From the NCBI GenBank assembly GCA_018434685.1, contig JAHDOV010000019.1:1-64000 (forward strand): 64,000 nt of DNA. The letters are read 5' to 3'. Shown here piece after piece: positions 1 to 64,000 of the stretch. The stretch is from Deltaproteobacteria bacterium (GTDB taxonomy: Bacteria; Desulfobacterota; Desulfomonilia; UBA1062). The notes under the pieces are model-generated. The model had not been told where the DNA came from. It was given only the letters and a program-made list of their open reading frames with translations, and made no database searches. Every line of letters begins with the position of its first letter. Position 1 is the stretch's first letter. The position numbers were made by a program, and so were the translations under genes.

Positions 1-472
1 CCGGGATGCTGATCTGGTAATCCGAGAGGATCTCCAGGAGAAAGCTCTCGAACTCTTCATCGCTCTTGTCCACCTCGTCGATGAGGAGCACGGTCTTGTC
101 CTCGGCCATAAGGGCCTTGAGCAGCGGCCGCTGGAGGAGAAACTCCCGGGTATAGATCGTCTCCTGTATCTCTTCCCAGCTCTTGTGCTGGCTCTGGTCC
201 ATATAGATCCTCAGGAGCTGCTTCTGGTAGTTCCATTCGTAGAGCGACTTGCTCTCATCGAGGCCCTCGTAGCACTGAAGGCGTATGAGCTCCCGGCTGG
301 AAATCAGGGACAGTACCCGGGCGAGCTCGGTCTTGCCGACCCCGGCAGGCCCCTCAACCAGGAGCGGTCTTCCGAGTTTTATCGCCAGGTACACCACGGT
401 ACTCACTGAACGGTCTACTATGAAATTGTGCTGAGCGAATCTGCTGCGAATCTCTTCGGGTGACGAAAACAT
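1..472 (-). CDS. MoxR-family AAA+ ATPase, 3' end beyond window
   Basis: The 157 visible residues are the N-terminal part of a MoxR/CoxD-type AAA+ ATPase, a chaperone that usually acts with VWA-domain proteins to mature metalloenzymes. A Walker A motif (GPAGVGKTE) lies near residue 43 and a Walker B motif (VLLIDEVDKSDEE) near residue 130. The ATG at 472 follows a good ribosome site (AAAGGAG), which fixes the start. The reading frame is still open at position 1, so the C-terminal half lies outside the window. Its start overlaps the tail of the broken stress-protein gene upstream. Family assignment is firm; the client protein is unknown. Confidence 0.9.
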   Translation of the reverse strand, partial: MFSSPEEIRSRFAQHNFIVDRSVSTVVYLAIKLGRPLLVEGPAGVGKTELARVLSLISSRELIRLQCYEGLDESKSLYEWNYQKQLLRIYMDQSQHKSWEEIQETIYTREFLLQRPLLKALMAEDKTVLLIDEVDKSDEEFESFLLEILSDYQISIP

Positions 473-717
473 ATCTTGGCTCCTTTGCTGTTATTGTTTG
501 CCTCACTGGTCACATGCTGCCTATATTGCTCTTCAAATTCTTCTGGGAGCTGGGCTGCCCAGGCCACACCCTGCTCGAAGCACTTGAATTCCCGTTTATC
601 AATCATATGCAGGAGGACTACCTTCTCGATGCCGGAACCCCTCAATTTTCTGATATAGTCCAGGGCCTTGTCCGATGCATCTGAAAAATCCGTCGGGTAT
701 AAAAATATTTTAAAAAT
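418..717 (-). pseudogene. Truncated universal stress protein, apparent ATT start
   Basis: The frame reads as the N-terminal half of a universal stress protein: FKIFLYPTDFSDASDKALDY, then a helix and the beta strand VVLLHMID. Similarity fades after about residue 70, and the frame stops at 99 residues against the usual 140-150, running into the moxR start. An in-frame stop lies at 733-735, so no upstream ATG, GTG or TTG exists. The only start matching the family N terminus is ATT at 717, six bases after AAGGAG. The gene therefore appears to have lost its 3' half, and its initiation codon is either rare or mutated. The C-terminal ATP-binding glycine motif of the family is absent. Confidence 0.6.
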
Positions 718-749
718 TGAGTTCTCCTTTCTTCAAGATATCCCGTTTA

Positions 750-1580
750 TTACAGCGGAAGATTCAGCCATGAGAACACCCCCACCATCTTGAAGCCCAT
801 GTAGAACATCACTGCGATGAACAGGTACTTGAGCTGCCTGGCCGGCAGGAGATGCGCTGTCCTGGCGCCGACAATGGCCATGGGCACGCTGCACCCCGCG
901 AGCAGTATCCACTGGAACCAGTTCACGTATCCGGTTGAATATGGCGGCAGTCCCTGCACCCCGAGACCGTTGATCATGTAGGAGAGTGATCCTCCGATGG
1001 CCGTGAATATCATGAGCGCAGTGGAGGTGCCCACTGCCTGGTGCATCTTGAATTTCAGGACATAGACCATGATGGGGATCATGATCACGCCCCCGCCGAT
1101 CCCGATGATGCCCGAGGCGATCCCCAGGGGGATGCCCCAGAGAACGAATGCAGCAAGGCTGTCGGACGGTTCATCCGTGATCTTTGGCGGCTTGGCGGTA
1201 AGCATGCGGATGCCGCCAAGTATGATGACAGTTCCAAATGCCGTGGTGAGCACCTTCCCGGGCAGATGGGCCGTGATGAAGGCGCCGAAGAAGGCGCCGA
1301 TAGCCCCTGCGATACCAAAGGCAATGGCCGCCTTCCAGAGCACTGCGCCCTTTCTGTTGTGGGTCAGCGCCCCGCTTATGGCAGTGGGAAGCACCACCAG
1401 CAGGTTGGTCCCGAAGGCGATGCGGATGGCGATGGTGGGGTCGACGCCGATGGTTTTCAGCACCCAGAACTGTACCGGCACCATGATGAAACACCCACCG
1501 ATACCAAGAAGGCCGGAGGCGAACCCCACTCCGACACCGGTGATCAGCAATGCAATAATCTGTGCAGACTGCATTTCCAT
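750..1580 (-). CDS. TSUP-family (TauE/SafE) anion permease
   Basis: This is a 276-residue polytopic membrane protein of the TSUP (DUF81) family, which exports sulfite, thiosulfate-like or sulfonate anions across the cytoplasmic membrane. The two family repeats are visible: GFASGLLGIGGCFIMVPVQF near the N terminus and GIASGIIGIGGGVIMIPIMV near residue 155. It is the last gene of the unit nifX-like, arsR, TSUP and has a ribosome site (AAAGGAG) ten bases before the ATG. Because it is governed by an ArsR repressor and a sigma54 promoter, it probably exports a sulfur oxyanion or thio-compound sensed by those regulators. The substrate is inference. Confidence 0.85.
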   Translation of the reverse strand: MEMQSAQIIALLITGVGVGFASGLLGIGGCFIMVPVQFWVLKTIGVDPTIAIRIAFGTNLLVVLPTAISGALTHNRKGAVLWKAAIAFGIAGAIGAFFGAFITAHLPGKVLTTAFGTVIILGGIRMLTAKPPKITDEPSDSLAAFVLWGIPLGIASGIIGIGGGVIMIPIMVYVLKFKMHQAVGTSTALMIFTAIGGSLSYMINGLGVQGLPPYSTGYVNWFQWILLAGCSVPMAIVGARTAHLLPARQLKYLFIAVMFYMGFKMVGVFSWLNLPL

Positions 1581-1616
1581 AGTATCTGTTCTCCTTTCTT
1601 GAGCTTCCTTTTTACA

Positions 1617-2006
1617 TCAGCCGCAGCTCTTTGTGCGCGAACCGCGGCGTGACCTGGGCAGAGAGCTGCACAGGTCTTTCTCCCGGACCTCGGGGATTTT
1701 TCCGAGCAGTTCCTTTACCCCTGCACTGGCGTTCAGCCAGTTTTTCATGTTCATGAGGATGGTTGCCGCATACGGTGATCCGGGCTCTCCGCTGAGGCGA
1801 TAGTGCACCCAGAGGTTCTTCTTATGACGCTCGACCATGCCCGCCTCGTGGAGGATCCTCAGATGGGTGGATACGCTGGACTCCGAGATCCCCAGAAGCT
1901 CCTGTATCTCGCAGACACAGAGCGATTCCTCATGCTGCAGCAGCTTGATGATCTTGACCCGGTTGGGCGCGGACAGGGCTTTCATTACCTTCATAAATTC
2001 TTCCAT
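1617..2006 (-). CDS. ArsR/SmtB-family winged-helix regulator
   Basis: This 129-residue ArsR-family repressor has the metal-box motif LCVCEIQELL (Cys30, Cys32) just before the recognition helix (ISESSVSTHLRIL), the arrangement used for thiolate binding of As(III) or Sb(III), or for persulfide sensing. The ATG at 2006 is preferred over one 30 bases upstream because AGGAGA lies correctly in front of it. The basic tail ends in a further Cys. It sits between the NifX-like gene and the TSUP permease and probably represses this unit. This is one of three ArsR proteins in the window. Confidence 0.88.
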   Translation of the reverse strand: MEEFMKVMKALSAPNRVKIIKLLQHEESLCVCEIQELLGISESSVSTHLRILHEAGMVERHKKNLWVHYRLSGEPGSPYAATILMNMKNWLNASAGVKELLGKIPEVREKDLCSSLPRSRRGSRTKSCG

Positions 2007-2105
2007 GCACCTTCTCCTCCCCTGCATTTCGAACATTTCATAATCATTCCGGAAAAAAAGACTGCCCGTACTTCTGATCCATCGCCCAACAGTACACAGT
2101 GTTTT

Positions 2106-2465
2106 TCATGCATTGTGTTTACTCCTGGATGCGTTAAGCGCGTCTCGTGCGAGATCTTCGGCCTGCCCTTTCTGATTCTCGATCACACAAATTCCTCTGC
2201 TCTCCAGCCATTCCCTTAACGGACGCTGGATACCGCCGCACACGAGCAGGTCAATTTCCAGGGCTGCGAGACGTTTCGCCAGTTCCAGGGGTGTTTCCCC
2301 CTCGAGATCCCTGACCCTCTTCTCGTGGATGGTATCTCCCTCAGATTCTACCAGCAGCACCTTCGATGAGCTGCCGAAATAGGGGGATACCCGCTCACCG
2401 AAGAGAACAACCGCCAGTTTTTTTCTGCCAGTATCCTTCACCTTCCTGTCTTTGTCTGTGTCCAC
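2106..2465 (-). CDS. NifX/NifB-type dinitrogenase cofactor domain protein
   Basis: This 119-residue protein carries a NifX/NafY/NifB C-terminal fold domain (FGERVSPYFGSSSKVLLVE near residue 23, later LEIDLLVCGGIQRPLREWL). Stand-alone members bind metal clusters or act in poorly known redox regulation; this need not imply nitrogen fixation, and no nif genes are nearby. It is the first gene after the sigma54 promoter at 2526-2540 and precedes arsR and the TSUP permease. Cys and His residues are sparse, so cluster binding is uncertain. Confidence 0.75.
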   Translation of the reverse strand: MDTDKDRKVKDTGRKKLAVVLFGERVSPYFGSSSKVLLVESEGDTIHEKRVRDLEGETPLELAKRLAALEIDLLVCGGIQRPLREWLESRGICVIENQKGQAEDLARDALNASRSKHNA

Positions 2466-2525
2466 GATACACGTCCTGAATCAAACTGCTAAGGATCAGG
2501 GGATCTATTCTTTGAAAAAGATACA

Positions 2526-2540
2526 GCAAGTACAATGCCA
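2526..2540 (-). promoter_or_regulatory. Sigma54 (-24/-12) promoter
   Basis: Read on the minus strand the site is TGGCATTGTACTTGC: GG and GC elements separated by exactly ten bases, as sigma54-RNA polymerase requires. It lies 61 bases before the NifX-like start codon and about 100 bases downstream of a palindromic activator-like site. A sigma54 activator gene ends immediately upstream, so the promoter and its activator are probably partners. Confidence 0.85.
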
Positions 2541-2633
2541 GACTGGAGGGGAGGGGAAGCTGTTTTAGATAAAAACAATATCAATATGTTAGACGAATTT
2601 GTGGGCAGGACCGGGCATCCCTTGTCCGCAGAA

Positions 2634-2672
2634 ATGTTTCACAGCCTGAAACATGTGTGTTTCATGTTTCAT
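2634..2672. promoter_or_regulatory. Palindromic upstream activator sites
   Basis: ATGTTTCA (2634-2641) and TGAAACAT (2647-2654) form a perfect 8-bp inverted repeat with a 5-bp spacer. Two further TGTTTCA half-sites follow in direct orientation (2658-2664 and 2665-2671). The cluster is about 100 bp upstream of the sigma54 promoter, the usual distance for a sigma54 enhancer, and overlaps the last codons of the activator gene. It is likely the binding site of that activator. Confidence 0.7.
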
Positions 2673-4071
2673 TCCGGGGATCGTCTATCCCGTATCTTCT
2701 CATCTTCCGCCACAGGGTCGTGCGGCTCATGTTGAGTGAACGTGCCGCTTCGATCCGGTTGCCGTGATTATCGAGAAGCACAGCGCGGATCCTGTCGGAT
2801 TCCGAGAGTTCCTGCTGCGAGATCCGGTCATCCCTGTTCATGCTCTCCTCGATCAGGTCTGCGGGGAGATGCTCTTTGTGGATCATATGGCCCTTACAGG
2901 TGATGAAGGCGTACTCTATGATATTCTCAAGTTCCCGGACATTGCCGGGGAACGGGTGTGCCAGGAGGAGATTCATCACATCGGGGGATACGCCGCGGAT
3001 GTCCCGGGCCTTCTTGAGGTTGAGTTTGTGGATGAAATGTTCCACGAGAAGCGGGATATCGAGTCTTCTTTCCCGCAGGGCGGGAAGGGCGATCCTGACC
3101 ACATTGAGCCGGTAGTAGAGATCTTCCCTGAACCGGTCTTTATGCACCAGCGTACTCAGGGCGATATTACTCGCAGCCACGACCCGGACATCGGCCCTGC
3201 GGGGTTTTGTGCCGCCCAGAGGGGTGAACTCTCCGTCCTGAAGAACTCGCAGGAGGTCTGCCTGGAACAGGGTGGACGTATTGGAGATCTCATCCAGGAA
3301 CAGTGTCCCGCCGTGGGCCGACAGGAACCGGCCCGGCTTGTCCCGTAACGCCCCGGTGAAGGCTCCTTTGACATAGCCGAACAGCTCGGACTCGAGCAGG
3401 GTATCGGGCAGGGCTGCGCAGTTCACGGGAATGAACGGCTTTTCCCTGCGGGGGGACTGGTTGTGGATCGCCCGTGCGATCAGTTCCTTGCCTGATCCTG
3501 TCGGCCCTTCTATGAGAACAGGGCTTTCGCTTTCCGCGATATCCGGGAGAAAGGAAAGGATCTCTTTCATGAGTGCATGCGTCCCCACGATGTCTTCCCT
3601 GGTATAGCCCCGGCTGACCTGCCTGCGCAGATCCTCGAGTTCGGACAGGTCTCTGAAGGTCTCGACGCCGCCGATGATGTTCCCCTTTTCATCTTTCAAT
3701 ACGGCAGTGCTGATGCTAATGGGCTTTTCGATACCCTCCCTGGTTATGATCCTGGCCTGGAGATTGATCTCCGGTCTTCCGCCGGACAGGGTTTCCTGAA
3801 GTGCGCAGTGACGCTCGCAGATATCGGCCCTGAAGACATCGAAACAATACTGCCCCACGGCGTCATCCGCACTGAACCCGGTTATTTCCTCCGCAGCCCG
3901 GTTGAAGTTAGTGATCCTTTTACTGTGGTCGATGGTGAAGACTCCGTCGCTGATACTGTCCATGATGGCGCAGCATGGCGAACGCAGGGGCAAGGCCTCT
4001 CCACACAAAGGGAACCCCCTGCTGCCCTCTTGCCCGGTCTGCGCCTGTTTTTTCAACGGTTTTTTCTTCAT
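2662..4071 (-). CDS. PAS-containing sigma54-dependent transcriptional activator
   Basis: This 469-residue enhancer-binding protein has a PAS sensor (about 33-145) containing three clustered cysteines (C76, C85, C89) that could sense redox state or bind metal. An AAA+ domain follows (Walker A GPTGSGKE near 189-196; sigma54 contact loop GAFTGA at 236-241), then a C-terminal Fis-type helix-turn-helix ([16 protein letters not shown]). Intact GAFTGA means it should open sigma54 promoters, and one lies directly downstream. Its ATG overlaps the stop of a 33-residue ORF (ATGA), suggesting translational coupling. It ends the arsenic/sulfur gene train and probably controls the NifX-ArsR-TSUP unit. Confidence 0.92.
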
Positions 4072-4169
4072 TGTTTGTTCAGAGTTCCTTTTCCCGGGTG
4101 CTCGTGTATATCCGGTTGAACTACAACAGTATCATTCTGCCCCTCACCGATGATGATCTTGTCAGTCAT
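4068..4169 (-). CDS. Short ORF coupled to the sigma54 activator
   Basis: This 33-codon frame begins with MTDKIIIGEGQNDTVVVQPD, has a good ribosome site (GGGAGG), and its stop overlaps the activator ATG as ATGA. It is too short to assign. It may encode a small peptide or simply act as a leader that couples translation of the regulator to upstream mRNA. It contains no cysteine and no membrane segment. Confidence 0.45.
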   Translation of the reverse strand: MTDKIIIGEGQNDTVVVQPDIHEHPGKGTLNKQ

Positions 4170-4252
4170 AAGGTTAACCTCCCTGAATTTCTGTCTCTTT
4201 GTGCCGCAATGTAAGAATACAGTTCGTACGCATAGCCTCGACACAGGTTTTT

Positions 4253-5152
4253 CTAAACATGATTGAATTCCTTGATCACGGGGCCGTTGGCGCACATGGC
4301 GCACTCGATCTGCAGAGTGGTGTGTGATATGCGGTATTTCTCCAGCAGGACACGCTCGACCTCCCTGAGGATCGACGGGGCCTTTTGTGAGCAGTCCGGG
4401 TCGATGTCCAGGTGCACGGAGAGTGCGAGGATGTGCGAGCAGATGGCCCACACGTTCAGATGGTGCAGGTCCCTGACTCCATTGACGCCCCTGATCGTCT
4501 CGGCGACCTCCGCGATCTTCATCCCCCTGGGCACCCCTTCCATGAGGATGTGAACGGATTCGCGCAGTACCCTGAAGGCACCAGTGAATATGATGATGCT
4601 GATGCCAATGGATATGAGGGCATCGAGCATGTACCAGGAGGTGAAATACATGATAATGCCACCTGCAATAACGCCTACAGAGGCGGCAGCATCTCCGATC
4701 ACGTGGAGAAAGGCGCTTCGCACGTTCAAATCATCGTGGGAGTGGGTGTGCAGGGCCATGGCTGAAAGGCCGTTTGCAACAAGGCCCACCGTTGCTATAA
4801 TGAACATGGGCAGGCTGTTGACCTCCTGCGGCGAGGCCAGCCGGTGGAGCGCCTCGTAGAAGATCGCGGCGGCCATGAGGAAGACCGTGACCCCGTTGAT
4901 AAACGAGGCGAACACCTCGGCGCGGTGCCAGCCGAAGGAATGTTCCTCGTTGGCGGGCAGCATGGCGAGCCTGATCGCAGCCAAGGAAAGGATGAGCGCA
5001 AAGAGATCCAGGAAGACATGGGCGGCATCCGAGAGCAGGGCCAGCGAGTTGGTCCACAGTCCACCCGCGACCTCGGCTACGAGGGTCGCAGCAGTCAGGC
5101 CTATGGCGATTTTCAGACGGTATGCCCTGCTGGCATCGGCTGTTTCATGCAT
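4253..5152 (-). CDS. Cation diffusion facilitator (CzcD/ZitB type)
   Basis: This 299-residue CDF transporter exports divalent metals such as zinc in exchange for protons. It has about six membrane helices, the TM2 site SDAAHVFLD, the TM5 site HVIGDAAASVG, a loop HTHSHDD and a cytoplasmic C-terminal domain with His and Cys residues (HHLNVW; ECAMCANG). It overlaps the upstream DUF169 gene by eight bases, so it belongs to the arsenic/sulfur gene train. The metal cannot be read from the sequence, though the HD-HD pattern favours zinc. Confidence 0.88.
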   Translation of the reverse strand: MHETADASRAYRLKIAIGLTAATLVAEVAGGLWTNSLALLSDAAHVFLDLFALILSLAAIRLAMLPANEEHSFGWHRAEVFASFINGVTVFLMAAAIFYEALHRLASPQEVNSLPMFIIATVGLVANGLSAMALHTHSHDDLNVRSAFLHVIGDAAASVGVIAGGIIMYFTSWYMLDALISIGISIIIFTGAFRVLRESVHILMEGVPRGMKIAEVAETIRGVNGVRDLHHLNVWAICSHILALSVHLDIDPDCSQKAPSILREVERVLLEKYRISHTTLQIECAMCANGPVIKEFNHV

Positions 5153-5990
5153 GATGGTTCCCCTTTTCCGTAATGTGCCCGGTGTTGAGTCTTACATCGT
5201 CGCCCTCGTGATCCGCGCCGGTTTTTTCCCGGGAACAGTCGTGCCCTTCCTTTCTGTGGAGGGCACCGAATGCCTTTTTCGAGCGGAATGCCGGGATGGC
5301 CTTTTCCGCCAGGTACTTCAGGTGCTCCACGATGGGCTGCAGGTCCCGGGCCGGGAAGCCCAGCACCGCTTCGGACGGGCCGATGTCCGTGGCGTCCCTG
5401 CATCCATAGCACCCGTAGCTGAGATTGATCCTGTTCTCGAGGTATGGGATGATGGTCGAGTCCACGCAGGTGGCCTGGAGAATGGCGGTGGAGGCAGTGA
5501 CGCGCTCGCCACCATGAACATGGAGAGAGGCCAGGGCGATCCACATGAGCCGCTCCACCTCGTCTTCCACGACAACGACATCCGGGATATGGCTGGCCTC
5601 TTCGAGGGGAAAGAGGTGGAGTCCGGTGATGGCACCGGTGTCCAGGTGGGGCATGTTCTCGAACATCGCCTTTCCGACTGCCGGATCCCTGACGATACCG
5701 AAGCCCACGAGACCCTTGCCCGACTGCAATCCCTCCGGCAGATGCTTGAACCCGAAGGCTGCTGCAGCAGCCGGGCAGGAGAGATCCTCCGGCAGGAGCA
5801 CCACGTTCCGGCCCATGCGCGCCTTCATGAGGGCCTGGCAGTAGCGGTGCGTTTCGAGCTGCAGTGCATCACCCCAATCGTCACCCTTCCTGAGGAGGCG
5901 CACTCCCACGGGCGATGAGGCGAGGGACAGCAATGAAACCATGTACCTGCCGTTTGAGCTGATTTTCTCTATCTGCTTCATTGTATCCAT
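5145..5990 (-). CDS. DUF169 family protein
   Basis: This 281-residue DUF169 protein shows the family signatures near the N terminus (SSPVGVRLL, then a Cys in HRYCQALMKAR), CPAAAAAFGF, and the C-terminal cysteine block YGCYGCRDATDIGPSEAVLGFP. DUF169 proteins are common in anaerobes and archaea, often beside metal or formate genes, but have no established activity. The paired cysteines suggest metal or cluster binding. It lies between TSUP and CDF transporters in the train. Confidence 0.8.
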   Translation of the reverse strand: MDTMKQIEKISSNGRYMVSLLSLASSPVGVRLLRKGDDWGDALQLETHRYCQALMKARMGRNVVLLPEDLSCPAAAAAFGFKHLPEGLQSGKGLVGFGIVRDPAVGKAMFENMPHLDTGAITGLHLFPLEEASHIPDVVVVEDEVERLMWIALASLHVHGGERVTASTAILQATCVDSTIIPYLENRINLSYGCYGCRDATDIGPSEAVLGFPARDLQPIVEHLKYLAEKAIPAFRSKKAFGALHRKEGHDCSREKTGADHEGDDVRLNTGHITEKGNHHA

Positions 5991-6053
5991 CGGTAACTCC
6001 TTATTGTATGCACAAAATTTCGGGTATCATCGGATCGCGACTGACATCCTTCT

Positions 6054-6803
6054 TCACAGAAGCCCCCAGATCATCTTGATGGCAATGGCATAAAGCACGA
6101 CGGCGATTATTTTTTTCACCTGTGCGGCTTCAAGTTTCCAGTACATCAGCCAGGACCCCGCAATAGCTCCTGCCACCGAGCCAACGGCAGACAACATAAG
6201 AAGGCGCAAATTGATATGCCCTATTGCTGCGTGGCCGAAGAACCCGCTCAATGATGAGAATATCACAATAAAGGCAGTGGTAGCCGATGCCTTCTTAGCG
6301 TCGAACCCCAGCCATACGAGCACAGGGACAATGAAATTCCCGCCCCCAACACCGAGGAGACCGCCCAGGTAACCTGCCCCGATGCCGAGGCCGATACCCA
6401 CCTTCAGTTCCTTGTCGGGAGAGGAGCGAGCGTCTTTCTTTTTCGCCGGGGTGTAGAAGAGCATCATGGAGCCTGCGAAGATGAGAAATGCAGAGAAGAT
6501 CGCTATGAGAAACTCTTTTGAGAAAAACCGCGTTGAGTATGCACCAAGAGGTGAAAACACGATGGCAAGGCAAATGATGGGAATGGCTGTTTTGAATACC
6601 ACCAGCTTGTACCGCATGTAGTTGAACGAGGCAAAGCTCATGCTGATGGCATTCAGGAGTAACGCCACAGTCATCGCCTCCGTCAGTGGGATGCCAAGCC
6701 AGTAGAAGGTGGGGATGATGATGAAAGCCGCACCGACACCCGCAATGGTGAGCACTGTGGTGAAGAGAAAAACCAGGACAGAGGCAATGACAATGGTCAT
6801 CAT
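6054..6803 (-). CDS. TSUP-family permease, second copy
   Basis: This 249-residue membrane protein of the TauE/SafE family has the repeats TIAGVGAAFIIIPTFYWLGI at the N terminus and GGLLGVGGGNFIVPVLVWLG around residue 145. It probably moves a sulfur-containing anion. It starts within a few bases of the decayed FmdE stop and continues the same operon. It differs clearly in sequence from the TSUP protein at 750-1580, so the two are not a recent duplication. Confidence 0.85.
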   Translation of the reverse strand: MMTIVIASVLVFLFTTVLTIAGVGAAFIIIPTFYWLGIPLTEAMTVALLLNAISMSFASFNYMRYKLVVFKTAIPIICLAIVFSPLGAYSTRFFSKEFLIAIFSAFLIFAGSMMLFYTPAKKKDARSSPDKELKVGIGLGIGAGYLGGLLGVGGGNFIVPVLVWLGFDAKKASATTAFIVIFSSLSGFFGHAAIGHINLRLLMLSAVGSVAGAIAGSWLMYWKLEAAQVKKIIAVVLYAIAIKMIWGLL

Positions 6804-6806
6804 GGC

Positions 6807-7154
6807 TCAGTACTCCGTACAGGGTATGCACAGGTTTTTGCCATCCTTGATGCGTACATACCGATCAAAGACGTATTCACCGCAGCCTTCGCACTTTGGT
6901 TTATTAAAAGAGCCCTCTATTTTTTCATGCGCAAAGTTACTCAGCTTCTGAACGTTGAATATCTCTTCATCCGTGGCATTTAAAACGCTCGTGCGGGTGT
7001 CATACACCCAACTCGCTGGCGATGAAGTATCCATGATCATGCACCCGGGTAACACCCAGGGTTTCAGCATGAGCTCTCCCATCCTGTAGCCGATCGGCAT
7101 GAACAGGCAGCGGCGTCCGAGAAAATTCCATGTCCATTCCGGTAATGTATTTAT
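6807..7154 (-). pseudogene. Decayed FmdE-like gene, internal deletion and ATA start
   Basis: The frame joins an FmdE N terminus (WNFLGRRCLFMPIGYRMG, equivalent to the [16 protein letters not shown] of the intact neighbour) directly to an FmdE C terminus with a treble-clef zinc site (CEGCGEYVFD...CIPC). About 90 central residues are missing, including the conserved core, and the active-site His residues of HGHxC are replaced. The only start matching the family lies at ATA (7154), eight bases after AAGGAG; an ATG at 7100 has no ribosome site. Together these suggest a paralogue of the adjacent fmdE in decay, though a short product could still be made. Confidence 0.6.
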
Positions 7155-7306
7155 AAGCTGTTCTCCTTTCCTATGAGAGAAGTTCCAGGGTCTCTCTACG
7201 GCTAATTTTTCACATTCAGCTTGCCTGCTTCTGTCAGTTCCTTCTTTACCTTCTTCCAGATGCCCTACTCTTTATAGATTGTTCTTACCGTCTCTATGCC
7301 TCTCGT
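7155..7306. other. Spacer with possible coding remnant
   Basis: Between the two FmdE-type genes, a minus-strand stretch ending near 7201 reads IWKKVKKELTEAGKLNVKN before a stop. It looks like the tail of a protein but has no start and no recognisable partner. It may be debris from the same rearrangement that damaged the FmdE copy. No promoter was recognised. Confidence 0.25.
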
Positions 7307-7921
7307 TTAAGCCTTCTTCTCCGCTTCGCTGCATGGGATGCAGAGCAGCTTGCCTTCGGGACCTTCCTTCAGCTTGTCCGTAAAAACGGCCTCACCGCAC
7401 CCTGCACATCTCTTAGTCTCAAAGTTCCCCTTACCCTTGGGCAGTTTCCTGGTGAATACATCGCTCAGGTTTAAAAAATCGGTCTCGGGTAGAGCCAGGA
7501 TCCGTTCCACCTGGGGATTGGTGATCTCTGTCGGAATATCCTGGGGCAGCACTCCCTCCTTCCGCTTCTGCACAAAGGGCGAGGATAGGGCCTTTTCGAA
7601 GAACTCCGGCTTGAGAGACACCCTTACGGCACGGTCTGTTGCCGTATCGATGAGTGTGAAGGCCATCTTGCTGTAGTTCAGCTTCCTGATGTTTGACTTA
7701 CCGTACGTGGCTCCGGTGGCGACCATGATGCCGTCCACGAAGCAACCCGCAGCGTGGCCTTCTCCTGTTTCGGCCTCCACCACCAGTTCCTTGTCCTGGG
7801 CCCTGTTCACGCCGAGCGCCTTCAGTGCGGCCATGCCTGCCCTGATCCCCATGGGCATGGCAGGGCACTTGTGTCCATGAAACTTTAATCCGATCTCATA
7901 GAGTTCTCTCAGTTCGATCAT
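7307..7921 (-). CDS. FmdE-domain protein with zinc-ribbon tail
   Basis: This 204-residue protein has an FmdE domain with the intact motif [12 protein letters not shown] (His15, His17, Cys19), the core [23 protein letters not shown] cited in two halves (GEGHAAGC, then GATYGKSN), and a C-terminal zinc ribbon (CAGCGEAVF...CIPC). FmdE proteins accompany formylmethanofuran dehydrogenase in methanogens and occur in many sulfate reducers, where their role is unresolved but tied to molybdenum or tungsten proteins. The start at 7921 is chosen for its AAGGAG site; an upstream in-frame ATG gives an implausible N terminus. It follows the UXX selenoprotein gene. Confidence 0.85.
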
Positions 7922-8059
7922 TGCTATCTCCTTTTTCGGGCACGAATATCCTCGTAACCGAACATGCACATCTCTGAACTACCTTGTTCAGTCATCGTTG
8001 CTGTCTCTGCGCTCTCTGGTTGTCGTGGTCGGCCCCTCCCCGAGGGGTGCTTGAACCGG

Positions 8060-8320
8060 TCAGGTCCCGCCGAGCAGGCCCAGGCCCTTAGGGATGGAGG
8101 CATTGCCGGCAAAGCCGATGGTGACCTTTTCCCCCTCGACAATGACCGGGACCCGTCTCTTCCCCCCGGATAAGGCGAGCATTTCCTCGAGATTTTCCGG
8201 GGTTTCATCCACGTTCACGTAGATCGCTTTGTTGCCGTAGACCGACCTGGCCTGCTGTGCATACGGTCAGGTGTCGGTGCCGTAGATGATGATCTTGTTC
8301 AAATCACGTATCTCTTTCAT
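8060..8320 (-). CDS. UXX-type glutaredoxin-like selenoprotein (in-frame UGA)
   Basis: Reading through UGA at 8267-8269 gives an 86-residue thioredoxin-fold protein: KIIIYGTDT-U18-PYAQQARSVY, then beta strand AIYVNVD, RRVPVIVEG and a GF turn as in glutaredoxins. U18 stands where glutaredoxin has its first catalytic Cys; the resolving Cys is replaced by Ala (U-P-Y-A), the pattern of the UXX-star selenoprotein family. Homology resumes immediately after UGA, and a SECIS-like hairpin follows. The ATG overlaps the upstream mauE stop (ATGA). It probably reduces a disulfide or arsenic/sulfur species delivered by the adjacent rhodanese, MauE and CcdA proteins. The frame reading is strong; the substrate is unknown. 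Confidence 0.88.
8235..8269 (-). promoter_or_regulatory. SECIS-like hairpin of the UXX selenoprotein
   Basis: Directly after UGA the mRNA reads CCGUA ... UACGG, a perfect 5-bp outer stem, enclosing GGCC-AGGUC-GGUC. The apical AGGUC loop matches the loop known from the E. coli fdhF SECIS that SelB recognises. Position and loop fit a bacterial SECIS. Confidence 0.7.
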
Positions 8321-8844
8321 GGGTTTTCCTCTCTTGATTTCTCTGAAATTCGATCTTCAAAGACTTCTCCCTTATCCGAGCCAGGGTTCCTGTCTGTTAT
8401 GATATCTCCGGCGAGGGCCTGCTGCGGCTCCCTGATGAAAGTCCAGTACATGAGAAACAGGGAAACGACCAGCAGGGAACTGTCCCTCAGTACCGTCAGG
8501 ACGGTCATTTCGTCCTCTGTTGAGCTGGTGGTGAAACAGCCGCAGGCGATGTCGAGCCCCCGAACCATATTGAAGGCGAGCGCGCAGCTGAATGCAAGCA
8601 ACAAGCCTGTGACGATCGTTACGGCCCCGGGCATCCATACGTCCAGCACCAGCAGGATGCCGGCGACAAGCTCAAGCCACGGAAGGATCAGGGCGGTGAG
8701 GTTGATCAGTGCACCCGGCAGGATCTGGTAGTTGAACACCGCATCGGCGAACGATGCCGGATAGATGATCTTGTGGATGCTCGCATAGATGAAGATACCG
8801 CCGAGCATCAAGCGGGAAGCGTGATAAAGGACCTTCATGTTCAT
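8317..8844 (-). CDS. MauE/DoxX-type membrane protein
   Basis: This 175-residue protein has four predicted membrane helices and the MauE-family motif DIACGCFTTSSTED, whose Cys pair is thought to take part in thiol-disulfide transfer (known from methylamine dehydrogenase maturation). The start at 8844 has GGGAGG in front and overlaps the rhodanese stop as ATGA; its own stop overlaps the UXX start. This tight coupling suggests that rhodanese, MauE and the selenoprotein form one redox relay across the membrane. Confidence 0.8.
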   Translation of the reverse strand: MNMKVLYHASRLMLGGIFIYASIHKIIYPASFADAVFNYQILPGALINLTALILPWLELVAGILLVLDVWMPGAVTIVTGLLLAFSCALAFNMVRGLDIACGCFTTSSTEDEMTVLTVLRDSSLLVVSLFLMYWTFIREPQQALAGDIITDRNPGSDKGEVFEDRISEKSREENP

Positions 8845-9362
8845 CCCTGACCTCCCTCTTGTGGCAGCGTCGAGCCCTGCTCGACAGGCAGGCCGTTGTC
8901 CACCCAGAGGCTCCATCCGTTTGTGAGGACATAGACCCGCTCGAACCCGAAATCTTTGAGGTACAGGGCAAGGTCATGGCTCAGCATGCACGCCTCGCCG
9001 TCACAGTAGGTGATGATCAGGGCTTCGGGAGACAGGTCGGCGGTTGCATCGATGACATATTCATCAAGCTCTTCAAACGGCAACAGACGGGCGCCTTTAA
9101 TGTGACCCTGTGCATACTCTGAAAGCGACCGGGCATCGAGGAAAACAGCATGGCCGTCTTCAAAGGCCCTGACAGAGTCATCGAGAGAAATGCCCATATC
9201 CAAACCGCTTTCGTCGACCATCCTCGCTTTGACTGACCAGTCTTTGACCAGCGGTATACCCCCTGGGCGGAGTGCGTTTACCGACAACGCAAGCAGAATC
9301 GAAATGACAACGATTGCAGATACCTGACGTACAGACCGGTTACATACTGTTGTGCTGATCAA
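8841..9362 (-). CDS. Membrane-anchored rhodanese-domain protein
   Basis: This 173-residue protein has an N-terminal membrane anchor or signal (about residues 13-30) followed by a rhodanese domain with FLDARSLSEYAQGHIKGA and the active loop ITYCDGEACMLS containing the persulfide-forming Cys. It likely carries sulfane sulfur in the periplasm or at the membrane face. The start is a TTG at 9362 with GAAGGAG ahead; no ATG fits. It lies 16 bases after acr3. Confidence 0.82.
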   Translation of the reverse strand: MISTTVCNRSVRQVSAIVVISILLALSVNALRPGGIPLVKDWSVKARMVDESGLDMGISLDDSVRAFEDGHAVFLDARSLSEYAQGHIKGARLLPFEELDEYVIDATADLSPEALIITYCDGEACMLSHDLALYLKDFGFERVYVLTNGWSLWVDNGLPVEQGSTLPQEGGQG

Positions 9363-9378
9363 GGGGATTCTCCTTCAG

Positions 9379-10584
<1,206 letters not shown>

Positions 10585-10618
10585 AGTCGTTTCCTTTCAA
10601 TAGAGAGAGTTGTTTCTA

Positions 10619-11326
10619 TTACACACCGATAAACGGCATCGATACAAAATACAGCCCCAGCAAAAGGATAATCACCCCGGCCCCTTTTTTGAACAGCATG
10701 GCCGAATTGCTCCAGGTACTGTTTTCCAGCAGGCGCTTGACCATGGCGGTGGAACTGCCCGCGACCATGATGGGCAGGCAGTGGCCCACGGCAAAGAGCA
10801 GGATCATCACAACCCCGGTCATGATCTTCTCCTGTATGGTGATCACGGCCAGAATGGGCGCGATGAACCCGAAGGTGCAGGTCCCGGACAGAACCCCGTA
10901 GGCAAGCCCGAGCCCGAACGCCCCGAGGATACCCCTGAAATTGAGCCGGTGAAGCAGCCCTCCCGACATGGTGCACTTCTCCACGCCCAGCATGCCGAGT
11001 GATATCCAGATGAGTATGCCTCCCACCAGGACCATCCAGAAACCGCCGACATCGCCGAGCATTCGTCCCATCATGGCGCAGATGACGCCCACCAGGGCAA
11101 TGGTGATGAAGAGCCCGGTGGTGAATGCGATCGAATAGAATGCAGCGAGAGACGGCTTCACCTCTCGCTGCTGGCCGCCCACATAGGCAATGATGAGCGG
11201 GATGGATGCCAGGTGACAGGGGCTCAGCATCACGCTCACCATACCCCAGAGGAATGCCGCGGTTGCCGCGACCATGGTCCCTGCGGTCAGCCATTCGTTG
11301 ATGGTGATGAAAAACGTCTGCAGCAT
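10619..11326 (-). CDS. CcdA/DsbD-like thiol-disulfide transmembrane protein
   Basis: This 235-residue CcdA-type protein has six membrane helices; the paired redox cysteines are in LSPCHLASIPL (Cys37) and SGTCTFGFIAP. CcdA passes electrons from cytoplasmic thioredoxin to extracytoplasmic thiol proteins. The adjacent exported thioredoxin is the obvious partner. In this context it may keep periplasmic thiols, or the rhodanese/MauE relay, reduced during arsenic or sulfur detoxification. Confidence 0.88.
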   Translation of the reverse strand: MLQTFFITINEWLTAGTMVAATAAFLWGMVSVMLSPCHLASIPLIIAYVGGQQREVKPSLAAFYSIAFTTGLFITIALVGVICAMMGRMLGDVGGFWMVLVGGILIWISLGMLGVEKCTMSGGLLHRLNFRGILGAFGLGLAYGVLSGTCTFGFIAPILAVITIQEKIMTGVVMILLFAVGHCLPIMVAGSSTAMVKRLLENSTWSNSAMLFKKGAGVIILLLGLYFVSMPFIGV

Positions 11327-11396
11327 CAGAACTCCTCCTTGAGCCGGCGTTCTTCATGAACAGATGTCGTTGAATATCTTCCTTTTCCTGCATTCT

Positions 11397-11780
11397 TCAT
11401 CCCTCGACCCCCATCTTTTTCAGCTGTTCAGTGATGGCCTCTTCAGACATGAATCCCACATGCCGGTAGACCTCCTTGCCTTCCCGGTCGAAGAAGACCT
11501 GGGTCGGGATGGCGCGGACCTGGAAGCGCTGAACCTGGTCCCGGTGATAGCGCAGGTCGATGAAGATGATCGCGGCCTTACCCTCGTAGCGTTTTTTTGC
11601 CTTCTCCAGGATGGGCTCCATCATCTTGCACGGGATGCACGAGCCTGCGCCCAGGTCAACCATGGTCACCATGTCCGCGACCGGAATGGTGGGGAGTTCC
11701 TCTGCAGATACCGGTGCGTTCCCTGAAAATACGAGCAAGTATGCAAGAAGAAAGACAAAGAACATTCCCTTTGAATTCAT
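11397..11780 (-). CDS. Exported thioredoxin-fold protein
   Basis: This 127-residue protein has an N-terminal signal peptide (about residues 1-26) and a thioredoxin domain with active site SCIPC (Cys48, Cys51) and a cis-Pro loop RAIPTQVFFD. It should act outside the cytoplasm as a disulfide reductase. The start at 11780 follows AAGGAG; a longer frame has no ribosome site. It sits just upstream of ccdA, which probably supplies its electrons. Confidence 0.9.
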   Translation of the reverse strand: MNSKGMFFVFLLAYLLVFSGNAPVSAEELPTIPVADMVTMVDLGAGSCIPCKMMEPILEKAKKRYEGKAAIIFIDLRYHRDQVQRFQVRAIPTQVFFDREGKEVYRHVGFMSEEAITEQLKKMGVEG

Positions 11781-11821
11781 GAGTACTCCTTTTTTGATTT
11801 TTCTTAACCGGATAGTAAACA

Positions 11822-12115
11822 TCAGCAACATTTCCCTGTACCGGTGCTGCCGCAGGAACAGCCTCCGGCGGTCTGTGCCGAGGGCATGGTTTCAGGAACC
11901 TTGTTGCGCGATCTATCGATCATCTCTGATGAAAGAGAGTAGATGTCGTTCATTGGCCGTTCCTTCACCGTCTTTGCCATCGTTATGGCCTCTTCGATTT
12001 CTTCCAGGGTGCAGCCATGACTCAGTACCTCTTTGAAATGATACCGCAGGCACGGCATGCAGTTGCCGGCAATGGATGCGGCGACTGCAATCAGTTCGCG
12101 TGATTTGTTGTCCAA
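11822..12115 (-). CDS. Carboxymuconolactone decarboxylase/AhpD-like protein
   Basis: This 97-residue AhpD-like protein has the catalytic CxxC and His (GNCMPCLRYHFKEVL; Cys19, Cys22, His26) typical of CMD-family thiol peroxidase or reductase adaptors. A C-terminal tail rich in Cys (GGCSCGSTGTGKCC) is added and could bind As(III) or another soft metal. It lies between arsC and the thioredoxin gene, consistent with a redox role in arsenate reduction or metalloid handling. Confidence 0.82.
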   Translation of the reverse strand: MDNKSRELIAVAASIAGNCMPCLRYHFKEVLSHGCTLEEIEEAITMAKTVKERPMNDIYSLSSEMIDRSRNKVPETMPSAQTAGGCSCGSTGTGKCC

Positions 12116-12134
12116 GACATTATTTCCTGTTATT

Positions 12135-12575
12135 TCATTCTCCTTTTGTATTGATGCGTTCCTCGATCCAGGTCCTGACCTGCTGACCGATCAGGTCGCG
12201 GACCTGCCTGAACTTTGTGAGTTTATCCGGATCTGTTCCTTTAAATGCCACAGGGTCTTCGAAGTCCCAGTGTTCCCGCCTGGCGGCACCAGGAAAAACC
12301 GCGGGGCAGTTGATGTCGGCATGTGAACAGACCGTAATCACATAACTGAAGTGCATGGTGCCAAGGTAGTGGTCGAGGTGCTTTGAGGTGTGGCCGCTCA
12401 TGTCGATGCCGATCTCCTCCATAACCTGTATGGTCAGGGGGTGTAATCCTTTTGGTTCCAGCCCGGCACTGAAGGCCTCGAAATGCTCGGAACCATATGC
12501 CCTCAGGAAGGCCTCTGCCATCTGCGAGCGTGCGGAGTTCCCTGTGCACAGAAACAACACGCGGATTTTGTCCAT
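12135..12575 (-). CDS. arsC: Thioredoxin-coupled arsenate reductase
   Basis: This 146-residue arsenate reductase of the low-molecular-weight phosphatase fold has the P-loop CTGNSARSQ (Cys10 to Arg16) and the redox Cys83 and Cys90 (TVCSHADINC), matching the Cys10/82/89 triad of the thioredoxin-dependent ArsC of Staphylococcus. It converts As(V) to As(III), which ACR3 exports or ArsM methylates. The ATG at 12575 is preferred because AAGGAGG precedes it. Small thioredoxins flank it. Confidence 0.93.
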   Translation of the reverse strand: MDKIRVLFLCTGNSARSQMAEAFLRAYGSEHFEAFSAGLEPKGLHPLTIQVMEEIGIDMSGHTSKHLDHYLGTMHFSYVITVCSHADINCPAVFPGAARREHWDFEDPVAFKGTDPDKLTKFRQVRDLIGQQVRTWIEERINTKGE

Positions 12576-12604
12576 GGTATCCTCCTTGAGCACGGAGTGC
12601 GAGA

Positions 12605-12838
12605 CTATTTGAGCAGGTCCTCGATATCGGCAGGGGAGGGAACCTTGCCCACCACCTTTACCTCGCCGTCCACCACGAGCGCAGGGGTTGTCATGACCCC
12701 GAAGCTCATGATCTTGTTGATGTCGGTGACCTTTTCAATCTCATACTCAATGCCCAGCGATTTGGCGGCTGTTTCCGTGTTTGCAGCCAGCTTGGTGCAT
12801 TTTGAGCATCCTGTCCCCAGTATCTGAATCTTTTTCAT
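12605..12838 (-). CDS. Small thioredoxin-like redox protein
   Basis: This 77-residue protein is of the redox-active disulfide protein 2 (thioredoxin_3) family, with active site TGCSKCTKL (Cys11, Cys14) and cis-Pro motif MTTPALVVDG. Such proteins commonly neighbour ArsP-type permeases and may reduce or deliver the transported species. It lies 14 bases after the permease gene and is likely cotranscribed. Confidence 0.9.
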   Translation of the reverse strand: MKKIQILGTGCSKCTKLAANTETAAKSLGIEYEIEKVTDINKIMSFGVMTTPALVVDGEVKVVGKVPSPADIEDLLK

Positions 12839-12852
12839 GTGTGTCTCCTTTC

Positions 12853-14148
12853 TTAGAATAATGTGCCGTAGATCATGCCCGATATGGTGGCAAGGATCAC
12901 GACGAGGATTACGTATACGAGAGTTTTCTTTGTCCCGATGACGCTGCGGATCACGAGCATGTTGGGCAGCGAGACCGCAGGTCCGGCAAGAAGCAGTGCC
13001 AGGGCTGGGCCTTTGCCCATGCCCGCGCCGATGAGCCCCTGAAGGATGGGCACCTCGGTGAGCGTGGCGAAGTACATGAGTGCACCGGCTACGGAGGCAA
13101 ATAAGTTCGCCCAGAGTGTATTGCCGCCCACCGCGGAGCTCACCCAGGCAGAGGGGATGATCCCCTCGTAGCCGGGCCTGCCGAGCAGCATGCCGGCAAC
13201 GAGCACCCCGGCAAAGAGGATGGGCATGATCTGCTTTGCAAAGAACCAGGAACCGTCGAACCAGTCGTGCATCTCTCCCTCCTGGGTGGCGGTGATGACC
13301 GAGAGGCCGACTATGCCGGCGGCAAACGCCACCATGGGTTCGTGCGGGACAAGCGCAGCAAAAACGGCCGTGGCACCCGCGACGAGCACTATTTTCCATA
13401 TCCTTACCTGAAACCATGCGAAGAGCATGACCCCGAGCCCTGCTGCACATGCTCCAGTCAGAATCCATTTCAAGGAGTATATGGCATGCCATAGACCCTC
13501 TGCAGAAGAGGGTTTGCCCCAGTTGGCAAAGACCAGGACGGCGATCATGGAGGCAAAGTACAGAGCAGTCTGCCACAGGGGTCTGTCGTCATCCCCTGTC
13601 GGCATCGCTGCAGCCTTCACCTTGGCTGCCTCCTCCTTCCGGAAGATGAGGTGCATCATGAGCCCTATCACAACAGAAAATATAATGGCCCCTGCTGCGC
13701 GGGCAACGCCCAGTTCCAGACCGAGTATGCGGGCAGTGAGGATGATGGCCAGGATATTGATGGCCGGGCCGGAATAGAGGAACGCCACTGCCGGGCCGAG
13801 CCCGGCCCCCATGCGGTAGATGCCTGCAAACAGAGGCAGGATGGTGCATGAGCACACCGCCAGGATGGTGCCCGAGACCGATGCAACTCCGTAGGCCATA
13901 ACCTTTTTCGCATCAGCACCTAAGTATTTCATGACCGAGTTCTGCGACAGAAACACCCCGATTGCCCCTGCGATGAAAAAGGCAGGCAGCAGGCAGAGGA
14001 TCACATGTTCCCGGGCATAGGCCTTTGCCAAAAGCAGCCCTTCGAGCACGGCATTGTCAAACCTGGGCAGCCCCACCGGGAGGTAGAACAGGGCAAGGAA
14101 CAACCCGGTAAGACCAGCCAGCCATTTCCATTCTTCTTTCAAGCTCAT
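12853..14148 (-). CDS. ArsP-like permease (DUF318/UPF0718)
   Basis: This 431-residue permease of the DUF318 family includes ArsP, which exports trivalent organoarsenicals. It has about ten helices in two halves, each with a conserved motif: AVCSCTILPLFAGIYRMGAG and LYSGPAINILA in the first, LTEVPILQGLIG and LLAGPAVSLPNM in the second. It is cotranscribed with ArsR and a small thioredoxin. An ArsM is divergently encoded, so export of methylated arsenicals is an attractive substrate assignment, but other metals are possible. Confidence 0.85.
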   Translation of the reverse strand: MSLKEEWKWLAGLTGLFLALFYLPVGLPRFDNAVLEGLLLAKAYAREHVILCLLPAFFIAGAIGVFLSQNSVMKYLGADAKKVMAYGVASVSGTILAVCSCTILPLFAGIYRMGAGLGPAVAFLYSGPAINILAIILTARILGLELGVARAAGAIIFSVVIGLMMHLIFRKEEAAKVKAAAMPTGDDDRPLWQTALYFASMIAVLVFANWGKPSSAEGLWHAIYSLKWILTGACAAGLGVMLFAWFQVRIWKIVLVAGATAVFAALVPHEPMVAFAAGIVGLSVITATQEGEMHDWFDGSWFFAKQIMPILFAGVLVAGMLLGRPGYEGIIPSAWVSSAVGGNTLWANLFASVAGALMYFATLTEVPILQGLIGAGMGKGPALALLLAGPAVSLPNMLVIRSVIGTKKTLVYVILVVILATISGMIYGTLF

Positions 14149-14209
14149 AGATGTTCCTTTCGTATATGGTTGCTTGGCAATATCGCCAAGTTCTCGAGTA
14201 AAAATAACC

Positions 14210-14536
14210 TCACGCTTCTTCCGCCAAGTTAAGATGCTCCTGGATTTTCACCTGCATCATGTCTTCAACACAGCGGAAAAAACTGGCGGCGCAGTGCATT
14301 CTCAAGGTATAGAATACCTGGTTGCCGCGTTTTTCGTCACTTACCACGTTCGCGTTCTTGAGTACCGAGAGGTGTTTTGAAACGGTAGAGATGTCAGAGC
14401 CGATCATCTCGGTGAGTTCGCAGACACACCGCTTACCCCTGGCGAGCTCGTCCACGATAAAGAGCCTCGTGGGGTGTGCCAGGGCCTTCAATATTCTGGC
14501 TCGCGCCTCGAACCGTGCATAGGTCAGTTTGTCCAT
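14210..14536 (-). CDS. arsR: ArsR-family repressor heading the arsenic operon
   Basis: This 108-residue winged-helix repressor has the As(III)-type motif KRCVCELTEMIG (Cys37, Cys39) and recognition helix DISTVSKHLSVLK. The start at 14536 follows AAGGAG. It is the first gene of the minus-strand train, 61 bases before the permease, and the promoter at 14557-14585 lies directly upstream, so it probably autoregulates the whole operon and releases DNA on binding arsenite. Confidence 0.92.
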   Translation of the reverse strand: MDKLTYARFEARARILKALAHPTRLFIVDELARGKRCVCELTEMIGSDISTVSKHLSVLKNANVVSDEKRGNQVFYTLRMHCAASFFRCVEDMMQVKIQEHLNLAEEA

Positions 14537-14550
14537 AGTCAGACTCCTTA

Positions 14551-14585
14551 TTTGGCTAAATGGCAAAATAGGCAAATGATGTCAA
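14551..14585 (-). promoter_or_regulatory. Promoter/operator of the arsR-led operon
   Basis: On the minus strand TTGACA (14580-14585) is followed after 17 bases by a weak -10, CATTTA (14557-14562). Between and across them three phased TTTGCC/TTTTGCC/TTTAGCC repeats form a likely operator for the adjacent ArsR. It faces away from the arsM promoter. Confidence 0.6.
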
Positions 14586-14758
14586 GAACAATATTTGTCG
14601 GCCAATGACTGAAATATTTGACGGTGCAATCCTACAGGGAAACACGGTGGTGTGGAAAAATCGGAAAAAATTGAATTATTTCGGTTTATTCACTGAGGCG
14701 TAAAACAAGGCATGGCTGCCAGGCGTGCTGTTTTTCCCGCGTGACGAGAAAAAATGGG

Positions 14759-14808
14759 TTGACAGGGGAGCGATTTATCGTAATTATCTCAAATCGTAAG
14801 AATACGAT
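14759..14808 (+). promoter_or_regulatory. arsM promoter with palindromic operator
   Basis: TTGACA (14759-14764) and TAATTA (14781-14786), 16 bases apart, form a sigma70-like promoter. ATCGTA-AGAA-TACGAT (14793-14808), a perfect 6-bp inverted repeat, overlaps the expected start of transcription; another ATCGTAA lies at 14777-14783. The arrangement suits repression by one of the ArsR proteins, most likely the one encoded downstream of arsM. Confidence 0.65.
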
Positions 14809-14827
14809 AAAGGGAGAAACAGAGAAC

Positions 14828-15619
14828 ATGAAGACATTCAGCGATACGGTGAAACGAGTCGTCAGAGAAAAATATGCCTCCATCGCCGTCTCGAATAACC
14901 CGGGCGGGTGTGGCTGCTGTGGCGGCGAGGGAAACTCCTTTGTGAATATCCTGGCCCAGGGCGAAAAGTGCGGCTACTCGCAGGAACAGCTCCTCGACGA
15001 GCTGGCCCAGGCGAATCTCGGGCTGGGCTGCGGCAACCCCATAAGCCTTGCAGACCTCAGGCAGGGGGAGACCGTGCTCGACTTGGGAAGCGGGGCCGGG
15101 TTCGATGCCTTTCTGGCCGCACAGGCAGTCGGTGCCCAGGGACGGGTGATAGGAGTCGACATGACCTGTGAGATGGTGCGTCAGGCGCAAAAGAATGCAG
15201 CGACCCTGGGGCTGGGCAATGTCGAATTCCGGCAGGGGGAAATAGAGGAACTGCCCGTTGGGGATGCCTGCGTGGATGTGGTGATCTCGAACTGCGTGAT
15301 CAACTTGAGCCCGGACAAGGCTGCTGTCTACCGGGAGATTCACCGGGTGCTCAAACCCGGCGGACGCGTCAGTATCTCCGATGTCATGCTCTCGGGCGAA
15401 CTGCCCGATGAATTCAGGAACGACATCGATGCCTATACGGCCTGAATATCGGGCGCTATCTCACCCGGTGAGGTGAGACAGATGCTCGACGAGGCAGGCT
15501 TCACTGATATTTCCATTACGAGAAAGGGAAACAGCGACGAGATCATCAAGGGCTGGAACATAGGCGAGAATTCCAAAGAGCTGATATTCTCGGGTTATGT
15601 CCGTGCCGTCAAACCGTGA
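14828..15619 (+). CDS. arsM: Arsenite methyltransferase ArsM, putative selenoprotein
   Basis: This 263-residue SAM-dependent arsenite methyltransferase has SAM motif VLDLGSGAGFDAFLAA (about 83-98), GVDMTCEMV and PGGRVSISDV. Residue 206 is encoded by UGA (15443-15445) and falls exactly where ArsM has its third arsenic-binding Cys (DAYTA-U-ISGAISPGE); the other two correspond to Cys68 and Cys156. The frame continues with 57 further typical ArsM residues to a UGA at 15617. A hairpin suited to SECIS follows the recoded codon. It methylates As(III) to volatile or exportable forms. The start at 14828 follows a GGGAGA site. Sec insertion is inferred, not shown. Confidence 0.88.
15443..15478 (+). promoter_or_regulatory. 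SECIS-like hairpin in arsM
   Basis: Thirteen bases after the in-frame UGA, UCUCACC (15459-15465) pairs perfectly with GGUGAGA (15472-15478), enclosing the six-base loop CGGUGA. The distance and a GG/GU-containing apical loop agree with bacterial SECIS elements. Confidence 0.65.
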
Positions 15620-15632
15620 AACGGGGCGTGAA

Positions 15633-16040
15633 GTGACAAAGAAGGAGTGCACATGTGGGCAGAAATATGCAGACTGCGATACCATCAAGGACCTGTCCCC
15701 AGAAGCTTGCAAGCAGGTTCTCGCAGAGCTCTCCAAGGGGATTGCCCATCCGGCCCGGATACAGATCGTCAATATCCTGGCAAACAAGCCTGCCGGGAGG
15801 CGGTGCATCTGCGGAGACATCGTCAATGCACTGCCCCTTGCGCAGTCGAGCGTGTCGCAGCATCTCAAGGTGCTCAAGGAAACAGGCTGGATCCACGGAG
15901 AGATCCAGGGCCCGAGCGTGTGCTACTGCCTGGTGGAGGATATCCTGAGCTACTACAAGGAGCTCTTGCACCGGGCCATCGAGGCCGGTAAAAACAGCAC
16001 AGATGTGACCGACCCGGTGGATGCTGTCACAGGAATATGA
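15633..16040 (+). CDS. ArsR-family regulator downstream of arsM
   Basis: This 135-residue ArsR-type repressor has metal motif RRCICGDIV (Cys58, Cys60), recognition helix LAQSSVSQHLKVLK and further N-terminal cysteines (ECTCGQKYADC) not usual in the family. A GTG at 15633 is chosen because it clears the arsM stop and has a GGGGCG ribosome site; an ATG at 15597 inside arsM is an alternative that adds 12 residues. It lies between arsM and the HesB selenoprotein gene and probably binds the palindrome in front of arsM. Confidence 0.85.
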   Translation: MTKKECTCGQKYADCDTIKDLSPEACKQVLAELSKGIAHPARIQIVNILANKPAGRRCICGDIVNALPLAQSSVSQHLKVLKETGWIHGEIQGPSVCYCLVEDILSYYKELLHRAIEAGKNSTDVTDPVDAVTGI

Positions 16041-16088
16041 AGGAAAAACACCATAGATCGAGATAACGATCTGAAAGGAGAAAGGTAG

Positions 16089-16403
16089 ATGTTGGAAGTA
16101 ACAGAAAAGGCAACAGAGATGGTCAGGGAATTCTTCAAGTCCCGTGACCAGATCCAGCCGCTGAGGATCATTGTCGCCGGCGCTGGTTGAAAGGGGCCCA
16201 CACTGGGCATGGCTCTGGATGAGCCAAAAGAGACAGATGAGGTATTCGAGAAGGCCGAATTCACGTTTGTGATCGACAAGAGTCTGCTTGCGCAGGCCCA
16301 GCCGGTAAACGTGGATTTCATCTCAAACGAATCAGGCCAGGGATTCATTATCACCTCAGGCCTGACCAGCGACAAAGACTGCGGCGGCTGTACGAGCTGC
16401 TAG
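16089..16403 (+). CDS. HesB/IscA-like selenoprotein (in-frame UGA)
   Basis: Reading through UGA at 16188-16190 yields a 104-residue A-type iron-sulfur carrier-like protein: MLEVTEKATEMVREFFKSRD, LRIIVAGAG-U34-KGPTLGMALDEP, and C-terminal DCGGCTSC (Cys98, Cys101, Cys104). U34 occupies the first conserved Cys of IscA/SufA, and HesB-like selenoproteins with Sec here are known. The strong ribosome site GAAAGGAGAAAGG precedes the ATG. Its place between arsR and an oxidoreductase in an arsenic region suggests a redox or metalloid-binding role instead of housekeeping Fe-S assembly. A SECIS-like hairpin follows. Confidence 0.88.
16188..16226 (+). promoter_or_regulatory. SECIS-like hairpin in the first HesB selenoprotein
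   Basis: Nineteen bases after UGA, UGGCUC (16210-16215) pairs with GAGCCA (16221-16226) around the loop UGGAU. A second short hairpin, GCCCA-CAC-UGGGC, lies between. The other HesB selenoprotein gene in this window has the same GGCUC/GAGCC stem at nearly the same distance, which supports function. Confidence 0.6.
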
Positions 16404-16730
16404 GCCTCTGGCGCAGAGGCACAAGTAACATTCACGAACATCACGGGGCGGTGCAGCGCTGTGAGAGGAGCCTTTCTGGAGCACCCTTCATGCCTGCACT
16501 GCTCTGGTTTTCCATTAAAAAACACGCCGACGAGGTCATGAACGGGCTGAAACGAAACCACGCGCGGCAGTTTCCCGTCGAAATTCAAACTCTTCCCGGT
16601 GCAGGATTGCCTTGATCTGACAAGATCCTTGAATTCAGAGGTAAGAACAGGCATAAGGATAGCTGTGTACGTGTTGCTATAGTGTGCGGGGCAGGCGCAG
16701 ATAACGAATCGACAAGCTTGGGAGGCTCTT
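16404..16730. other. Intergenic region after the HesB gene
   Basis: A perfect hairpin GCCTCTG-GCG-CAGAGGC (16404-16420) follows the stop codon directly, without a T run, so it is at most a weak terminator. A 41-codon plus-strand frame starting MPALLWFSIKKHADEVMNGL has a GAGGAG site some distance ahead but no recognisable homologue; it may be coding debris. No clear promoter for the following gene was identified. Confidence 0.35.
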
Positions 16731-18653
16731 ATGAATCTGGACCATCTCTTTTCACCGATAACCATAAACACCATGACGCTCAAGAACCGCGCTGTCATGC
16801 CGCCCATGGGTACGGGCTATGCAAATGCAGACAACACGCCGGGCGAAAGGCTCATCGGGTATCTTGCCCGGCGGGCCAGGGGCGGCACCGGATTGATCAT
16901 CACCGAGATATGCGCGGTGGATCCACGGGGCAAGGGCTTTCCCAACGAGCTCGGTCTCTGGAGCGACGACTTCATTGCGTCCCTGTCAAAGATCCCCGAG
17001 GCGATTCACCGTGAGGGCGCACAGGTGGCCATTCAGCTCCATCATGCCGGCCGGGAGACCTTCGAGAGTGTTACCGGTGCAATCCCGGAAGCGCCGTCTC
17101 CCATCCCGAGCGTCATTCTGAATCAGCCCTGCGAAGAGATGAGCATCTCTCGCATTGCCCATATAATCGACGCCTATGGAACTGCCGCTCTGCGGGCAAG
17201 AAAGGCAGGCTTCGACGCCGTGGAGATTCACTCTGCCCACGGGTATCTCCTCAATCAGTTCCTCTCCCCGTTTTCCAACCAGAGATCGGACAGGTACGGC
17301 GGCTCTGACGAAAACAGGGCGCGGTTTGTGCTGGAGATCGTCGAGGCGGTTCGAGGCAGAGTCGGGGCGGATTTCCCGGTCATTATCCGGGTATCGACAG
17401 ACGAGCTGGTACGCGGCGGCTACGACCTGGAATTCATGAAATGGCTTGCCCCGCAGCTGGTCTCGGCAGGCGTGGATGCCATCCATGCCTCGGTGGGGGT
17501 CTATTCAACGCCCGGGCAGCTGAGCATCGCCTCGATGGACACCGAAGAGGGGTTCAACCTCTTTCGGGCCCGCGCCATAAAAGAGGCAGCAGGCGTGCCG
17601 GTGATCGGGGTAGGCCGCATCAGCCTGGCACTGGCCGAGAAGGCCATAGCCGAAAGCGATGCAGACCTCATCGCCTTCGGCAGGCAGCACCTGGCCGATC
17701 CTGACTTTATCAACAAGGCCAAGGCGGGGAACCTGGAAGACATCCGTCTGTGCGTTGCCTGCAACCAGGGCTGCATAGACCGCCTGAGCTTCGAGATGAA
17801 ATCGGCCACCTGCACCTTCAATCCCGAGTGCGGCAGGGAGTATAAGGGACTGCCACAGGCTAAGAGCAGGAAAAAGGTGTGGGTCGTCGGTGCAGGTCCT
17901 TCAGGACTTTGTGCTGCGATGTATGCCTCGCTGCGGGGATATGATGTCGAGGTCTTCGAAAAACAGGCCCTGCCCGGCGGGCAGATACAATCGGCAAGCA
18001 GGCCGCCCCATAAAAAGGCATTCATGGACTGGGTGGACTGGTCTGTGCGGCAGCTGAAAAAGCAGGATGTGAAGATTACCTTGAATCAGGAAGTAACGCG
18101 GGAGGCCCTGGAAAGCGGCAGGCCCGATGCCGTGGTCCTTGCCTCGGGTGCATACCCGGTTGCAGCACCTATCCCCGGCATTGACGGCGAGAAGGTGTTT
18201 GACGCACGGGATGTTCTCGAAGGCAAGGTAAAGCCCGCAAGCCCGGCGGTCATTCTCGGTGCCGGCTATGTGGGCATGGAGACCGCTGATTTCCTCGTTG
18301 CCCGCGGTATCGAGGTGGCCATCATAGAGATGCTCGCGTACCCGCCGGTGGGAAAGCACACGGCCCACGGCTACTGGCTGCACAAGAGGATCAGGCAGGG
18401 GGGCGGACGCATGATGTTCGGCGCGACCGTGACCGGCATCGAAAACGGCACGGTGCACTACACGCTCAGCGGAGAACAGAGATCGGAACCGACCGCCATG
18501 GTGATCACTGCCATGGGTGCGAAGTCGGACAACGGCCTGGAAGAGGTGCTCAGGGATCTCGGCATAGACTATCGCGTGGCGGGCGATGCCAGGAGTCCGC
18601 GGCGCCTTATTGAGGCAATTCACGAAGGGTACAAGGCAGCCGGAGAGATCTGA
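16731..18653 (+). CDS. NADH:flavin oxidoreductase, old-yellow-enzyme/2,4-dienoyl-CoA reductase type
   Basis: This 640-residue multidomain reductase has an N-terminal OYE-type FMN barrel (MPPMGTGYAN near residue 22; EIHSAHGYLLNQFLSP near 165), a 4Fe-4S site of four cysteines (CVACNQGC...C...C, about 340-365), and a C-terminal FAD/NAD(P) domain (VVGAGPSGLCAAMYA). Family members reduce enoate, dienoyl-CoA, amine or nitro substrates. It starts a little downstream of the selenoprotein gene on the same strand; whether it serves arsenic chemistry or carbon metabolism cannot be told. Confidence 0.9.
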   Translation: MNLDHLFSPITINTMTLKNRAVMPPMGTGYANADNTPGERLIGYLARRARGGTGLIITEICAVDPRGKGFPNELGLWSDDFIASLSKIPEAIHREGAQVAIQLHHAGRETFESVTGAIPEAPSPIPSVILNQPCEEMSISRIAHIIDAYGTAALRARKAGFDAVEIHSAHGYLLNQFLSPFSNQRSDRYGGSDENRARFVLEIVEAVRGRVGADFPVIIRVSTDELVRGGYDLEFMKWLAPQLVSAGVDAIHASVGVYSTPGQLSIASMDTEEGFNLFRARAIKEAAGVPVIGVGRISLALAEKAIAESDADLIAFGRQHLADPDFINKAKAGNLEDIRLCVACNQGCIDRLSFEMKSATCTFNPECGREYKGLPQAKSRKKVWVVGAGPSGLCAAMYASLRGYDVEVFEKQALPGGQIQSASRPPHKKAFMDWVDWSVRQLKKQDVKITLNQEVTREALESGRPDAVVLASGAYPVAAPIPGIDGEKVFDARDVLEGKVKPASPAVILGAGYVGMETADFLVARGIEVAIIEMLAYPPVGKHTAHGYWLHKRIRQGGGRMMFGATVTGIENGTVHYTLSGEQRSEPTAMVITAMGAKSDNGLEEVLRDLGIDYRVAGDARSPRRLIEAIHEGYKAAGEI

Positions 18654-18872
18654 GGCCTCCGGACGTTCAAGTGATTCAGGGGTTCCCTGCAGGAGCGACC
18701 CCCGCGCGAAACGGGACGGGACATACCCGCGCTGCAAAACCGGGTGCCCCTGTGAAGGATCAGCGGTATCGTAGCGTCACCTGATCTGGCGTATCTGGTG
18801 ATGGTAAGGGGAATATCGGGAGAACAGGCAGTTGAAGATGAACCATGCGAGGATGTGCAGGGGCGAGGTCCA

Positions 18873-19760
18873 ATGATGTCTCAGGATACAGCCGAAGGAG
18901 GCCGTGAAGGCCGGAAGGTTACCTGGGTCGGGGTGCTTGTCAATGCCCTGCTCGTAGTGCTGAAATTTATTGCCGGTATCGTGGGCAACAGCCAGGCCCT
19001 CATTGCAGACGCGGTGCACTCGGTTTCGGATTTCTTCACCGATGGAGTAGTCCTCCTGGGGCTCCGGTACGGGAGGAAGCCTCCTGATGAAGACCACCAC
19101 TTCGGCCATGGCCGGATCGAAACCATGGCCTCTGCCGTGGTGGGCCTTGCGCTCATTGCCGTTGCCTTCTATCTGGCGTACCGGTCCGGGATGAATATCT
19201 TCCTGCATGAAGAGACTCACCCCACGTGGCTTGCCCTTGCCGGGGCCGGCCTGTCCATTGCCTTCAAAGAGGCCCTCTATCAGTACACGGTGATCGTGGG
19301 GAAACGCATCAGGAGCCAGGCAGTGATTGCCAATGCCTGGCATCACCGGTCCGATGCCTTCTCGTCGGTGGCAGTGTTCATCGGGGTCGGCGGCGCGCTC
19401 ATCAAGCCGGGATGGCACATCCTCGATGCCTATGCGGCTCTGCTCGTCTCATTCTTCATCGCGAAAGTGGGGGCTGATGTCCTCTGGGGAGCCCTGCGGG
19501 AGATGACAGACGCCGCACCGCGTCAGGAATTTCTCAGGAGCATTGTGGACTGTGTCGGCCGGGTATCCGGCGTCCAGGGGGTGCACGACCTCAAGGTGCG
19601 CAGCATGGGGGGAACGTACTTTATCCAGGTGCATATCGTGGTTGACAGGAACATGAGCGTCGCCGAGAGTCACCGGATTGTCGAAGAGGCACGGGAGTGC
19701 CTTCACCGGGAATTCGACGACATCGGAGAGATTATCGTCCATGTCGATCCGTCGCCATGA
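18873..19760 (+). CDS. Cation diffusion facilitator (FieF/MamM-like)
   Basis: This 295-residue CDF transporter has six membrane segments, the TM2 motif ADAVHSVSDFFTD, the TM5 motif WHHRSDAFSSVAV and a C-terminal cytoplasmic domain with HDLKVRSMGG. The HxxxD/HxxxD pattern resembles FieF or magnetosome-type iron/zinc exporters. ATG at 18873 has GAGGT ahead; the longer upstream frame is unlike the family. It differs from the CDF at 4253-5152. Confidence 0.87.
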   Translation: MMSQDTAEGGREGRKVTWVGVLVNALLVVLKFIAGIVGNSQALIADAVHSVSDFFTDGVVLLGLRYGRKPPDEDHHFGHGRIETMASAVVGLALIAVAFYLAYRSGMNIFLHEETHPTWLALAGAGLSIAFKEALYQYTVIVGKRIRSQAVIANAWHHRSDAFSSVAVFIGVGGALIKPGWHILDAYAALLVSFFIAKVGADVLWGALREMTDAAPRQEFLRSIVDCVGRVSGVQGVHDLKVRSMGGTYFIQVHIVVDRNMSVAESHRIVEEARECLHREFDDIGEIIVHVDPSP

Positions 19761-19892
19761 CACGAGACTGTGTCCACATAGAGCGAATGCAATCTCCCTG
19801 CAGGATATGGGTTAACTCTTGAAGCTGAGGACTTCCGGGTCGGGCCGGGTCAAGACACGCTTGTCGTCTTAACCTGTGAGTGCTGCGGTCTG

Positions 19893-20417
19893 TCAGGGGG
19901 CTGCAGCGGGCTGGCCGATGATCGTCTCCACCGATCCACCATGGAAGAGCCCCCAGCCTTCTGTTTCCAGGGAATAGTTCAGGTTGATGGCCTTCTCGTA
20001 GCGTTTTCCATGGCGGAGCGAGTCGGAACGAAAATGGTCCTGGGCGATGATGGTCGTGCTCATGGCCTGATAGCCCTGTTTTGCCACCATGATCTCGATT
20101 GCCGTCTCCTCGAGGAACCTGGTATTTCTCGTCTCGCACTCCCTGCTCACGTTGTTGGGCTGGGGCTGGTTCCTCTTCTGGCCTGCTATATACGATGAGG
20201 TTTCATATTCGAGGGTATACGGCGTAGTGCCCTTGTAGACCCCGTCTACAAAGACCTCGGCGTCGGGTGGCTGAGAATCGATAGTGATGGTCATCTCCAG
20301 GGCACAGTGGCCCCTGAAATCTTGCCAGGGTATCCACCCGTATTGATCGGGAGCGCTGCACCCTCCGAGCATGAGCACCAGTACAATGAGAACAGAGTTC
20401 AATACCGTTGTCTTCAT
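19893..20417 (-). CDS. PEGA-domain lipoprotein
   Basis: This 174-residue protein has a signal peptide and lipobox (VLMLGGC, Cys20), so it should be a lipoprotein. A PEGA repeat follows (SQPPDAEVFVDGVYKGTTPY), a small beta domain of cell-surface proteins. The remaining part is not recognised. Single gene with its own start region facing a divergent gene. Confidence 0.78.
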   Translation of the reverse strand: MKTTVLNSVLIVLVLMLGGCSAPDQYGWIPWQDFRGHCALEMTITIDSQPPDAEVFVDGVYKGTTPYTLEYETSSYIAGQKRNQPQPNNVSRECETRNTRFLEETAIEIMVAKQGYQAMSTTIIAQDHFRSDSLRHGKRYEKAINLNYSLETEGWGLFHGGSVETIIGQPAAAP

Positions 20418-20606
20418 GGTTTTTTCCGGGTTTCTCAGGTGCGCGGTTGGAAAAGATTCTCAGGATGATTCTCTTTTTTATATGCCCTGATGACTGTATA
20501 CAATGTTCCTGGCCGGGAATGCAACCAGGAAAGCTCCTTACCCCTGATATCAGCCCATGGCCCGGGAGCATGGCCGGGGAACGAGACTCAGACCCCGGGG
20601 GTCATC

Positions 20607-20634
20607 TTGACTTGCCGCACCTGCGGTCTATTAT
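20607..20634 (+). promoter_or_regulatory. Sigma70-like promoter
   Basis: TTGACT (20607-20612) and TATTAT (20629-20634) with a 16-base spacer precede the SHOCT protein gene by about 120 bases. The palindrome GACCCCGGGGGTC lies just upstream (20591-20603). The rest of the 338-base intergenic region between the divergent lipoprotein and SHOCT genes shows no other feature. Confidence 0.6.
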
Positions 20635-20755
20635 ATCCTCGTTGGTTCAGACCGGCATAGTGACCCCTGCGGGCTTGACTGTGCTGTTTCGGCAGGAACT
20701 TTAGCGGATATGGGGTCGTTAGACGGACAACGGTGAGGTCGAAAAGGAGGCAGAA

Positions 20756-21250
20756 ATGATCGGGAAATTGTTGTGCATCGGGGTAGTGGCGCTGACGCTC
20801 GCCGGAATATATGCCGCTTTCGCCATTTATGACCCCGTGGATATAGCAGGAAAAGATCATGCCGGCATGGCAGGAAAATCACTCGAAGCCTCCTGCGTCA
20901 CGTGTCCGGGGTACGCACACGCTGCCGGCAGCGGGGATGGGGGTGAATTGATCTCAGACAGACAGGGTTCCGGTCTTCTCCCACAGGTGCAGGAGAGGCA
21001 GTGGCCCTGGCACATGGGGGACTACGGCTACGGCAGGGGCATGATGGGCTTCTGGTTCGGAGGGTTTCTCATGTGGATAACCTTTATCGTGGTGATCGCC
21101 GTGGCAGTCTACCTCATCATCCGCAGCACAAGGGCTTCAACCACAGATACCCTGATGACCGAGACCCCGCTCCAGATACTGAAGAAGCGCTATGCCCGGG
21201 GCGAGATATCCAAGGAAGAGTTCGACGAGATCAGGAAAGATCTCGACTAA
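20756..21250 (+). CDS. SHOCT-domain membrane protein
   Basis: This 164-residue protein has an N-terminal membrane segment (about 5-25), an extracytoplasmic stretch containing CVTCPGYAH, a Trp/Gly-rich patch (MMGFWFGGFLMW) leading into a second helix, and a C-terminal SHOCT domain (LQILKKRYARGEISKEEFDE), a short oligomerisation module. The ribosome site AAAGGAGG lies upstream. Function is unknown; such proteins are often envelope-stress related. Confidence 0.8.
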   Translation: MIGKLLCIGVVALTLAGIYAAFAIYDPVDIAGKDHAGMAGKSLEASCVTCPGYAHAAGSGDGGELISDRQGSGLLPQVQERQWPWHMGDYGYGRGMMGFWFGGFLMWITFIVVIAVAVYLIIRSTRASTTDTLMTETPLQILKKRYARGEISKEEFDEIRKDLD

Positions 21251-21342
21251 AACGGCGGTCTTGACGAGCAGGCCGCGGGACAGGCAAGGGTTTGGAGTGC
21301 CGGTAAAACCGGATCTCCCTGTGGCACGCAGAGTGTCTTTTT

Positions 21343-21567
21343 TCACAGCGGGAGGATAGTCTGAATCCCCACCCTGCCGGCAAGGGAGCCCTCGATCCTC
21401 TCCCGTTCCCGGGCACTGAACCGGATGCACACCCCGCAGTCAGAACTGATATGCCTGGGTACCGGGATGATCTTGAAGGGTATGTCCAGTTTCTTGAGGA
21501 TCTTCTCGGCGAGCAGGGCGGAGCTCACGCTGTCGAAGATCACGACCTGAAAGTCCGTTGCGGTCAT
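21343..21567 (-). CDS. DUF3343 putative Se/S carrier protein
   Basis: This 74-residue DUF3343 protein starts MTATDFQVVIFDSVSSALLA and has the motif DCGVCIRF, whose Cys pair could carry sulfur or selenium. DUF3343 is described as a putative Se/S carrier. Its ATG overlaps the yedF stop (ATGA), and it ends the three-gene selenium operon. Confidence 0.85.
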   Translation of the reverse strand: MTATDFQVVIFDSVSSALLAEKILKKLDIPFKIIPVPRHISSDCGVCIRFSARERERIEGSLAGRVGIQTILPL

Positions 21568-22145
21568 AGCTGGACGAGTCTTCCCGCTGAGAGCATGGCC
21601 TCTGCGATGTCGTACATGTTGGAGACAGTCCCTGCAGCGAGCTGATCCTTGATCTCGAAGTACCCGAGACAGGTCCCGCACACGAGAATGTTCACCCCGC
21701 TGCCTGAGAGTTCACGGAGATCTTCGATGACCTCGGAGCCCGCGACCGTGAGCCTCACCCCGGTGTTGAAGAAGATCATGGTGTCGGGCCGTTGAGATGC
21801 CTCCACAACGGTGTGGATAAAACTCCTCATGAGCAGGCTCCCGAGCTTGTCTTCGCCGCTGCCCATCCTGTCGGAGCCGATGGCGATTACCAGCGGACCT
21901 TCCGGTGATGTCGCTGGTTGCGGGGCCTGACAGGAGGACCCCCTGGTCATGTGGATGCGGATATCCTTGCCGTCGCCTTCGATTACCACCTCGCAGCCCT
22001 GGCTCTGTGCCATCCGCTTGACGTTTTCACGGGCCGTGACATTGTCCACGACCACAACGATCTCGTCATTGTCCTGGAGAGCCTTCCTGGTCAGGATCAC
22101 CGGCTGCGGACAGGCAAGACCCCGCGCATCGATCTCCTTCTTCAT
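21564..22145 (-). CDS. yedF: Selenium metabolism protein YedF
   Basis: This 193-residue YedF protein fuses a TusA-like domain (DARGLACPQPVILTRKAL, Cys12 being the sulfur/selenium acceptor) to a DsrE-like domain (CGTCLGYFEIKDQ near residue 155). YedF co-occurs with selenophosphate synthetase across genomes and is thought to transfer selenium. It overlaps both neighbours by four bases, so the operon is tightly coupled. It fits the four UGA-containing genes in this window. Confidence 0.92.
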   Translation of the reverse strand: MKKEIDARGLACPQPVILTRKALQDNDEIVVVVDNVTARENVKRMAQSQGCEVVIEGDGKDIRIHMTRGSSCQAPQPATSPEGPLVIAIGSDRMGSGEDKLGSLLMRSFIHTVVEASQRPDTMIFFNTGVRLTVAGSEVIEDLRELSGSGVNILVCGTCLGYFEIKDQLAAGTVSNMYDIAEAMLSAGRLVQL

Positions 22146-23317
22146 GCGAGTGCTCCTTCTTCCTGGCGTGATGCCAGCTGTTCGACGGCATTGAGCGCAT
22201 AGTCTATTTCCCAGGGGGTGGTGAAATAGCCGATACTGAACCGTACGGTCCCCTCCGGGAAGGTCCCGATGGTGTGGTGAGCACTGGGAGAGCAGTGCAG
22301 ACCGGGCCTCGACATGATGCCGAAGTCTTCGTCGAGCAGCAGTGCCGTCTCCGACGGACTCATCCCGGAGACCACGAACGATACCACCGGTGTCCGGCGT
22401 TGGGCATCGCCGCCGCCGTATACCGTAACGCCGGGTATTTCCAGCAGGCCGCCCAAGAGTCTGGCGCTCAGCTCCATTTCCCTGCTGTGTATGTTTTCCA
22501 CCCCGGTATCGAGCACGAACCGTACCCCGGCACCCAGACCTGCAATGCCCATGGCATTGGGCGTGCCGGATTCGAACTTGTCGGGCAGGAATTCGGGCTG
22601 GTGCTCGAACTCTGACCTGCTCCCTGTGCCACCCATGATCAGGGGTTTGATCTGCTTCTCGAGCCCGGGACCCATATACAGTCCCCCGGTTCCCTGGGGC
22701 CCGTAGAGCGATTTATGCCCGGTGAATACCAGGAGATCGATGAACATCTCATTGACGTCGATGGGAATGGCGCCGGCGGTCTGTGAGGCATCGACGCAGA
22801 ACACGATGCCGCGCTCACGTGCCATGGCGCCGACAGTGCTCAGCGGCATGATGGTGCCGGTCACGTTGGAGGCGTGAGTGAGGATGATTGCCCTGGTATG
22901 GGGCTTGATGGCCTGTTCCACATCTCGCGGGTCGATCTCGCCGGAGGCAGAGCAGCGAACGACATCGAGCTCGAGCCTTCTGTCCTCCAGCGACCTGAGC
23001 GGGCGCATCACGGAATTGTGTTCCATGCCCGAGGTGATGACATGGTCACCCGGCCCGAGCAGGCCCAGGGTGACAATATTGAGGGCCTCGGTGGCATTCT
23101 TGGTGAAGATGATGCGGAGCATCTCGTCGATGCCGAACAGCTCTGCCAGGGCCTCTCTCGTGTCCATGAGAACGCGGCCCGCGTCGATGGACAGGGAGTG
23201 CCCCGAGCGGCCCGGGTTGGCCCCCACGTGCCTGTTGAAATGATCCATGGCGTCGAGGGTTTCCTGTGGCTTGGGCCACGAGGTGGCTGCATTGTCGAAG
23301 TAGATAATCTCTCTCAT
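22142..23317 (-). CDS. Cysteine desulfurase/selenocysteine lyase family protein
   Basis: This 391-residue class V PLP enzyme has the PLP lysine in FTGHKSLYGPQGTGGLY (near residue 205) and a catalytic Cys in MSRPGLHCSPSAH (near residue 340). It releases sulfur or selenium from cysteine or selenocysteine as an enzyme-bound persulfide or perselenide. It heads the operon with yedF and the DUF3343 gene, which together look like a selenium delivery route to selenophosphate synthetase, itself outside this window. Confidence 0.92.
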   Translation of the reverse strand: MREIIYFDNAATSWPKPQETLDAMDHFNRHVGANPGRSGHSLSIDAGRVLMDTREALAELFGIDEMLRIIFTKNATEALNIVTLGLLGPGDHVITSGMEHNSVMRPLRSLEDRRLELDVVRCSASGEIDPRDVEQAIKPHTRAIILTHASNVTGTIMPLSTVGAMARERGIVFCVDASQTAGAIPIDVNEMFIDLLVFTGHKSLYGPQGTGGLYMGPGLEKQIKPLIMGGTGSRSEFEHQPEFLPDKFESGTPNAMGIAGLGAGVRFVLDTGVENIHSREMELSARLLGGLLEIPGVTVYGGGDAQRRTPVVSFVVSGMSPSETALLLDEDFGIMSRPGLHCSPSAHHTIGTFPEGTVRFSIGYFTTPWEIDYALNAVEQLASRQEEGALA

Positions 23318-23508
23318 ATCGTCTCTGGATAAACCTGTTGTGTCGCCTTCTTGCCGGAGACTATTTTATTTCCTGCCGTATAGATCGGAGTAAGTGATCG
23401 CCCTGTACAAGTCAAATGCCAAATATGCATAGTAATTCAAGAAGTATGTCTTTTTCTCATACGTTGTCCTGTTCGAGGCATGCAGGGCGCACTACAGCAG
23501 GGGAGATT

Positions 23509-24537
23509 CTACTGCCAGGACAGCGATGATGCCTTGAATACCACGAACACCTTCCTGCCGGGCAGCAGGGAGAGCGATTCGGCTGCATGGTCCGTGACGG
23601 TGCAGGTGAGCGCGATCCCCGGTGTCTGCACATCGATCTGTATCCGGCCGTTCTCCCGTGCCACGGTCAACTGTCTGATTTCCCCGGGCAGGATATTCTG
23701 GGCCGAGATGGCTGAGGGCGGCTCCGTGGCGATCATGATATCCCACGGGTGCAGCACGGCAACGGCATGTTCCTCCGGCGGTTTCAATGCGTATATCCTG
23801 TTGCCTTCCCCGATCTCTTTTGACCAGAGATTGTCTCTGTCGGCGCCCCAGGGCCCGGGTATGATGTTTTCCACCCCGGTCCCCACGATGCGGCCCTTGT
23901 GGATGCGGATAATGCTGTCGGTTATGTTACTGAGCCATGCCCGGTCATGGCTGGCTATGACAATGGTGGTATCGAACCGGGTCCTGATGTCGCGGATGGC
24001 CTTTTGTATGAGCTGTGCGCTGTGGGTATCGACACTCGCGGTGGGCTCGTCCAGGAGGAGCACCCGGGGCCTGAGGATGAGCCGTGATGCGACCGACACA
24101 CGCTGGGCCTCGCCCCCGGAGAGTTCGTACCAGCGCCTGCCTGCAAATATTTTTGGAGAGAGTCCCACCCAGTCGAGGGCCTCGTGGACCCGCTCCTTGA
24201 GGTCGTGCTTTTCTCCCCTGATCCTCAGGCCATAGGCCACGTTGTCAAATACCGAGCGTTTCAGAAGGTACGGCTCCTGCAGCACCAGGGTTACCTGATT
24301 CCTCAACTCACCAAGATCTCCCTCCACCTTCCTGCCATCGAAGAGGATCTCCCCCGTGTTCGGTGCCTCCAGGAACGAGAGGATCCTCAGCAGGGTGCTC
24401 TTACCGCACCCGTTGGGGCCCACGAGGCCCACCGAGGTTTTCTGTTCGATAGAGAATTCCGGGATGACGAGGGTGAAGTCTCGGCCGTATCCGTGCTGAA
24501 TGTGGGAGAGTGCGTACAAAGGGGTGGTTTCGTTCAT
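23509..24537 (-). CDS. tupC: Tungstate ABC transporter ATP-binding protein TupC
   Basis: This 342-residue ABC ATPase has Walker A GPNGCGKST, signature YELSGGEAQRVSVAS, Walker B VLLLDEPTASVD and H-loop IASHDRAWL, plus a C-terminal TOBE-like domain (about 275-342) that may bind oxyanion. Its start overlaps tupB (ATGA). With TupA and TupB it imports tungstate for the two aldehyde oxidoreductases in the window. Confidence 0.9.
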   Translation of the reverse strand: MNETTPLYALSHIQHGYGRDFTLVIPEFSIEQKTSVGLVGPNGCGKSTLLRILSFLEAPNTGEILFDGRKVEGDLGELRNQVTLVLQEPYLLKRSVFDNVAYGLRIRGEKHDLKERVHEALDWVGLSPKIFAGRRWYELSGGEAQRVSVASRLILRPRVLLLDEPTASVDTHSAQLIQKAIRDIRTRFDTTIVIASHDRAWLSNITDSIIRIHKGRIVGTGVENIIPGPWGADRDNLWSKEIGEGNRIYALKPPEEHAVAVLHPWDIMIATEPPSAISAQNILPGEIRQLTVARENGRIQIDVQTPGIALTCTVTDHAAESLSLLPGRKVFVVFKASSLSWQ

Positions 24538-25226
24538 GCTGTCTTCCTCTTCAGTGCAGAGATTATCCCGTTCATGGTGAAGGCAATGGCCAGGAGGACA
24601 AGCCCCAGCGCTATTCCCATGGCGAACTGACCCTTTCCTGTCTCCAGGGCGATGGCCGTGGTAATGGTCCTCGTATGCCACTTGATGTTGCCGCCGATCA
24701 TCATGGATATCCCCACCTCGGAGATGGCCCTGCCGTAGGCGGTCACCCCGGCCGTGAGGACGGCGTAGCGTGCTTCCAGAAGGCTCGCGATGGCGATCTG
24801 TTTCCCCCGGGCACCGAGCGTGAGGAGATTCACGCGGAGTCTCCTGTCCAGGCTTTCGATGGCGGTTGCCGTAAGGGATATGACAATGGGGATGACCAGG
24901 ATCGTCTGAGCCAGGGCTATGCCTGCGATGGAAAAAAGCAGCCCCATCTCGCCCAGGGGACCCCTGCGGGTGACAAAGCCATAGACGAGGAGGCCCACAA
25001 CGACCGTGGGCATGGCAAGGAGGGTGTCAACGACCGCACGGCACTGCTTCTTCCCGGGAAAGGAAAAGTACCCGAGGAGGAATCCCAGGGGGATGCCGAT
25101 GAGCAGGCTCATGGAGATGGACAGCGTCGACACCTTCAGCGTGGTGATGATGGCGGAATAGGTCTCCGGGTTGCCGGACAGGAGCAGCTTGATTGCGTGA
25201 ATAAATCCCTGTGCTATGTAGTCCAT
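24534..25226 (-). CDS. tupB: Tungstate ABC transporter permease TupB
   Basis: This 230-residue permease has five to six helices and the binding-protein-dependent transport loop (ISEVGISMMIGGNIKWHTR), matching TupB. The ATG at 25226 is chosen because the upstream in-frame extension is not family-like. It lies between tupA and tupC in the operon. Confidence 0.9.
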   Translation of the reverse strand: MDYIAQGFIHAIKLLLSGNPETYSAIITTLKVSTLSISMSLLIGIPLGFLLGYFSFPGKKQCRAVVDTLLAMPTVVVGLLVYGFVTRRGPLGEMGLLFSIAGIALAQTILVIPIVISLTATAIESLDRRLRVNLLTLGARGKQIAIASLLEARYAVLTAGVTAYGRAISEVGISMMIGGNIKWHTRTITTAIALETGKGQFAMGIALGLVLLAIAFTMNGIISALKRKTA

Positions 25227-25337
25227 GTGGTATCTCGACCGGAAGCCGGTCATTGCCTGCGGGTGCAGGCAGCAGCCGGCTTCCGGGGGTAAACTCCTTC
25301 AAAGTTGTCAGCCGATATGTTTATCGGCGTTCGTGTG

Positions 25338-26171
25338 TTATTCGCCTGCGTTCGGGGTGAAGAGCTGCTTGTCCATGAGTTTGAAGTCCCCAATCAGCTT
25401 CTGTGCTTCGGGTCCTACAAACCACAGGGCAAGCTTTGTTGCAAGATCATAGTTCACGTTCTTGCATTTGTCCGGATTGATGGGGATGACGCTGTACTGG
25501 TTCCGCAGTGTCTTGTCGCCCTCGACCAGGATGACCATGGGCGGGTTTCCCTTCCAGTTGGACTCGTACTTGATGAACGTTCCCCTGTCGGTCAGGGTGT
25601 AGGCCTCGCGTTCCGCAGCGATCGTGATGGTGCCCAGCATGCCCTGGCCAGTCTGGATATACCACTGCTCCTTGTCCGGGGCAGCAAACCCTGCAGCCTT
25701 CCAGAGCTCCTGCTCTTTCTTGTGGGTCCCCGAGTTGTCGCCCCTGCTGGCAAAGGCTGCCTTCTTTGCTTCGATGGTCTTGAAGAACTCGTCGATGCTC
25801 TGGCCCTTCACACCTGCCGGATCGGCCTTCGGGCCGATGATGACAAAGTCATTGAACATCACCTGGCGGCGGTCCACCCCGTATCCGTCATCCACGAACT
25901 TCTTTTCTGCCGCCGGGGCATGGACGAGCAGGACATCAACGTCGCAGTTTTTTCCCAGTTCGAGCGCCTTGCCGGTGCCCACGGAAACCCACTGGAGTTC
26001 GATGCCCAGGGCGGTCTTTATCTGGGGTGCAAGATAATCCAGCAGCCCGGTGTTGTCGGTGCTGGTCGTGGTAGCCATCTTGAGCACATCCTGTGCAAAG
26101 ACGGCCTGTGCGCCCAGCAGGACAAAGAATAAAACCGATACCAGTGTTACGTTCCTCAATAATCTTTTCAT
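25338..26171 (-). CDS. tupA: Tungstate-binding protein TupA
   Basis: This 277-residue periplasmic binding protein has a signal peptide (about 1-26, ending AVFAQ) and the TupA signature TTTSTDNTGLLDYL, which coordinates tungstate in preference to molybdate. Later motifs include SVGTGKALELGKNCDVDVLL and ASRGDNSGTHKKE. The ATG at 26171 fits the AGGAGG site better than a TTG three codons upstream. Confidence 0.94.
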   Translation of the reverse strand: MKRLLRNVTLVSVLFFVLLGAQAVFAQDVLKMATTTSTDNTGLLDYLAPQIKTALGIELQWVSVGTGKALELGKNCDVDVLLVHAPAAEKKFVDDGYGVDRRQVMFNDFVIIGPKADPAGVKGQSIDEFFKTIEAKKAAFASRGDNSGTHKKEQELWKAAGFAAPDKEQWYIQTGQGMLGTITIAAEREAYTLTDRGTFIKYESNWKGNPPMVILVEGDKTLRNQYSVIPINPDKCKNVNYDLATKLALWFVGPEAQKLIGDFKLMDKQLFTPNAGE

Positions 26172-26200
26172 CTCAGTCAATCCTCCTAATGGTCTTTTTC

Positions 26201-27127
26201 TTACTGATTGGTTTTATGGAAAAGTATTTTTCCCGTGTCCCGGGGGTCATACCCTTTCATGTTCTGCAGAACGTTTATAAAGATATCGGAACGGATAAAC
26301 TCCACAAAGGTCTGGATGTGTCTTTCGAAAAAGGCATCCTTTACGATAACCATGTCGAACCGTTCTTCGAAGAGCTTGTGGAAAAACAGTGAGGTCTGGT
26401 GGGCAATGGCCTCGGTAGCGATGCCGGCATCAGCCATGCCGCTGAAGATGGCATAGGCGACCTCGAAGTGGGTGTATGCCTCGGTTTCGTATCCGCGTAT
26501 CTCATCGATGGCGGCACCTTCGGTGGCAATGATGCGGTCCACCTGGTTCCTGATCCCGGAGTCTTTCTGTCGGTTGATAAACCGGAGATTGTTCCGGATG
26601 ATATCACCGAACGATTGTACCTTCTGGTCTTTCGAGAGAAACCCGGTGTTGCGGTAGAAGAGGTTTATCACCACCAGGTTGTCCGGGGTATCGAAGAGAT
26701 CCTGGATAAAGGGGAAGGTATAGTCATCTGTGACAGGGTCATAGAGATGGCTCAGCGCGATGTGGCAGAAGCCGTCTTTGAGGAGTCGGAGACCCTCGCC
26801 GCTGCCCACGCTGGATGAATAGAGCGCGATATCCGGGTGCCGGGAATGGAACATGCCCTCCAGCATGGGGATGACAGGATCATCGGAGCCGGACAGGAGG
26901 ATCACCTGTTTGCTCAGGGCAAACTCGGTAGAGAAACGCTGAATGGTCTTTCGTGCCTTTTCCTTGAGAAACAGCTGGAGTTCGTCCTTCGGGAAGAGCC
27001 ATTTCCCCGTCACCTTGGTGCAGGGCAATTTCCCCTCCTGCGCGAGGGCATACACCTTCTTGTCATTAATATGCAGCAGCCCAGATACATCTTTCACGGT
27101 CAAAAACACCCTTTTTTCAAGAATCAT
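26201..27127 (-). CDS. HTH regulator with substrate-binding domain, probable tungstate-responsive regulator
   Basis: This 308-residue protein has an N-terminal excisionase/MerR-like helix-turn-helix (VKDVSGLLHINDKKVYALAQ) and, after a linker, a periplasmic-binding-protein-like domain of the PBP_like type (DPVIPMLEGMFHSRHPDI onwards). This architecture is common for molybdate or tungstate sensors. It is the first gene of the tup operon, 29 bases before tupA, and its promoter carries an inverted repeat that it may bind. Ligand assignment is by context. Confidence 0.8.
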   Translation of the reverse strand: MILEKRVFLTVKDVSGLLHINDKKVYALAQEGKLPCTKVTGKWLFPKDELQLFLKEKARKTIQRFSTEFALSKQVILLSGSDDPVIPMLEGMFHSRHPDIALYSSSVGSGEGLRLLKDGFCHIALSHLYDPVTDDYTFPFIQDLFDTPDNLVVINLFYRNTGFLSKDQKVQSFGDIIRNNLRFINRQKDSGIRNQVDRIIATEGAAIDEIRGYETEAYTHFEVAYAIFSGMADAGIATEAIAHQTSLFFHKLFEERFDMVIVKDAFFERHIQTFVEFIRSDIFINVLQNMKGYDPRDTGKILFHKTNQ

Positions 27128-27150
27128 GAATATCCTCTATAAAGAAATAA

Positions 27151-27179
27151 CTTATAATGCCAATAAGTACAAAGTCAAT
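27151..27179 (-). promoter_or_regulatory. tup operon promoter with overlapping palindrome
   Basis: On the minus strand TTGACT (27174-27179) and TATAAG (27152-27157) lie 16 bases apart. ACTTAT (27151-27156) and ATAAGT (27164-27169) form a perfect 6-bp inverted repeat with a 7-bp spacer across the -10 region, a likely operator. A direct repeat of CTGTGTCTGGAAT lies just upstream (about 27180-27205). Confidence 0.6.
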
Positions 27180-27278
27180 CTGTGTCTGGAATCTGTGTCT
27201 GGAATTACATACTAACAGGGGGTGACCATAGGGGTGCCGGAACCGGCTTGTGACTTAAGGGAATCAGTTATCTTTCGT

Positions 27279-28430
27279 TCAGCAGGTCTTGTCGCAGCCA
27301 CCCGGAGTATCCTGGATCGGCCGGGCCGAACACGAGCACGAATCGGAGTGGTTGTGGCCTTTGCGCACAAATCTCGAGCGGACTGCATGGAGTACAGGTT
27401 TGATGGATAATGCCAGGAGCACCATGGCCCCGGCAGTCTGTGCCCACACCGGGATGAACTCGCCGGCACTGCCGGCAACGGCCTGTGCCGAGATCCCCCA
27501 CAGCGAATAGACCTGGTCGAGCGTGATGCCCAGGAGGACGGAACATACTGCGATAATGCCGAGATAGATGAGGGTGGCACGTTTCCCCAGGATCTTCAGC
27601 ACCATGGTCAGCGAGGCGATGTTCGTTGCCGGACCGGCCAGGAGAAACACCAGGGCGGCGCCCGGGCTCATGCCCTTGAGGATGAGTGCGGCTGCAATGG
27701 GGGTGGATGCCGTGGCGCAGATGTACATGGGTATGCCTGCGATGAGCATGATGAGCATGGACCAGAGCCCACCGCCCAGATATTCGCTCATGAGGCGAGC
27801 GGGTATCAGTGCCTGGATGAGTCCTGCCAGGAGGATGCCTGCAAGAAACCACAGGGCGAGGTCCTCCCACAGTTCCCCGAAGGCATACCTCATCCCGAAG
27901 GAGATCTTCTCCGATGGGCTGTGGTGGTTTGCGTGGTCAGCTGGCGAACATTCTGCGCCGTTGCAGCAGTTGTCAATGGGGCAGCTCAGGTCCGGGACAA
28001 GGGCCTGCTCCTGTTTCCCTCTGCCCAGGATATTCTCGGTTATGCCCGCGGCAGCAGCGGTGATGAAGGCCGCAACGGGCCGGAAGACGGTCATGAGGGG
28101 GTCGAGCAGGGCATAAGTGACGGCTATGGAGTCCACACCGGACTCCGGGGTGGAGATGAGAAAGGCCATGGTGGCGCCGTTGTTTGCCCCCTGCTTCTTG
28201 AGTGATGCAGCAGCCGGGATCACGCCGCACGAGCACATGGGAATGGGGATGCCGAAGAGGGCTGCCTTGAAGACCGATGCAAACCGTCCTGTCCCGAGGT
28301 GCCTGGCAACCATGGCAGGGTCGAGAAAGGCCCTGAGCATACCCGCGACGAGGATGCCGAAGAGGATGTAGACCGAGGATTCCCTGAGCAGTTCCCATGA
28401 TCCAAGCACAACCGTTTCCATCAATTCCAT
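27279..28430 (-). CDS. SO_0444-family Cu/Zn efflux permease
   Basis: This 383-residue permease of the DUF318/ArsP superfamily, SO_0444 branch, has paired motifs PMCSCGVIPAAASLKKQGA and MYICATASTPIAAALILKG. A central Cys/His-rich loop (SCPIDNCCNGAECSP...HANHH) and a Cys-rich tail (DSCSCSARP, GGCDKTC) suggest soft-metal binding. It probably exports copper, zinc or an organometalloid. The start at 28430 replaces a longer frame with no ribosome site. Confidence 0.85.
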   Translation of the reverse strand: MELMETVVLGSWELLRESSVYILFGILVAGMLRAFLDPAMVARHLGTGRFASVFKAALFGIPIPMCSCGVIPAAASLKKQGANNGATMAFLISTPESGVDSIAVTYALLDPLMTVFRPVAAFITAAAAGITENILGRGKQEQALVPDLSCPIDNCCNGAECSPADHANHHSPSEKISFGMRYAFGELWEDLALWFLAGILLAGLIQALIPARLMSEYLGGGLWSMLIMLIAGIPMYICATASTPIAAALILKGMSPGAALVFLLAGPATNIASLTMVLKILGKRATLIYLGIIAVCSVLLGITLDQVYSLWGISAQAVAGSAGEFIPVWAQTAGAMVLLALSIKPVLHAVRSRFVRKGHNHSDSCSCSARPIQDTPGGCDKTC

Positions 28431-28548
28431 ACCGTGTTCCCATCCTTCTGTGATGTGGCGCCGGGTTTTGTGCAAAAGCGCTTTTACTCTCTATAGGGGC
28501 AGCTTCCGCTAAGATCCACTCTTGTCTCTCATGTGGCAGCTGCTATCC

Positions 28549-28827
28549 CTATCCTCCGGCTACCGGGGGAAACAGGGAGACCATGTCCTGGTCGTCGAGC
28601 TTTGTGTGAAGACCCTCAAGGTGCACGATGTTCCTGCCGTTTTTCAGGATGATCACCAGGGGTTTCACCCGGCCTTCACTGGTGAGCACCTGGGGGCGGA
28701 GTTCCCTGTGCCTGGTGAACAGCATTTCCAGCAGCGTTTCTATGGTTGCTCCATGTGACAGCTCGAGCTGTGTCTGGCTGCCGAGTACATCCCGGTAAAA
28801 GGCAAATGCCTTCAGGGTAATCTTCAT
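28549..28827 (-). CDS. aorD: MoaD/ThiS-type sulfur carrier of the aor operon
   Basis: This 92-residue ubiquitin-fold protein ends in the diagnostic Gly-Gly (FPPVAGG), the site of thiocarboxylation. It resembles MoaD, which supplies the dithiolene sulfurs of molybdopterin. Its position after the ThiF-like gene in an AOR operon matches the layout of aorABCDE in Aromatoleum, so it probably serves the tungsten cofactor of this AOR. The letter of the symbol follows that comparison and is tentative. Confidence 0.8.
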   Translation of the reverse strand: MKITLKAFAFYRDVLGSQTQLELSHGATIETLLEMLFTRHRELRPQVLTSEGRVKPLVIILKNGRNIVHLEGLHTKLDDQDMVSLFPPVAGG

Positions 28828-28854
28828 GGCCTTTTTGTCCTGATCATCGAGCGG

Positions 28855-29565
28855 CTATTCGTTGAGATGACAATCCCTGCAGGATGGATTCCGCGCTACG
28901 TCCACAAGGTTCATCTCTGTTCTCAATGCGTCCCACAAAAGCAGTCTGCCGGCAAGCAGTTCACCCTGTCCGCAGAGGTATTTGATCGCCTCGGTTGCCT
29001 GGACCGAGCCGATGATCCCGCAGGTTGCCCCGATAACCGGTGTTGTTCTGGCCGGGGGGCTCTGGGGAAAGATGCATCGCAGACAGGGTGACCTGCGGGG
29101 GAGGATGGTTGTTGCCTGACCGTAGAACCCTTCCACTGCCCCATGAATGAAGGGGATAGTTTCCCTGAGGGCTGCACGGTTCAGGACGTAGCGAGTGGAG
29201 AAATTGTCCAGGGCATCGATGATGAGATTGCAGCCGCGAACCATGTCATTGACCGTGTTCGCATCGATGCGATCAGTGCGTGTCTCGATGAGAACCTCCG
29301 GGTTCATGCGGCTGAGTTTCTGCTCAAGCGAGTCGATCTTTCTCTTGCCGAGATCCTCTGTCCAGTGGAGGAACTGGCGGTTGAAGTTGCTCTCTTCCAC
29401 GATGTCGGAATCTGCAATGATGATGGACCCGACCCCTGCAAGGCACAGGTACGTCGAAATCACGGTGCCGAGCCCGCCGGCCCCTGCGATGAAGACCCTC
29501 GCCCTGTGCAGGTTCTCCTGGCCATCCCTGCCGATGATGGGCAGCTGCCTCGTGTAGCGGTTCAT
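28855..29565 (-). CDS. aorE: ThiF/MoeB-type E1-like adenylyltransferase
   Basis: This 236-residue E1-like enzyme has the nucleotide motif GAGGLGTVIS, the Asp/Arg motif (ADSDIVEESNFNRQF) and two CxxC zinc pairs (CLRC; CRDC). It adenylates the C-terminal Gly of a MoaD-like carrier, presumably the neighbouring one. Such dedicated MoeB/MoaD pairs occur in aor operons. Confidence 0.85.
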   Translation of the reverse strand: MNRYTRQLPIIGRDGQENLHRARVFIAGAGGLGTVISTYLCLAGVGSIIIADSDIVEESNFNRQFLHWTEDLGKRKIDSLEQKLSRMNPEVLIETRTDRIDANTVNDMVRGCNLIIDALDNFSTRYVLNRAALRETIPFIHGAVEGFYGQATTILPRRSPCLRCIFPQSPPARTTPVIGATCGIIGSVQATEAIKYLCGQGELLAGRLLLWDALRTEMNLVDVARNPSCRDCHLNE

Positions 29566-29605
29566 ACTGCCGTTTCTCTCCTGTGCCCATGGTCCCAGGG
29601 GAGGA

Positions 29606-30823
29606 TCATGGGGTCCCTTTCATCATGGATGTCCGGAGAAACCGTGAGTAGGTGAAGCTGTCTCTCAGGATACCCCGGGCAAAGGCGGAACTGTTTACCC
29701 TGCGCTGCATCAGGGAGATATACAGGCCCTCGTTCCTGAGGTCGCCCACAAAGAGCAGGCCCTTGAGGATGCCCTTGTCCAGGACAAGCTTCCGATAATG
29801 GTCTTTCCCCCGTGCTTTGAGGACCTCCGGGCCGTCGGCGCGGGCCATGCCTGCTGACAGTACCGGGATGTCGAAGACCCGGAGGATATTCCGTGCAAGG
29901 CTTCCCGGGTAGGGGGTGGTGACCCCTGCCATGTTCAAGCCCGCGATCCTGCCCTGTTCTGCCGCAGCAGGCCACAGTGCGTTGAGACGGGTTTCACAAA
30001 ATGCGATGTCATAGGTCTCGGCCACATCTCCGGCAGCGAAGATTCCCGGTATATTTGTCTGCTGGTGTTCGTCGACAACGATGCCGGTGCGTAGTGCAAT
30101 GCCGCTTCCTGCAAGAAATGCCAGGCTCGGTTTCACCCCCTTGCCGACGATGACAATCTCGCAGCTGCATTTCTCACCCGAGCTGAAGTGGACGGTTCTG
30201 TCCTCGTCGATCCGGGTGATGTCCTGCCCCTTCCTTATCTCGATGCCTCTTCGTTCAAGTCGTTCCTCTACAAAGGTTGCAGCCTCCGGATCCATCAGGG
30301 TGGAGAACACCCGGTTGGAGCTGACGACAAAGGTGAGGTCCATGCCGAGCCTGTGGAGGCTGTCGCCGGTTTCCATGCTCACCGGGCCTGCACCGGCGAT
30401 TACGGCCCGGCCCCTGCCCTTGTTCATCTGCTTCTTGATCCCTTCGACATCGGGGATGTTGCGGATCGTATGGACAAAGGGCAGGTCGGCGCCGGGGGCC
30501 TTGAGGGTCTCGGGTTCCCCCCCGGTGGCAATCAGGAGCCTGTCATACGAATAGCGTGCCCCAGATGCGGTCTCGAGACGTTGTGCCCCGGGGTCTATAC
30601 GCACGACCTCCTCATCGGTACGGATGCTGACCCCGGGAGGCTCATGGAGATAGAGCTGCTGCTCCTGCGCCTCGCCGGAAAGGAGGTAGGGCAGCGCCAT
30701 CTTGGCGTAGGGCCTGTACCGCTCCCTGGTGAGGAGGGTGATCGTAGCCGCCGCATCCACCCGTTGCAGGGTCGCAGCAGCTGCCATGCTGGCAGGACCT
30801 CCTCCGATCAACACGTAGTTCAT
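29606..30823 (-). CDS. aorC: FAD/NAD(P)-dependent oxidoreductase subunit of AOR
   Basis: This 405-residue pyridine-nucleotide-disulfide oxidoreductase-type flavoprotein has an N-terminal FAD site (VLIGGGPASMAAAATL), an NAD site (RAVIAGAGPVSMETGDSL near residue 140) and ATG/GD motifs (IFAAGDVAET). In the aor operon such a subunit links AOR-ferredoxin electrons to NAD(P), allowing NAD-dependent aldehyde oxidation or acid reduction. No catalytic CxxC is present, as expected for a nitrite-reductase-like subunit. Confidence 0.82.
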   Translation of the reverse strand: MNYVLIGGGPASMAAAATLQRVDAAATITLLTRERYRPYAKMALPYLLSGEAQEQQLYLHEPPGVSIRTDEEVVRIDPGAQRLETASGARYSYDRLLIATGGEPETLKAPGADLPFVHTIRNIPDVEGIKKQMNKGRGRAVIAGAGPVSMETGDSLHRLGMDLTFVVSSNRVFSTLMDPEAATFVEERLERRGIEIRKGQDITRIDEDRTVHFSSGEKCSCEIVIVGKGVKPSLAFLAGSGIALRTGIVVDEHQQTNIPGIFAAGDVAETYDIAFCETRLNALWPAAAEQGRIAGLNMAGVTTPYPGSLARNILRVFDIPVLSAGMARADGPEVLKARGKDHYRKLVLDKGILKGLLFVGDLRNEGLYISLMQRRVNSSAFARGILRDSFTYSRFLRTSMMKGTP

Positions 30824-30961
30824 GGGGTATCTCCTTTCTCATCAGCTTCGGGCGTCCCTCCGGGTAGAGAAGAAAAAGCGCGCCCGCCGCAGGAATACCT
30901 GCTGCACAGGCAGGCCGGTGAGGTATCTGCCTGTGCAGTCAGCCCATGGAGGGAATCGGTT

Positions 30962-32764
30962 CTAGAGCCCCAATTCCTGGAGCTTTTCCTTCGTGGGGAC
31001 CCCGGAGGCATCCCAGCCCCTGAGCGAGTAGTACTCGGGAAGCATGTCTCCGAGGCGGTTCACCTGGCCCTTGGCTGGGCCCTTGAGGACCTGGTCCTTG
31101 AGGATCCTGTCCGGGAGTGTGTCGTCTCGCGCGCTGAATCCTGCCTTGAGATTGAAAATCCTCTCGAGGTTCCAGATGCGCTCCCCGGCCTTCATGAAAT
31201 CTTCGGTAGAATAGGAAACGCCGGTGGCGCAACTGAGGAGTTCCGCCAGGTCATCACCCCCGATGCCGAAGGTGGCGAAGAGGCAGGCCCCGGTGGAGTC
31301 GAGCGCAGCGGTGAGGTCCTGGAATATGATATCCAGCTTTGCCTTGCCGTCGGTAGTCATGTTGTCGACCTTCTCGGGATTTCCGAGAACCTCGGGTGCG
31401 ATGGTATAGCCGCGGACATGGCATGCCCCGCGGTTGCTCGTGGCAAAATTCAGCCCGATTCCCTGAACAGCCCGTGGGTCATAGGCCGGCATCTCCTGCT
31501 TCTTCACGGACATGGAGTACTCGGGGTGGCCATAACTCTCGGCAAGCCGGTAGCTTCCCAGTGCGAGCTTCTTCCCGAACCCCTCACCTTCGGCAGTCTT
31601 TCTGACCATTTCCACCATGGCCTCTGCGTCTCCGAAGTTGAGCGCTACGCCGTCGGTGTCTTTGGTGGTAATAATGCCGTTCTCGAACAGATCCATGGCG
31701 CACGCTATGGTGCTGCCCATGGTGATCGTGTCCATGCCGGCTTCATTGCAGAGATAGTTCGCCTTGGTGATGGCCTCGAGGTCATCGATGCCGCAGTCCG
31801 GGCCGAATGCCCAGGCCGTCTCATATTCCGGACCCTCACCCATGCCCCCGAACTTCGGGTTTTTGATCCTGGTTGCCCTGCCGCAGCTGATGATGCAGGA
31901 GAAACACCCGCGGGGACGCGTGAGGATACGAGCGGTGAGCGACTCGCCGCCGACCTTATCGGCCCCGGGGAACTGGGATTCCCTGAAGTTGCGCGTGGGC
32001 AGGCCGCCGATCTCGTTGAGGATATTCACCAGGACGTCTGTCCCATAGGTGCGCAGGCCCTTGCCGCCGACCGCGTGCTCCCTGATCTTGGTGCTCGCCC
32101 GCTGGGAGGCACTGCGGAAGGCCTCGTTGTCGCTTACCCGCACCGCGCCGGTGCCCCTGACCGCAACTGCCTTGAGATTCTTCGACCCCATCACCGCACC
32201 CACGCCGGACCGCCCTGCTGCCCGGTTGCATTCGTTCATCACGTTTGCAAAGAGCACGAGGCGTTCGCCTCCCGGTCCGATGCACGCCACGCTCGCCTCG
32301 TCATCGGTGGCCAGGCGGATCTCCTCGGTGGTTTCCACCGTGTTCCTGCCCCAGAGGTCCTCGGCGCTGCGGAGTTCTATCTCATCGTCTTTTATCCAGA
32401 GATAGACCGGTTTCTTTGCCTTGCCCTCGAAGATGATCGCGTCGTATCCGGCATATTTGAGCATGGGACCGAACATGCCGCCTGAACTGGAGGCAGCTAT
32501 GGTGCCGGTAAGCGGCCCCTTTGCCACGACATTGTAGTGGCTGGCAGATGGGGCGTATGTCCCGTTGAGCGGTCCTGTTGAAAAGATGAGCTTGTTTTTC
32601 GGGCTCAGGGGATCGATCGTGGGATCGACCTCGTCACAGAGGATCTTGCTCGCCAGGCCCCGCCCGCCGATGAACTTTCTGGCCAGCTCCGCAGGCAGCG
32701 ACTCCTTTTTCACCGTCCCTGCTGCCAGATCCACGCGTACTATGGTACCAGTCCATCCGTTCAT
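30962..32764 (-). CDS. aorB: Tungsten aldehyde:ferredoxin oxidoreductase
   Basis: This 600-residue AOR oxidises aldehydes to acids with tungsten bis-pyranopterin and one 4Fe-4S cluster. Visible signs are the N-terminal motif GRGLASKILCDEVDP, the cofactor-binding ASSGGMFGPMLKYAG, cluster cysteines RGCFSCIISCGR with a later Cys near residue 500, and NRAAGRSGVGAVMGSKNLKA. Its start overlaps the ferredoxin stop (ATGA). Tungstate import is encoded a few kilobases away. Confidence 0.95.
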   Translation of the reverse strand: MNGWTGTIVRVDLAAGTVKKESLPAELARKFIGGRGLASKILCDEVDPTIDPLSPKNKLIFSTGPLNGTYAPSASHYNVVAKGPLTGTIAASSSGGMFGPMLKYAGYDAIIFEGKAKKPVYLWIKDDEIELRSAEDLWGRNTVETTEEIRLATDDEASVACIGPGGERLVLFANVMNECNRAAGRSGVGAVMGSKNLKAVAVRGTGAVRVSDNEAFRSASQRASTKIREHAVGGKGLRTYGTDVLVNILNEIGGLPTRNFRESQFPGADKVGGESLTARILTRPRGCFSCIISCGRATRIKNPKFGGMGEGPEYETAWAFGPDCGIDDLEAITKANYLCNEAGMDTITMGSTIACAMDLFENGIITTKDTDGVALNFGDAEAMVEMVRKTAEGEGFGKKLALGSYRLAESYGHPEYSMSVKKQEMPAYDPRAVQGIGLNFATSNRGACHVRGYTIAPEVLGNPEKVDNMTTDGKAKLDIIFQDLTAALDSTGACLFATFGIGGDDLAELLSCATGVSYSTEDFMKAGERIWNLERIFNLKAGFSARDDTLPDRILKDQVLKGPAKGQVNRLGDMLPEYYSLRGWDASGVPTKEKLQELGL

Positions 32765-33243
32765 GATGCCACCTCCTCAAATGCCTTTTTGAACTCGATG
32801 GCGATCGCCTTTTTCCGTGCCTTGGCCGCATCGGTCTCCTCGATATAGTCGAGTGCACAGGTAGGGCAGATCTTCACACACTCGGGCGAGCCGTCGCACA
32901 GATCACACTTGATGATACGCCGTTTGCCCGTTTCGAAGACAACCGCGCCGAAGGGACAGGCCAGGGTGCACATGCGGCAGCCGATACACTTCACCTCGTC
33001 CCAGGCAACCCTGCTGTTGCCTGGATCATTGTACAGAGCACCGGTCGGGCAGACCGCGACACACGGTGCGTCCTCGCACTGGACACATGTCGTGGGCATG
33101 GAGAAGCCCTCCATCTCCCACGAAGAGACATGAATCCGCGAGGTATGCGGCCTGAATTCTCCATCATGGAAGAATGAGCATGCCAGTTCACAATCATGGC
33201 ACCCCGTACACCGGTCAGGGTAAATCATCAACATCTTTGCCAT
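32761..33243 (-). CDS. aorA: Four-cluster ferredoxin subunit of AOR
   Basis: This 160-residue protein has four 4Fe-4S motifs: CTGCHDCELAC, CVQCEDAPCVAVC, CIGCRMCTLAC and CDLCDGSPECVKIC. It resembles HycB/CooF electron-transfer subunits and the AorA wire that links AorB to AorC. The ATG at 33243 follows GGAGG; an upstream frame is not ferredoxin-like. First gene of the operon. Confidence 0.92.
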   Translation of the reverse strand: MAKMLMIYPDRCTGCHDCELACSFFHDGEFRPHTSRIHVSSWEMEGFSMPTTCVQCEDAPCVAVCPTGALYNDPGNSRVAWDEVKCIGCRMCTLACPFGAVVFETGKRRIIKCDLCDGSPECVKICPTCALDYIEETDAAKARKKAIAIEFKKAFEEVAS

Positions 33244-33617
33244 AGGTTCTCCTCCTTGTGTCCGAGCCTGTCTTGGTGAGCAGGCTCGCTTGTCGGGCAG
33301 CAAGTGTTATCCGTTGGTGTGTGTTCGTCGGCCAGGGTGCTTCTGTGTTCAACATCTAATCATTCCAGGTGGTTGAGGATGTGTCTCTGCCGGTGCAGCC
33401 AGCCGATATGTTATTTGTGTATAGTAAAACGTAATACAATGTGTCATGAACGCTGCTTTTACTATTAATAATGGAGGGATGCAGATTGTCAATACGACCT
33501 GCGTCAGGCCGTGGTGAGCGTATTGACTCTGGCTGTCTGTGGAATTATCAAAGTAGAGAGAGATACAGGAAGATCCATTTGAAAAATCAGGAATCAAGCC
33601 TGCCAGAGGGGATCACG
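33244..33617. other. Divergent regulatory region between aor and a histidine kinase
   Basis: This 374-base region separates the aor operon from the plus-strand kinase. AT-rich stretches around 33405-33445 (TTATTTGTGTATAGTAAAAC) could hold promoters, but no convincing -35/-10 pair or sigma54 element stands out on either strand. No gene was recognised. Confidence 0.4.
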
Positions 33618-36047
33618 GTGAACAGTACGGCGCTTTATGGTAAACAGTCTTTTACGATATATGAGGCATTGGTGAAAACTGCGGGCTTCATCCTGTTGTC
33701 CTGTGTCCTGTTCTGGGTTTATGGCCCTGATCCGGCCCTGGAATATACCGCTCAGGCTGGTATGCCCCTGGTCGTTCCCGGGCCCGGCGATGAAAACCTT
33801 GCTGCAGTTGCCTGGCGGTTCTCGGTTTTCTTCCTGTTTGTGCGAAGGCAGAAACAACATGGAAAAGGTGACTGGGCAGAAGAGCTGTTCAGGAAGAGTT
33901 TCATGCTCCTGCCCATTCCTGCAGCGATCAGCACCATAAAGGATGGGATACTCAAGGAGGCAAACGGGGAATTCCTGGCTTTTCATGGATACGAACGGGA
34001 AGATGTCATCGGTAGAGGCATGCTGGATCTTGGGGTATGGGTTCATCCAGAGCAGCGCGTAGAGATAATCGGTGAGCTCGTCGAAAAGGGTGCCGTGCGG
34101 AATATTCAGATAGAGCTGCAGGACAGGCACGGTGCTGTCCGGAACTGCCTCTACTTTGCAGATAAGATCAGGTACGACAATGAAGACCACATACTCTCGA
34201 TGGTCTTTGATATCACGGATCGCATACGGGCCGGTGATGCCTTGAAGTCGTCCGAGGAGCGGTACCGGGCCATGTTTGAACATATGCTCAACGGGGTGGC
34301 GGTATACAGGGCGATAGCCCGTGGGGAGGACTTTGTTTTCCTGGGATTCAATGAAGCCTCGGAAAAGATCGACCATATCTCAAGCAAAGAGGTTGTCGGC
34401 AGAACCATTGGCGAGGTGTTTCCCTTCAGCAGGGAGTGCGGCCTGTTCGATGCCCTCAGGCGGGTCTGGGAGACGGGCGACCCTGAATATCTGCCCGAGT
34501 GTCTGTGCAAGGAGAACAGGACAGAAGGGTGGCGGGAATACTTTGTCTACAAGCTTCCCTCGGGAGAGCTCGTCTCCCTCTGCAATGACCGGACTGCCCA
34601 GAGAAAGGCGGAAGAGGAACTCACGGAAAGCAGGCGGGAACTCATGACCCTGATGGGGAATCTGCCCGGAATGGTGTATCGGTGCCGAAATGACAGAGAC
34701 TGGACCATGGACTTTGTCAGCGAGGGATGTACCCAGATTACCGGGTATTCACCCGCTGATCTTATTTCGTCCCGGAAGGTACCGTATGCCCAGCTGATTC
34801 ATCCAGATGACCGGGACATGGTGTGGGACACCATCCAGGCTGCTGTGAAGGAGAAAAAGCACTTTCAGGTGGTCTACCGCATCCGGACGGCAAAAGGCAC
34901 GGAGCGCTGGGTGAGGGAACAGGGTGTCGGAGTGTTCTCTCCCGGGGGCGATGTCACTGCCCTGGAGGGATTTATCACCGACATCACCGAGCAGAGACAG
35001 TCCCAGGATGCCCTGAAGCGGAGCGAAGAGAAGTTTTCCAAGGCTTTCCATGCAAGCCCGGACTGGATAACCATATCGACCCTCAAGGACGGGTTCTACG
35101 TAGACGTGAACGAGGCCTTTCTTGCCAATACCGGGTATGATCTCGGCGAGGTCATCGGCCGCACGTCCAAGGAGCTGGGTATCTGGGAGAATCCTGAAGA
35201 CCGGGCCAGGACCCTTCAGAAAATGACCGAGCAGGGGTGGCTCCGCAATGAGGAGGTGAGGTTCCGTACCAAGCCGGGGCAGATACGGACGATCCTGTTC
35301 TCGGCAGAGTTCTTTGAATTCGGCGGGGAAGAATGCATCCTGTCCGTCAGCCGTGACGTCACGGAACACAAGCGCCTTGAGGCGGAACTGAGGCAATCGC
35401 AGAAGATGGAGGCCGTGGGGCAGCTTGCCGGAGGTATAGCTCATGATTTCAACAACATACTGGCCTCCATCAGCAGCTACAGCGAGCTGGTGCTTCACTA
35501 TATCGAGCTGGGCAAACCCATCGAGCAGTACATGAAGAGGATCATCGAGATCGAGAGTACGGCAAAATCACTCATCCGCCAGCTCATGGCGTTCAGCAGG
35601 AACCAGGTTCTCGAACCGCAGGAGTTCGACCTCAATGAGGTCGTCAGGAACATGAAGAACCTCCTCGATCCATTGTTGGGAGCCCATATCGAGCTCGAGG
35701 TGGTGCTCGACCGGGAAGCCTGTCTCCTGTCGGCCGACCGGTCCCAGGTGGAGCAGATAATCATGAACGTGGCGATCAATGCCCGCGATGCCATGCCAGG
35801 TGGCGGCCTGTTCCGTATCGAAACAGCTCGGGTATACCTGGACCAGCTCTTTGCCCAGAGACACACCTGCCTGAAGCCCGGCGGATATATCAGGCTGACC
35901 TTCAGTGACACCGGAGATGGTATGGATGAGGAGACCATGTCCCATATCTTCGAGCCGTTCTTCACCACAAAAGAGGAAGGCAAAGGCACGGGGTTGGGCC
36001 TGTCTACCGTCTACGGTATTATCAAGCAGTCAGGTGGTGATATCTAG
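33618..36047 (+). CDS. Multi-PAS sensor histidine kinase, interrupted by amber codon
   Basis: The predicted product has an N-terminal membrane segment, then four PAS-type domains with PAC ends (DITDRIRAG; DRTAQRKAEEE; DITEQRQSQDA; DVTEHKRLEAE), a HisKA motif (GGIAHDFNNILASISSYSEL) and an ATPase domain with N box INARDAMPGG, G1 SDTGDGMD and G2 GTGLGLSTVYG. It stops at TAG (36045-36047), just after KQSGGDI, where homologues have a Trp. In the same frame 42 more typical residues follow (VDSVQGKGTTFTVYLP) to 36176. The start is taken at GTG 33618 after AGGGGA; the 49 residues upstream look non-coding. No response regulator is adjacent. Confidence 0.82.
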   Translation: MNSTALYGKQSFTIYEALVKTAGFILLSCVLFWVYGPDPALEYTAQAGMPLVVPGPGDENLAAVAWRFSVFFLFVRRQKQHGKGDWAEELFRKSFMLLPIPAAISTIKDGILKEANGEFLAFHGYEREDVIGRGMLDLGVWVHPEQRVEIIGELVEKGAVRNIQIELQDRHGAVRNCLYFADKIRYDNEDHILSMVFDITDRIRAGDALKSSEERYRAMFEHMLNGVAVYRAIARGEDFVFLGFNEASEKIDHISSKEVVGRTIGEVFPFSRECGLFDALRRVWETGDPEYLPECLCKENRTEGWREYFVYKLPSGELVSLCNDRTAQRKAEEELTESRRELMTLMGNLPGMVYRCRNDRDWTMDFVSEGCTQITGYSPADLISSRKVPYAQLIHPDDRDMVWDTIQAAVKEKKHFQVVYRIRTAKGTERWVREQGVGVFSPGGDVTALEGFITDITEQRQSQDALKRSEEKFSKAFHASPDWITISTLKDGFYVDVNEAFLANTGYDLGEVIGRTSKELGIWENPEDRARTLQKMTEQGWLRNEEVRFRTKPGQIRTILFSAEFFEFGGEECILSVSRDVTEHKRLEAELRQSQKMEAVGQLAGGIAHDFNNILASISSYSELVLHYIELGKPIEQYMKRIIEIESTAKSLIRQLMAFSRNQVLEPQEFDLNEVVRNMKNLLDPLLGAHIELEVVLDREACLLSADRSQVEQIIMNVAINARDAMPGGGLFRIETARVYLDQLFAQRHTCLKPGGYIRLTFSDTGDGMDEETMSHIFEPFFTTKEEGKGTGLGLSTVYGIIKQSGGDI

Positions 36048-36176
36048 GTAGACAGTGTGCAGGGAAAGGGTACGACGTTTACCGTATATCTGCCCGGACT
36101 CATCGGGAAAGAAGGATCGGAAACCAAGAGGAAGACGCCGCGGAGCACAAAGAGGCCTCGCGAGAGAACCAAATGA
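36048..36176 (+). pseudogene. Kinase C-terminal tail separated by amber codon
   Basis: The frame after the TAG encodes VDSVQGKGTTFTVYLPGLIG and a basic tail, completing the HATPase fold. It has no start of its own, so it is expressed only if the TAG is read through or is an assembly or cloning error (TGG to TAG). Confidence 0.7.
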
Positions 36177-36324
36177 GGTTTTCCCCCTTGTTCCTGCCCT
36201 GAACACCCGGATGATGCTCAGGGGCATGCCCCTGGACCCATTGGAGTATTGACAGGGCAGGGGGCACGTGTGCATAATTTCAGGGGAATGCCCCGGTATC
36301 TATGGGCAGGGAAGGAGTGGATCC

Positions 36325-36972
36325 ATGGCTGCAGAGAAGCTGTTCTGGCAGGACCCGTACCGTACAGAGTCAAGGGCGCGGGTCACCAGTGTCAACCAGG
36401 AGGTGATCACCCTCGACCGCACCATCTTTTATGCCTCTTCCGGCGGGCAGGATTCCGATTGCGGGACCATCGGGGGATACTCTGTCGCCAGCGCAAAGAA
36501 AGAAGGACTGGAGATCTTTTATACCATCGAGGGCCCGCACGCGCTGAGCCAGGGCGATGAGACCGTCGTGGCGATCGACTGGGAGAGGCGCTACCGGCTC
36601 ATGCGACTTCATTTTGCTGCAGAGATCGTGCTGGAGCTGGTATACCGGCACTTTGACCATCCCCTCAAGATCGGGGCGAATATCCACCAGGACAAGGCGC
36701 GGATCGATTTTGCCTGGGATGGCAACATCAGCCGGATCTTTCCCCTGATTGAACAGGAGGCCGGAAGGCTGATCGAAGCGGATCTCCCCATCAGGAGCGA
36801 GTTCAGCCACAGGGAGCAGGAACGGCGGTACTGGGAGATCGAGGGCTTTGCCAAGGTGTCCTGCGGCGGCACCCACCTCCGCTCCACAGGCGAGGTCGGT
36901 GCCATTACCCTGCGGCGGAAAAATATCGGCAGGGACAAAGAGCGTATCGAGATCTCTCTCGCCGGGGAATGA
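36325..36972 (+). CDS. AlaX-type alanyl-tRNA editing domain protein
   Basis: This 215-residue stand-alone relative of the AlaRS/ThrRS editing domain normally hydrolyses mischarged Ser- or Gly-tRNA(Ala). Motifs are DRTIFYASSGGQDSDCG and SCGGTHLRSTGEVG (Cys and His for zinc). The usual first HxxxH zinc pair is LHFAAE here (His96, Glu100), so the second His is lost and activity may be altered. The ATG at 36325 follows AAGGAG. Confidence 0.8.
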   Translation: MAAEKLFWQDPYRTESRARVTSVNQEVITLDRTIFYASSGGQDSDCGTIGGYSVASAKKEGLEIFYTIEGPHALSQGDETVVAIDWERRYRLMRLHFAAEIVLELVYRHFDHPLKIGANIHQDKARIDFAWDGNISRIFPLIEQEAGRLIEADLPIRSEFSHREQERRYWEIEGFAKVSCGGTHLRSTGEVGAITLRRKNIGRDKERIEISLAGE

Positions 36973-37011
36973 TGTCTTCCAGGGGATGTAAAACGGTTTT
37001 ACAGGGACACT

Positions 37012-38970
37012 ATGACGGATGATCTCGATTTTCTCATCAGGTACCGCTTCCCCAGGCCGATATCCCGGGCCTACGAGAGCACCTGTTTCGCCCTGGACCA
37101 GGAGGAAGTGGTCCAGCGGGGGACCTGGAGCGCCAATGTTGCGGTGCGTTTCCTCGCGATGCTATATCAGGGGTGTGTGCTCGATTCCCAGGGCAGAGGA
37201 CCCGTCAACCCCCCTTCTCACCACGATTTCAAGAGACCGTGCGTGAACGACCCGTTCCCCCGGGAACTCGGCGCAAGGATACCCACGCCTCTGCTGATCC
37301 TGTCCGGGATATACGAGGGCCAGAAGGGTCCGGACACGAGAGAGGCCCTGATGGAATCGTTGCGGGAGGTGGACTTTCTTGCACGATACCGGCTGGTCAC
37401 GTGCGAGCCCAGGGGGTTGCGGGTTCTCCTGGGTCCGCGCATCGAATATGTAATCCCGTTCGAGCATCCGCCGGGGTTTGTGGAGACGATGCCGCAGGGT
37501 ACCATCATGCTCATGGATCCTTCCAATGGGCGGTTTCTCGTGCTGAACCCGCTGGCATTCTGGTATCGGCACCCCCGGGACTCCTTCGGCCACCTCTATG
37601 TGCTCAGGAGGGTGGAGGGATCCACTGGGCACTATATCGAAGACGGGATTGCCGGTTCACCGAGTATCATCAGGGAAATCCAGGGCATCCCCCGTTGTGG
37701 AGTCCTTGCGCTGCCGCCGGATGTGCTGGACAGGATGTACTCCCCGTCCCTGAGGTTCAAGGACGGCCAGGTTATTGACGGGCGATACCGCATCAACGGG
37801 TTGATCTGGCGGGGCGGTGCATCGGATATATTTGCCGCGAGAAGGCTCGATACCGAAGGCCGTATTGTCCTGAAGACCTACGAGAGTGACGAGGGCCGCT
37901 TCGATGCGAACTACTGGCACTTTATCAATGAAGAACGATTGAGCGCCTCGGTGAACCATGTCAGCGTCGTGAAACCGATCAAAGTGGTCATCGAGGGGTG
38001 CGGGATCGTGTATGAGCAGCGGTACATTCCCCGGGGCTCGCTCCAGGACCTGCTCGATGCAAACGGCGTTCTGATCCCGGGTATTGCGCAGGATATTGCC
38101 GCAAGACTGCTGGACATACTTCATGACTGCCACACAAGCTCTGTGGTGCACAACGATGTCAAGCCGGACAATATCCTGTTCGATGATGACCGGTCACTGA
38201 GGCTGATCGACTTCGGGATCGCCCAGGAGATCGGGCCGGGCAGTGACAGACTGAGACACGGGTCACCACCGGGGAGCAGGGGCTATATGGCCCCCGAGAT
38301 CATCCGGGGCGGCTTCCCCTCTTTCCGCAGCGACATATTCTCTGCCGGTGTCGTGCTGGCCCAGATGCTCAGCGCACGGCTGCCCGTCTCCCCGGAAGAA
38401 CTGCGCACCATCAGAGGAATCCCGGTCGAATTCATGGACTTTCTGGAGAAATGCCTCGCAGCCGACCCGAACGAGCGGTTTGACTCGGCTCTAGAGGCAG
38501 CAGCATTCCTGCGTAACGTGGGGGTGCGGCCTGCCAGGTGCATCACGCTGGATATCGAAGGGACCCTGGTGAACAATTCCTATGAAATCCATCCGCGGCC
38601 AGGGCTCCACGACTTTATCACCTTCTGCCTGGATAATTTCGAGCGCGTCTTCATCTACACCACGGTGGAAGAACCCGTTGCGGCAAAGGTCTTCTCGCAC
38701 CTTGCCGGGCAGGGAGCCCTGCCGGAACCGTTCCTCACGCGATATGAATATGTTTCCTGGGATCCCCGGGCCCAGGGGCCTTTCAAAGACCTCCGAAGGT
38801 GTCTGATCCCCCTTGAGCTGAACTGCATTGTGGATGACTCCCCCCTGGTTATCCCGGAAGACCAGACCCATCGCTGGGTTCAGGTGAGAGAATACAACGA
38901 GATCCGGACCCCTGACAGGGGTCTGTACCTGGCAATGGAAGAAATACGGATGAAATTTGCCATGCCCTAG
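37012..38970 (+). CDS. Ser/Thr protein kinase fused to HAD/FCP1-like phosphatase
   Basis: This 652-residue protein has three parts. Residues 1-250 are not recognised. Residues about 256-505 are a Hanks-type kinase: Gly-rich loop IWRGGASD, lysine VLKTYES, catalytic loop HNDVKPDN (His380, Asp382), DFG (400-402) and APE. Residues about 510-652 resemble an FCP1/SCP-type HAD phosphatase: motif I DIEGTLV (Asp514, Glu516 in place of the usual second Asp), IYTTVEEP, and motif III CIVDDSP. A kinase and phosphatase in one chain suggest a self-resetting signalling protein. No transmembrane segment is seen, so it is probably cytoplasmic. Domain calls are from motifs only. Confidence 0.82.
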   Translation: MTDDLDFLIRYRFPRPISRAYESTCFALDQEEVVQRGTWSANVAVRFLAMLYQGCVLDSQGRGPVNPPSHHDFKRPCVNDPFPRELGARIPTPLLILSGIYEGQKGPDTREALMESLREVDFLARYRLVTCEPRGLRVLLGPRIEYVIPFEHPPGFVETMPQGTIMLMDPSNGRFLVLNPLAFWYRHPRDSFGHLYVLRRVEGSTGHYIEDGIAGSPSIIREIQGIPRCGVLALPPDVLDRMYSPSLRFKDGQVIDGRYRINGLIWRGGASDIFAARRLDTEGRIVLKTYESDEGRFDANYWHFINEERLSASVNHVSVVKPIKVVIEGCGIVYEQRYIPRGSLQDLLDANGVLIPGIAQDIAARLLDILHDCHTSSVVHNDVKPDNILFDDDRSLRLIDFGIAQEIGPGSDRLRHGSPPGSRGYMAPEIIRGGFPSFRSDIFSAGVVLAQMLSARLPVSPEELRTIRGIPVEFMDFLEKCLAADPNERFDSALEAAAFLRNVGVRPARCITLDIEGTLVNNSYEIHPRPGLHDFITFCLDNFERVFIYTTVEEPVAAKVFSHLAGQGALPEPFLTRYEYVSWDPRAQGPFKDLRRCLIPLELNCIVDDSPLVIPEDQTHRWVQVREYNEIRTPDRGLYLAMEEIRMKFAMP

Positions 38971-39019
38971 GCGAGGCGGGGTACTACTCGCCGGGACCGG
39001 GTCCCCTTCGGTAGGGCAT
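38962..39019. other. Three-way-junction inverted-repeat structure
   Basis: ATGCCCTA (38962-38969) pairs perfectly with TAGGGCAT (39012-39019). Inside lie two complete hairpins, GGCGAG/CTCGCC (38970-38975 with 38987-38992) and GGGACC-G-GGTCCC (38993-39005). The structure overlaps the kinase stop codon and lies between convergent genes. It may be a bidirectional terminator or an mRNA 3' stabiliser; no T run follows it on either strand. Confidence 0.6.
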
Positions 39020-39061
39020 TGGGTGCAGCAGGATCTGTTCTGATGGGCTCAATCCGAACGG

Positions 39062-39718
39062 TCAGTCCTGCGGGATGTCCGGGAGACGGAGGGTGTACGC
39101 GGCAATCCCGAAGGATACCGCTGCATTGAGGGAGGTCTTGACGCCGCTCATAGGTATGTGGAAGACCCTGTCACACAGATCGAGTATTTCCGGATCCACC
39201 CCTGAGATCTCGTTGCCGATCACGAGTACGATCGGCGCACCGCACCGCTCCTTGAGGACTGCGGACAGCGGGATGGAATCCGCTCCTCCCTCGAGGGCCC
39301 ACAGCCGCATCCCCGATTGTTTCAGGGACCGGGCCGCAACCAGGCCGTTTCTGTGATAGGTCCAGGCAACCTCGTCCTGGGCGCCCAGCGCGGTCTTTGC
39401 CAGGCGTGCATGGGCCGGGGTAGGGGTCATGCCGCACAGGTGGACATGGCGGATGCCGGCACCGTCGGCGGTCCGGAAGAAGGCCCCGACATTGTATATG
39501 CTGCGGATGTTGTCCAGGAGCACCTCCATGGCCGGATCACCGGCACCGGGCAGAGACCTGGCCACGCTGTATTCTTCGTAGGGGCCGAAAACTGTCCTTG
39601 TGGGGGCCTTGCACAGCGGGCATATCGTGCCGGGATCATCCCGGTCGAGGACCGGAAAACGCATGGCGCACCCCTGGTTGCTGCACTCTTTGATCGCATG
39701 GCGTGGTTTTGGCTTCAC
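39062..39718 (-). CDS. TrmH/SpoU-family RNA 2'-O-methyltransferase with zinc ribbon
   Basis: This 218-residue SPOUT methyltransferase has motif 1 LDNIRSIYNVGAFFRTADG (near 70), motif 2 IVLVIGNEISGVD and motif 3 IPMSGVKTSLNAAVSFGI, including the SAM-binding knot. An N-terminal ribbon with four cysteines (C12, C17, C33, C36) is an extra module. It likely methylates a tRNA or rRNA ribose. It converges on the kinase gene. Confidence 0.9.
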   Translation of the reverse strand: MKPKPRHAIKECSNQGCAMRFPVLDRDDPGTICPLCKAPTRTVFGPYEEYSVARSLPGAGDPAMEVLLDNIRSIYNVGAFFRTADGAGIRHVHLCGMTPTPAHARLAKTALGAQDEVAWTYHRNGLVAARSLKQSGMRLWALEGGADSIPLSAVLKERCGAPIVLVIGNEISGVDPEILDLCDRVFHIPMSGVKTSLNAAVSFGIAAYTLRLPDIPQD

Positions 39719-39897
39719 AGCTCATGGGATATCACAGGTGGACCCTCAGGGCAAATCTTCCTGCAGGCCCCGAACAGTCCTCGAGTCAGGGCGGGAGAAG
39801 ATACCCTCCCTGGCAGCAATTCTTCTGCGACTTTTCTCTTGCCTCCTGTGGCTCTAAACGGGTATATCTTAAGGAAATCATTAAGGATGATTCCCTA

Positions 39898-40041
39898 GTG
39901 CATGATCACATTACTATCCACGGGCGATTCTGCGGGCCGCCGGATTCGGGTAACGGCGGATATGTCTGCTTTCATTCCCATGCCGGCAACCCGGCACGAA
40001 AGAGCCCTGTCCCGCAGCACGGTCGTTTTTTTTTGGCATAG
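39898..40041 (+). pseudogene. Thioesterase-like N-terminal fragment
   Basis: From a GTG at 39898 after AAGGAT the frame reads HDHITIHGRFCGPPDSGNGG and YVC. It resembles the start of hotdog-fold thioesterase-family proteins (FxGPPxSGNGGY), then loses similarity and stops after 47 codons. The rest of the gene is absent. The remainder of the 352-base spacer before the FMN reductase gene shows nothing else. Confidence 0.45.
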
Positions 40042-40070
40042 TGATATACCTGACAGAGAAGGAGGGTTCC

Positions 40071-41147
40071 ATGAAGATTTTTGCCGTCAATTCCAGCGCC
40101 AGGCCGCAGGGCCAGAGCAAGACGAAACTCATGCTCGATCATCTGGTAGTAGGAATGCGTGATGCCGGTGCAGAGGTTGAGGTCGTCGATCTCAGGGACA
40201 AGGACATCAGGTATTGCATCGGGTGTTATACCTGCTGGACCAGGACACCCGGCGTGTGTCTCCACCGGGATGACATGACCGCCGAGCTCTATCCGAAATT
40301 TCTGGAGTCTGATGTGGCGGTCCTCGCAACGCCGCTGTATCACTTCACGGTCAATGCCCAGATGAAGGCCTTTATCGAGCGGACTCTGCCCGCAATACAG
40401 CCGTTTTTCCGTGAAAGCAAAGGGCTGATCTATCACCCGCTGCGGGGACGGCACCCCATGATAGTCATGCTCTCGGTGGCCGGATTCCCCCAGCGTTCGG
40501 TCTTTGACCAGCTCTCCTCCTGGGTGAATTTTATTTACGGGTCCGGCGGCGGACTCGCTGCAGAGATCTACCGTCCCCTGGCAGAGGCCCTGGTGCTGCC
40601 GTTTTTCAAGGATAAAGCCGACGATATCCTCGATGCGACCGCCCAGGCAGGCAGGGAGATCGTCCAGACCCTGCAGGTGTCGCCAGCGACCATGGGGCGC
40701 ATTACGCAGGACATTGCCGAAGACAACAATGTGTTCCTGAAGACCGTGGGCAACCTCATGTGGAAGACCTGTATCGAAGAGGGTGTCACCCCGCGGGAGT
40801 TCGAGGAAAAGGGGCTGGTGCCCAGGCCGGATTCCCTCGAAGGCTTCATGGCCGTCATGACCCTCGCCTTCAACAGGGATGCCGCCGGTGATACCAGGGC
40901 AGTCATGCAGTTTGTCTTTTCCGGCGAGGTCGAGGAGACCTGTCACCTGCGCATCGCCGGTGGCAGGATCTCGGGCCATGCCGGTCCTGCCGGGAACCCG
41001 GACATCACCGTCCATGCCCCCTTTTCGGTGTGGATGGATATCCTCACCGGCAGGGCAGACGGGCAGCAGCTGTTTCAGGAGGGGGGGTACTCTGCGGATG
41101 GAGATCTGAATCTGCTCATGCGGATGACCGAGCTCTTCGGCAGGTAG
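40071..41147 (+). CDS. NADPH-dependent FMN reductase fused to SCP2 domain
   Basis: This 358-residue protein has an iron-sulfur-flavoprotein-like flavodoxin fold in residues 1-200 (FAVNSSARPQGQSKTKLML, then RYCIGCYTCWTRTPGVC with a cysteine cluster, and TPLYHFTVNAQMKAFIER). The last 100 or so residues resemble an SCP2 sterol-carrier domain (MQFVFSGEVEETCHLRIAGG, DPDITVHAP-type strand), which binds lipids or acyl-CoA. The ATG at 40071 follows AAGGAGG. The combination suggests flavin-dependent reduction of a hydrophobic substrate; this is inference. Confidence 0.82.
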   Translation: MKIFAVNSSARPQGQSKTKLMLDHLVVGMRDAGAEVEVVDLRDKDIRYCIGCYTCWTRTPGVCLHRDDMTAELYPKFLESDVAVLATPLYHFTVNAQMKAFIERTLPAIQPFFRESKGLIYHPLRGRHPMIVMLSVAGFPQRSVFDQLSSWVNFIYGSGGGLAAEIYRPLAEALVLPFFKDKADDILDATAQAGREIVQTLQVSPATMGRITQDIAEDNNVFLKTVGNLMWKTCIEEGVTPREFEEKGLVPRPDSLEGFMAVMTLAFNRDAAGDTRAVMQFVFSGEVEETCHLRIAGGRISGHAGPAGNPDITVHAPFSVWMDILTGRADGQQLFQEGGYSADGDLNLLMRMTELFGR

Positions 41148-41149
41148 GG

Positions 41150-41439
41150 CAGCCCTCATCAGTTTGTGATGCCCGGATCGATAACCGAAAGTTCAAGGAC
41201 TGCTTCGAGGTGAAGGCCAGGATGCTTTCTGCCCAGGAGGTCTTGGAAATAACCGGACACCCTGTCGGCGGGGTCTGCCGTTCGGCCTGAAACAGGACAT
41301 GGACATCTACCTGGACAGGAGCCTCGAGCACTTCGATACGGTCTATCCTGCTGCAGGATCGCAGAATTCCTGCATCGAGATCACGCCCGGGGATCTCTGC
41401 AGGATCGCCGGCGCGACGTGGGTGGATGTGTGCAGATAG
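41150..41439 (+). pseudogene. YbaK/prolyl-tRNA-editing family pseudogene
   Basis: The first frame reads DARIDNRKFKDCFEVKARML and TGHPVGGVC, typical of the YbaK/ProRS-associated deacylase family. Near 41274 the frame breaks: one missing C in GTCTGCCGTTCGGCC shifts it, after which PFGLKQDMDIYLDRSLEHFD and IAGATWVDVC continue the family. The N-terminal third is also missing, the remnant beginning just after the FMN reductase stop. It is clearly non-functional unless the frameshift is a sequencing error, and the N-terminal loss argues against that. Confidence 0.75.
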
Positions 41440-41457
41440 TGTCTGAACCGGAAGGGG

Positions 41458-41919
41458 TTATTCCTCGAGACAGATTTCAATGGTGAATTTTCCCGTGTCC
41501 GTACTGAAGGGAATGGCGATGACCGACTGGGAGGTGATGTGGGTGATGCTGTGATTTTTCCCGGATATCACGGTGGGGATGGCCCCCTTGAGCATCCTGC
41601 CTTGAGTCTCGAGTTTCTGCCTGGCCTGGCCTGATACGATGTTGAGGATCTCTCCCACGGCATCCTTTACCTCTTCATCGATATCCGTTATCTCTTCACC
41701 GAACATCTTGCTCACTATGGACAGGATACACTCCTCGGAGAAGCTGATGGAGAGCGTTCCTCTGGTTTCTCCGATGAGACCGACGATACCCGTTACATCG
41801 CCCTTGGCGAGATTGTCTTTTTTCAGATAGGGCTTGCCGACATGGGCATGGGTGAATGCCATGCTCGAAAGCACATGGATCGTTGCATCAATAAAGGGAT
41901 TTACCAAATTTACATCCAT
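41458..41919 (-). CDS. CheX-like chemotaxis phosphatase
   Basis: This 153-residue CheX/CheC-family protein has the motif EEVKDAVGEILNIVSGQARQKL, containing the E-x2-N site that dephosphorylates CheY-P. It begins MDVNLVNPFIDATIHVL as in CheX. No chemotaxis operon is adjacent, so the partner response regulator is encoded elsewhere. Confidence 0.88.
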   Translation of the reverse strand: MDVNLVNPFIDATIHVLSSMAFTHAHVGKPYLKKDNLAKGDVTGIVGLIGETRGTLSISFSEECILSIVSKMFGEEITDIDEEVKDAVGEILNIVSGQARQKLETQGRMLKGAIPTVISGKNHSITHITSQSVIAIPFSTDTGKFTIEICLEE

Positions 41920-42149
41920 AAAAATCCTCTCTGCAGATTGTCTTGATGGTACATGTCTTCCCTATCGGATGGGGGTATCAATAAAATTAATCGGATATTG
42001 CATGAATTTTATCCGACAGCAGAGAGCGTGGTGTCAGGCCCGCTGCTCTCCCGGCAGGGCGTGCTTTCGAGGCAGCCCTTAAGGGTTGGCGCAGAGATCA
42101 AGGAATAACCCCGGTAGATCCGGTCACACTCCCTGCGCCATGTCCCATG

Positions 42150-43070
42150 TCATGCCCGCGGGATGTGTGCTGACTGCCGGTGTACGACAAATCGCCACAA
42201 CTGGGAGATGAGCATGCCCAGGAGCATGAGGCTGCATCCGAGAAGTTCCCGGGCAGAGAGGATCTCATCCAGGAGAAGCCTTCCGCCCACAGCGGCAAAG
42301 ACCGCTTCCAGACTCAGGATGATTGCTGCGTGGGCCGGGTGCGCATTCTTCTGCGCGATCACCTGGAGGGTATAGGCGATACCCACGGATAATATACCGC
42401 CATACAGGATGGGTATGGCTGCCAGGAGCAGGTTATCCATGGTATTGTGCTCGAACAGGGCGGCTGTTACGAGGCTGAGGACCGAGCATGCCGCATACTG
42501 CAGGAAGGCCAGCTTGAACGAATCCAGCTTCGGCGAGAGCCAGCCGATGATGTGGACGTGTCCTGCCCAGAAGAACGCGCCGATCAGGACCAGGAGGTCG
42601 CCGAAGGCAATGGTGAACTGATCGGTCACACTGAGCAGATAGAGCCCTGCCGCAGCGAGGACTGCCCCGGTCCAGGTGCCCGCATTGGTCCGGTGTCGAA
42701 GAAAGATGCCCAGGATTGGCACGATGACGACGTACAGGCCGGTGATGAAACCGGCATTGCCGGCTGTGGTATATACCAGGCCGACCTGCTGGAGCGATGC
42801 CCCTGAAAAGAGCACGATTCCTGCGAGAAGCCCTCCCAGGATACCGAGCCTCCTGTTCCCGCGCTTGCCCTGAGCAGGATGGCTGGTGGTGCGCATCCCG
42901 TTTCTGAGGAGAAAGGGGAGGAGCACGAGGCACCCCATGGCAAAGCGCACGCCGTTAAAGATAAACGGGCCGACATAGTCCATTCCTACCCGCTGCGCCA
43001 CAAAGGCGAACCCCCAGATGATCGCAGTGGTGAGCAGCAGGGCATCCGATTTCACGGTTGATGTGTCCAT
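42150..43070 (-). CDS. EamA/DMT-superfamily transporter
   Basis: This 306-residue protein has ten predicted membrane helices in two EamA repeats (LLTTAIIWGFAFVAQRVGMD; later DLLVLIGAFFWAGHVHIIGW). The family exports amino acids and other metabolites; the substrate is not predictable. ATG at 43070 is chosen since the longer frame adds a non-family N terminus. Confidence 0.87.
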   Translation of the reverse strand: MDTSTVKSDALLLTTAIIWGFAFVAQRVGMDYVGPFIFNGVRFAMGCLVLLPFLLRNGMRTTSHPAQGKRGNRRLGILGGLLAGIVLFSGASLQQVGLVYTTAGNAGFITGLYVVIVPILGIFLRHRTNAGTWTGAVLAAAGLYLLSVTDQFTIAFGDLLVLIGAFFWAGHVHIIGWLSPKLDSFKLAFLQYAACSVLSLVTAALFEHNTMDNLLLAAIPILYGGILSVGIAYTLQVIAQKNAHPAHAAIILSLEAVFAAVGGRLLLDEILSARELLGCSLMLLGMLISQLWRFVVHRQSAHIPRA

Positions 43071-43309
43071 ACGGTTCCTGTTCTGTAGTGGTCTGTCCCG
43101 GTGAATGGAATCGTACCCGCACACCTCTGACCGGAACGGATATCCTTTCCTAGCGAATACAGAGGAAAAAGGAAACAGGTTTGTTGTTTCTTCCGGAGAG
43201 GCGGGTCGAAACTCCTGCACCGGGCGGCGGGTGGGGATAAGTTGATCCGGCATGCCCTGTGCAGCCTCTACTCTCATCGGATATCCGCGCAGTGTCCGGG
43301 GGCCGGTGC

Positions 43310-43456
43310 ATGTGCGACAGCTCCATGGTTCGCGGTCTCCTTGACTTGCAGGAACTGGCCCTTATGTTTATTTCCTATCGGTTCACGGTCGAGAGTTTCA
43401 CCGAGCACGGTCTCCATGACAGCGCGTGGCTGAATATCAAACGAGAAAGAAGATAG
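43310..43456 (+). CDS. Possible 48-residue protein before the acyl-CoA dehydrogenase
   Basis: A short frame starting MCDSSMVRGLLDLQELALMF ends 16 bases before the acyl-CoA dehydrogenase start. The ribosome site is weak and no family is recognised. The rest of the 402-base divergent region to the DMT transporter shows no clear promoter. Treat as uncertain. Confidence 0.3.
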   Translation: MCDSSMVRGLLDLQELALMFISYRFTVESFTEHGLHDSAWLNIKRERR

Positions 43457-43472
43457 TCTCTGGGAGGGAGAG

Positions 43473-44819
43473 ATGCTGGATTTTTCTCTTACGCAGGAGC
43501 AGCTCGAGCTGCAGGAAAAGGTTCGTTCTTTCACCCGCAGGGAGATCCTGCCGGTTGCCTGGTACTATGACGAGCTCGACCGGATCCCCCTGTTCATTCT
43601 GCGCAGGGCCTTCGAAGAGGGCATCATGAATTCCGACATCCCCGAGAAATACGGCGGAAAGGGGTACGGTCTGGTGGAAGGCGCGCTTGCGGTGGAGGAG
43701 ATCGCTGCCGGCTGTGCCGGTCTGGCGACCTCCGTCTTTGACAACTCCCTGGGGATGGCGCCGATCCTGCTCTCGAACCGGGAGCACATCAGGCAGCGCT
43801 ACCTGGGCGAACTGGCAGGAGAGTTCAAGCTGATGTGCTTTGGGACATCGGAGCCCACCATGGGATCGGATGTGGCAGGCATGCGGTGCCTGGCAACCAG
43901 GGACGGCGAAGACTATCTCCTGAGCGGCACGAAATACTGGATAACCAACGGGGGTATTGCCGACTACATGACCGTGTTTGCCACAATAGACCCCAAGCTG
44001 CAGCACGGCGGAATCTGTGCCTTTGTCGTGGAACTGGACTGGAACGGTGTAACCGTCGGGAAGACGATCCCCAAGATGGGCCAGCGGTGCTCGAATACCG
44101 CCGGTATCCACTTCGAGAACACCCGGGTGCCAAAAGAAAATGTGCTGGCAGAACCGGGTGAGGGATTCGTGCTCGCCATAAAGACCTTCGACAGGACCAG
44201 GCCCATAATCGGCTCGTTCGGGGTCGGGGCTGCGCGCTCCGCGCTGGAATTTGCCCTGGACTATGCCAGGAGGCGCCGCACCTTCGGCTCTCCGCTGGCA
44301 AACTACCAGTCCATCCAGTTCAAGCTGGCAGAGATGTTCATGAAGGTAGAGACGGCACGGCTCCTCACCTGGAAGGCCGCAGCCGAGGTGGACCGGGGCA
44401 CGGTCACGAACGTGACGGCGTCCATTGCAAAGCTCTATGCAACAGAGGCGGCCTTCGAGGTGGTAAGTGATGCCCTGCAGATCTTTGCCGGTTACGGCTA
44501 CACGAAGATGTACCCCATTGAAAAGCTCTTCCGGGATATCCGGCTGTTGAGGATATACGAGGGGACATCGGAAATACAGCACCTGATCCTTGCCGGCCAT
44601 CTCTTCGGCCAGTACAGGCCCGTCATGCCCTCCCTCGATGAGGTGCCGGTGATGAGCTGGGAGGGTCAGGCCGGTGAATTCGAGGAAACGGCAGGCGACA
44701 AGACAGCCTGGCGGTGTCCCATGTGCGGGTATGTTCACCAGGGCGATGAGCCTCCGGATGCCTGCCCGTACTGCTTTGTGCCGGGCACGGCCTTCAAGAA
44801 GGTGTGGCCCAGGGGATAG
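43473..44819 (+). CDS. Acyl-CoA dehydrogenase with C-terminal rubredoxin domain
   Basis: This 448-residue protein has a full acyl-CoA dehydrogenase (LMCFGTSEPTMGSDVAG, TKYWITNGGIADYMTVFA, and the C-terminal FAGYGYTKMYPIEKLFRDIR with IYEGTSEIQHL containing the catalytic Glu). About 35 extra residues form a rubredoxin-type iron site, CPMCGYVHQGDEPPDACPYC. The fused rubredoxin would accept electrons from the flavin directly instead of ETF, or pass them in reverse. The ATG follows GGGAGGGAG. Confidence 0.92.
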   Translation: MLDFSLTQEQLELQEKVRSFTRREILPVAWYYDELDRIPLFILRRAFEEGIMNSDIPEKYGGKGYGLVEGALAVEEIAAGCAGLATSVFDNSLGMAPILLSNREHIRQRYLGELAGEFKLMCFGTSEPTMGSDVAGMRCLATRDGEDYLLSGTKYWITNGGIADYMTVFATIDPKLQHGGICAFVVELDWNGVTVGKTIPKMGQRCSNTAGIHFENTRVPKENVLAEPGEGFVLAIKTFDRTRPIIGSFGVGAARSALEFALDYARRRRTFGSPLANYQSIQFKLAEMFMKVETARLLTWKAAAEVDRGTVTNVTASIAKLYATEAAFEVVSDALQIFAGYGYTKMYPIEKLFRDIRLLRIYEGTSEIQHLILAGHLFGQYRPVMPSLDEVPVMSWEGQAGEFEETAGDKTAWRCPMCGYVHQGDEPPDACPYCFVPGTAFKKVWPRG

Positions 44820-44899
44820 ATACACGTCATGTGCCTGCCCCGGCTGTGCAGACAGGGGCAGGCGAGTCGATAACGAAAGCAAGGGGAGGTTGATAAGCG

Positions 44900-45118
44900 G
44901 TGGAACAGGTATACAAGAATGTGGAATTGACGGGATCCTCCAAGGAGAGCATGGAAAAGGCCATTGAGAATGCCATTGAACGCGCGGCAAAGACCATCCG
45001 GCACATGCGCTGGTTCGAGGTTCTGGAAACTCGCGGATTCATCGAGGACGGAAAAGTGGCCTACTATCAGGTAACCATCAAGATCGGCTTTACCGTGGAT
45101 AATCCGGATGTCGCCTGA
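44900..45118 (+). CDS. Dodecin flavin-binding protein
   Basis: This 72-residue dodecin ([48 protein letters not shown]) forms a 12-mer that stores or buffers flavins. The start is a GTG at 44900 after GGGGAGG. It follows the flavin-dependent acyl-CoA dehydrogenase and may be cotranscribed. Confidence 0.92.
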
Positions 45119-45353
45119 TCACCCGGTGTAGGAGTTCGCTATTGTTCTCATAGAGATTGTCGAGCATGGCCCTGGCAGGGGTGCAGTATTTTTTGTTGTA
45201 GAGTCCGATGGCGCTGTTGTACTGCGCAAAGAAGTCGTCCACCCATACCGGGCTGTGGCAATTCAGGCAGACCGAGTTCATCGAAAAGACAGGCCCCATT
45301 GTGTCATCCTGTGACAGCGATACCCTTGTGCCGGTTCTCGAGAGCCTGCGCAT
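45090..45353 (-). pseudogene. Multiheme cytochrome c (HAO-like) C-terminal-side fragment
   Basis: The minus-strand frame reads MRRLSRTGTRVSLSQ, then VCLNCHSPVWVDDFFAQYNS and LYNKKYCTPARAML. CLNCH is a c-type heme site, and the sequence after it resembles hydroxylamine-oxidoreductase-like octaheme cytochromes. Only one heme motif remains of an expected eight, there is no signal peptide, and the tail overlaps the dodecin stop. It is best read as a gene relic. Confidence 0.55.
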
Positions 45354-45470
45354 GACCTGAAGCGGTTTGATCGATGTGATTGCAATGAACCGGCTTCGCG
45401 GCAGAGAGGCACAACAACTCGTAAATAGATGATATTTTGGAAAGACAGCAGGTTCAGTCAAAAACAGGAC

Positions 45471-45625
45471 AAAAAAAATGCCAGAAGTAAGCTTGGGTTG
45501 TAAGAGCATAGATTCGGAGGGCTATGCTCTCCCTTCTGGCACAAAAAGGAGGGCTCTCTTGAAGAGAGTTGAACGCTTTCTAAGCAAATATCCTGCTGTT
45601 GTATATCAGCAGGGCGCTGAAAATC
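45471..45625 (-). ncRNA. Structured repeat RNA, copy 1
   Basis: Minus-strand RNA element of about 155 nt. From its 5' end it has the conserved block CUGAUAUAC, a hairpin CUCUC-UUCAA-GAGAG, the single-stranded motif CCCUCCUUUUU, and a long terminal stem UGCCAGAAG/CUUCUGGCA (45533-45541 with 45479-45487) enclosing GAGCAUAG/CUAUGCUC. The terminal stem is followed by eight U residues (45471-45478), an intrinsic terminator. Two more copies lie at 46.8 and 60.4 kb. The surrounding 930-base region otherwise holds only the cytochrome fragment. Confidence 0.65.
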
Positions 45626-46049
45626 ATGTAGATGAAAGTTACGCAAACTGTAAGAACCTGTCTTATCCCGATCACATCCGGTAGACCGCCGGACGAGCCA
45701 GGAGACGCGGATAGATATGAATCACCTGATGGGAAAATCGAGGAGGAAGGGGTCAAACCGTTGTGGTTCTGTGTTAGTGGCACAGGGCCTTCAGTCCATG
45801 GTGCGCACATCATGACAACGGGGTCAGTCCCTTGCGGGAGATGGTCTTCTCGAGTATATAATGTACAATATGACTAGACACGGATGTATCATTTCCGGGT
45901 CGAGGGATTTGACAGGGGTGTGGGAACATCCTGGTTTCTGCATGCCCACTCGATCCGGTGATCCATTGATTCAAGTTCCACGCCCGATACCGGGGTGAGC
46001 CGGTGAAGGATAGACTCGGAGCAGGGGAATATCGTAAAGGAGGGTTGCT

Positions 46050-46733
46050 ATGAAAGACATGACCCGGAGAGAATTCATCTCTAAAGCCTCAAGGATTTCA
46101 GGGATGAGCCTTGGTATGTTTGTGGCCGGGAGTGGTATGCCGCTGCCTGCAACCCTCCGGGCAGTGCAGGTTGGATTTCCTGAAAAGAGCTGGGAGGGAA
46201 GAGGTTCGGGTGCTGGGAGGACTCTCGTGGCATACGACAGCAAATGCGGAACAACGGGTGAGATTGCAGTGCGCATGGGCGAGGTCATAGCGCAATCCGG
46301 AGCGGCAGTAGATGTTCTGAAGGTTCAAAACGTGAGCGACCTGAGTCAATACCGGGCGGTAATCGTGGGCAGTGCAGTGCACGGGGGGAAATGGCTTTCC
46401 GGGGCCATGGAGTTTGTGGCGTACAATCAGGAGACCCTGTGCACTGTTCCGGTTGCATATTTTCTGGCCTGCTACACCATGCGCGATCCAACCAGCGAGA
46501 ATCGCCGCTTGGCCATGGAATATATGCAGCCTACCCTCGAAGCGGCTCCGTCGGTGGAACCTGTTGCCACAGGGCTGTTTGCCGGGGTTGTGGATTACAG
46601 CAGGCTCTCCTTCCTCACCAGCAAGATCCTCCAGGTTCGAGGCGTAAAAGAAGGGGACTTCAGGGACTGGGGTGCGATTATGGCTTGGGCAGGGTGGATG
46701 CATACCCTGCTCGGGATCAAAGGCGGCGTGTGA
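46050..46733 (+). CDS. Tat-exported flavodoxin-domain protein
   Basis: This 227-residue protein begins MKDMTRREFISKASRISGMS, a twin-arginine signal, followed by a flavodoxin domain of the HemG type (TLVAYDSKCGTTGEIAVRMG, VIVGSAVHGGKWLSGAMEFV). The Tat signal implies folded export with FMN bound, which is unusual for flavodoxins. The electron partner is unknown. The ribosome site AAAGGAGG precedes the ATG. Confidence 0.87.
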   Translation: MKDMTRREFISKASRISGMSLGMFVAGSGMPLPATLRAVQVGFPEKSWEGRGSGAGRTLVAYDSKCGTTGEIAVRMGEVIAQSGAAVDVLKVQNVSDLSQYRAVIVGSAVHGGKWLSGAMEFVAYNQETLCTVPVAYFLACYTMRDPTSENRRLAMEYMQPTLEAAPSVEPVATGLFAGVVDYSRLSFLTSKILQVRGVKEGDFRDWGAIMAWAGWMHTLLGIKGGV

Positions 46734-46773
46734 TCCTCACGGAAATTTTTCTGCCACGGGCGGTAGAGAAGGC

Positions 46774-46932
46774 AAAAAAAGTGCCAGAAGAAATCTTGGG
46801 GATAACGGAGCATAGGGTCAGAAAGCTACGCTCCTTCTTCTGGCATATAAAGGAGGGCTCTCTTGAAGAGAGTTTCCTAATATAACCAGATATACAAGTT
46901 CGTGTGTATCGGATGGGTGCTGAAACATGTGT
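46774..46932 (-). ncRNA. Structured repeat RNA, copy 2
   Basis: Same element as at 45471, about 159 nt on the minus strand. Conserved are GAUACAC, hairpin CUCUC-UUCAA-GAGAG, CCCUCCUUUA, the outer stem UGCCAGAAG/CUUCUGGCA and a run of seven U. In the inner stem GAGCGUAG pairs with CUAUGCUC through a G-U wobble that exists only if the minus strand is transcribed; on the plus strand it would be an A-C mismatch. It converges on the flavodoxin gene. Confidence 0.65.
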
Positions 46933-47119
46933 AGTCTGACTGGGCGAATCATATGGTTGTTTGTCTGACTGGCCGGTTCCCCTCTCTGGCAGGATATCCG
47001 GGCAGTGCTCATGACCGGCGTTATTGACAAGAAGGCAAAAGCCTTTATCTTTAATAGAATAGATGCTCTATCGTTGCAGTGGAGCATCCGTATTCCACAG
47101 AAAACGAGAGGAGGAGCCC

Positions 47120-48376
47120 ATGCCGCACTTTGACACCGCGCTTCGGGGGTATACATCCAAACGGATCGAGGAGGTCGAATCGGCCGATATTCTCATCGGC
47201 ATCCCGTGCTACAACAACGAGACCTCCATAGAGCACGTGATCCAGATGGTGACCCACGGGCTCAACAATCATTATAAGGACAGGCGCAGCGTAATCCTTA
47301 TTGCCGACGGGGGCTCCACGGACGACACCCGCGAGGTGGCAAAGGAGTTTCAGATCAAGCCCTGGCAGGAAAAGATCGTTTCCATCTACCGGGGGGCCGG
47401 GGGAAAGGGCACGGCTCTCCGCTCGGTATTCGAGGCAGCCCAGAGGCTGCATGTCAAGGTGTGTGCCGTTGTGGACTCTGACCTCCGCAGTATCACCTCC
47501 GACTGGGTCAAGTACCTCCTGGATCCTGTCTTGGAAAAGGGCTACCAGTATGTCTCTCCGGTCTACATGCGCCACAAGTACGACGGAACCATTACCAACA
47601 ATATCGTCTACAACCTGACCAGGGCGCTCTATGGCAAGAGAATCCGCCAGCCCATAGGCGGTGATTTTGCCTTCTCTGCCGAGGTGGCAAAGTTCTATGT
47701 GGATCAGGACGTGTGGGAAACCGATGTCGCCCGGTTCGGCATCGACATCTGGATGAGCACCTCTGCAATCACCAACAATTTCAAGATCTGCCAGGCAAAC
47801 CTCGGGGTGAAGGTGCATGACGTGAAGGATCCCTCGGCGCATCTCGGCCCCATGTTCCGCCAGGTCCTGTGGACCCTGTTCTATCTCATGGAGGTGTACG
47901 AGGGGTACTGGAAGGGTGTCGATGGCAGTACCCCGGTGGAAACCTTCGGTGTTGAAGGGTATGCCGAGCCCGAACCCGTTCGGGTGAATCTCGATGCCCT
48001 GGTCGAGAATTTCAAGATCGGCTACCAGCATTTCGGGGTCTTGTGGAAGAAGATATTCTCGGAATCCTGTTTCGTGGAGCTGGAAAGGGCGGCAAGCCTC
48101 GAATCGGCAAAATTCATATTCCCCATGGAGAGCTGGGTGTGTATTCTCTATGAGCTGGCGGCAACGTATCATGCCTGGTCCAAAGACCGGTACAAACTCA
48201 TCGAACTCGTGGCACCCCTGTATTACGGCCGGGTGGGTTCGTTCGTCAATGAAACCAAGGACATGAACTCGGCCCAGGCAGAGGATCTGGTTGAGGAACA
48301 GGCGCAGTATTTCGAGGAGCAGAAGGGTTTTCTGCGGAAGGTGTGGGCAGAGAAGGGGAAGAATTCCGCAAGCTGA
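47120..48376 (+). CDS. Family 2-like glycosyltransferase
   Basis: This 418-residue GT-A glycosyltransferase has the nucleotide-sugar site ILIGIPCYNNETSIEHVI, VILIADGGSTDDTREVA, and the metal motif VVDSDLRSITSDWV. The overall form resembles mannosylglycerate or glucosyl-3-phosphoglycerate synthase-like enzymes that make compatible solutes, but acceptor specificity cannot be read. ATG at 47120 is fixed by GAGGAGG. Confidence 0.85.
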   Translation: MPHFDTALRGYTSKRIEEVESADILIGIPCYNNETSIEHVIQMVTHGLNNHYKDRRSVILIADGGSTDDTREVAKEFQIKPWQEKIVSIYRGAGGKGTALRSVFEAAQRLHVKVCAVVDSDLRSITSDWVKYLLDPVLEKGYQYVSPVYMRHKYDGTITNNIVYNLTRALYGKRIRQPIGGDFAFSAEVAKFYVDQDVWETDVARFGIDIWMSTSAITNNFKICQANLGVKVHDVKDPSAHLGPMFRQVLWTLFYLMEVYEGYWKGVDGSTPVETFGVEGYAEPEPVRVNLDALVENFKIGYQHFGVLWKKIFSESCFVELERAASLESAKFIFPMESWVCILYELAATYHAWSKDRYKLIELVAPLYYGRVGSFVNETKDMNSAQAEDLVEEQAQYFEEQKGFLRKVWAEKGKNSAS

Positions 48377-48431
48377 TCGCGTGCCGCCGGACCCAATCAG
48401 CCTGGCGGATCGTTATCTGCCCAGGCCCGGT

Positions 48432-50309
48432 TCAGAACTCGCGCAGGGATTCCGAGATGCCGGTGTGGATGTCATACCAGAATCTCAGTGCTGCCTCGAG
48501 CTTGTCTTTCTCGAAGAGCCCCAGCCATTTTATGAGGTCGTCATCCCGGATTCCCTCGACCTCATGTTTTCTCCTGAGAAAGGTATGGACAAAATCGATA
48601 TTCCTTTCGGATTCCCAGAAGATCGACGAGTTGCGGCTGGTGATGCGGCTGGCGGTTATCGCGGCGTTTTCCTTAAATGCCTGTTTCAACCCGTAGAGCG
48701 AATCCATGATCTCCGGCAGCATCTCCTCGGCCCAGCCGCGGTGAAAACGGCACATGCCGAGGTTGTCCATCATGAGCTCCTTGATGAATCTCTGGGCATT
48801 TCTTCTCCCCAGCTCCCTCGGGGGGAGGTACTCCTGTCCGTAGTGCATGTAGTATTTCCCCATGATCGCCATGGGAGAGAGCACCCCGGGCGTCCAGTAC
48901 TGGTTCGGGACCATCCAGCCCCTGCGGGCAAAGGCGGAATACACGAACCGGTCGAGCACCTGTTTGCCCTTGTCCCGGGAGAGCCGGCGGGCAGCCTTGC
49001 GTGCCCCTTCGCCAAGGTCTAAGATGCCGCGTTTCGCGATAATGGAATCGAGCAGGTTCACGCCGATAGCGGCATTGTGCTCCGAGTCTGCAACCACGCT
49101 GAATCCTTGGGCTGAGAATGCCGGCTCGGCCTCGGGAATACCGAGCTCTTCGGCGGTGAGGAGCCTTTCGGAGAGGCATTCCATGAGCCAGGACAGGACA
49201 CCGCCAGCGGATATGGCATCGAAGCCGTACCTGTCGGCCTGGTGGTTCAGCTTCTCCGCGGCACGCTGGTCAAAGATGCCGCACAGGGGCCCCATGGTCT
49301 GGTAGGGTTCATAGTCTTTCTTGTACTCGCCGTGCATCTTCTTGCACAGTGCTGCACACGGCTCGCCGCAGGTGCGCTGCTGCCTGGTCTCGATGGTCTC
49401 CTCGTTGAACTGCCTGAGGTAGTGATCGAGGATGAACGAGGAGTGAAGCTCCTTCCTGTCGTTTTCGTCCATATAGATGCTCCGGTAGTTGAACGAGAGC
49501 ATGCTGCCGCCCAGGGTGGTGAAATTCACGCCGAAGGTGCCCCCGGTCTTGAAATTCGGTTCGAAGCGGTATTTGGTCGTAGCCTCCAGATCCTTTGCCG
49601 CGAGCTTCTGGTGGTATTTGTTTTCGAACCACTGGTCCGCGACCGTCCGGTCGCGGAAGTCCTCGTCAATGAAGGTGCCCCCGTAGATCACGCCGGCTAT
49701 CCCGTGTTCCCGGAGCATCTTCGAGCCCAGGCCGCCCCTGCCTGCCCACGTGTCCACATAGCTGACCTTTCCCTTGGCTACGGGAGCGGAACAGACCGCG
49801 CCGAAATCGGTAACGAGGGCCGCTGGCCCGGCAGCGAGAATGCGGGGATCATCTTCATACCGGTGGCCGAGGTTCCCCAGGCAGTAATCCATCATCGAAT
49901 AGACTCCGCCCCTGCCCTCGTTCCAGATCCGGGTCAGATCGACGGGATGGAGTTCCACCTGGATTTCTTCCCCGTGGGTCCTGTTGAGGTAGAGTATGGA
50001 GGGCACGTGCGAACGGTTCAGGATGGAGAGCATATTTATCCCGAGATTGTCGAAGACCAGGCCTGCTCCTCCCATGGATGAAATGAAGAATCCCCCCCAG
50101 CAGGGGGAAAAGCCGGTCAGGATGAGGCGGTTCGAGCCGGGGAAGATGGACCCGGCGAGGAGCCCGGTGGCGATATTGAGGCTGTTATACCGGCCCGCCA
50201 GGTGGAGCCCCAGATCGACCGGGCCGAAGAAATCGCCCACCGGGAAATGCCCGGTGCGGTAAAAACCGGTGCCTGCATCGACGAAAAGAACTTTCTGGTC
50301 TGCGTGCAT
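48432..50309 (-). CDS. AOR-family tungsten oxidoreductase, second copy
   Basis: This 625-residue AOR-family enzyme has N-terminal AGRYNSLNIATGLLAGSIFP, WAGRGGLGSKML near residue 190, cluster cysteines RTCGEPCAALCKKM (near 325) and a late Cys in NLGMCRFHRGW. Spacing C-x3-C-x3-C differs from the aorB product, placing it in another AOR subfamily of unknown substrate. It stands alone, without ferredoxin or FAD genes, so it may use a free ferredoxin. Confidence 0.88.
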   Translation of the reverse strand: MHADQKVLFVDAGTGFYRTGHFPVGDFFGPVDLGLHLAGRYNSLNIATGLLAGSIFPGSNRLILTGFSPCWGGFFISSMGGAGLVFDNLGINMLSILNRSHVPSILYLNRTHGEEIQVELHPVDLTRIWNEGRGGVYSMMDYCLGNLGHRYEDDPRILAAGPAALVTDFGAVCSAPVAKGKVSYVDTWAGRGGLGSKMLREHGIAGVIYGGTFIDEDFRDRTVADQWFENKYHQKLAAKDLEATTKYRFEPNFKTGGTFGVNFTTLGGSMLSFNYRSIYMDENDRKELHSSFILDHYLRQFNEETIETRQQRTCGEPCAALCKKMHGEYKKDYEPYQTMGPLCGIFDQRAAEKLNHQADRYGFDAISAGGVLSWLMECLSERLLTAEELGIPEAEPAFSAQGFSVVADSEHNAAIGVNLLDSIIAKRGILDLGEGARKAARRLSRDKGKQVLDRFVYSAFARRGWMVPNQYWTPGVLSPMAIMGKYYMHYGQEYLPPRELGRRNAQRFIKELMMDNLGMCRFHRGWAEEMLPEIMDSLYGLKQAFKENAAITASRITSRNSSIFWESERNIDFVHTFLRRKHEVEGIRDDDLIKWLGLFEKDKLEAALRFWYDIHTGISESLREF

Positions 50310-50739
50310 ACGTTCATCCCCCCTTTTGTGTACCCCGCGATTATCGTACCTTCCGTGCCCGGATGTGTTCAGCCCGGGGGCTGTCCCTCTACGGGCAGCA
50401 CTGTGTCTAAGATAAGGCCTGCTCTCTTCGATGCAAGAGTTGTTCAGTCCCGGTGCCCCTCAGAGCTGAATCATCCTTGCCGGAAAAAAGATATCTCCGC
50501 AGCAGGGTATCCCCGCACCTGGCGTCATGATCGGAAGCAGGGGTCCGTCATGTGGGGCCGGCGATTTTTTTTCATGTCCCCCTTACTTGCGGGACCCTCT
50601 TTTTGTTATAATGATCTGCAGGGGGAGGCGTTGACCCGGGGAACCGGTCACACCGGTGCAGGGAGTCGGCCTTGAGGGCATTGATGCGGGCACGGGTGAG
50701 GCAGTGCCGGAAGGTCCCCCACAAAGGCAGGAGTTCTCT
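50310..50739. other. Divergent region upstream of the DnaJ-like gene
   Basis: This 430-base spacer contains a plus-strand promoter candidate, TTACTT and TATAAT (50607-50612) 18 bases apart, about 128 bases before the DnaJ-like start. No heat-shock CIRCE-type inverted repeat is visible. The remainder shows nothing recognisable. Confidence 0.5.
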
Positions 50740-51870
50740 ATGGCACAGGATTATTACGAGGTGCTGGGCGTCTCTCGGGACGCTACCCAGAAAGATATCA
50801 AGGCTGCGTACCGGAAGCTTTCCCGGAAATGGCACCCGGACATCAACCCGGGCAACAGGGAGGCCGAGGAAAAATTCAAGGAGCTCAGCAATGCCCATGA
50901 ATGCCTCCGCGACGAGAAGATGCGCAAGCTCTATGACGAATTCGGCGAGGACGGCCTGAAAACCGGCTTCGATGCCGACGCCGAGCGCCAGTACCGCCAG
51001 TGGTCTTCCACCCGGCAGGCAGGACCCCAGGACCGGGCGCAGGGCTATGGCCGTTATCACAGCTATGACGATATCTTTGATCTTTTCGGCTCTGATTATG
51101 CCCAGGGCGATGCTTCCCCGCAGAGGGCCGCACAGGGAAGAGACATCGAGTATGACATGAACATAGACCTGGTCTCTTCACTCAAGGGGTTCGAGACCGA
51201 GATCACCATGCAGAGGATGAAGGGGTGTGCGGATTGCAAAGGCACCGGGACAGATCCATGTTCAGACTTCACCACGTGCAGGGTGTGCGGCGGATCGGGC
51301 CGTCTGGATGTGGCAAAAGGGCCCATGGAATTTACCAAGAGATGTCCGAACTGCCGGGGTGACGGCAAGACCGGGGCCCGGTGCAGGACATGCGGCGGGA
51401 CCGGACAGGTGCCCGGCACACACAAGATCCGGGTTGTCATTCCTGCTGGCGTCAGGGACGGGTCACGGGTTCGTGTCGCCGGCAAGGGGGAGGCAGGGGG
51501 CACGGCAAGGCAGGCCGGAGATCTCTACCTGAGAATCCATGTCGAGCCGCACCCTTTTTTGCAGCGTGTCGACGACAATCTCTTAATGGAGGTGCCTGTC
51601 ACTGTCTATGAGGCCGTTGCCGGGGCCACCGTCACCATACCGGTCATAGACGGAAAGATAAATCTCAAGGTCCCTCCAGGGAGCCAGAACGGGCAGGTGC
51701 TGAAACTCAAGGGCAAGGGGGCTCTCAACTCCAGGACGAAAAAGCATGGCGATCTTCTCGTGAAACTCATTGTCAGGGTACCAAAAACAGACGATGCGGA
51801 GATGCTCGAATGCCTCAGAAAAATGGAGGGGGTCTACCGGGAGGATGTCCGGGCGGGTCTCAAGATATAG
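50740..51870 (+). CDS. DnaJ-family co-chaperone
   Basis: This 376-residue type I J protein has a J domain ([23 protein letters not shown] at 32-34), a Gly/acidic linker, a zinc domain with four Cys motifs ([32 protein letters not shown]) and a C-terminal substrate domain. It stimulates DnaK and binds unfolded proteins. The upstream frame is not family-like. It faces a CbpM-type modulator gene, so it may be functionally CbpA-like despite its zinc fingers. Confidence 0.93.
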
Positions 51871-51881
51871 GCTCTGCCGGT

Positions 51882-52205
51882 TCAGGAGCCTTTCTTTGTG
51901 GTGGTATGAATCGTCCTGACAAGATCTTCCAGGATCGAGTCGAACTGCTGCCTCATGTCGATCATGGTCTGCCTCATCCTGAGGATGATCTCCACCCCGG
52001 GGAGATTGACATCCATCTCCTCGATGAGGGTTTTTGCGATCCGGAGCTTCTCCACCTCGTAGCAATGGAACACCTCGGGGGCTGAGGTGTCTTTCTTCTC
52101 GGGGCACACGATGTCCTCTTTCATCAATTCCTCGAGGAACGACTCGTGTATCTCGAACGTCTCGATAACTTCCCGGAAGGTCCAGTATTCCTTCTTCATC
52201 GCCAT
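51882..52205 (-). CDS. CbpM/MerR-like chaperone modulator
   Basis: This 107-residue protein resembles CbpM (YWTFREVIETFEIHESFLEE, then EVFHCYEVEKLRIAKTLIEE, and a coiled C-terminal helix with IILRMRQTMIDMRQQFDSIL). CbpM binds the J domain of CbpA and blocks its DnaK stimulation. It converges with the DnaJ-like gene, leaving 11 bases between the stop codons, instead of being cotranscribed. Confidence 0.8.
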   Translation of the reverse strand: MAMKKEYWTFREVIETFEIHESFLEELMKEDIVCPEKKDTSAPEVFHCYEVEKLRIAKTLIEEMDVNLPGVEIILRMRQTMIDMRQQFDSILEDLVRTIHTTTKKGS

Positions 52206-52417
52206 GCCTTTCTTCCCCTGAAAACCACCCCACTGGAGCGGGGGCATGTGCATCATGTATGATCCGATTTTACCATGCCTGCACAGATTTTACAATGTCC
52301 CCCGCGTTTCCCGGCGGACGGGCAGAGGAGTCCGTCCGGAGAAGAATTCTCACGAATCGGGTGCCGCCTGTCATAGAACCTCATGGTTTTTGTTCTGTGA
52401 TCACGCCCTGCGGCCTG

Positions 52418-52681
52418 TTACAGCGCATTGCCGAAGGGAATTCTCAGTGCGCAGAACGTTCCCACGGTGTTGCCGCCGGCGTATGCCATGATGTTGAAGA
52501 TGCCGTTCATGGAGGCCTCGGAGATGATCACCGTCAGGAGCAGGAAGTTGACGAAGGTGATCAGCCCGCTCAGGAACGTGGCGCTCCAGACCTTTTTTTC
52601 GGCAATTGCCTTGGTATACCTGGTGACCAGCAGATCGATAACGATACCTGCACAAAACAGAAGAATTAGCTGTAGAATCAT
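52418..52681 (-). CDS. Small membrane protein
   Basis: This 87-residue protein has three hydrophobic helices (MILQLILLFCAGIVIDLLVT; ATFLSGLITFVNFLLLTVII; GIFNIMAYAGGNTVGTFCAL). It resembles the membrane part of DUF2179/DUF5698-like proteins, but I cannot assign it. The ribosome site is GAGGTG just upstream. Confidence 0.6.
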   Translation of the reverse strand: MILQLILLFCAGIVIDLLVTRYTKAIAEKKVWSATFLSGLITFVNFLLLTVIISEASMNGIFNIMAYAGGNTVGTFCALRIPFGNAL

Positions 52682-53224
52682 AATACACCTCGCTGCAGGA
52701 GGCCTGTATCATGGCAGTACCGGCTTGCAACCGTTGCATGCCGGGAGTCTCCGGCGGTACGCCCCGGTGTGTGCCCAAAGCGGGCGGAAAGCCCTTATGC
52801 TGCCCGGCCTGAACCGGCGCAATCCTCCACACAGCTGCCACACACCTTAGGGTTATGAGGCAAGGAGAGGTGATATTGCTTCTGATCGCGCCTGAAAACC
52901 GCTGACCCCGTCTCTGACGGGAGAATGTATATGATGCCGTTGGTTTATAGAAAGGTTTGTTGCGTTACGTGCACAACCTGACACGCACGAGCAATGAATA
53001 TCACCCTGCCTGCCTTATACCCGAGGGAGGCTCATTTTTATCCATGATATCCTCCTGAAAATGAATTTTATTTATATTGCTCTGAATATGTGATGAAAAT
53101 GCCATAATGCGCGGCTGAAGTCAAGAAGGTCTTTTTTGAAGGAATCGGGAACGAGCAGGCGAGAGGTTGTAGGTGCAGGGTATAAGGTTTGAGGTATGAG
53201 GTGCAGGGTTTAAGGTTGAACAGG
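52682..53224. other. Intergenic region with heptamer repeat
   Basis: A 543-base non-coding region between minus-strand genes. At 53163-53218 eight degenerate seven-base units of form NRGGTNN lie in tandem (GAGGTTG, TAGGTGC, AGGGTAT, AAGGTTT and so on). The region before it is relatively AT-rich (53040-53110) with no recognised gene or RNA. Confidence 0.65.
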
Positions 53225-54253
53225 TCAGGAGATCTTCGTGTCAGAAGAGGTTCGGCCCGCTTCGATGAGATGCCCCGGCAGGGTGTCATGAATGATGCGC
53301 TCGATGATCGCGGGGTATGGAATGCCGGCCTTCGTTGCCGCAGCCACGAACCCGCTGTCGGGAGAGATGCAGGGATTTGCATTTACCTCGAGCACCCACG
53401 GGGTCCCGAGATGGTCGACCCGGAAATCCACGCGCGCATAGCCGCGCAGTTCAAAATGTTCCCAGCATCTCAGGGCAATGGTGCCGAGGGTCTCCAGGAG
53501 CCCCTTATCGTCTGCGGGAAAGTCGAACGAGCGCACCGTGCCCTTGTATTCATCCGAATCCTGGTCCCACTTCGCCCGGTAATCCACGATGGCATGCCTG
53601 TGCTCCGGCAGCTGGAACCTGATCTCGGCCGCGGGCAGGACTTCGGGCCCCGCCGGGCCGGCGAGCACCGAGAGGTTGAACTCCCTGCCCGCGATGTACC
53701 GTTCGGCAAAACATTCGAGACCGAGCAGGCTTGAACGCTCCTCGACGAGACGCTCCAGGGTTGACCTGCTGTCTGCCGTCACCACGGAATCGTCATCGAG
53801 ACCGATGGATGCCTCCTCCCACAATGCCTTGATGATGTAGGTGTCGGGCAACGGCAGGGGTGTAAGGGGCGTGTGGCCCGGTACGAGCCACTGCGGGGTG
53901 TCGATGCGGCAGCGTGCCATCCATTTTTTGCCCAGGACCTTGTTGGAGGTCAGGAACATGGCCTCGGCAGACGCACCCGTATAGAGAAGGCCGAGGTGAT
54001 CCAGTATCGATGGGGCCACATGGATGAGACGGCCGTCGCCGTCAACGGATTCCACGAGGTTGAAGACGCAGTCCGGCTTCAATGCCCGGATCTCCCTGGT
54101 GAAGGTCTCCCCGGGGAGTTCGAACGGCAGGGAGACAGCCTGGAACCCCAGGGAGGACAGTGCCCTGGATACCTCCTCGGCCTGGACGAGCACGTCGCGT
54201 TCGTCCTCCAGGGCATCATCCGGGACCGGGTTGTGCAGGATAACGATCTTCAT
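53225..54253 (-). CDS. ATP-grasp ligase, D-Ala-D-Ala ligase-like (second in operon)
   Basis: This 342-residue ATP-grasp enzyme of the Ddl type has N-terminal FNLVESVDGDGRLIHVAPSI, substrate lid IIKALWEEASIGLDD and C-terminal metal site YARVDFRVDHLGTPWVLEVN with NANPCISPDSG. It should couple a carboxylate to an amine via acyl phosphate. It is third in the kamA operon, 10 bases after another Ddl-like gene. True cell-wall Ddl is usually with mur genes, so a specialised substrate is likely. Confidence 0.85.
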   Translation of the reverse strand: MKIVILHNPVPDDALEDERDVLVQAEEVSRALSSLGFQAVSLPFELPGETFTREIRALKPDCVFNLVESVDGDGRLIHVAPSILDHLGLLYTGASAEAMFLTSNKVLGKKWMARCRIDTPQWLVPGHTPLTPLPLPDTYIIKALWEEASIGLDDDSVVTADSRSTLERLVEERSSLLGLECFAERYIAGREFNLSVLAGPAGPEVLPAAEIRFQLPEHRHAIVDYRAKWDQDSDEYKGTVRSFDFPADDKGLLETLGTIALRCWEHFELRGYARVDFRVDHLGTPWVLEVNANPCISPDSGFVAAATKAGIPYPAIIERIIHDTLPGHLIEAGRTSSDTKIS

Positions 54254-54263
54254 TATCTCGTTT

Positions 54264-55238
54264 TTAGAGTCGCTTCAGGGCAGAATGCATGATGCGATCG
54301 ATGAGCTCCAGGTAGGTGATATTGTTCAGCCTGCATATGATGGGCAGGTCGGAATGCACGGGGTTGAGCCCTGCCAGCGGGTTGACCTCGATAAAGTTGG
54401 CCTCGCCGTTGCCGTCCATGCGGATATCGACCCGACCGCCGTCTCTGCACCCCAGGGCGTTCCATGAGGCAAGGGCAAGGTCGGTGCATTTCTGCACGAT
54501 CTCTTTCTCGGGGACGTGATATTCGATGATCTTCTCATAGTTGGACTTGTTGGAGTATGAGTAGATGGCATCCCCGGTAAAACCCTCTTTGAAGACGATT
54601 TCCATCACGCCCACCACGGTCGCGTCGTCGTCCGTTCCCACGATACCCGTGGTGAACTCCCTTCCGGACAGATAGGTCTCCACGAGCACGCTCTGGTGGA
54701 ACTGCTCGAGCAGCTGGGTACAGATCACCGCAAGCTCATCCGGTGACGAGATCTTCGATGCAGCGGTGATTCCCTTGCCGGTTCCCTCTCCGATGGGCTT
54801 GGCAAAGAGCGGATACGGCAGGGATACCTTCTTTATATCCGAAGGCCTTCTCACCACGGCAAAATCTGCTGTTGCTATTCCCGCATCGCGGACAAGGGTC
54901 TTTGCCAGCCCCTTATCCAGGGTCAGTGCGAGTACCAGGGTATCGGAAAAGGTGTAGGGGATGCTGTACGCATCGAGCAGTGCCGGGACCTGGGCCTCAC
55001 GGCCCAGGCCATTCATGCCTTCGGCAATGTTGAATACGATGTCCCACCGGTGGCCCGAGGCAAGCCGGGTGACGAGACTTTTCACGTTCCCGATCCTGTC
55101 CGGTTCGAAACCGCCGGCCACCAGGGCATCTTCGATGCCCTGGATTGTGTCTTCGCGGTCGAATTCCGCGGTCTCTTCGGCGGAGTACCCCTCCCTCAGG
55201 TAGTCATCCCTGAGGTCATACGTGATGCCTACTTTCAT
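54264..55238 (-). CDS. ATP-grasp ligase, D-Ala-D-Ala ligase-like (first in operon)
   Basis: This 324-residue Ddl-like ATP-grasp enzyme has FNIAEGMNGLGREAQVPALL, PLFAKPIGEGTGKGI in the ATP lid, and GRVDIRMDGNGEANFIEVNP with a following LAGLNPVHSDLP, which replaces the usual N-P-G-M/F. It lies 11 bases after kamA. Together with the next ligase it may build a short peptide from the amino acid made by KamA. Substrates are unknown. Confidence 0.85.
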   Translation of the reverse strand: MKVGITYDLRDDYLREGYSAEETAEFDREDTIQGIEDALVAGGFEPDRIGNVKSLVTRLASGHRWDIVFNIAEGMNGLGREAQVPALLDAYSIPYTFSDTLVLALTLDKGLAKTLVRDAGIATADFAVVRRPSDIKKVSLPYPLFAKPIGEGTGKGITAASKISSPDELAVICTQLLEQFHQSVLVETYLSGREFTTGIVGTDDDATVVGVMEIVFKEGFTGDAIYSYSNKSNYEKIIEYHVPEKEIVQKCTDLALASWNALGCRDGGRVDIRMDGNGEANFIEVNPLAGLNPVHSDLPIICRLNNITYLELIDRIMHSALKRL

Positions 55239-55249
55239 GATATACCTCT

Positions 55250-56548
55250 TTAGAGACTGGCCGGTTGGAGATCAGGGTACCTGAACAACCTGCCCTCGTA
55301 GTTTCTCAGCTTCACGTCACCGTGTTCACGACCCTGGAAATAGTCCGGCAGGAGCGGGATCTTGCCGCCGCCGCCAGGGGCGTCGATGACATACTGGGGT
55401 ACGGCATACCCGGTCGTATGACCGCGCAGGCCTTCGATCATCTCCAGTCCTTTCTCTACAGAGGTGCGGAAGTGGGATGAGCCGAGGATGGGATCGCACT
55501 GATAGAGATAGTACGGTCGCACCCGTATCTTGAGAAGTCCGTGGTAGAGCGACTTGAGGGTTTCCACGTTATCGTTGATCCCCTTTAAGAGAACCGTCTG
55601 GCTTCCCAGCGGGATTCCCGCATCGGCGAGAAGGTTGCAGGCGGCAGCAGTTTCCGGGGTCAGTTCGTCAGGGTGAGTGAAATGAATGCTCATCCACAGC
55701 GGCCGGAATTTTTTCAGGATCCGCAGCAGCTTCGGCGTGATCCTCTGGGGGAGAACAGCCGGGACCTTCGTGCCGATGCGCACCATTTCCACGTGCGGAA
55801 TTCGTGCGATGCTCGACAGCAGATACTCCAGCTGGGTGTCAGGCAGGGTGAGCGGGTCGCCTCCCGAAATGAGCACGTCTCTCACCTCAGGGGTTGCCTC
55901 GATGTACGCGATGGCCTTCTGCCACTGTGAGATACTTCCCCTGAACCGGTGGTTGTTGCCGACTATGCGGGAACGGGTGCAGTACCGGCAGTAGGTTGAG
56001 CAGAAGCCGGTGGTGAGAAACAGTACCCGGTCCGGATAGCGGTGCACCAGTCCCGGAACCGGGCTCTGATCCTCTTCTCCGAGGGGATCTGCGGCCTCCG
56101 AGGGGCTGACCAGATATTCGTCCATCACGGGAACCACGGATCGCCGCAGGGCCTGGGTCGGGTTGTCCCTGTCCAGAAGGCTTGCGTAGTACGGGGTGAT
56201 GCGCAACGGTACCCCGCTCCTGTGCTGCATCATGGCCAGACTCTCGTCTCCGGTCAGTGCGATGATCCGCTGGATCTGCTCCCTGGTGTAGATGCTGTTG
56301 CGGATCTGCCAGTGCCAGTTGGACCAGTCCGCCGGCGTCGCGTTCGGGAAGAAATCGCGGAGAAACTCGCTGGACCGGGCGCTCAGGGGAATACGGCCGA
56401 TGGAGGTAAGTTTAATGTCGGTTCGGGGTGCAAGATACTGCGATTCTGAGAGGGACTCAGATATGGGGGGGGGTTCGTCGACAACTTCGCTACCGAGGGG
56501 GTCGGGGTCCTGCATTTCAGTGGAGATTGCTGAGCATTTGTTCTCCAT
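55250..56548 (-). CDS. kamA: Lysine 2,3-aminomutase family radical SAM enzyme
   Basis: This 432-residue radical SAM/PLP enzyme has the cluster motif CSTYCRYC (Cys183, 187, 190), PLP lysine in DAPGGGGK (Lys396), and Asp352 and Asp389 at the two positions that hold the lysine side chain in LAM (glutamate mutase has other residues there). It should convert L-lysine to beta-lysine. The N-terminal 40 residues are an unusual acidic extension. The start has AAAGGAGG. It heads an operon with two ATP-grasp ligases, so beta-lysine probably feeds a peptide or conjugate rather than fermentation. Confidence 0.88.
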   Translation of the reverse strand: MENKCSAISTEMQDPDPLGSEVVDEPPPISESLSESQYLAPRTDIKLTSIGRIPLSARSSEFLRDFFPNATPADWSNWHWQIRNSIYTREQIQRIIALTGDESLAMMQHRSGVPLRITPYYASLLDRDNPTQALRRSVVPVMDEYLVSPSEAADPLGEEDQSPVPGLVHRYPDRVLFLTTGFCSTYCRYCTRSRIVGNNHRFRGSISQWQKAIAYIEATPEVRDVLISGGDPLTLPDTQLEYLLSSIARIPHVEMVRIGTKVPAVLPQRITPKLLRILKKFRPLWMSIHFTHPDELTPETAAACNLLADAGIPLGSQTVLLKGINDNVETLKSLYHGLLKIRVRPYYLYQCDPILGSSHFRTSVEKGLEMIEGLRGHTTGYAVPQYVIDAPGGGGKIPLLPDYFQGREHGDVKLRNYEGRLFRYPDLQPASL

Positions 56549-57392
56549 TTTTTAAATCCTCCTATGATGGGATATGGGTGTATTGTTGTGGCATTTCAAA
56601 ATGTTTCCTGATGATGAACGCCGCTGTGACATCGAATTAGGATAGGGACAGGGTAACATCAATCAAGGATGGCAAAATCACGTAATGCCATCATCAAAAT
56701 TGTAGAAAACCGTTTTCTACGTGTCATGTTCAACCCTTTTTATGGATTTGTCTTCAGCCGTAAAATTCCTTAAAACCGAAGAAATTCTGTGGCTGTTGAG
56801 ATCTCTAATAGTCCTCTTTTTATAAATTGCAAGAGTTTTTTGCTGGGAAATTAAGAATTGTAATTTTGCCTGAAAACCACGGGATAGACCGGTTCACAGC
56901 GCTCAGGGGCCGGCAGTTCCGGCACGGTGACCTGAGTTTGCGGACACCGTAAAAAACATGATATAATACAAGCAGATAACTCATAAAAACAGATGCGGGA
57001 TGAGCGCAGGCTGACCTGCCGGCAGATACCGATTCTCCCGGCCGGGGATCAATGGCCGGATGAGTCCGTTGAAGGCCTGGTTGCCGGAAAAAAACCATCC
57101 GGATGCGGTGCGGCAGGGATACCTCAGCGGGACCGTATTTTTTCGATATTTGTCGTTTTTCCGATCACCACGAGAATATCGCTCATACCGGTTGTATGCA
57201 TCCGGTTATCCGCCGCCTGGGAATCTCCGGGGTTGAAGGCCGGGCCGAGATGGTGTAATGGCGAAAATCCGACTGGACGGTCTGGGTGTCCGGAAAGATC
57301 GAGAGATCCTTTTTTTGGGCGCCGGACGGGTTATATATAGACCATAGGAAGTAACTTTAGAAAATGAAGAGAACAGGAAGGGAGATGGTACC
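56549..57392. other. Long divergent intergenic region with inverted repeats
   Basis: This 844-base region contains GATGGCA (56668-56674) and TGCCATC (56686-56692), a perfect 7-bp repeat with an 11-bp spacer, and directly beside it GTAGAAAAC-C-GTTTTCTAC (56702-56720), a perfect 9-bp palindrome. Both are upstream of kamA and operator-like. Facing the other way, TTGCGG (56938-56943) and TATAAT (56962-56967) form a plausible plus-strand promoter with an 18-base spacer about 420 bases before the acyl-CoA synthetase. Short ORFs here look non-coding. Confidence 0.6.
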
Positions 57393-59546
57393 ATGAACAA
57401 TCTTGATGCGATCTTTTCGCCCCGATCCGTTGCCGTGCTCGGTGCCTCTGCGACTCCGGGGAAAGTGGGACACGATATCTTTGCCAACATCCTCAAGGGG
57501 GGCTATACGGGCACGCTCTATCCGGTGAATCCCAGTGCCAGGGCAATACTGAGCGTGAAGGCCTACAGGAGCATCTCGGAGATACCCGAAGATATCGATC
57601 TGGCGATCATCATCCTGCCGCCTGCACTTGCCCTGCCTGCGGTGACCGACTCCATCGAGAAGGGGGTCCGGGGCATTGTCATTGTCAGTGCCGGGTTCCG
57701 GGAGGTGGGTGATGAAGGCCGCATCATCGAGGACAAGATCGTGGCAGAGTGCCGGAAGGCAGGGGTCCGTCTCGTGGGGCCGAACTGCCTGGGCGTGATC
57801 AATCCCGGAGAAGCCATACGTCTGAACGCCAGCTTCTCCACGCGGATGCCCCAGTCGGGGAACATCTCCTTCATCTCCCAGAGCGGGGCGCTCTGTACGG
57901 CGGTCCTGGATTTTGCCGCAGACCGCGACTTCGGTTTCTCCAAGTTCATCTCCATCGGGAACAAGGCGGACGTGGACGAGCTCGATCTGCTGCGCTACCT
58001 CCACGAGGATCTCGATACGGAGGTCATCATGATCTATCTGGAAGAGCTTCGCCGGGGCCCGGAATTCATCGAGGCGGTCAAAGAGATCACCACGGGGCAT
58101 CGTCCGACGCCGATCCTGGCGATCAAATCGGGAAGGACAACCGCCGGGGCACAGGCAGCGGCATCCCATACCGGGGCACTGGCCGGTTCAGAGGCTGTCT
58201 ACGATGCAATCTTCAAACAATCGGGAATTATTCGATGCAACACCATCGACGAACTCTTCGACTTTGGCAATGCCTTCTCCTACAAAAAACGGAGCCAGCT
58301 CGGCAAGCATGTACGCAAGATTCCATCCGGGAACAGGGTGGCCATCGTGACGAATGCCGGCGGGCCGGGCATCCTTGCCACGGACATGACCATGTCGACG
58401 GGGCTGCAGCTGGCAAAGTTCAGTGAGGAAACCGTCGAAGCCCTGAAAAGCCACCTGCCCTCGGCTGCGAATATACACAATCCCGTGGATGTCATCGGTG
58501 ATGCCCCCTATGACCGGTATGAGAACGCGCTCAATGCGGTTATCCGGGACGAGAACGTCGACGGCGCCCTGGTCATTCTCACGCCCCAATCCATGACCAA
58601 TGCCCTGGGAACGGCACAGGCCATCGTGAAGATCGCACAGCGTTCGAACAAGCCGATTCTGTGCTGCTTCATGGGGATTATCGATGTCTCCAACGGTGTG
58701 AAGTATCTTCAGGAACACGGCTACCCGGTATACCGTTTTCCCGAAAACGCGGCAAATGCCTTTGCAGCGCTCTACCGATATTCGAAATGGCTGAGCCGCC
58801 AGCATCTGGCGCAGTTTAAGCTGAAACATGACAATGAGCGGGCTTCACGCATTATCGATGAGTGCCTTGCGGCGGGAAGAACCAGGCTGGGAGAGCTTGA
58901 CGGAAACGAGCTGCTCGCGTGCTACGGCTTTCCTGTGCTGCCGACCAGGCTGGCTAAAACCCCTGATGAAGCGGTGGAGATTGCCAAGGACATGGGGCTG
59001 CCCGTGGTCATGAAGATTGTTTCGCCCCAGATCCTCCACAAATCGGATGCAGGCGGTGTCATGGTGGGACTTGGTACCGAAGAAGAGGTACGATCCGCCT
59101 TCGGGAAAATCGTGGAAAATGCCGGAAAGTACGATCCCTCAGCAGAGATCGAAGGGGTGCTCGTGGTCAGGATGGCACCCGAGGGTGAGGAGATTATTTT
59201 GGGGGCAAACCGCTATCCCACTTTCGGACCGCTCTTGATGTTCGGGCTCGGGGGCATCTTTGTCGAGGTGTTCAAGGATGTGGAGTTCCGTCTCGCCCCC
59301 ATAGGCAGAAACGAGGCCAGGCGCATGATCCGGGGCATAAAAGGGTATAAGATCCTGCAGGGATTCCGCGGCAGACCCAAGAGAGACATCCAGATCCTGG
59401 AGAAGATGATGGTGAGCCTCTCTGCCCTGGTGACCGATCATCCCGAGATCTCGGAGATCGATATCAACCCGCTCCTCGTTCACGAGGAAGGCAAGGGGGC
59501 AACCGTTGCCGACTGCAGGATCATACTTGTTCCGCCAAAAGATTGA
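57393..59546 (+). CDS. ADP-forming acetyl/acyl-CoA synthetase (fused alpha-beta)
   Basis: This 717-residue enzyme converts acyl-CoA + ADP + phosphate to acid + CoA + ATP. The alpha part (about 1-460) has a CoA-binding Rossmann domain (IFSPRSVAVLGASATPGKVG) and ligase domain including the phospho-His region (SHTGALAGSEAVYDAIFKQS). The beta part is an ATP-grasp domain (PVVMKIVSPQILHKSDAGGV; FGLGGIFVEVFKDVEFRLAP). Typical of anaerobes conserving energy from acyl-CoA, and possibly coupled to the acyl-CoA dehydrogenase and AOR nearby. Confidence 0.93.
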   Translation: MNNLDAIFSPRSVAVLGASATPGKVGHDIFANILKGGYTGTLYPVNPSARAILSVKAYRSISEIPEDIDLAIIILPPALALPAVTDSIEKGVRGIVIVSAGFREVGDEGRIIEDKIVAECRKAGVRLVGPNCLGVINPGEAIRLNASFSTRMPQSGNISFISQSGALCTAVLDFAADRDFGFSKFISIGNKADVDELDLLRYLHEDLDTEVIMIYLEELRRGPEFIEAVKEITTGHRPTPILAIKSGRTTAGAQAAASHTGALAGSEAVYDAIFKQSGIIRCNTIDELFDFGNAFSYKKRSQLGKHVRKIPSGNRVAIVTNAGGPGILATDMTMSTGLQLAKFSEETVEALKSHLPSAANIHNPVDVIGDAPYDRYENALNAVIRDENVDGALVILTPQSMTNALGTAQAIVKIAQRSNKPILCCFMGIIDVSNGVKYLQEHGYPVYRFPENAANAFAALYRYSKWLSRQHLAQFKLKHDNERASRIIDECLAAGRTRLGELDGNELLACYGFPVLPTRLAKTPDEAVEIAKDMGLPVVMKIVSPQILHKSDAGGVMVGLGTEEEVRSAFGKIVENAGKYDPSAEIEGVLVVRMAPEGEEIILGANRYPTFGPLLMFGLGGIFVEVFKDVEFRLAPIGRNEARRMIRGIKGYKILQGFRGRPKRDIQILEKMMVSLSALVTDHPEISEIDINPLLVHEEGKGATVADCRIILVPPKD

Positions 59547-59676
59547 TTCCGTCTGTCGTGATTCGTGTATTCCTTCCACGTGAGGGTATCCGGGCCGCAG
59601 CAGGGCGAACGTCGCTGAGGTGCGGCCCGGCTTATCAGCGCTTGTTGTTTGTTTTTCAACATGTTACGGTGTCTGA

Positions 59677-60273
59677 ATGAAAGATTTCTGGCTCTGTTTT
59701 GTTCCGCTGTTCGTTTCGGTGGATGCCATCGGGGTGCTCCCCATGTTCCTCGGCCTGACCGAGGGAATCGAGAAGGGGCCTGTCCGGCGAATACTCATCC
59801 AGTCTGTCCTCACTGCCATGTTCGTGGCCCTGGTCTTTCTCGTGGGTGGTACGGCCCTGCTGAGGCTCCTGGGAATCAGCATCGCAGACTTTATGGTGGC
59901 CGGGGGGATCATGATCTTCGTGATTGCCATGAGCGATCTGGTTTCTGCGGAAAAGCGTCAGCGCAAGGTGGACAAGGACAGTCTCGGCGCAGTTCCCCTC
60001 GGTGTTCCCCTGATTGCCGGCCCTGCGGTTTTTACCACGTCGATTCTCCTGCTCAACTCGTACGGGGCGTTCATGACCGCAGTCTCCCTTGTCCTCAACA
60101 TCCTCATCGCCGGAGGCATTTTCTCCTTTGCCCCCCAGATCAACAGTCTGCTCGGCAAGACAGGGTCAAAGATCATCTCCAAGATTGCCAGTCTTTTGCT
60201 GACCGCCATTGCCATCATGATGATCCGCAGGGGGATCTTCCTGCTGATAGCCCAGTTTATCCAGGGTTTGTGA
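59677..60273 (+). CDS. MarC-family membrane protein
   Basis: This 198-residue protein has six membrane helices and MarC-family motifs (VSVDAIGVLPMFLGLTEG; VAGGIMIFVIAMSDLV; PLGVPLIAGPAVFTT). Its function is unresolved; the name comes from the mar locus, where it is not a drug pump. The ATG at 59677 agrees with the family N terminus. Confidence 0.88.
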   Translation: MKDFWLCFVPLFVSVDAIGVLPMFLGLTEGIEKGPVRRILIQSVLTAMFVALVFLVGGTALLRLLGISIADFMVAGGIMIFVIAMSDLVSAEKRQRKVDKDSLGAVPLGVPLIAGPAVFTTSILLLNSYGAFMTAVSLVLNILIAGGIFSFAPQINSLLGKTGSKIISKIASLLLTAIAIMMIRRGIFLLIAQFIQGL

Positions 60274-60303
60274 GGGGGAAGTCGAGTACCCCGTGCCGGG
60301 CAT

Positions 60304-60462
60304 AAAAAAAATGCCAGAAGAACGCTAAAGGAGGGTGAGCATAGATTCGGAGGTCTATGCTCCTCTTCTGGCATAAAGGAGGTACTCTATGAAACAGAGT
60401 ATAAAACTCATAAACCACAGGTTACCGGGCAGGTGTATCAGCAGAACAATGAAAATTGTATC
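60304..60462 (-). ncRNA. Structured repeat RNA, copy 3
   Basis: Third copy, about 159 nt on the minus strand: CUGAUACAC near the 5' end, hairpin ACUCU-GUUUCAU-AGAGU (different stem bases from copies 1 and 2 but still paired), ACCUCCUUUA, terminal stem UGCCAGAAG/CUUCUGGCA enclosing GAGCAUAG/CUAUGCUC, and eight U residues. It converges on marC. Upstream the sequence GACAAACAAC about 34 bases before UACA is shared with copy 2 and may be part of the promoter. Confidence 0.68.
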
Positions 60463-60766
60463 ATCCCCGCTCTCGTGGGCGATCGTTGTTTGTCCTACGC
60501 CCCGGTGCTTTTCATGAAGTGAAGAACGGGTCTTTGCGGCAGGGACGCACGGCGTGTCCTTCATTTCTCCCTGACCGGACGAGAGCGCAGTGCCCGGGCA
60601 GGTACCTTCAATGGATGTGTTTGTAAACTTCTACCGGCGGCCTGTACGGGATTGTCAGAGCAGTTTCCCGTTGACACCCGAGCTGAAGATGTTCAACAAT
60701 CCGGCATTGATCGCAGAGTATACGCAAGGCCCGCGTGACACCGGGGAGAACAGCAGGAGGCAGCGT

Positions 60767-61054
60767 ATGGTTTCACTTACTCTAGCAGCACGGGAAAAAC
60801 TCACCCAGCTTCATGAGGGAAAACAGATAAAACCGATCCGCATCGTTCAGGAGGTCTCCTGAGGCACCTCGGTGCTGAAGCTGGCTCCGGGAGAGCCGGG
60901 AGACAATGACGAAGTATACCACGAAGGCGGGTTCACTATCGTGGTGAACAGGTATCTGTCCGACAGATTCGGTCCGTTTACCATCGATTCCACCCTCAAG
61001 GGGTTGGTGATCCGTTCGAAACTGACAGGCACAGGCCGCTCCTGCAGGGGATAG
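60767..61054 (+). CDS. HesB/IscA-like selenoprotein, second copy (in-frame UGA)
   Basis: Reading through UGA at 60860-60862 gives a 95-residue A-type carrier-like protein: MVSLTLAAREKLTQLHEGKQ, PIRIVQEVS-U32-GTSVLKLAP, then FTIVVNRYLSDRFGPFTIDS. U32 is at the first IscA Cys position. Of the usual C-terminal Cys pair only one remains (GRSCRG, Cys93). The AGGAGG site fits the ATG. It lies alone between the RNA element and an MFS gene. It shares little sequence with the HesB protein at 16089, so it is not a recent copy. Confidence 0.82.
60860..60899 (+). promoter_or_regulatory. SECIS-like hairpin in the second HesB selenoprotein
   Basis: Eighteen bases after UGA, CUGGCUC (60881-60887) pairs with GAGCCGG (60893-60899) around CGGGA. 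The GGCUC/GAGCC stem and distance match those in the first HesB gene although the encoded residues differ. Confidence 0.6.
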
Positions 61055-61188
61055 CATGTCTTCAGGGGCAACCGGGAAGCCTGGCCTGATGATTCCCCCG
61101 GGAGCTGCAGTTCGTGGCCGCTTCATGAAAAGGTCCATAACCTAAGCCGCCACACGCCGTCAGAGGAAGAACCAAAGGAGATCCCCGC

Positions 61189-62601
61189 ATGGATACTGCA
61201 TCCTACAAACGGCTCGTACATGTCATCATGGCCCTGCCCGGTTTCCTCACCGCATTCATGGTCTCGGCGGTGAACATTGCGCTGCCGGCAATCGGGAAAG
61301 ACCTTGGCATGAATGCCGTCATGCTGAACTGGGTGGCCACGGCATATCTTCTGGGAACGGCGATCTTCCTGCTCCCCATCGGCCGCATTGCCGATATTTA
61401 CGGAAGGAAAAAGGTATTCTTCCTCGGCCTGGTGCTGTTCACCCTCACCACCGGGCTTATCGGCCTGGCACCGGGTGCCGCAGTGCTCATTTCCCTGCGA
61501 TTCATGCAGGGCATGGCCTTTTCCATGCTCTCGGGCCCGGCCATCGCCATCATCACCTCGATATTCCCCCTTCAGGAGCGGGGACACGCACTGGGGATCA
61601 ATCTTGCAACTATCTATGTGGGCCTCACGGTAGGTCCGTTTATCGGCGGGGTCCTCACCGAACACCTGGGGTGGAGGAGCATATTCTTCTGCGCTGTTCC
61701 TTTCGGCGCGATTCTCGTATATCTTACCGGCAGATACCTGAAGGGGGAATGGGCGGATTCCCGCGATGAGCGCCTCGATTATGCGGGATCATTTCTGTAT
61801 GCCGTCATGCTCATGCTCTTCGTGTACGGCATGTCCTGCGTGCCATCTCGCACCGGGATGTGGCTTATCGGCGGGTCTGTGCTTGGGCTTGTTGCCTTTG
61901 TGAAATGGGAACAGCGGACGAAGAACCCTGTCTTCGACATCAATCTCTTCATGAAAAACCGGCTCTTCGTGTTCTCGAACATTGCCGCCATGATCCACTA
62001 CAGCGCCACCTATGCGCTCATCTTCCTGCTGAGCCTCTACCTGCAATATATCAGGGGCCTCGGCCCCCAGGCCGTGGGGCTCATCTTCATGGCTTACCCG
62101 GTGTTCATGGCCCTGCTGACCCCTTCTGCAGGGAGGCTTTCCGACAGGATCGAGCCGCGACTGATCGTCTCGGCGGGCATGGCGCTCACTGCGCTGGGCG
62201 TATTTGTGCTGATCTTCCTGGACGAACGCACCAGCATCACCACGATCGTCTGTACGCTCGTTCTCATGGGGATTGGTTACGCGCTCTTTTCCTCTCCCAA
62301 CAGTAATGCCGTCATGAGTTCGGTGGACAAGAAACACTACGGGGTGGCTTCCGGCATCCTGTCCACCATGAGGCTCACCGGGCAGATGATGAGCATGGCC
62401 GCTGTCCTGCTGCTGTTCTCGCTCTTCCTGGGAAGCAGACCCATCGAACCGGACACCTTCGGGGCATTCATGAAGAGCATGCACATAACCTTTGTCATCT
62501 TCAGCATCTTGTGCGGCATCGGTGTTTTCATATCTCTTGCCCGGGGGAAGGTGCATGAGGGGGAATCTACCGCGGCCCTTGCAGAAGAGGTTGGTGAGTA
62601 G
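61189..62601 (+). CDS. MFS efflux transporter (DHA2/EmrB type)
   Basis: This 470-residue protein has about fourteen membrane helices, the motif A loop GRIADIYGRKKVFFLGL and motif C-like IAIITSIFPLQERGHALGIN. It belongs to the DHA2 drug:proton antiporter group. The substrate is unknown. AAAGGAG lies before the ATG. Confidence 0.9.
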   Translation: MDTASYKRLVHVIMALPGFLTAFMVSAVNIALPAIGKDLGMNAVMLNWVATAYLLGTAIFLLPIGRIADIYGRKKVFFLGLVLFTLTTGLIGLAPGAAVLISLRFMQGMAFSMLSGPAIAIITSIFPLQERGHALGINLATIYVGLTVGPFIGGVLTEHLGWRSIFFCAVPFGAILVYLTGRYLKGEWADSRDERLDYAGSFLYAVMLMLFVYGMSCVPSRTGMWLIGGSVLGLVAFVKWEQRTKNPVFDINLFMKNRLFVFSNIAAMIHYSATYALIFLLSLYLQYIRGLGPQAVGLIFMAYPVFMALLTPSAGRLSDRIEPRLIVSAGMALTALGVFVLIFLDERTSITTIVCTLVLMGIGYALFSSPNSNAVMSSVDKKHYGVASGILSTMRLTGQMMSMAAVLLLFSLFLGSRPIEPDTFGAFMKSMHITFVIFSILCGIGVFISLARGKVHEGESTAALAEEVGE

Positions 62602-62713
62602 ACACGAGCACGCTTCTTTTTGCGGCATGCCGGTTCGGAAAAACCGTGCCCTGAACCAGGAGTTCCCGGGCAGCATGATGTTACGGGAGAATCGTCACTA
62701 CCCCATCATCCTG

Positions 62714-63997
62714 TCACCTGGCAAAGATCCCCTTGATGCCCCCCGAGGTAAGGGCAGCAATATTGGCGAAGATGACCGGCAGGGGAATCATGCCCGGTGA
62801 TGCGAGGTATCGGGGCGTCCAGACCGGGGCGAACTTGTCTTTGTACTGGCGCAAGCCTTGGAAGTTGTAGAAATATTCTGCATGTCTGAAGATGAAAGAG
62901 CCTGTACGGTTCCACATGGGGGCCAGCGACCGGTCGTCCAGTCCTGAAAGCGGCGCCATCCCGAGATTGAACCAGCTAAACCCTTCTCGTTTTCCCCAGA
63001 GCATGAGCTGGATGAAGAGATAGTCCATGACCCCATGAGGGCTGTCCGGAAGATGGCGCATGAGGTCCACGGAGAGTTCTTCGTGTTCTGCGGCCTGCCA
63101 GATATTGGCAAAGGCGGTGATCTTCCCGTCCGTGCGGACAAGCCCTGCGGGGAAGTGCTCCAGGTAGTCTTCCTGGAAGAACCCCATGGAGTATCCTTTC
63201 TCGCCCGTATTCTTCTCCAGCAGCCATGCTTGTGAGATCTGCCGCAGTTCGGGCATGAGCCCTCTGACATCTCCGGGCTCAACAATCTCGAAGGTGCATC
63301 CTGCCTTGTCCAGCTTGTTGAACGTGTGGCGCAGCTCCTTGCGGGCACTCCCTTCCAGGGAGAACCCGTCGAGCGGGACGCGGGCCTCTTCGCCGAGCTT
63401 AATGAGCGTGAGCCCGAGTTCGAGATAGAGGGGGACAGCCTCGGCGCTGACCTCGTAGAACACGGGCCATACACCGGACCGGTCACACATCTCGCGGAAC
63501 TGCCAGGCCAGTTCACGCCGCTGATCGGCCGGCCCCACCGGGTCGCCCATGGCAATCCAGCTCGGGCCTTCGATGCCGTACATGATGAAAGCGGTACCTG
63601 AATTGTTGAAGAGAAAACGCTTGTCGCCGAGCAGGGCGAGGTTTGCATACGAGGCAGGAGATCTCCTGATTATGGGCAGTGCCCTGTCCAGGTCTTCCTG
63701 GCCTGGTCCCGAGGACCAGACCGGTACCGTACGGAGAAGCCGGCTGCCAAAAAACCACAGGCCAAGAACGCTTGCCCCGACCAGGGCGCGTAGAGACCGG
63801 GGCGCATCTGCCGAGATGGCAAAACGCCACCACAGATCGGCGGAATACTCCACATGCTTATAGGAAAAGAAGACAAGCCAGGTGGCGGCAACCAGCACCG
63901 CGGCGATGGCCGCTGACCACGCCGGAGAAAAACGGTCCGCTGTGAGGGATGCCTTCCGGGTGAAATAACGGCGGGAAGGAATCAGTGCCAGAAGCAT
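62714..63997 (-). CDS. MprF-like phosphatidylglycerol lysyltransferase domain, 5' end beyond window
   Basis: The 427 visible residues are the C-terminal part of an MprF-type protein: end of a membrane region (about 1-80), then the DUF2156/GNAT-like aminoacyl transferase domain (FLFNNSGTAFIMYGIEGPSW, YLELGLTLIKLGEEARVPLD, MRHLPDSPHGVMDYLFIQLM, WFNLGMAPLSGL). It transfers an amino acid from aminoacyl-tRNA to phosphatidylglycerol. The frame probably continues past 64000, so the ATG at 63997 is unlikely to be the start. Confidence 0.85.
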   Translation of the reverse strand: MLLALIPSRRYFTRKASLTADRFSPAWSAAIAAVLVAATWLVFFSYKHVEYSADLWWRFAISADAPRSLRALVGASVLGLWFFGSRLLRTVPVWSSGPGQEDLDRALPIIRRSPASYANLALLGDKRFLFNNSGTAFIMYGIEGPSWIAMGDPVGPADQRRELAWQFREMCDRSGVWPVFYEVSAEAVPLYLELGLTLIKLGEEARVPLDGFSLEGSARKELRHTFNKLDKAGCTFEIVEPGDVRGLMPELRQISQAWLLEKNTGEKGYSMGFFQEDYLEHFPAGLVRTDGKITAFANIWQAAEHEELSVDLMRHLPDSPHGVMDYLFIQLMLWGKREGFSWFNLGMAPLSGLDDRSLAPMWNRTGSFIFRHAEYFYNFQGLRQYKDKFAPVWTPRYLASPGMIPLPVIFANIAALTSGGIKGIFAR

Positions 63998-64000
63998 GAG

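Follow-up and report, generated by a model that had tools for sequence, protein, structure and literature searches.

In the arsenite methyltransferase CmArsM, As(III) is bound by Cys72, Cys174 and Cys224 (PMC3877260), and in mouse AS3MT, Cys157 and Cys207 are redox-active As-binding residues according to Fomenko et al., as cited in later work (PMC3877260, PMC4211708). Forms of ArsM carrying selenocysteine (Sec) have also been recorded: a 2008 ocean survey found 8 (PMC2398784), a 2016 survey counted 41 in 39 organisms (PMC5029168), and a 2022 review, citing Fomenko et al. 2007, names arsenite methyltransferase (PRK11873, WP_011987699.1) among the experimentally verified selenoprotein families (PMC9312934). 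The motif of the Sec form is given as UxxG in a 2026 review (PMC13188914). Here we analyzed a 64,000-nucleotide stretch of a Deltaproteobacteria contig (hereafter the window), in which a frame encoding ArsM contains an in-frame UGA codon. Because Sec-ArsM with a UxxG motif is already a listed selenoprotein family, catalogued since about 2007, the window gene adds a member to a known family and is not a new kind of selenoprotein.

The arsM frame (Table 1) reads TGA at codon 206, continues for 57 codons and ends at a TGA stop (15617-15619). Its product scores 326.8 bits against the NF008823 (arsenite methyltransferase / PRK11873) profile, above the curated cut-off of 263, and its one Sec lies in a UxxG motif (U206-I-S-G). 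In these respects it shows no difference in kind from the Sec arsenite methyltransferase exemplified by WP_011987699.1, the likeness being drawn from profile and motif. The initial annotation had proposed that the UGA replaces the third As(III)-ligand Cys, with Cys68 and Cys156 as the other two ligands, and had called for a structure-based alignment to CrArsM. The three assignments were borne out by a phmmer alignment to CmArsM (PDB 4fr0, 4kw7), which places C68, C156 and U206 opposite Cys72, Cys174 and Cys224, such that the conserved Cys does not fall elsewhere than in the U206 column. An AlphaFold2 model of the protein (mean pLDDT 81, with low confidence in the Cys-rich N-terminal part) retrieved the CmArsM and CrArsM structures as best matches in a structure search (Z ~23). 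The fold, the SAM domain and the three As-ligand positions are thus the same as in the Cys forms CmArsM, CrArsM and human and mouse AS3MT, whereas Cys224 of CmArsM (Cys206/207 in mammals) is replaced by Sec in the window protein, which is also shorter. From this homology, we infer that As(III) is the substrate.

Table 1. Features of the arsM locus in the window
Feature	Position	Strand	Basis
arsM, arsenite S-adenosylmethyltransferase, 263 aa, predicted selenocysteine at 206	14828..15619	+	NF008823 profile score; fold match to CmArsM/CrArsM
UGA, codon 206, predicted to be read as selenocysteine; opposite CmArsM Cys224	15443..15445	+	frame reading and alignment; same column in 15 single-UGA relatives
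Cys68, equivalent of CmArsM Cys72 (As ligand)	15029..15031	+	alignment; invariant among compared sequences
Cys156, equivalent of CmArsM Cys174 (As ligand)	15293..15295	+	alignment; invariant among compared sequences
Bacterial SECIS-like hairpin, stem 15459-15465/15472-15478	15459..15478	+	folding, conservation, covariation; published bSECIS criteria
ArsR-family regulator adjoining arsM	15636..16040	+	NF033788 barely above cut-off; same place in L010 and L011
IscA/HesB-family selenoprotein, UGA 16188-16190 (U-K-G-P)	16089..16403	+	NF038090, 112.4 bits vs cut-off 85; UGA kept in L010 and L011
Rest of arsenic cluster: ACR3 efflux pump, CcdA-like, thioredoxin-like proteins, ArsC, ArsE-like thioredoxin, SaoE/SO_0444-like permease, ArsR	9379..14575	-	neighbourhood annotation

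The gene lies in an arsenic cluster that holds two ArsR regulators. The window and two genomes of its family (L010 and L011) share the gene order arsM(Sec)-arsR-hesB(Sec); most of the other Sec-ArsM genes tested have ACR3, CcdA, permease or thioredoxin genes nearby, and most of the Sec relatives tested are located in an ars cluster. Elsewhere in the window, a second, diverged IscA/HesB-like frame (~60770-61051, + strand) contains a UGA (60860-60862) followed by a 7-bp hairpin and scores 41 bits against NF038090, below the cut-off of 85; it is possibly a further selenoprotein. Scanning the window for further UGA genes returned mostly wrong-frame noise.

Related methyltransferase domains with Sec in a UxxG motif, as in the window ArsM, occur in the ArsM/AhpD (NF041537), ArsM/DUF2284 (NF041536) and methyltransferase/UXPK-star (NF047649) selenoproteins. 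In contrast to the window ArsM, which falls far under their cut-offs, these are multi-Sec proteins. Against NF041537 it scores 190.9 bits, compared with a cut-off of 510, and the match covers the methyltransferase part only, with no fused AhpD domain; the AhpD-type relatives are without Cys156, whereas the window ArsM has it. Members of another ArsM-like selenoprotein lineage (L032, L033, L035, L036, L137 and L138) display Sec at the third ligand column, a Gly in place of Cys156 and a changed Cys68 column, and because of these two changes they may not methylate arsenite. As the ArsM/AhpD-type selenoproteins keep the Sec column despite a Cys156 to Gly replacement and a changed Cys68 column, chemistry of another kind can also preserve a Sec, and the window gene might encode a selenoprotein of ArsM ancestry whose main substrate is not arsenite, acting instead on another metalloid or in thiol chemistry. 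We consider this improbable, given that the window protein retains all three ligand positions and that its gene belongs to an arsenic resistance cluster in which ACR3, ArsC and ArsR are also encoded.

If the UGA encodes Sec in an arsenite methyltransferase, it should recur among homologues, and a survey of these for UGA or Cys had been suggested from the start. Relatives were drawn from close relatives, 395 genomes of the phylum and public genome contigs. Including that of the window, 16 genes for a single-domain ArsM contain one in-frame UGA, always at the codon-206 column; the 15 relatives comprise 13 from the same phylum and 2 from Nitrospirota, and none of the relatives examined has a true stop at this UGA with a separate downstream gene. 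In the tree, 15 Sec ArsM genes (window included) form one clade (SH-aLRT 99), and a single origin that includes the 16th, from G155, is not rejected (p-AU 0.69), such that this gene may belong to the Sec clade too. The G155 gene (L136, G155:C69:23708-24487, - strand) stands alone on a long branch and encodes a Cys directly before the Sec (SCUISGA); either its Cys was changed to Sec independently, or it may be a clade member that has diverged. The ratio dN/dS after the UGA is 0.11-0.36, near the upstream value in most pairs, which indicates that purifying selection continues past the UGA; the further in-frame ArsM residues counted in the initial annotation are indeed 57 in number and conserved. 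One Sec ArsM and one Cys ArsM are found in genome G003, and in the window's genome we found one ArsM match, the Sec form.

A perfect 7-bp hairpin reported 13 bases 3′ of the UGA proved exact. It consists of TCTCACC, the 6-nt loop CGGTGA and GGTGAGA, and folding of the 45 nt from the UGA gives -17.7 kcal/mol (z -2.9). The bacterial SECIS (bSECIS) model calls for a loop of 3-9 nt, a stem of 4-16 bp, a G within the first two loop bases, a UGA-to-loop distance of 16-37 nt and a folding energy of -7.5 kcal/mol or below (PMC13188914). With its loop and stem lengths, a G second in the loop, a loop 20 nt from the UGA and the above energy, the window hairpin agrees with the model on every point. The hairpin is also kept in relatives beyond chance: all 7 pairs form in the same register in 13 of the 15 Sec genes tested (window included), which corresponds to all 13 main-clade members, compared with 0 of 88 Cys homologues. 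Both-sided changes occur at 3 of the 7 stem pairs (8 such cells, where shuffles give 2.4), and pairing falls from 100% to 50-59% once the register is slid. The hairpin of the two Nitrospirota relatives is weaker and shifted by about one codon. Since synonymous re-coding alone yields the full stem with P ~0.005-0.02 per sequence, the evidence for the hairpin comes mostly from the fact that relatives conserve it, and protein-level constraint (motif SPGEV) accounts for part of the hairpin. An Rfam search at the hairpin gave no family above threshold, a result that does not weigh against it because bacterial SECIS elements are too variable.

The host genome encodes a tRNA-Sec with anticodon UCA (71.8 bits vs a cut-off of 47), as well as SelA, SelB and SelD, each above its profile cut-off, which makes a complete Sec machinery. 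The selD gene (L140, G000:C22:160214-161134, - strand) has a UGA in the sequence for its active site, GSGUACKLG, so that SelD itself needs recoding. One could still argue that the arsM UGA, formally a stop codon, is a real stop, resulting from pseudogenization or sequencing error or yielding a shortened 205-residue ArsM, all the more so as the methyltransferase core lies mostly upstream of it. We regard this as very unlikely: truncation would lose the third As ligand, the same UGA is found in 15 relatives, the 57 residues after it are conserved under purifying selection, and a SECIS-like hairpin and the full Sec machinery are present. We thus rejected a true stop, a pseudogene and a sequencing error on the basis of relatives, selection, hairpin and machinery. 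Still less likely is a reading of the UGA as another amino acid, such as Trp or Cys, via a changed code or a suppressor, since, even if an open frame alone is silent on the inserted residue, arsM itself terminates in UGA, the genome has tRNA-Sec (anticodon UCA), SelA, SelB and SelD, and in both HesB and SelD the UGA occupies a known Sec position. Taken together, the structure alignment, the 15 same-column relatives, the covarying hairpin, purifying selection and the complete Sec machinery support selenocysteine as the residue encoded by the UGA, in the place of the third As(III) ligand, and we are highly confident that the window arsM genuinely encodes an arsenite methyltransferase of the selenoprotein type.

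Given a conserved hairpin and the Sec machinery, we propose that the ribosome would place Sec at the UGA at 15443 from tRNA-Sec delivered by SelB, which would bind the hairpin just 3′ of this codon. By homology, As(III) would be held by Cys68, Cys156 and Sec206 and methylated with S-adenosylmethionine. By analogy with mouse AS3MT, in which such a role has been proposed for the corresponding Cys207, Sec206 is most likely both an arsenic ligand and the redox-active partner of Cys156, with which it would form a selenenylsulfide within the catalytic cycle, and the thioredoxin-like proteins of the cluster are possible reductants. Sec at the metalloid site may alter arsenic affinity. As our search of the genome yielded no further ArsM, arsenic methylation in this organism should depend on selenium supply. 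A stronger version, in which the Sec206 selenolate ligates As directly in catalysis and, as part of the sole ArsM found, makes methylation strictly selenium-dependent, in parallel with the selenoprotein HesB encoded next to it, is tentative and may well not hold.

The 2026 review (PMC13188914) describes the bacterial function of Sec ArsM as largely uncharacterised, and our analysis contributes to this family one further case with good support, together with a clade whose members come from several families. Standard gene prediction would terminate these genes at the UGA, with the third arsenic ligand lost. The arsM(Sec)-arsR-hesB(Sec) order suggests a connection of arsenic handling to selenium supply that can be tested.
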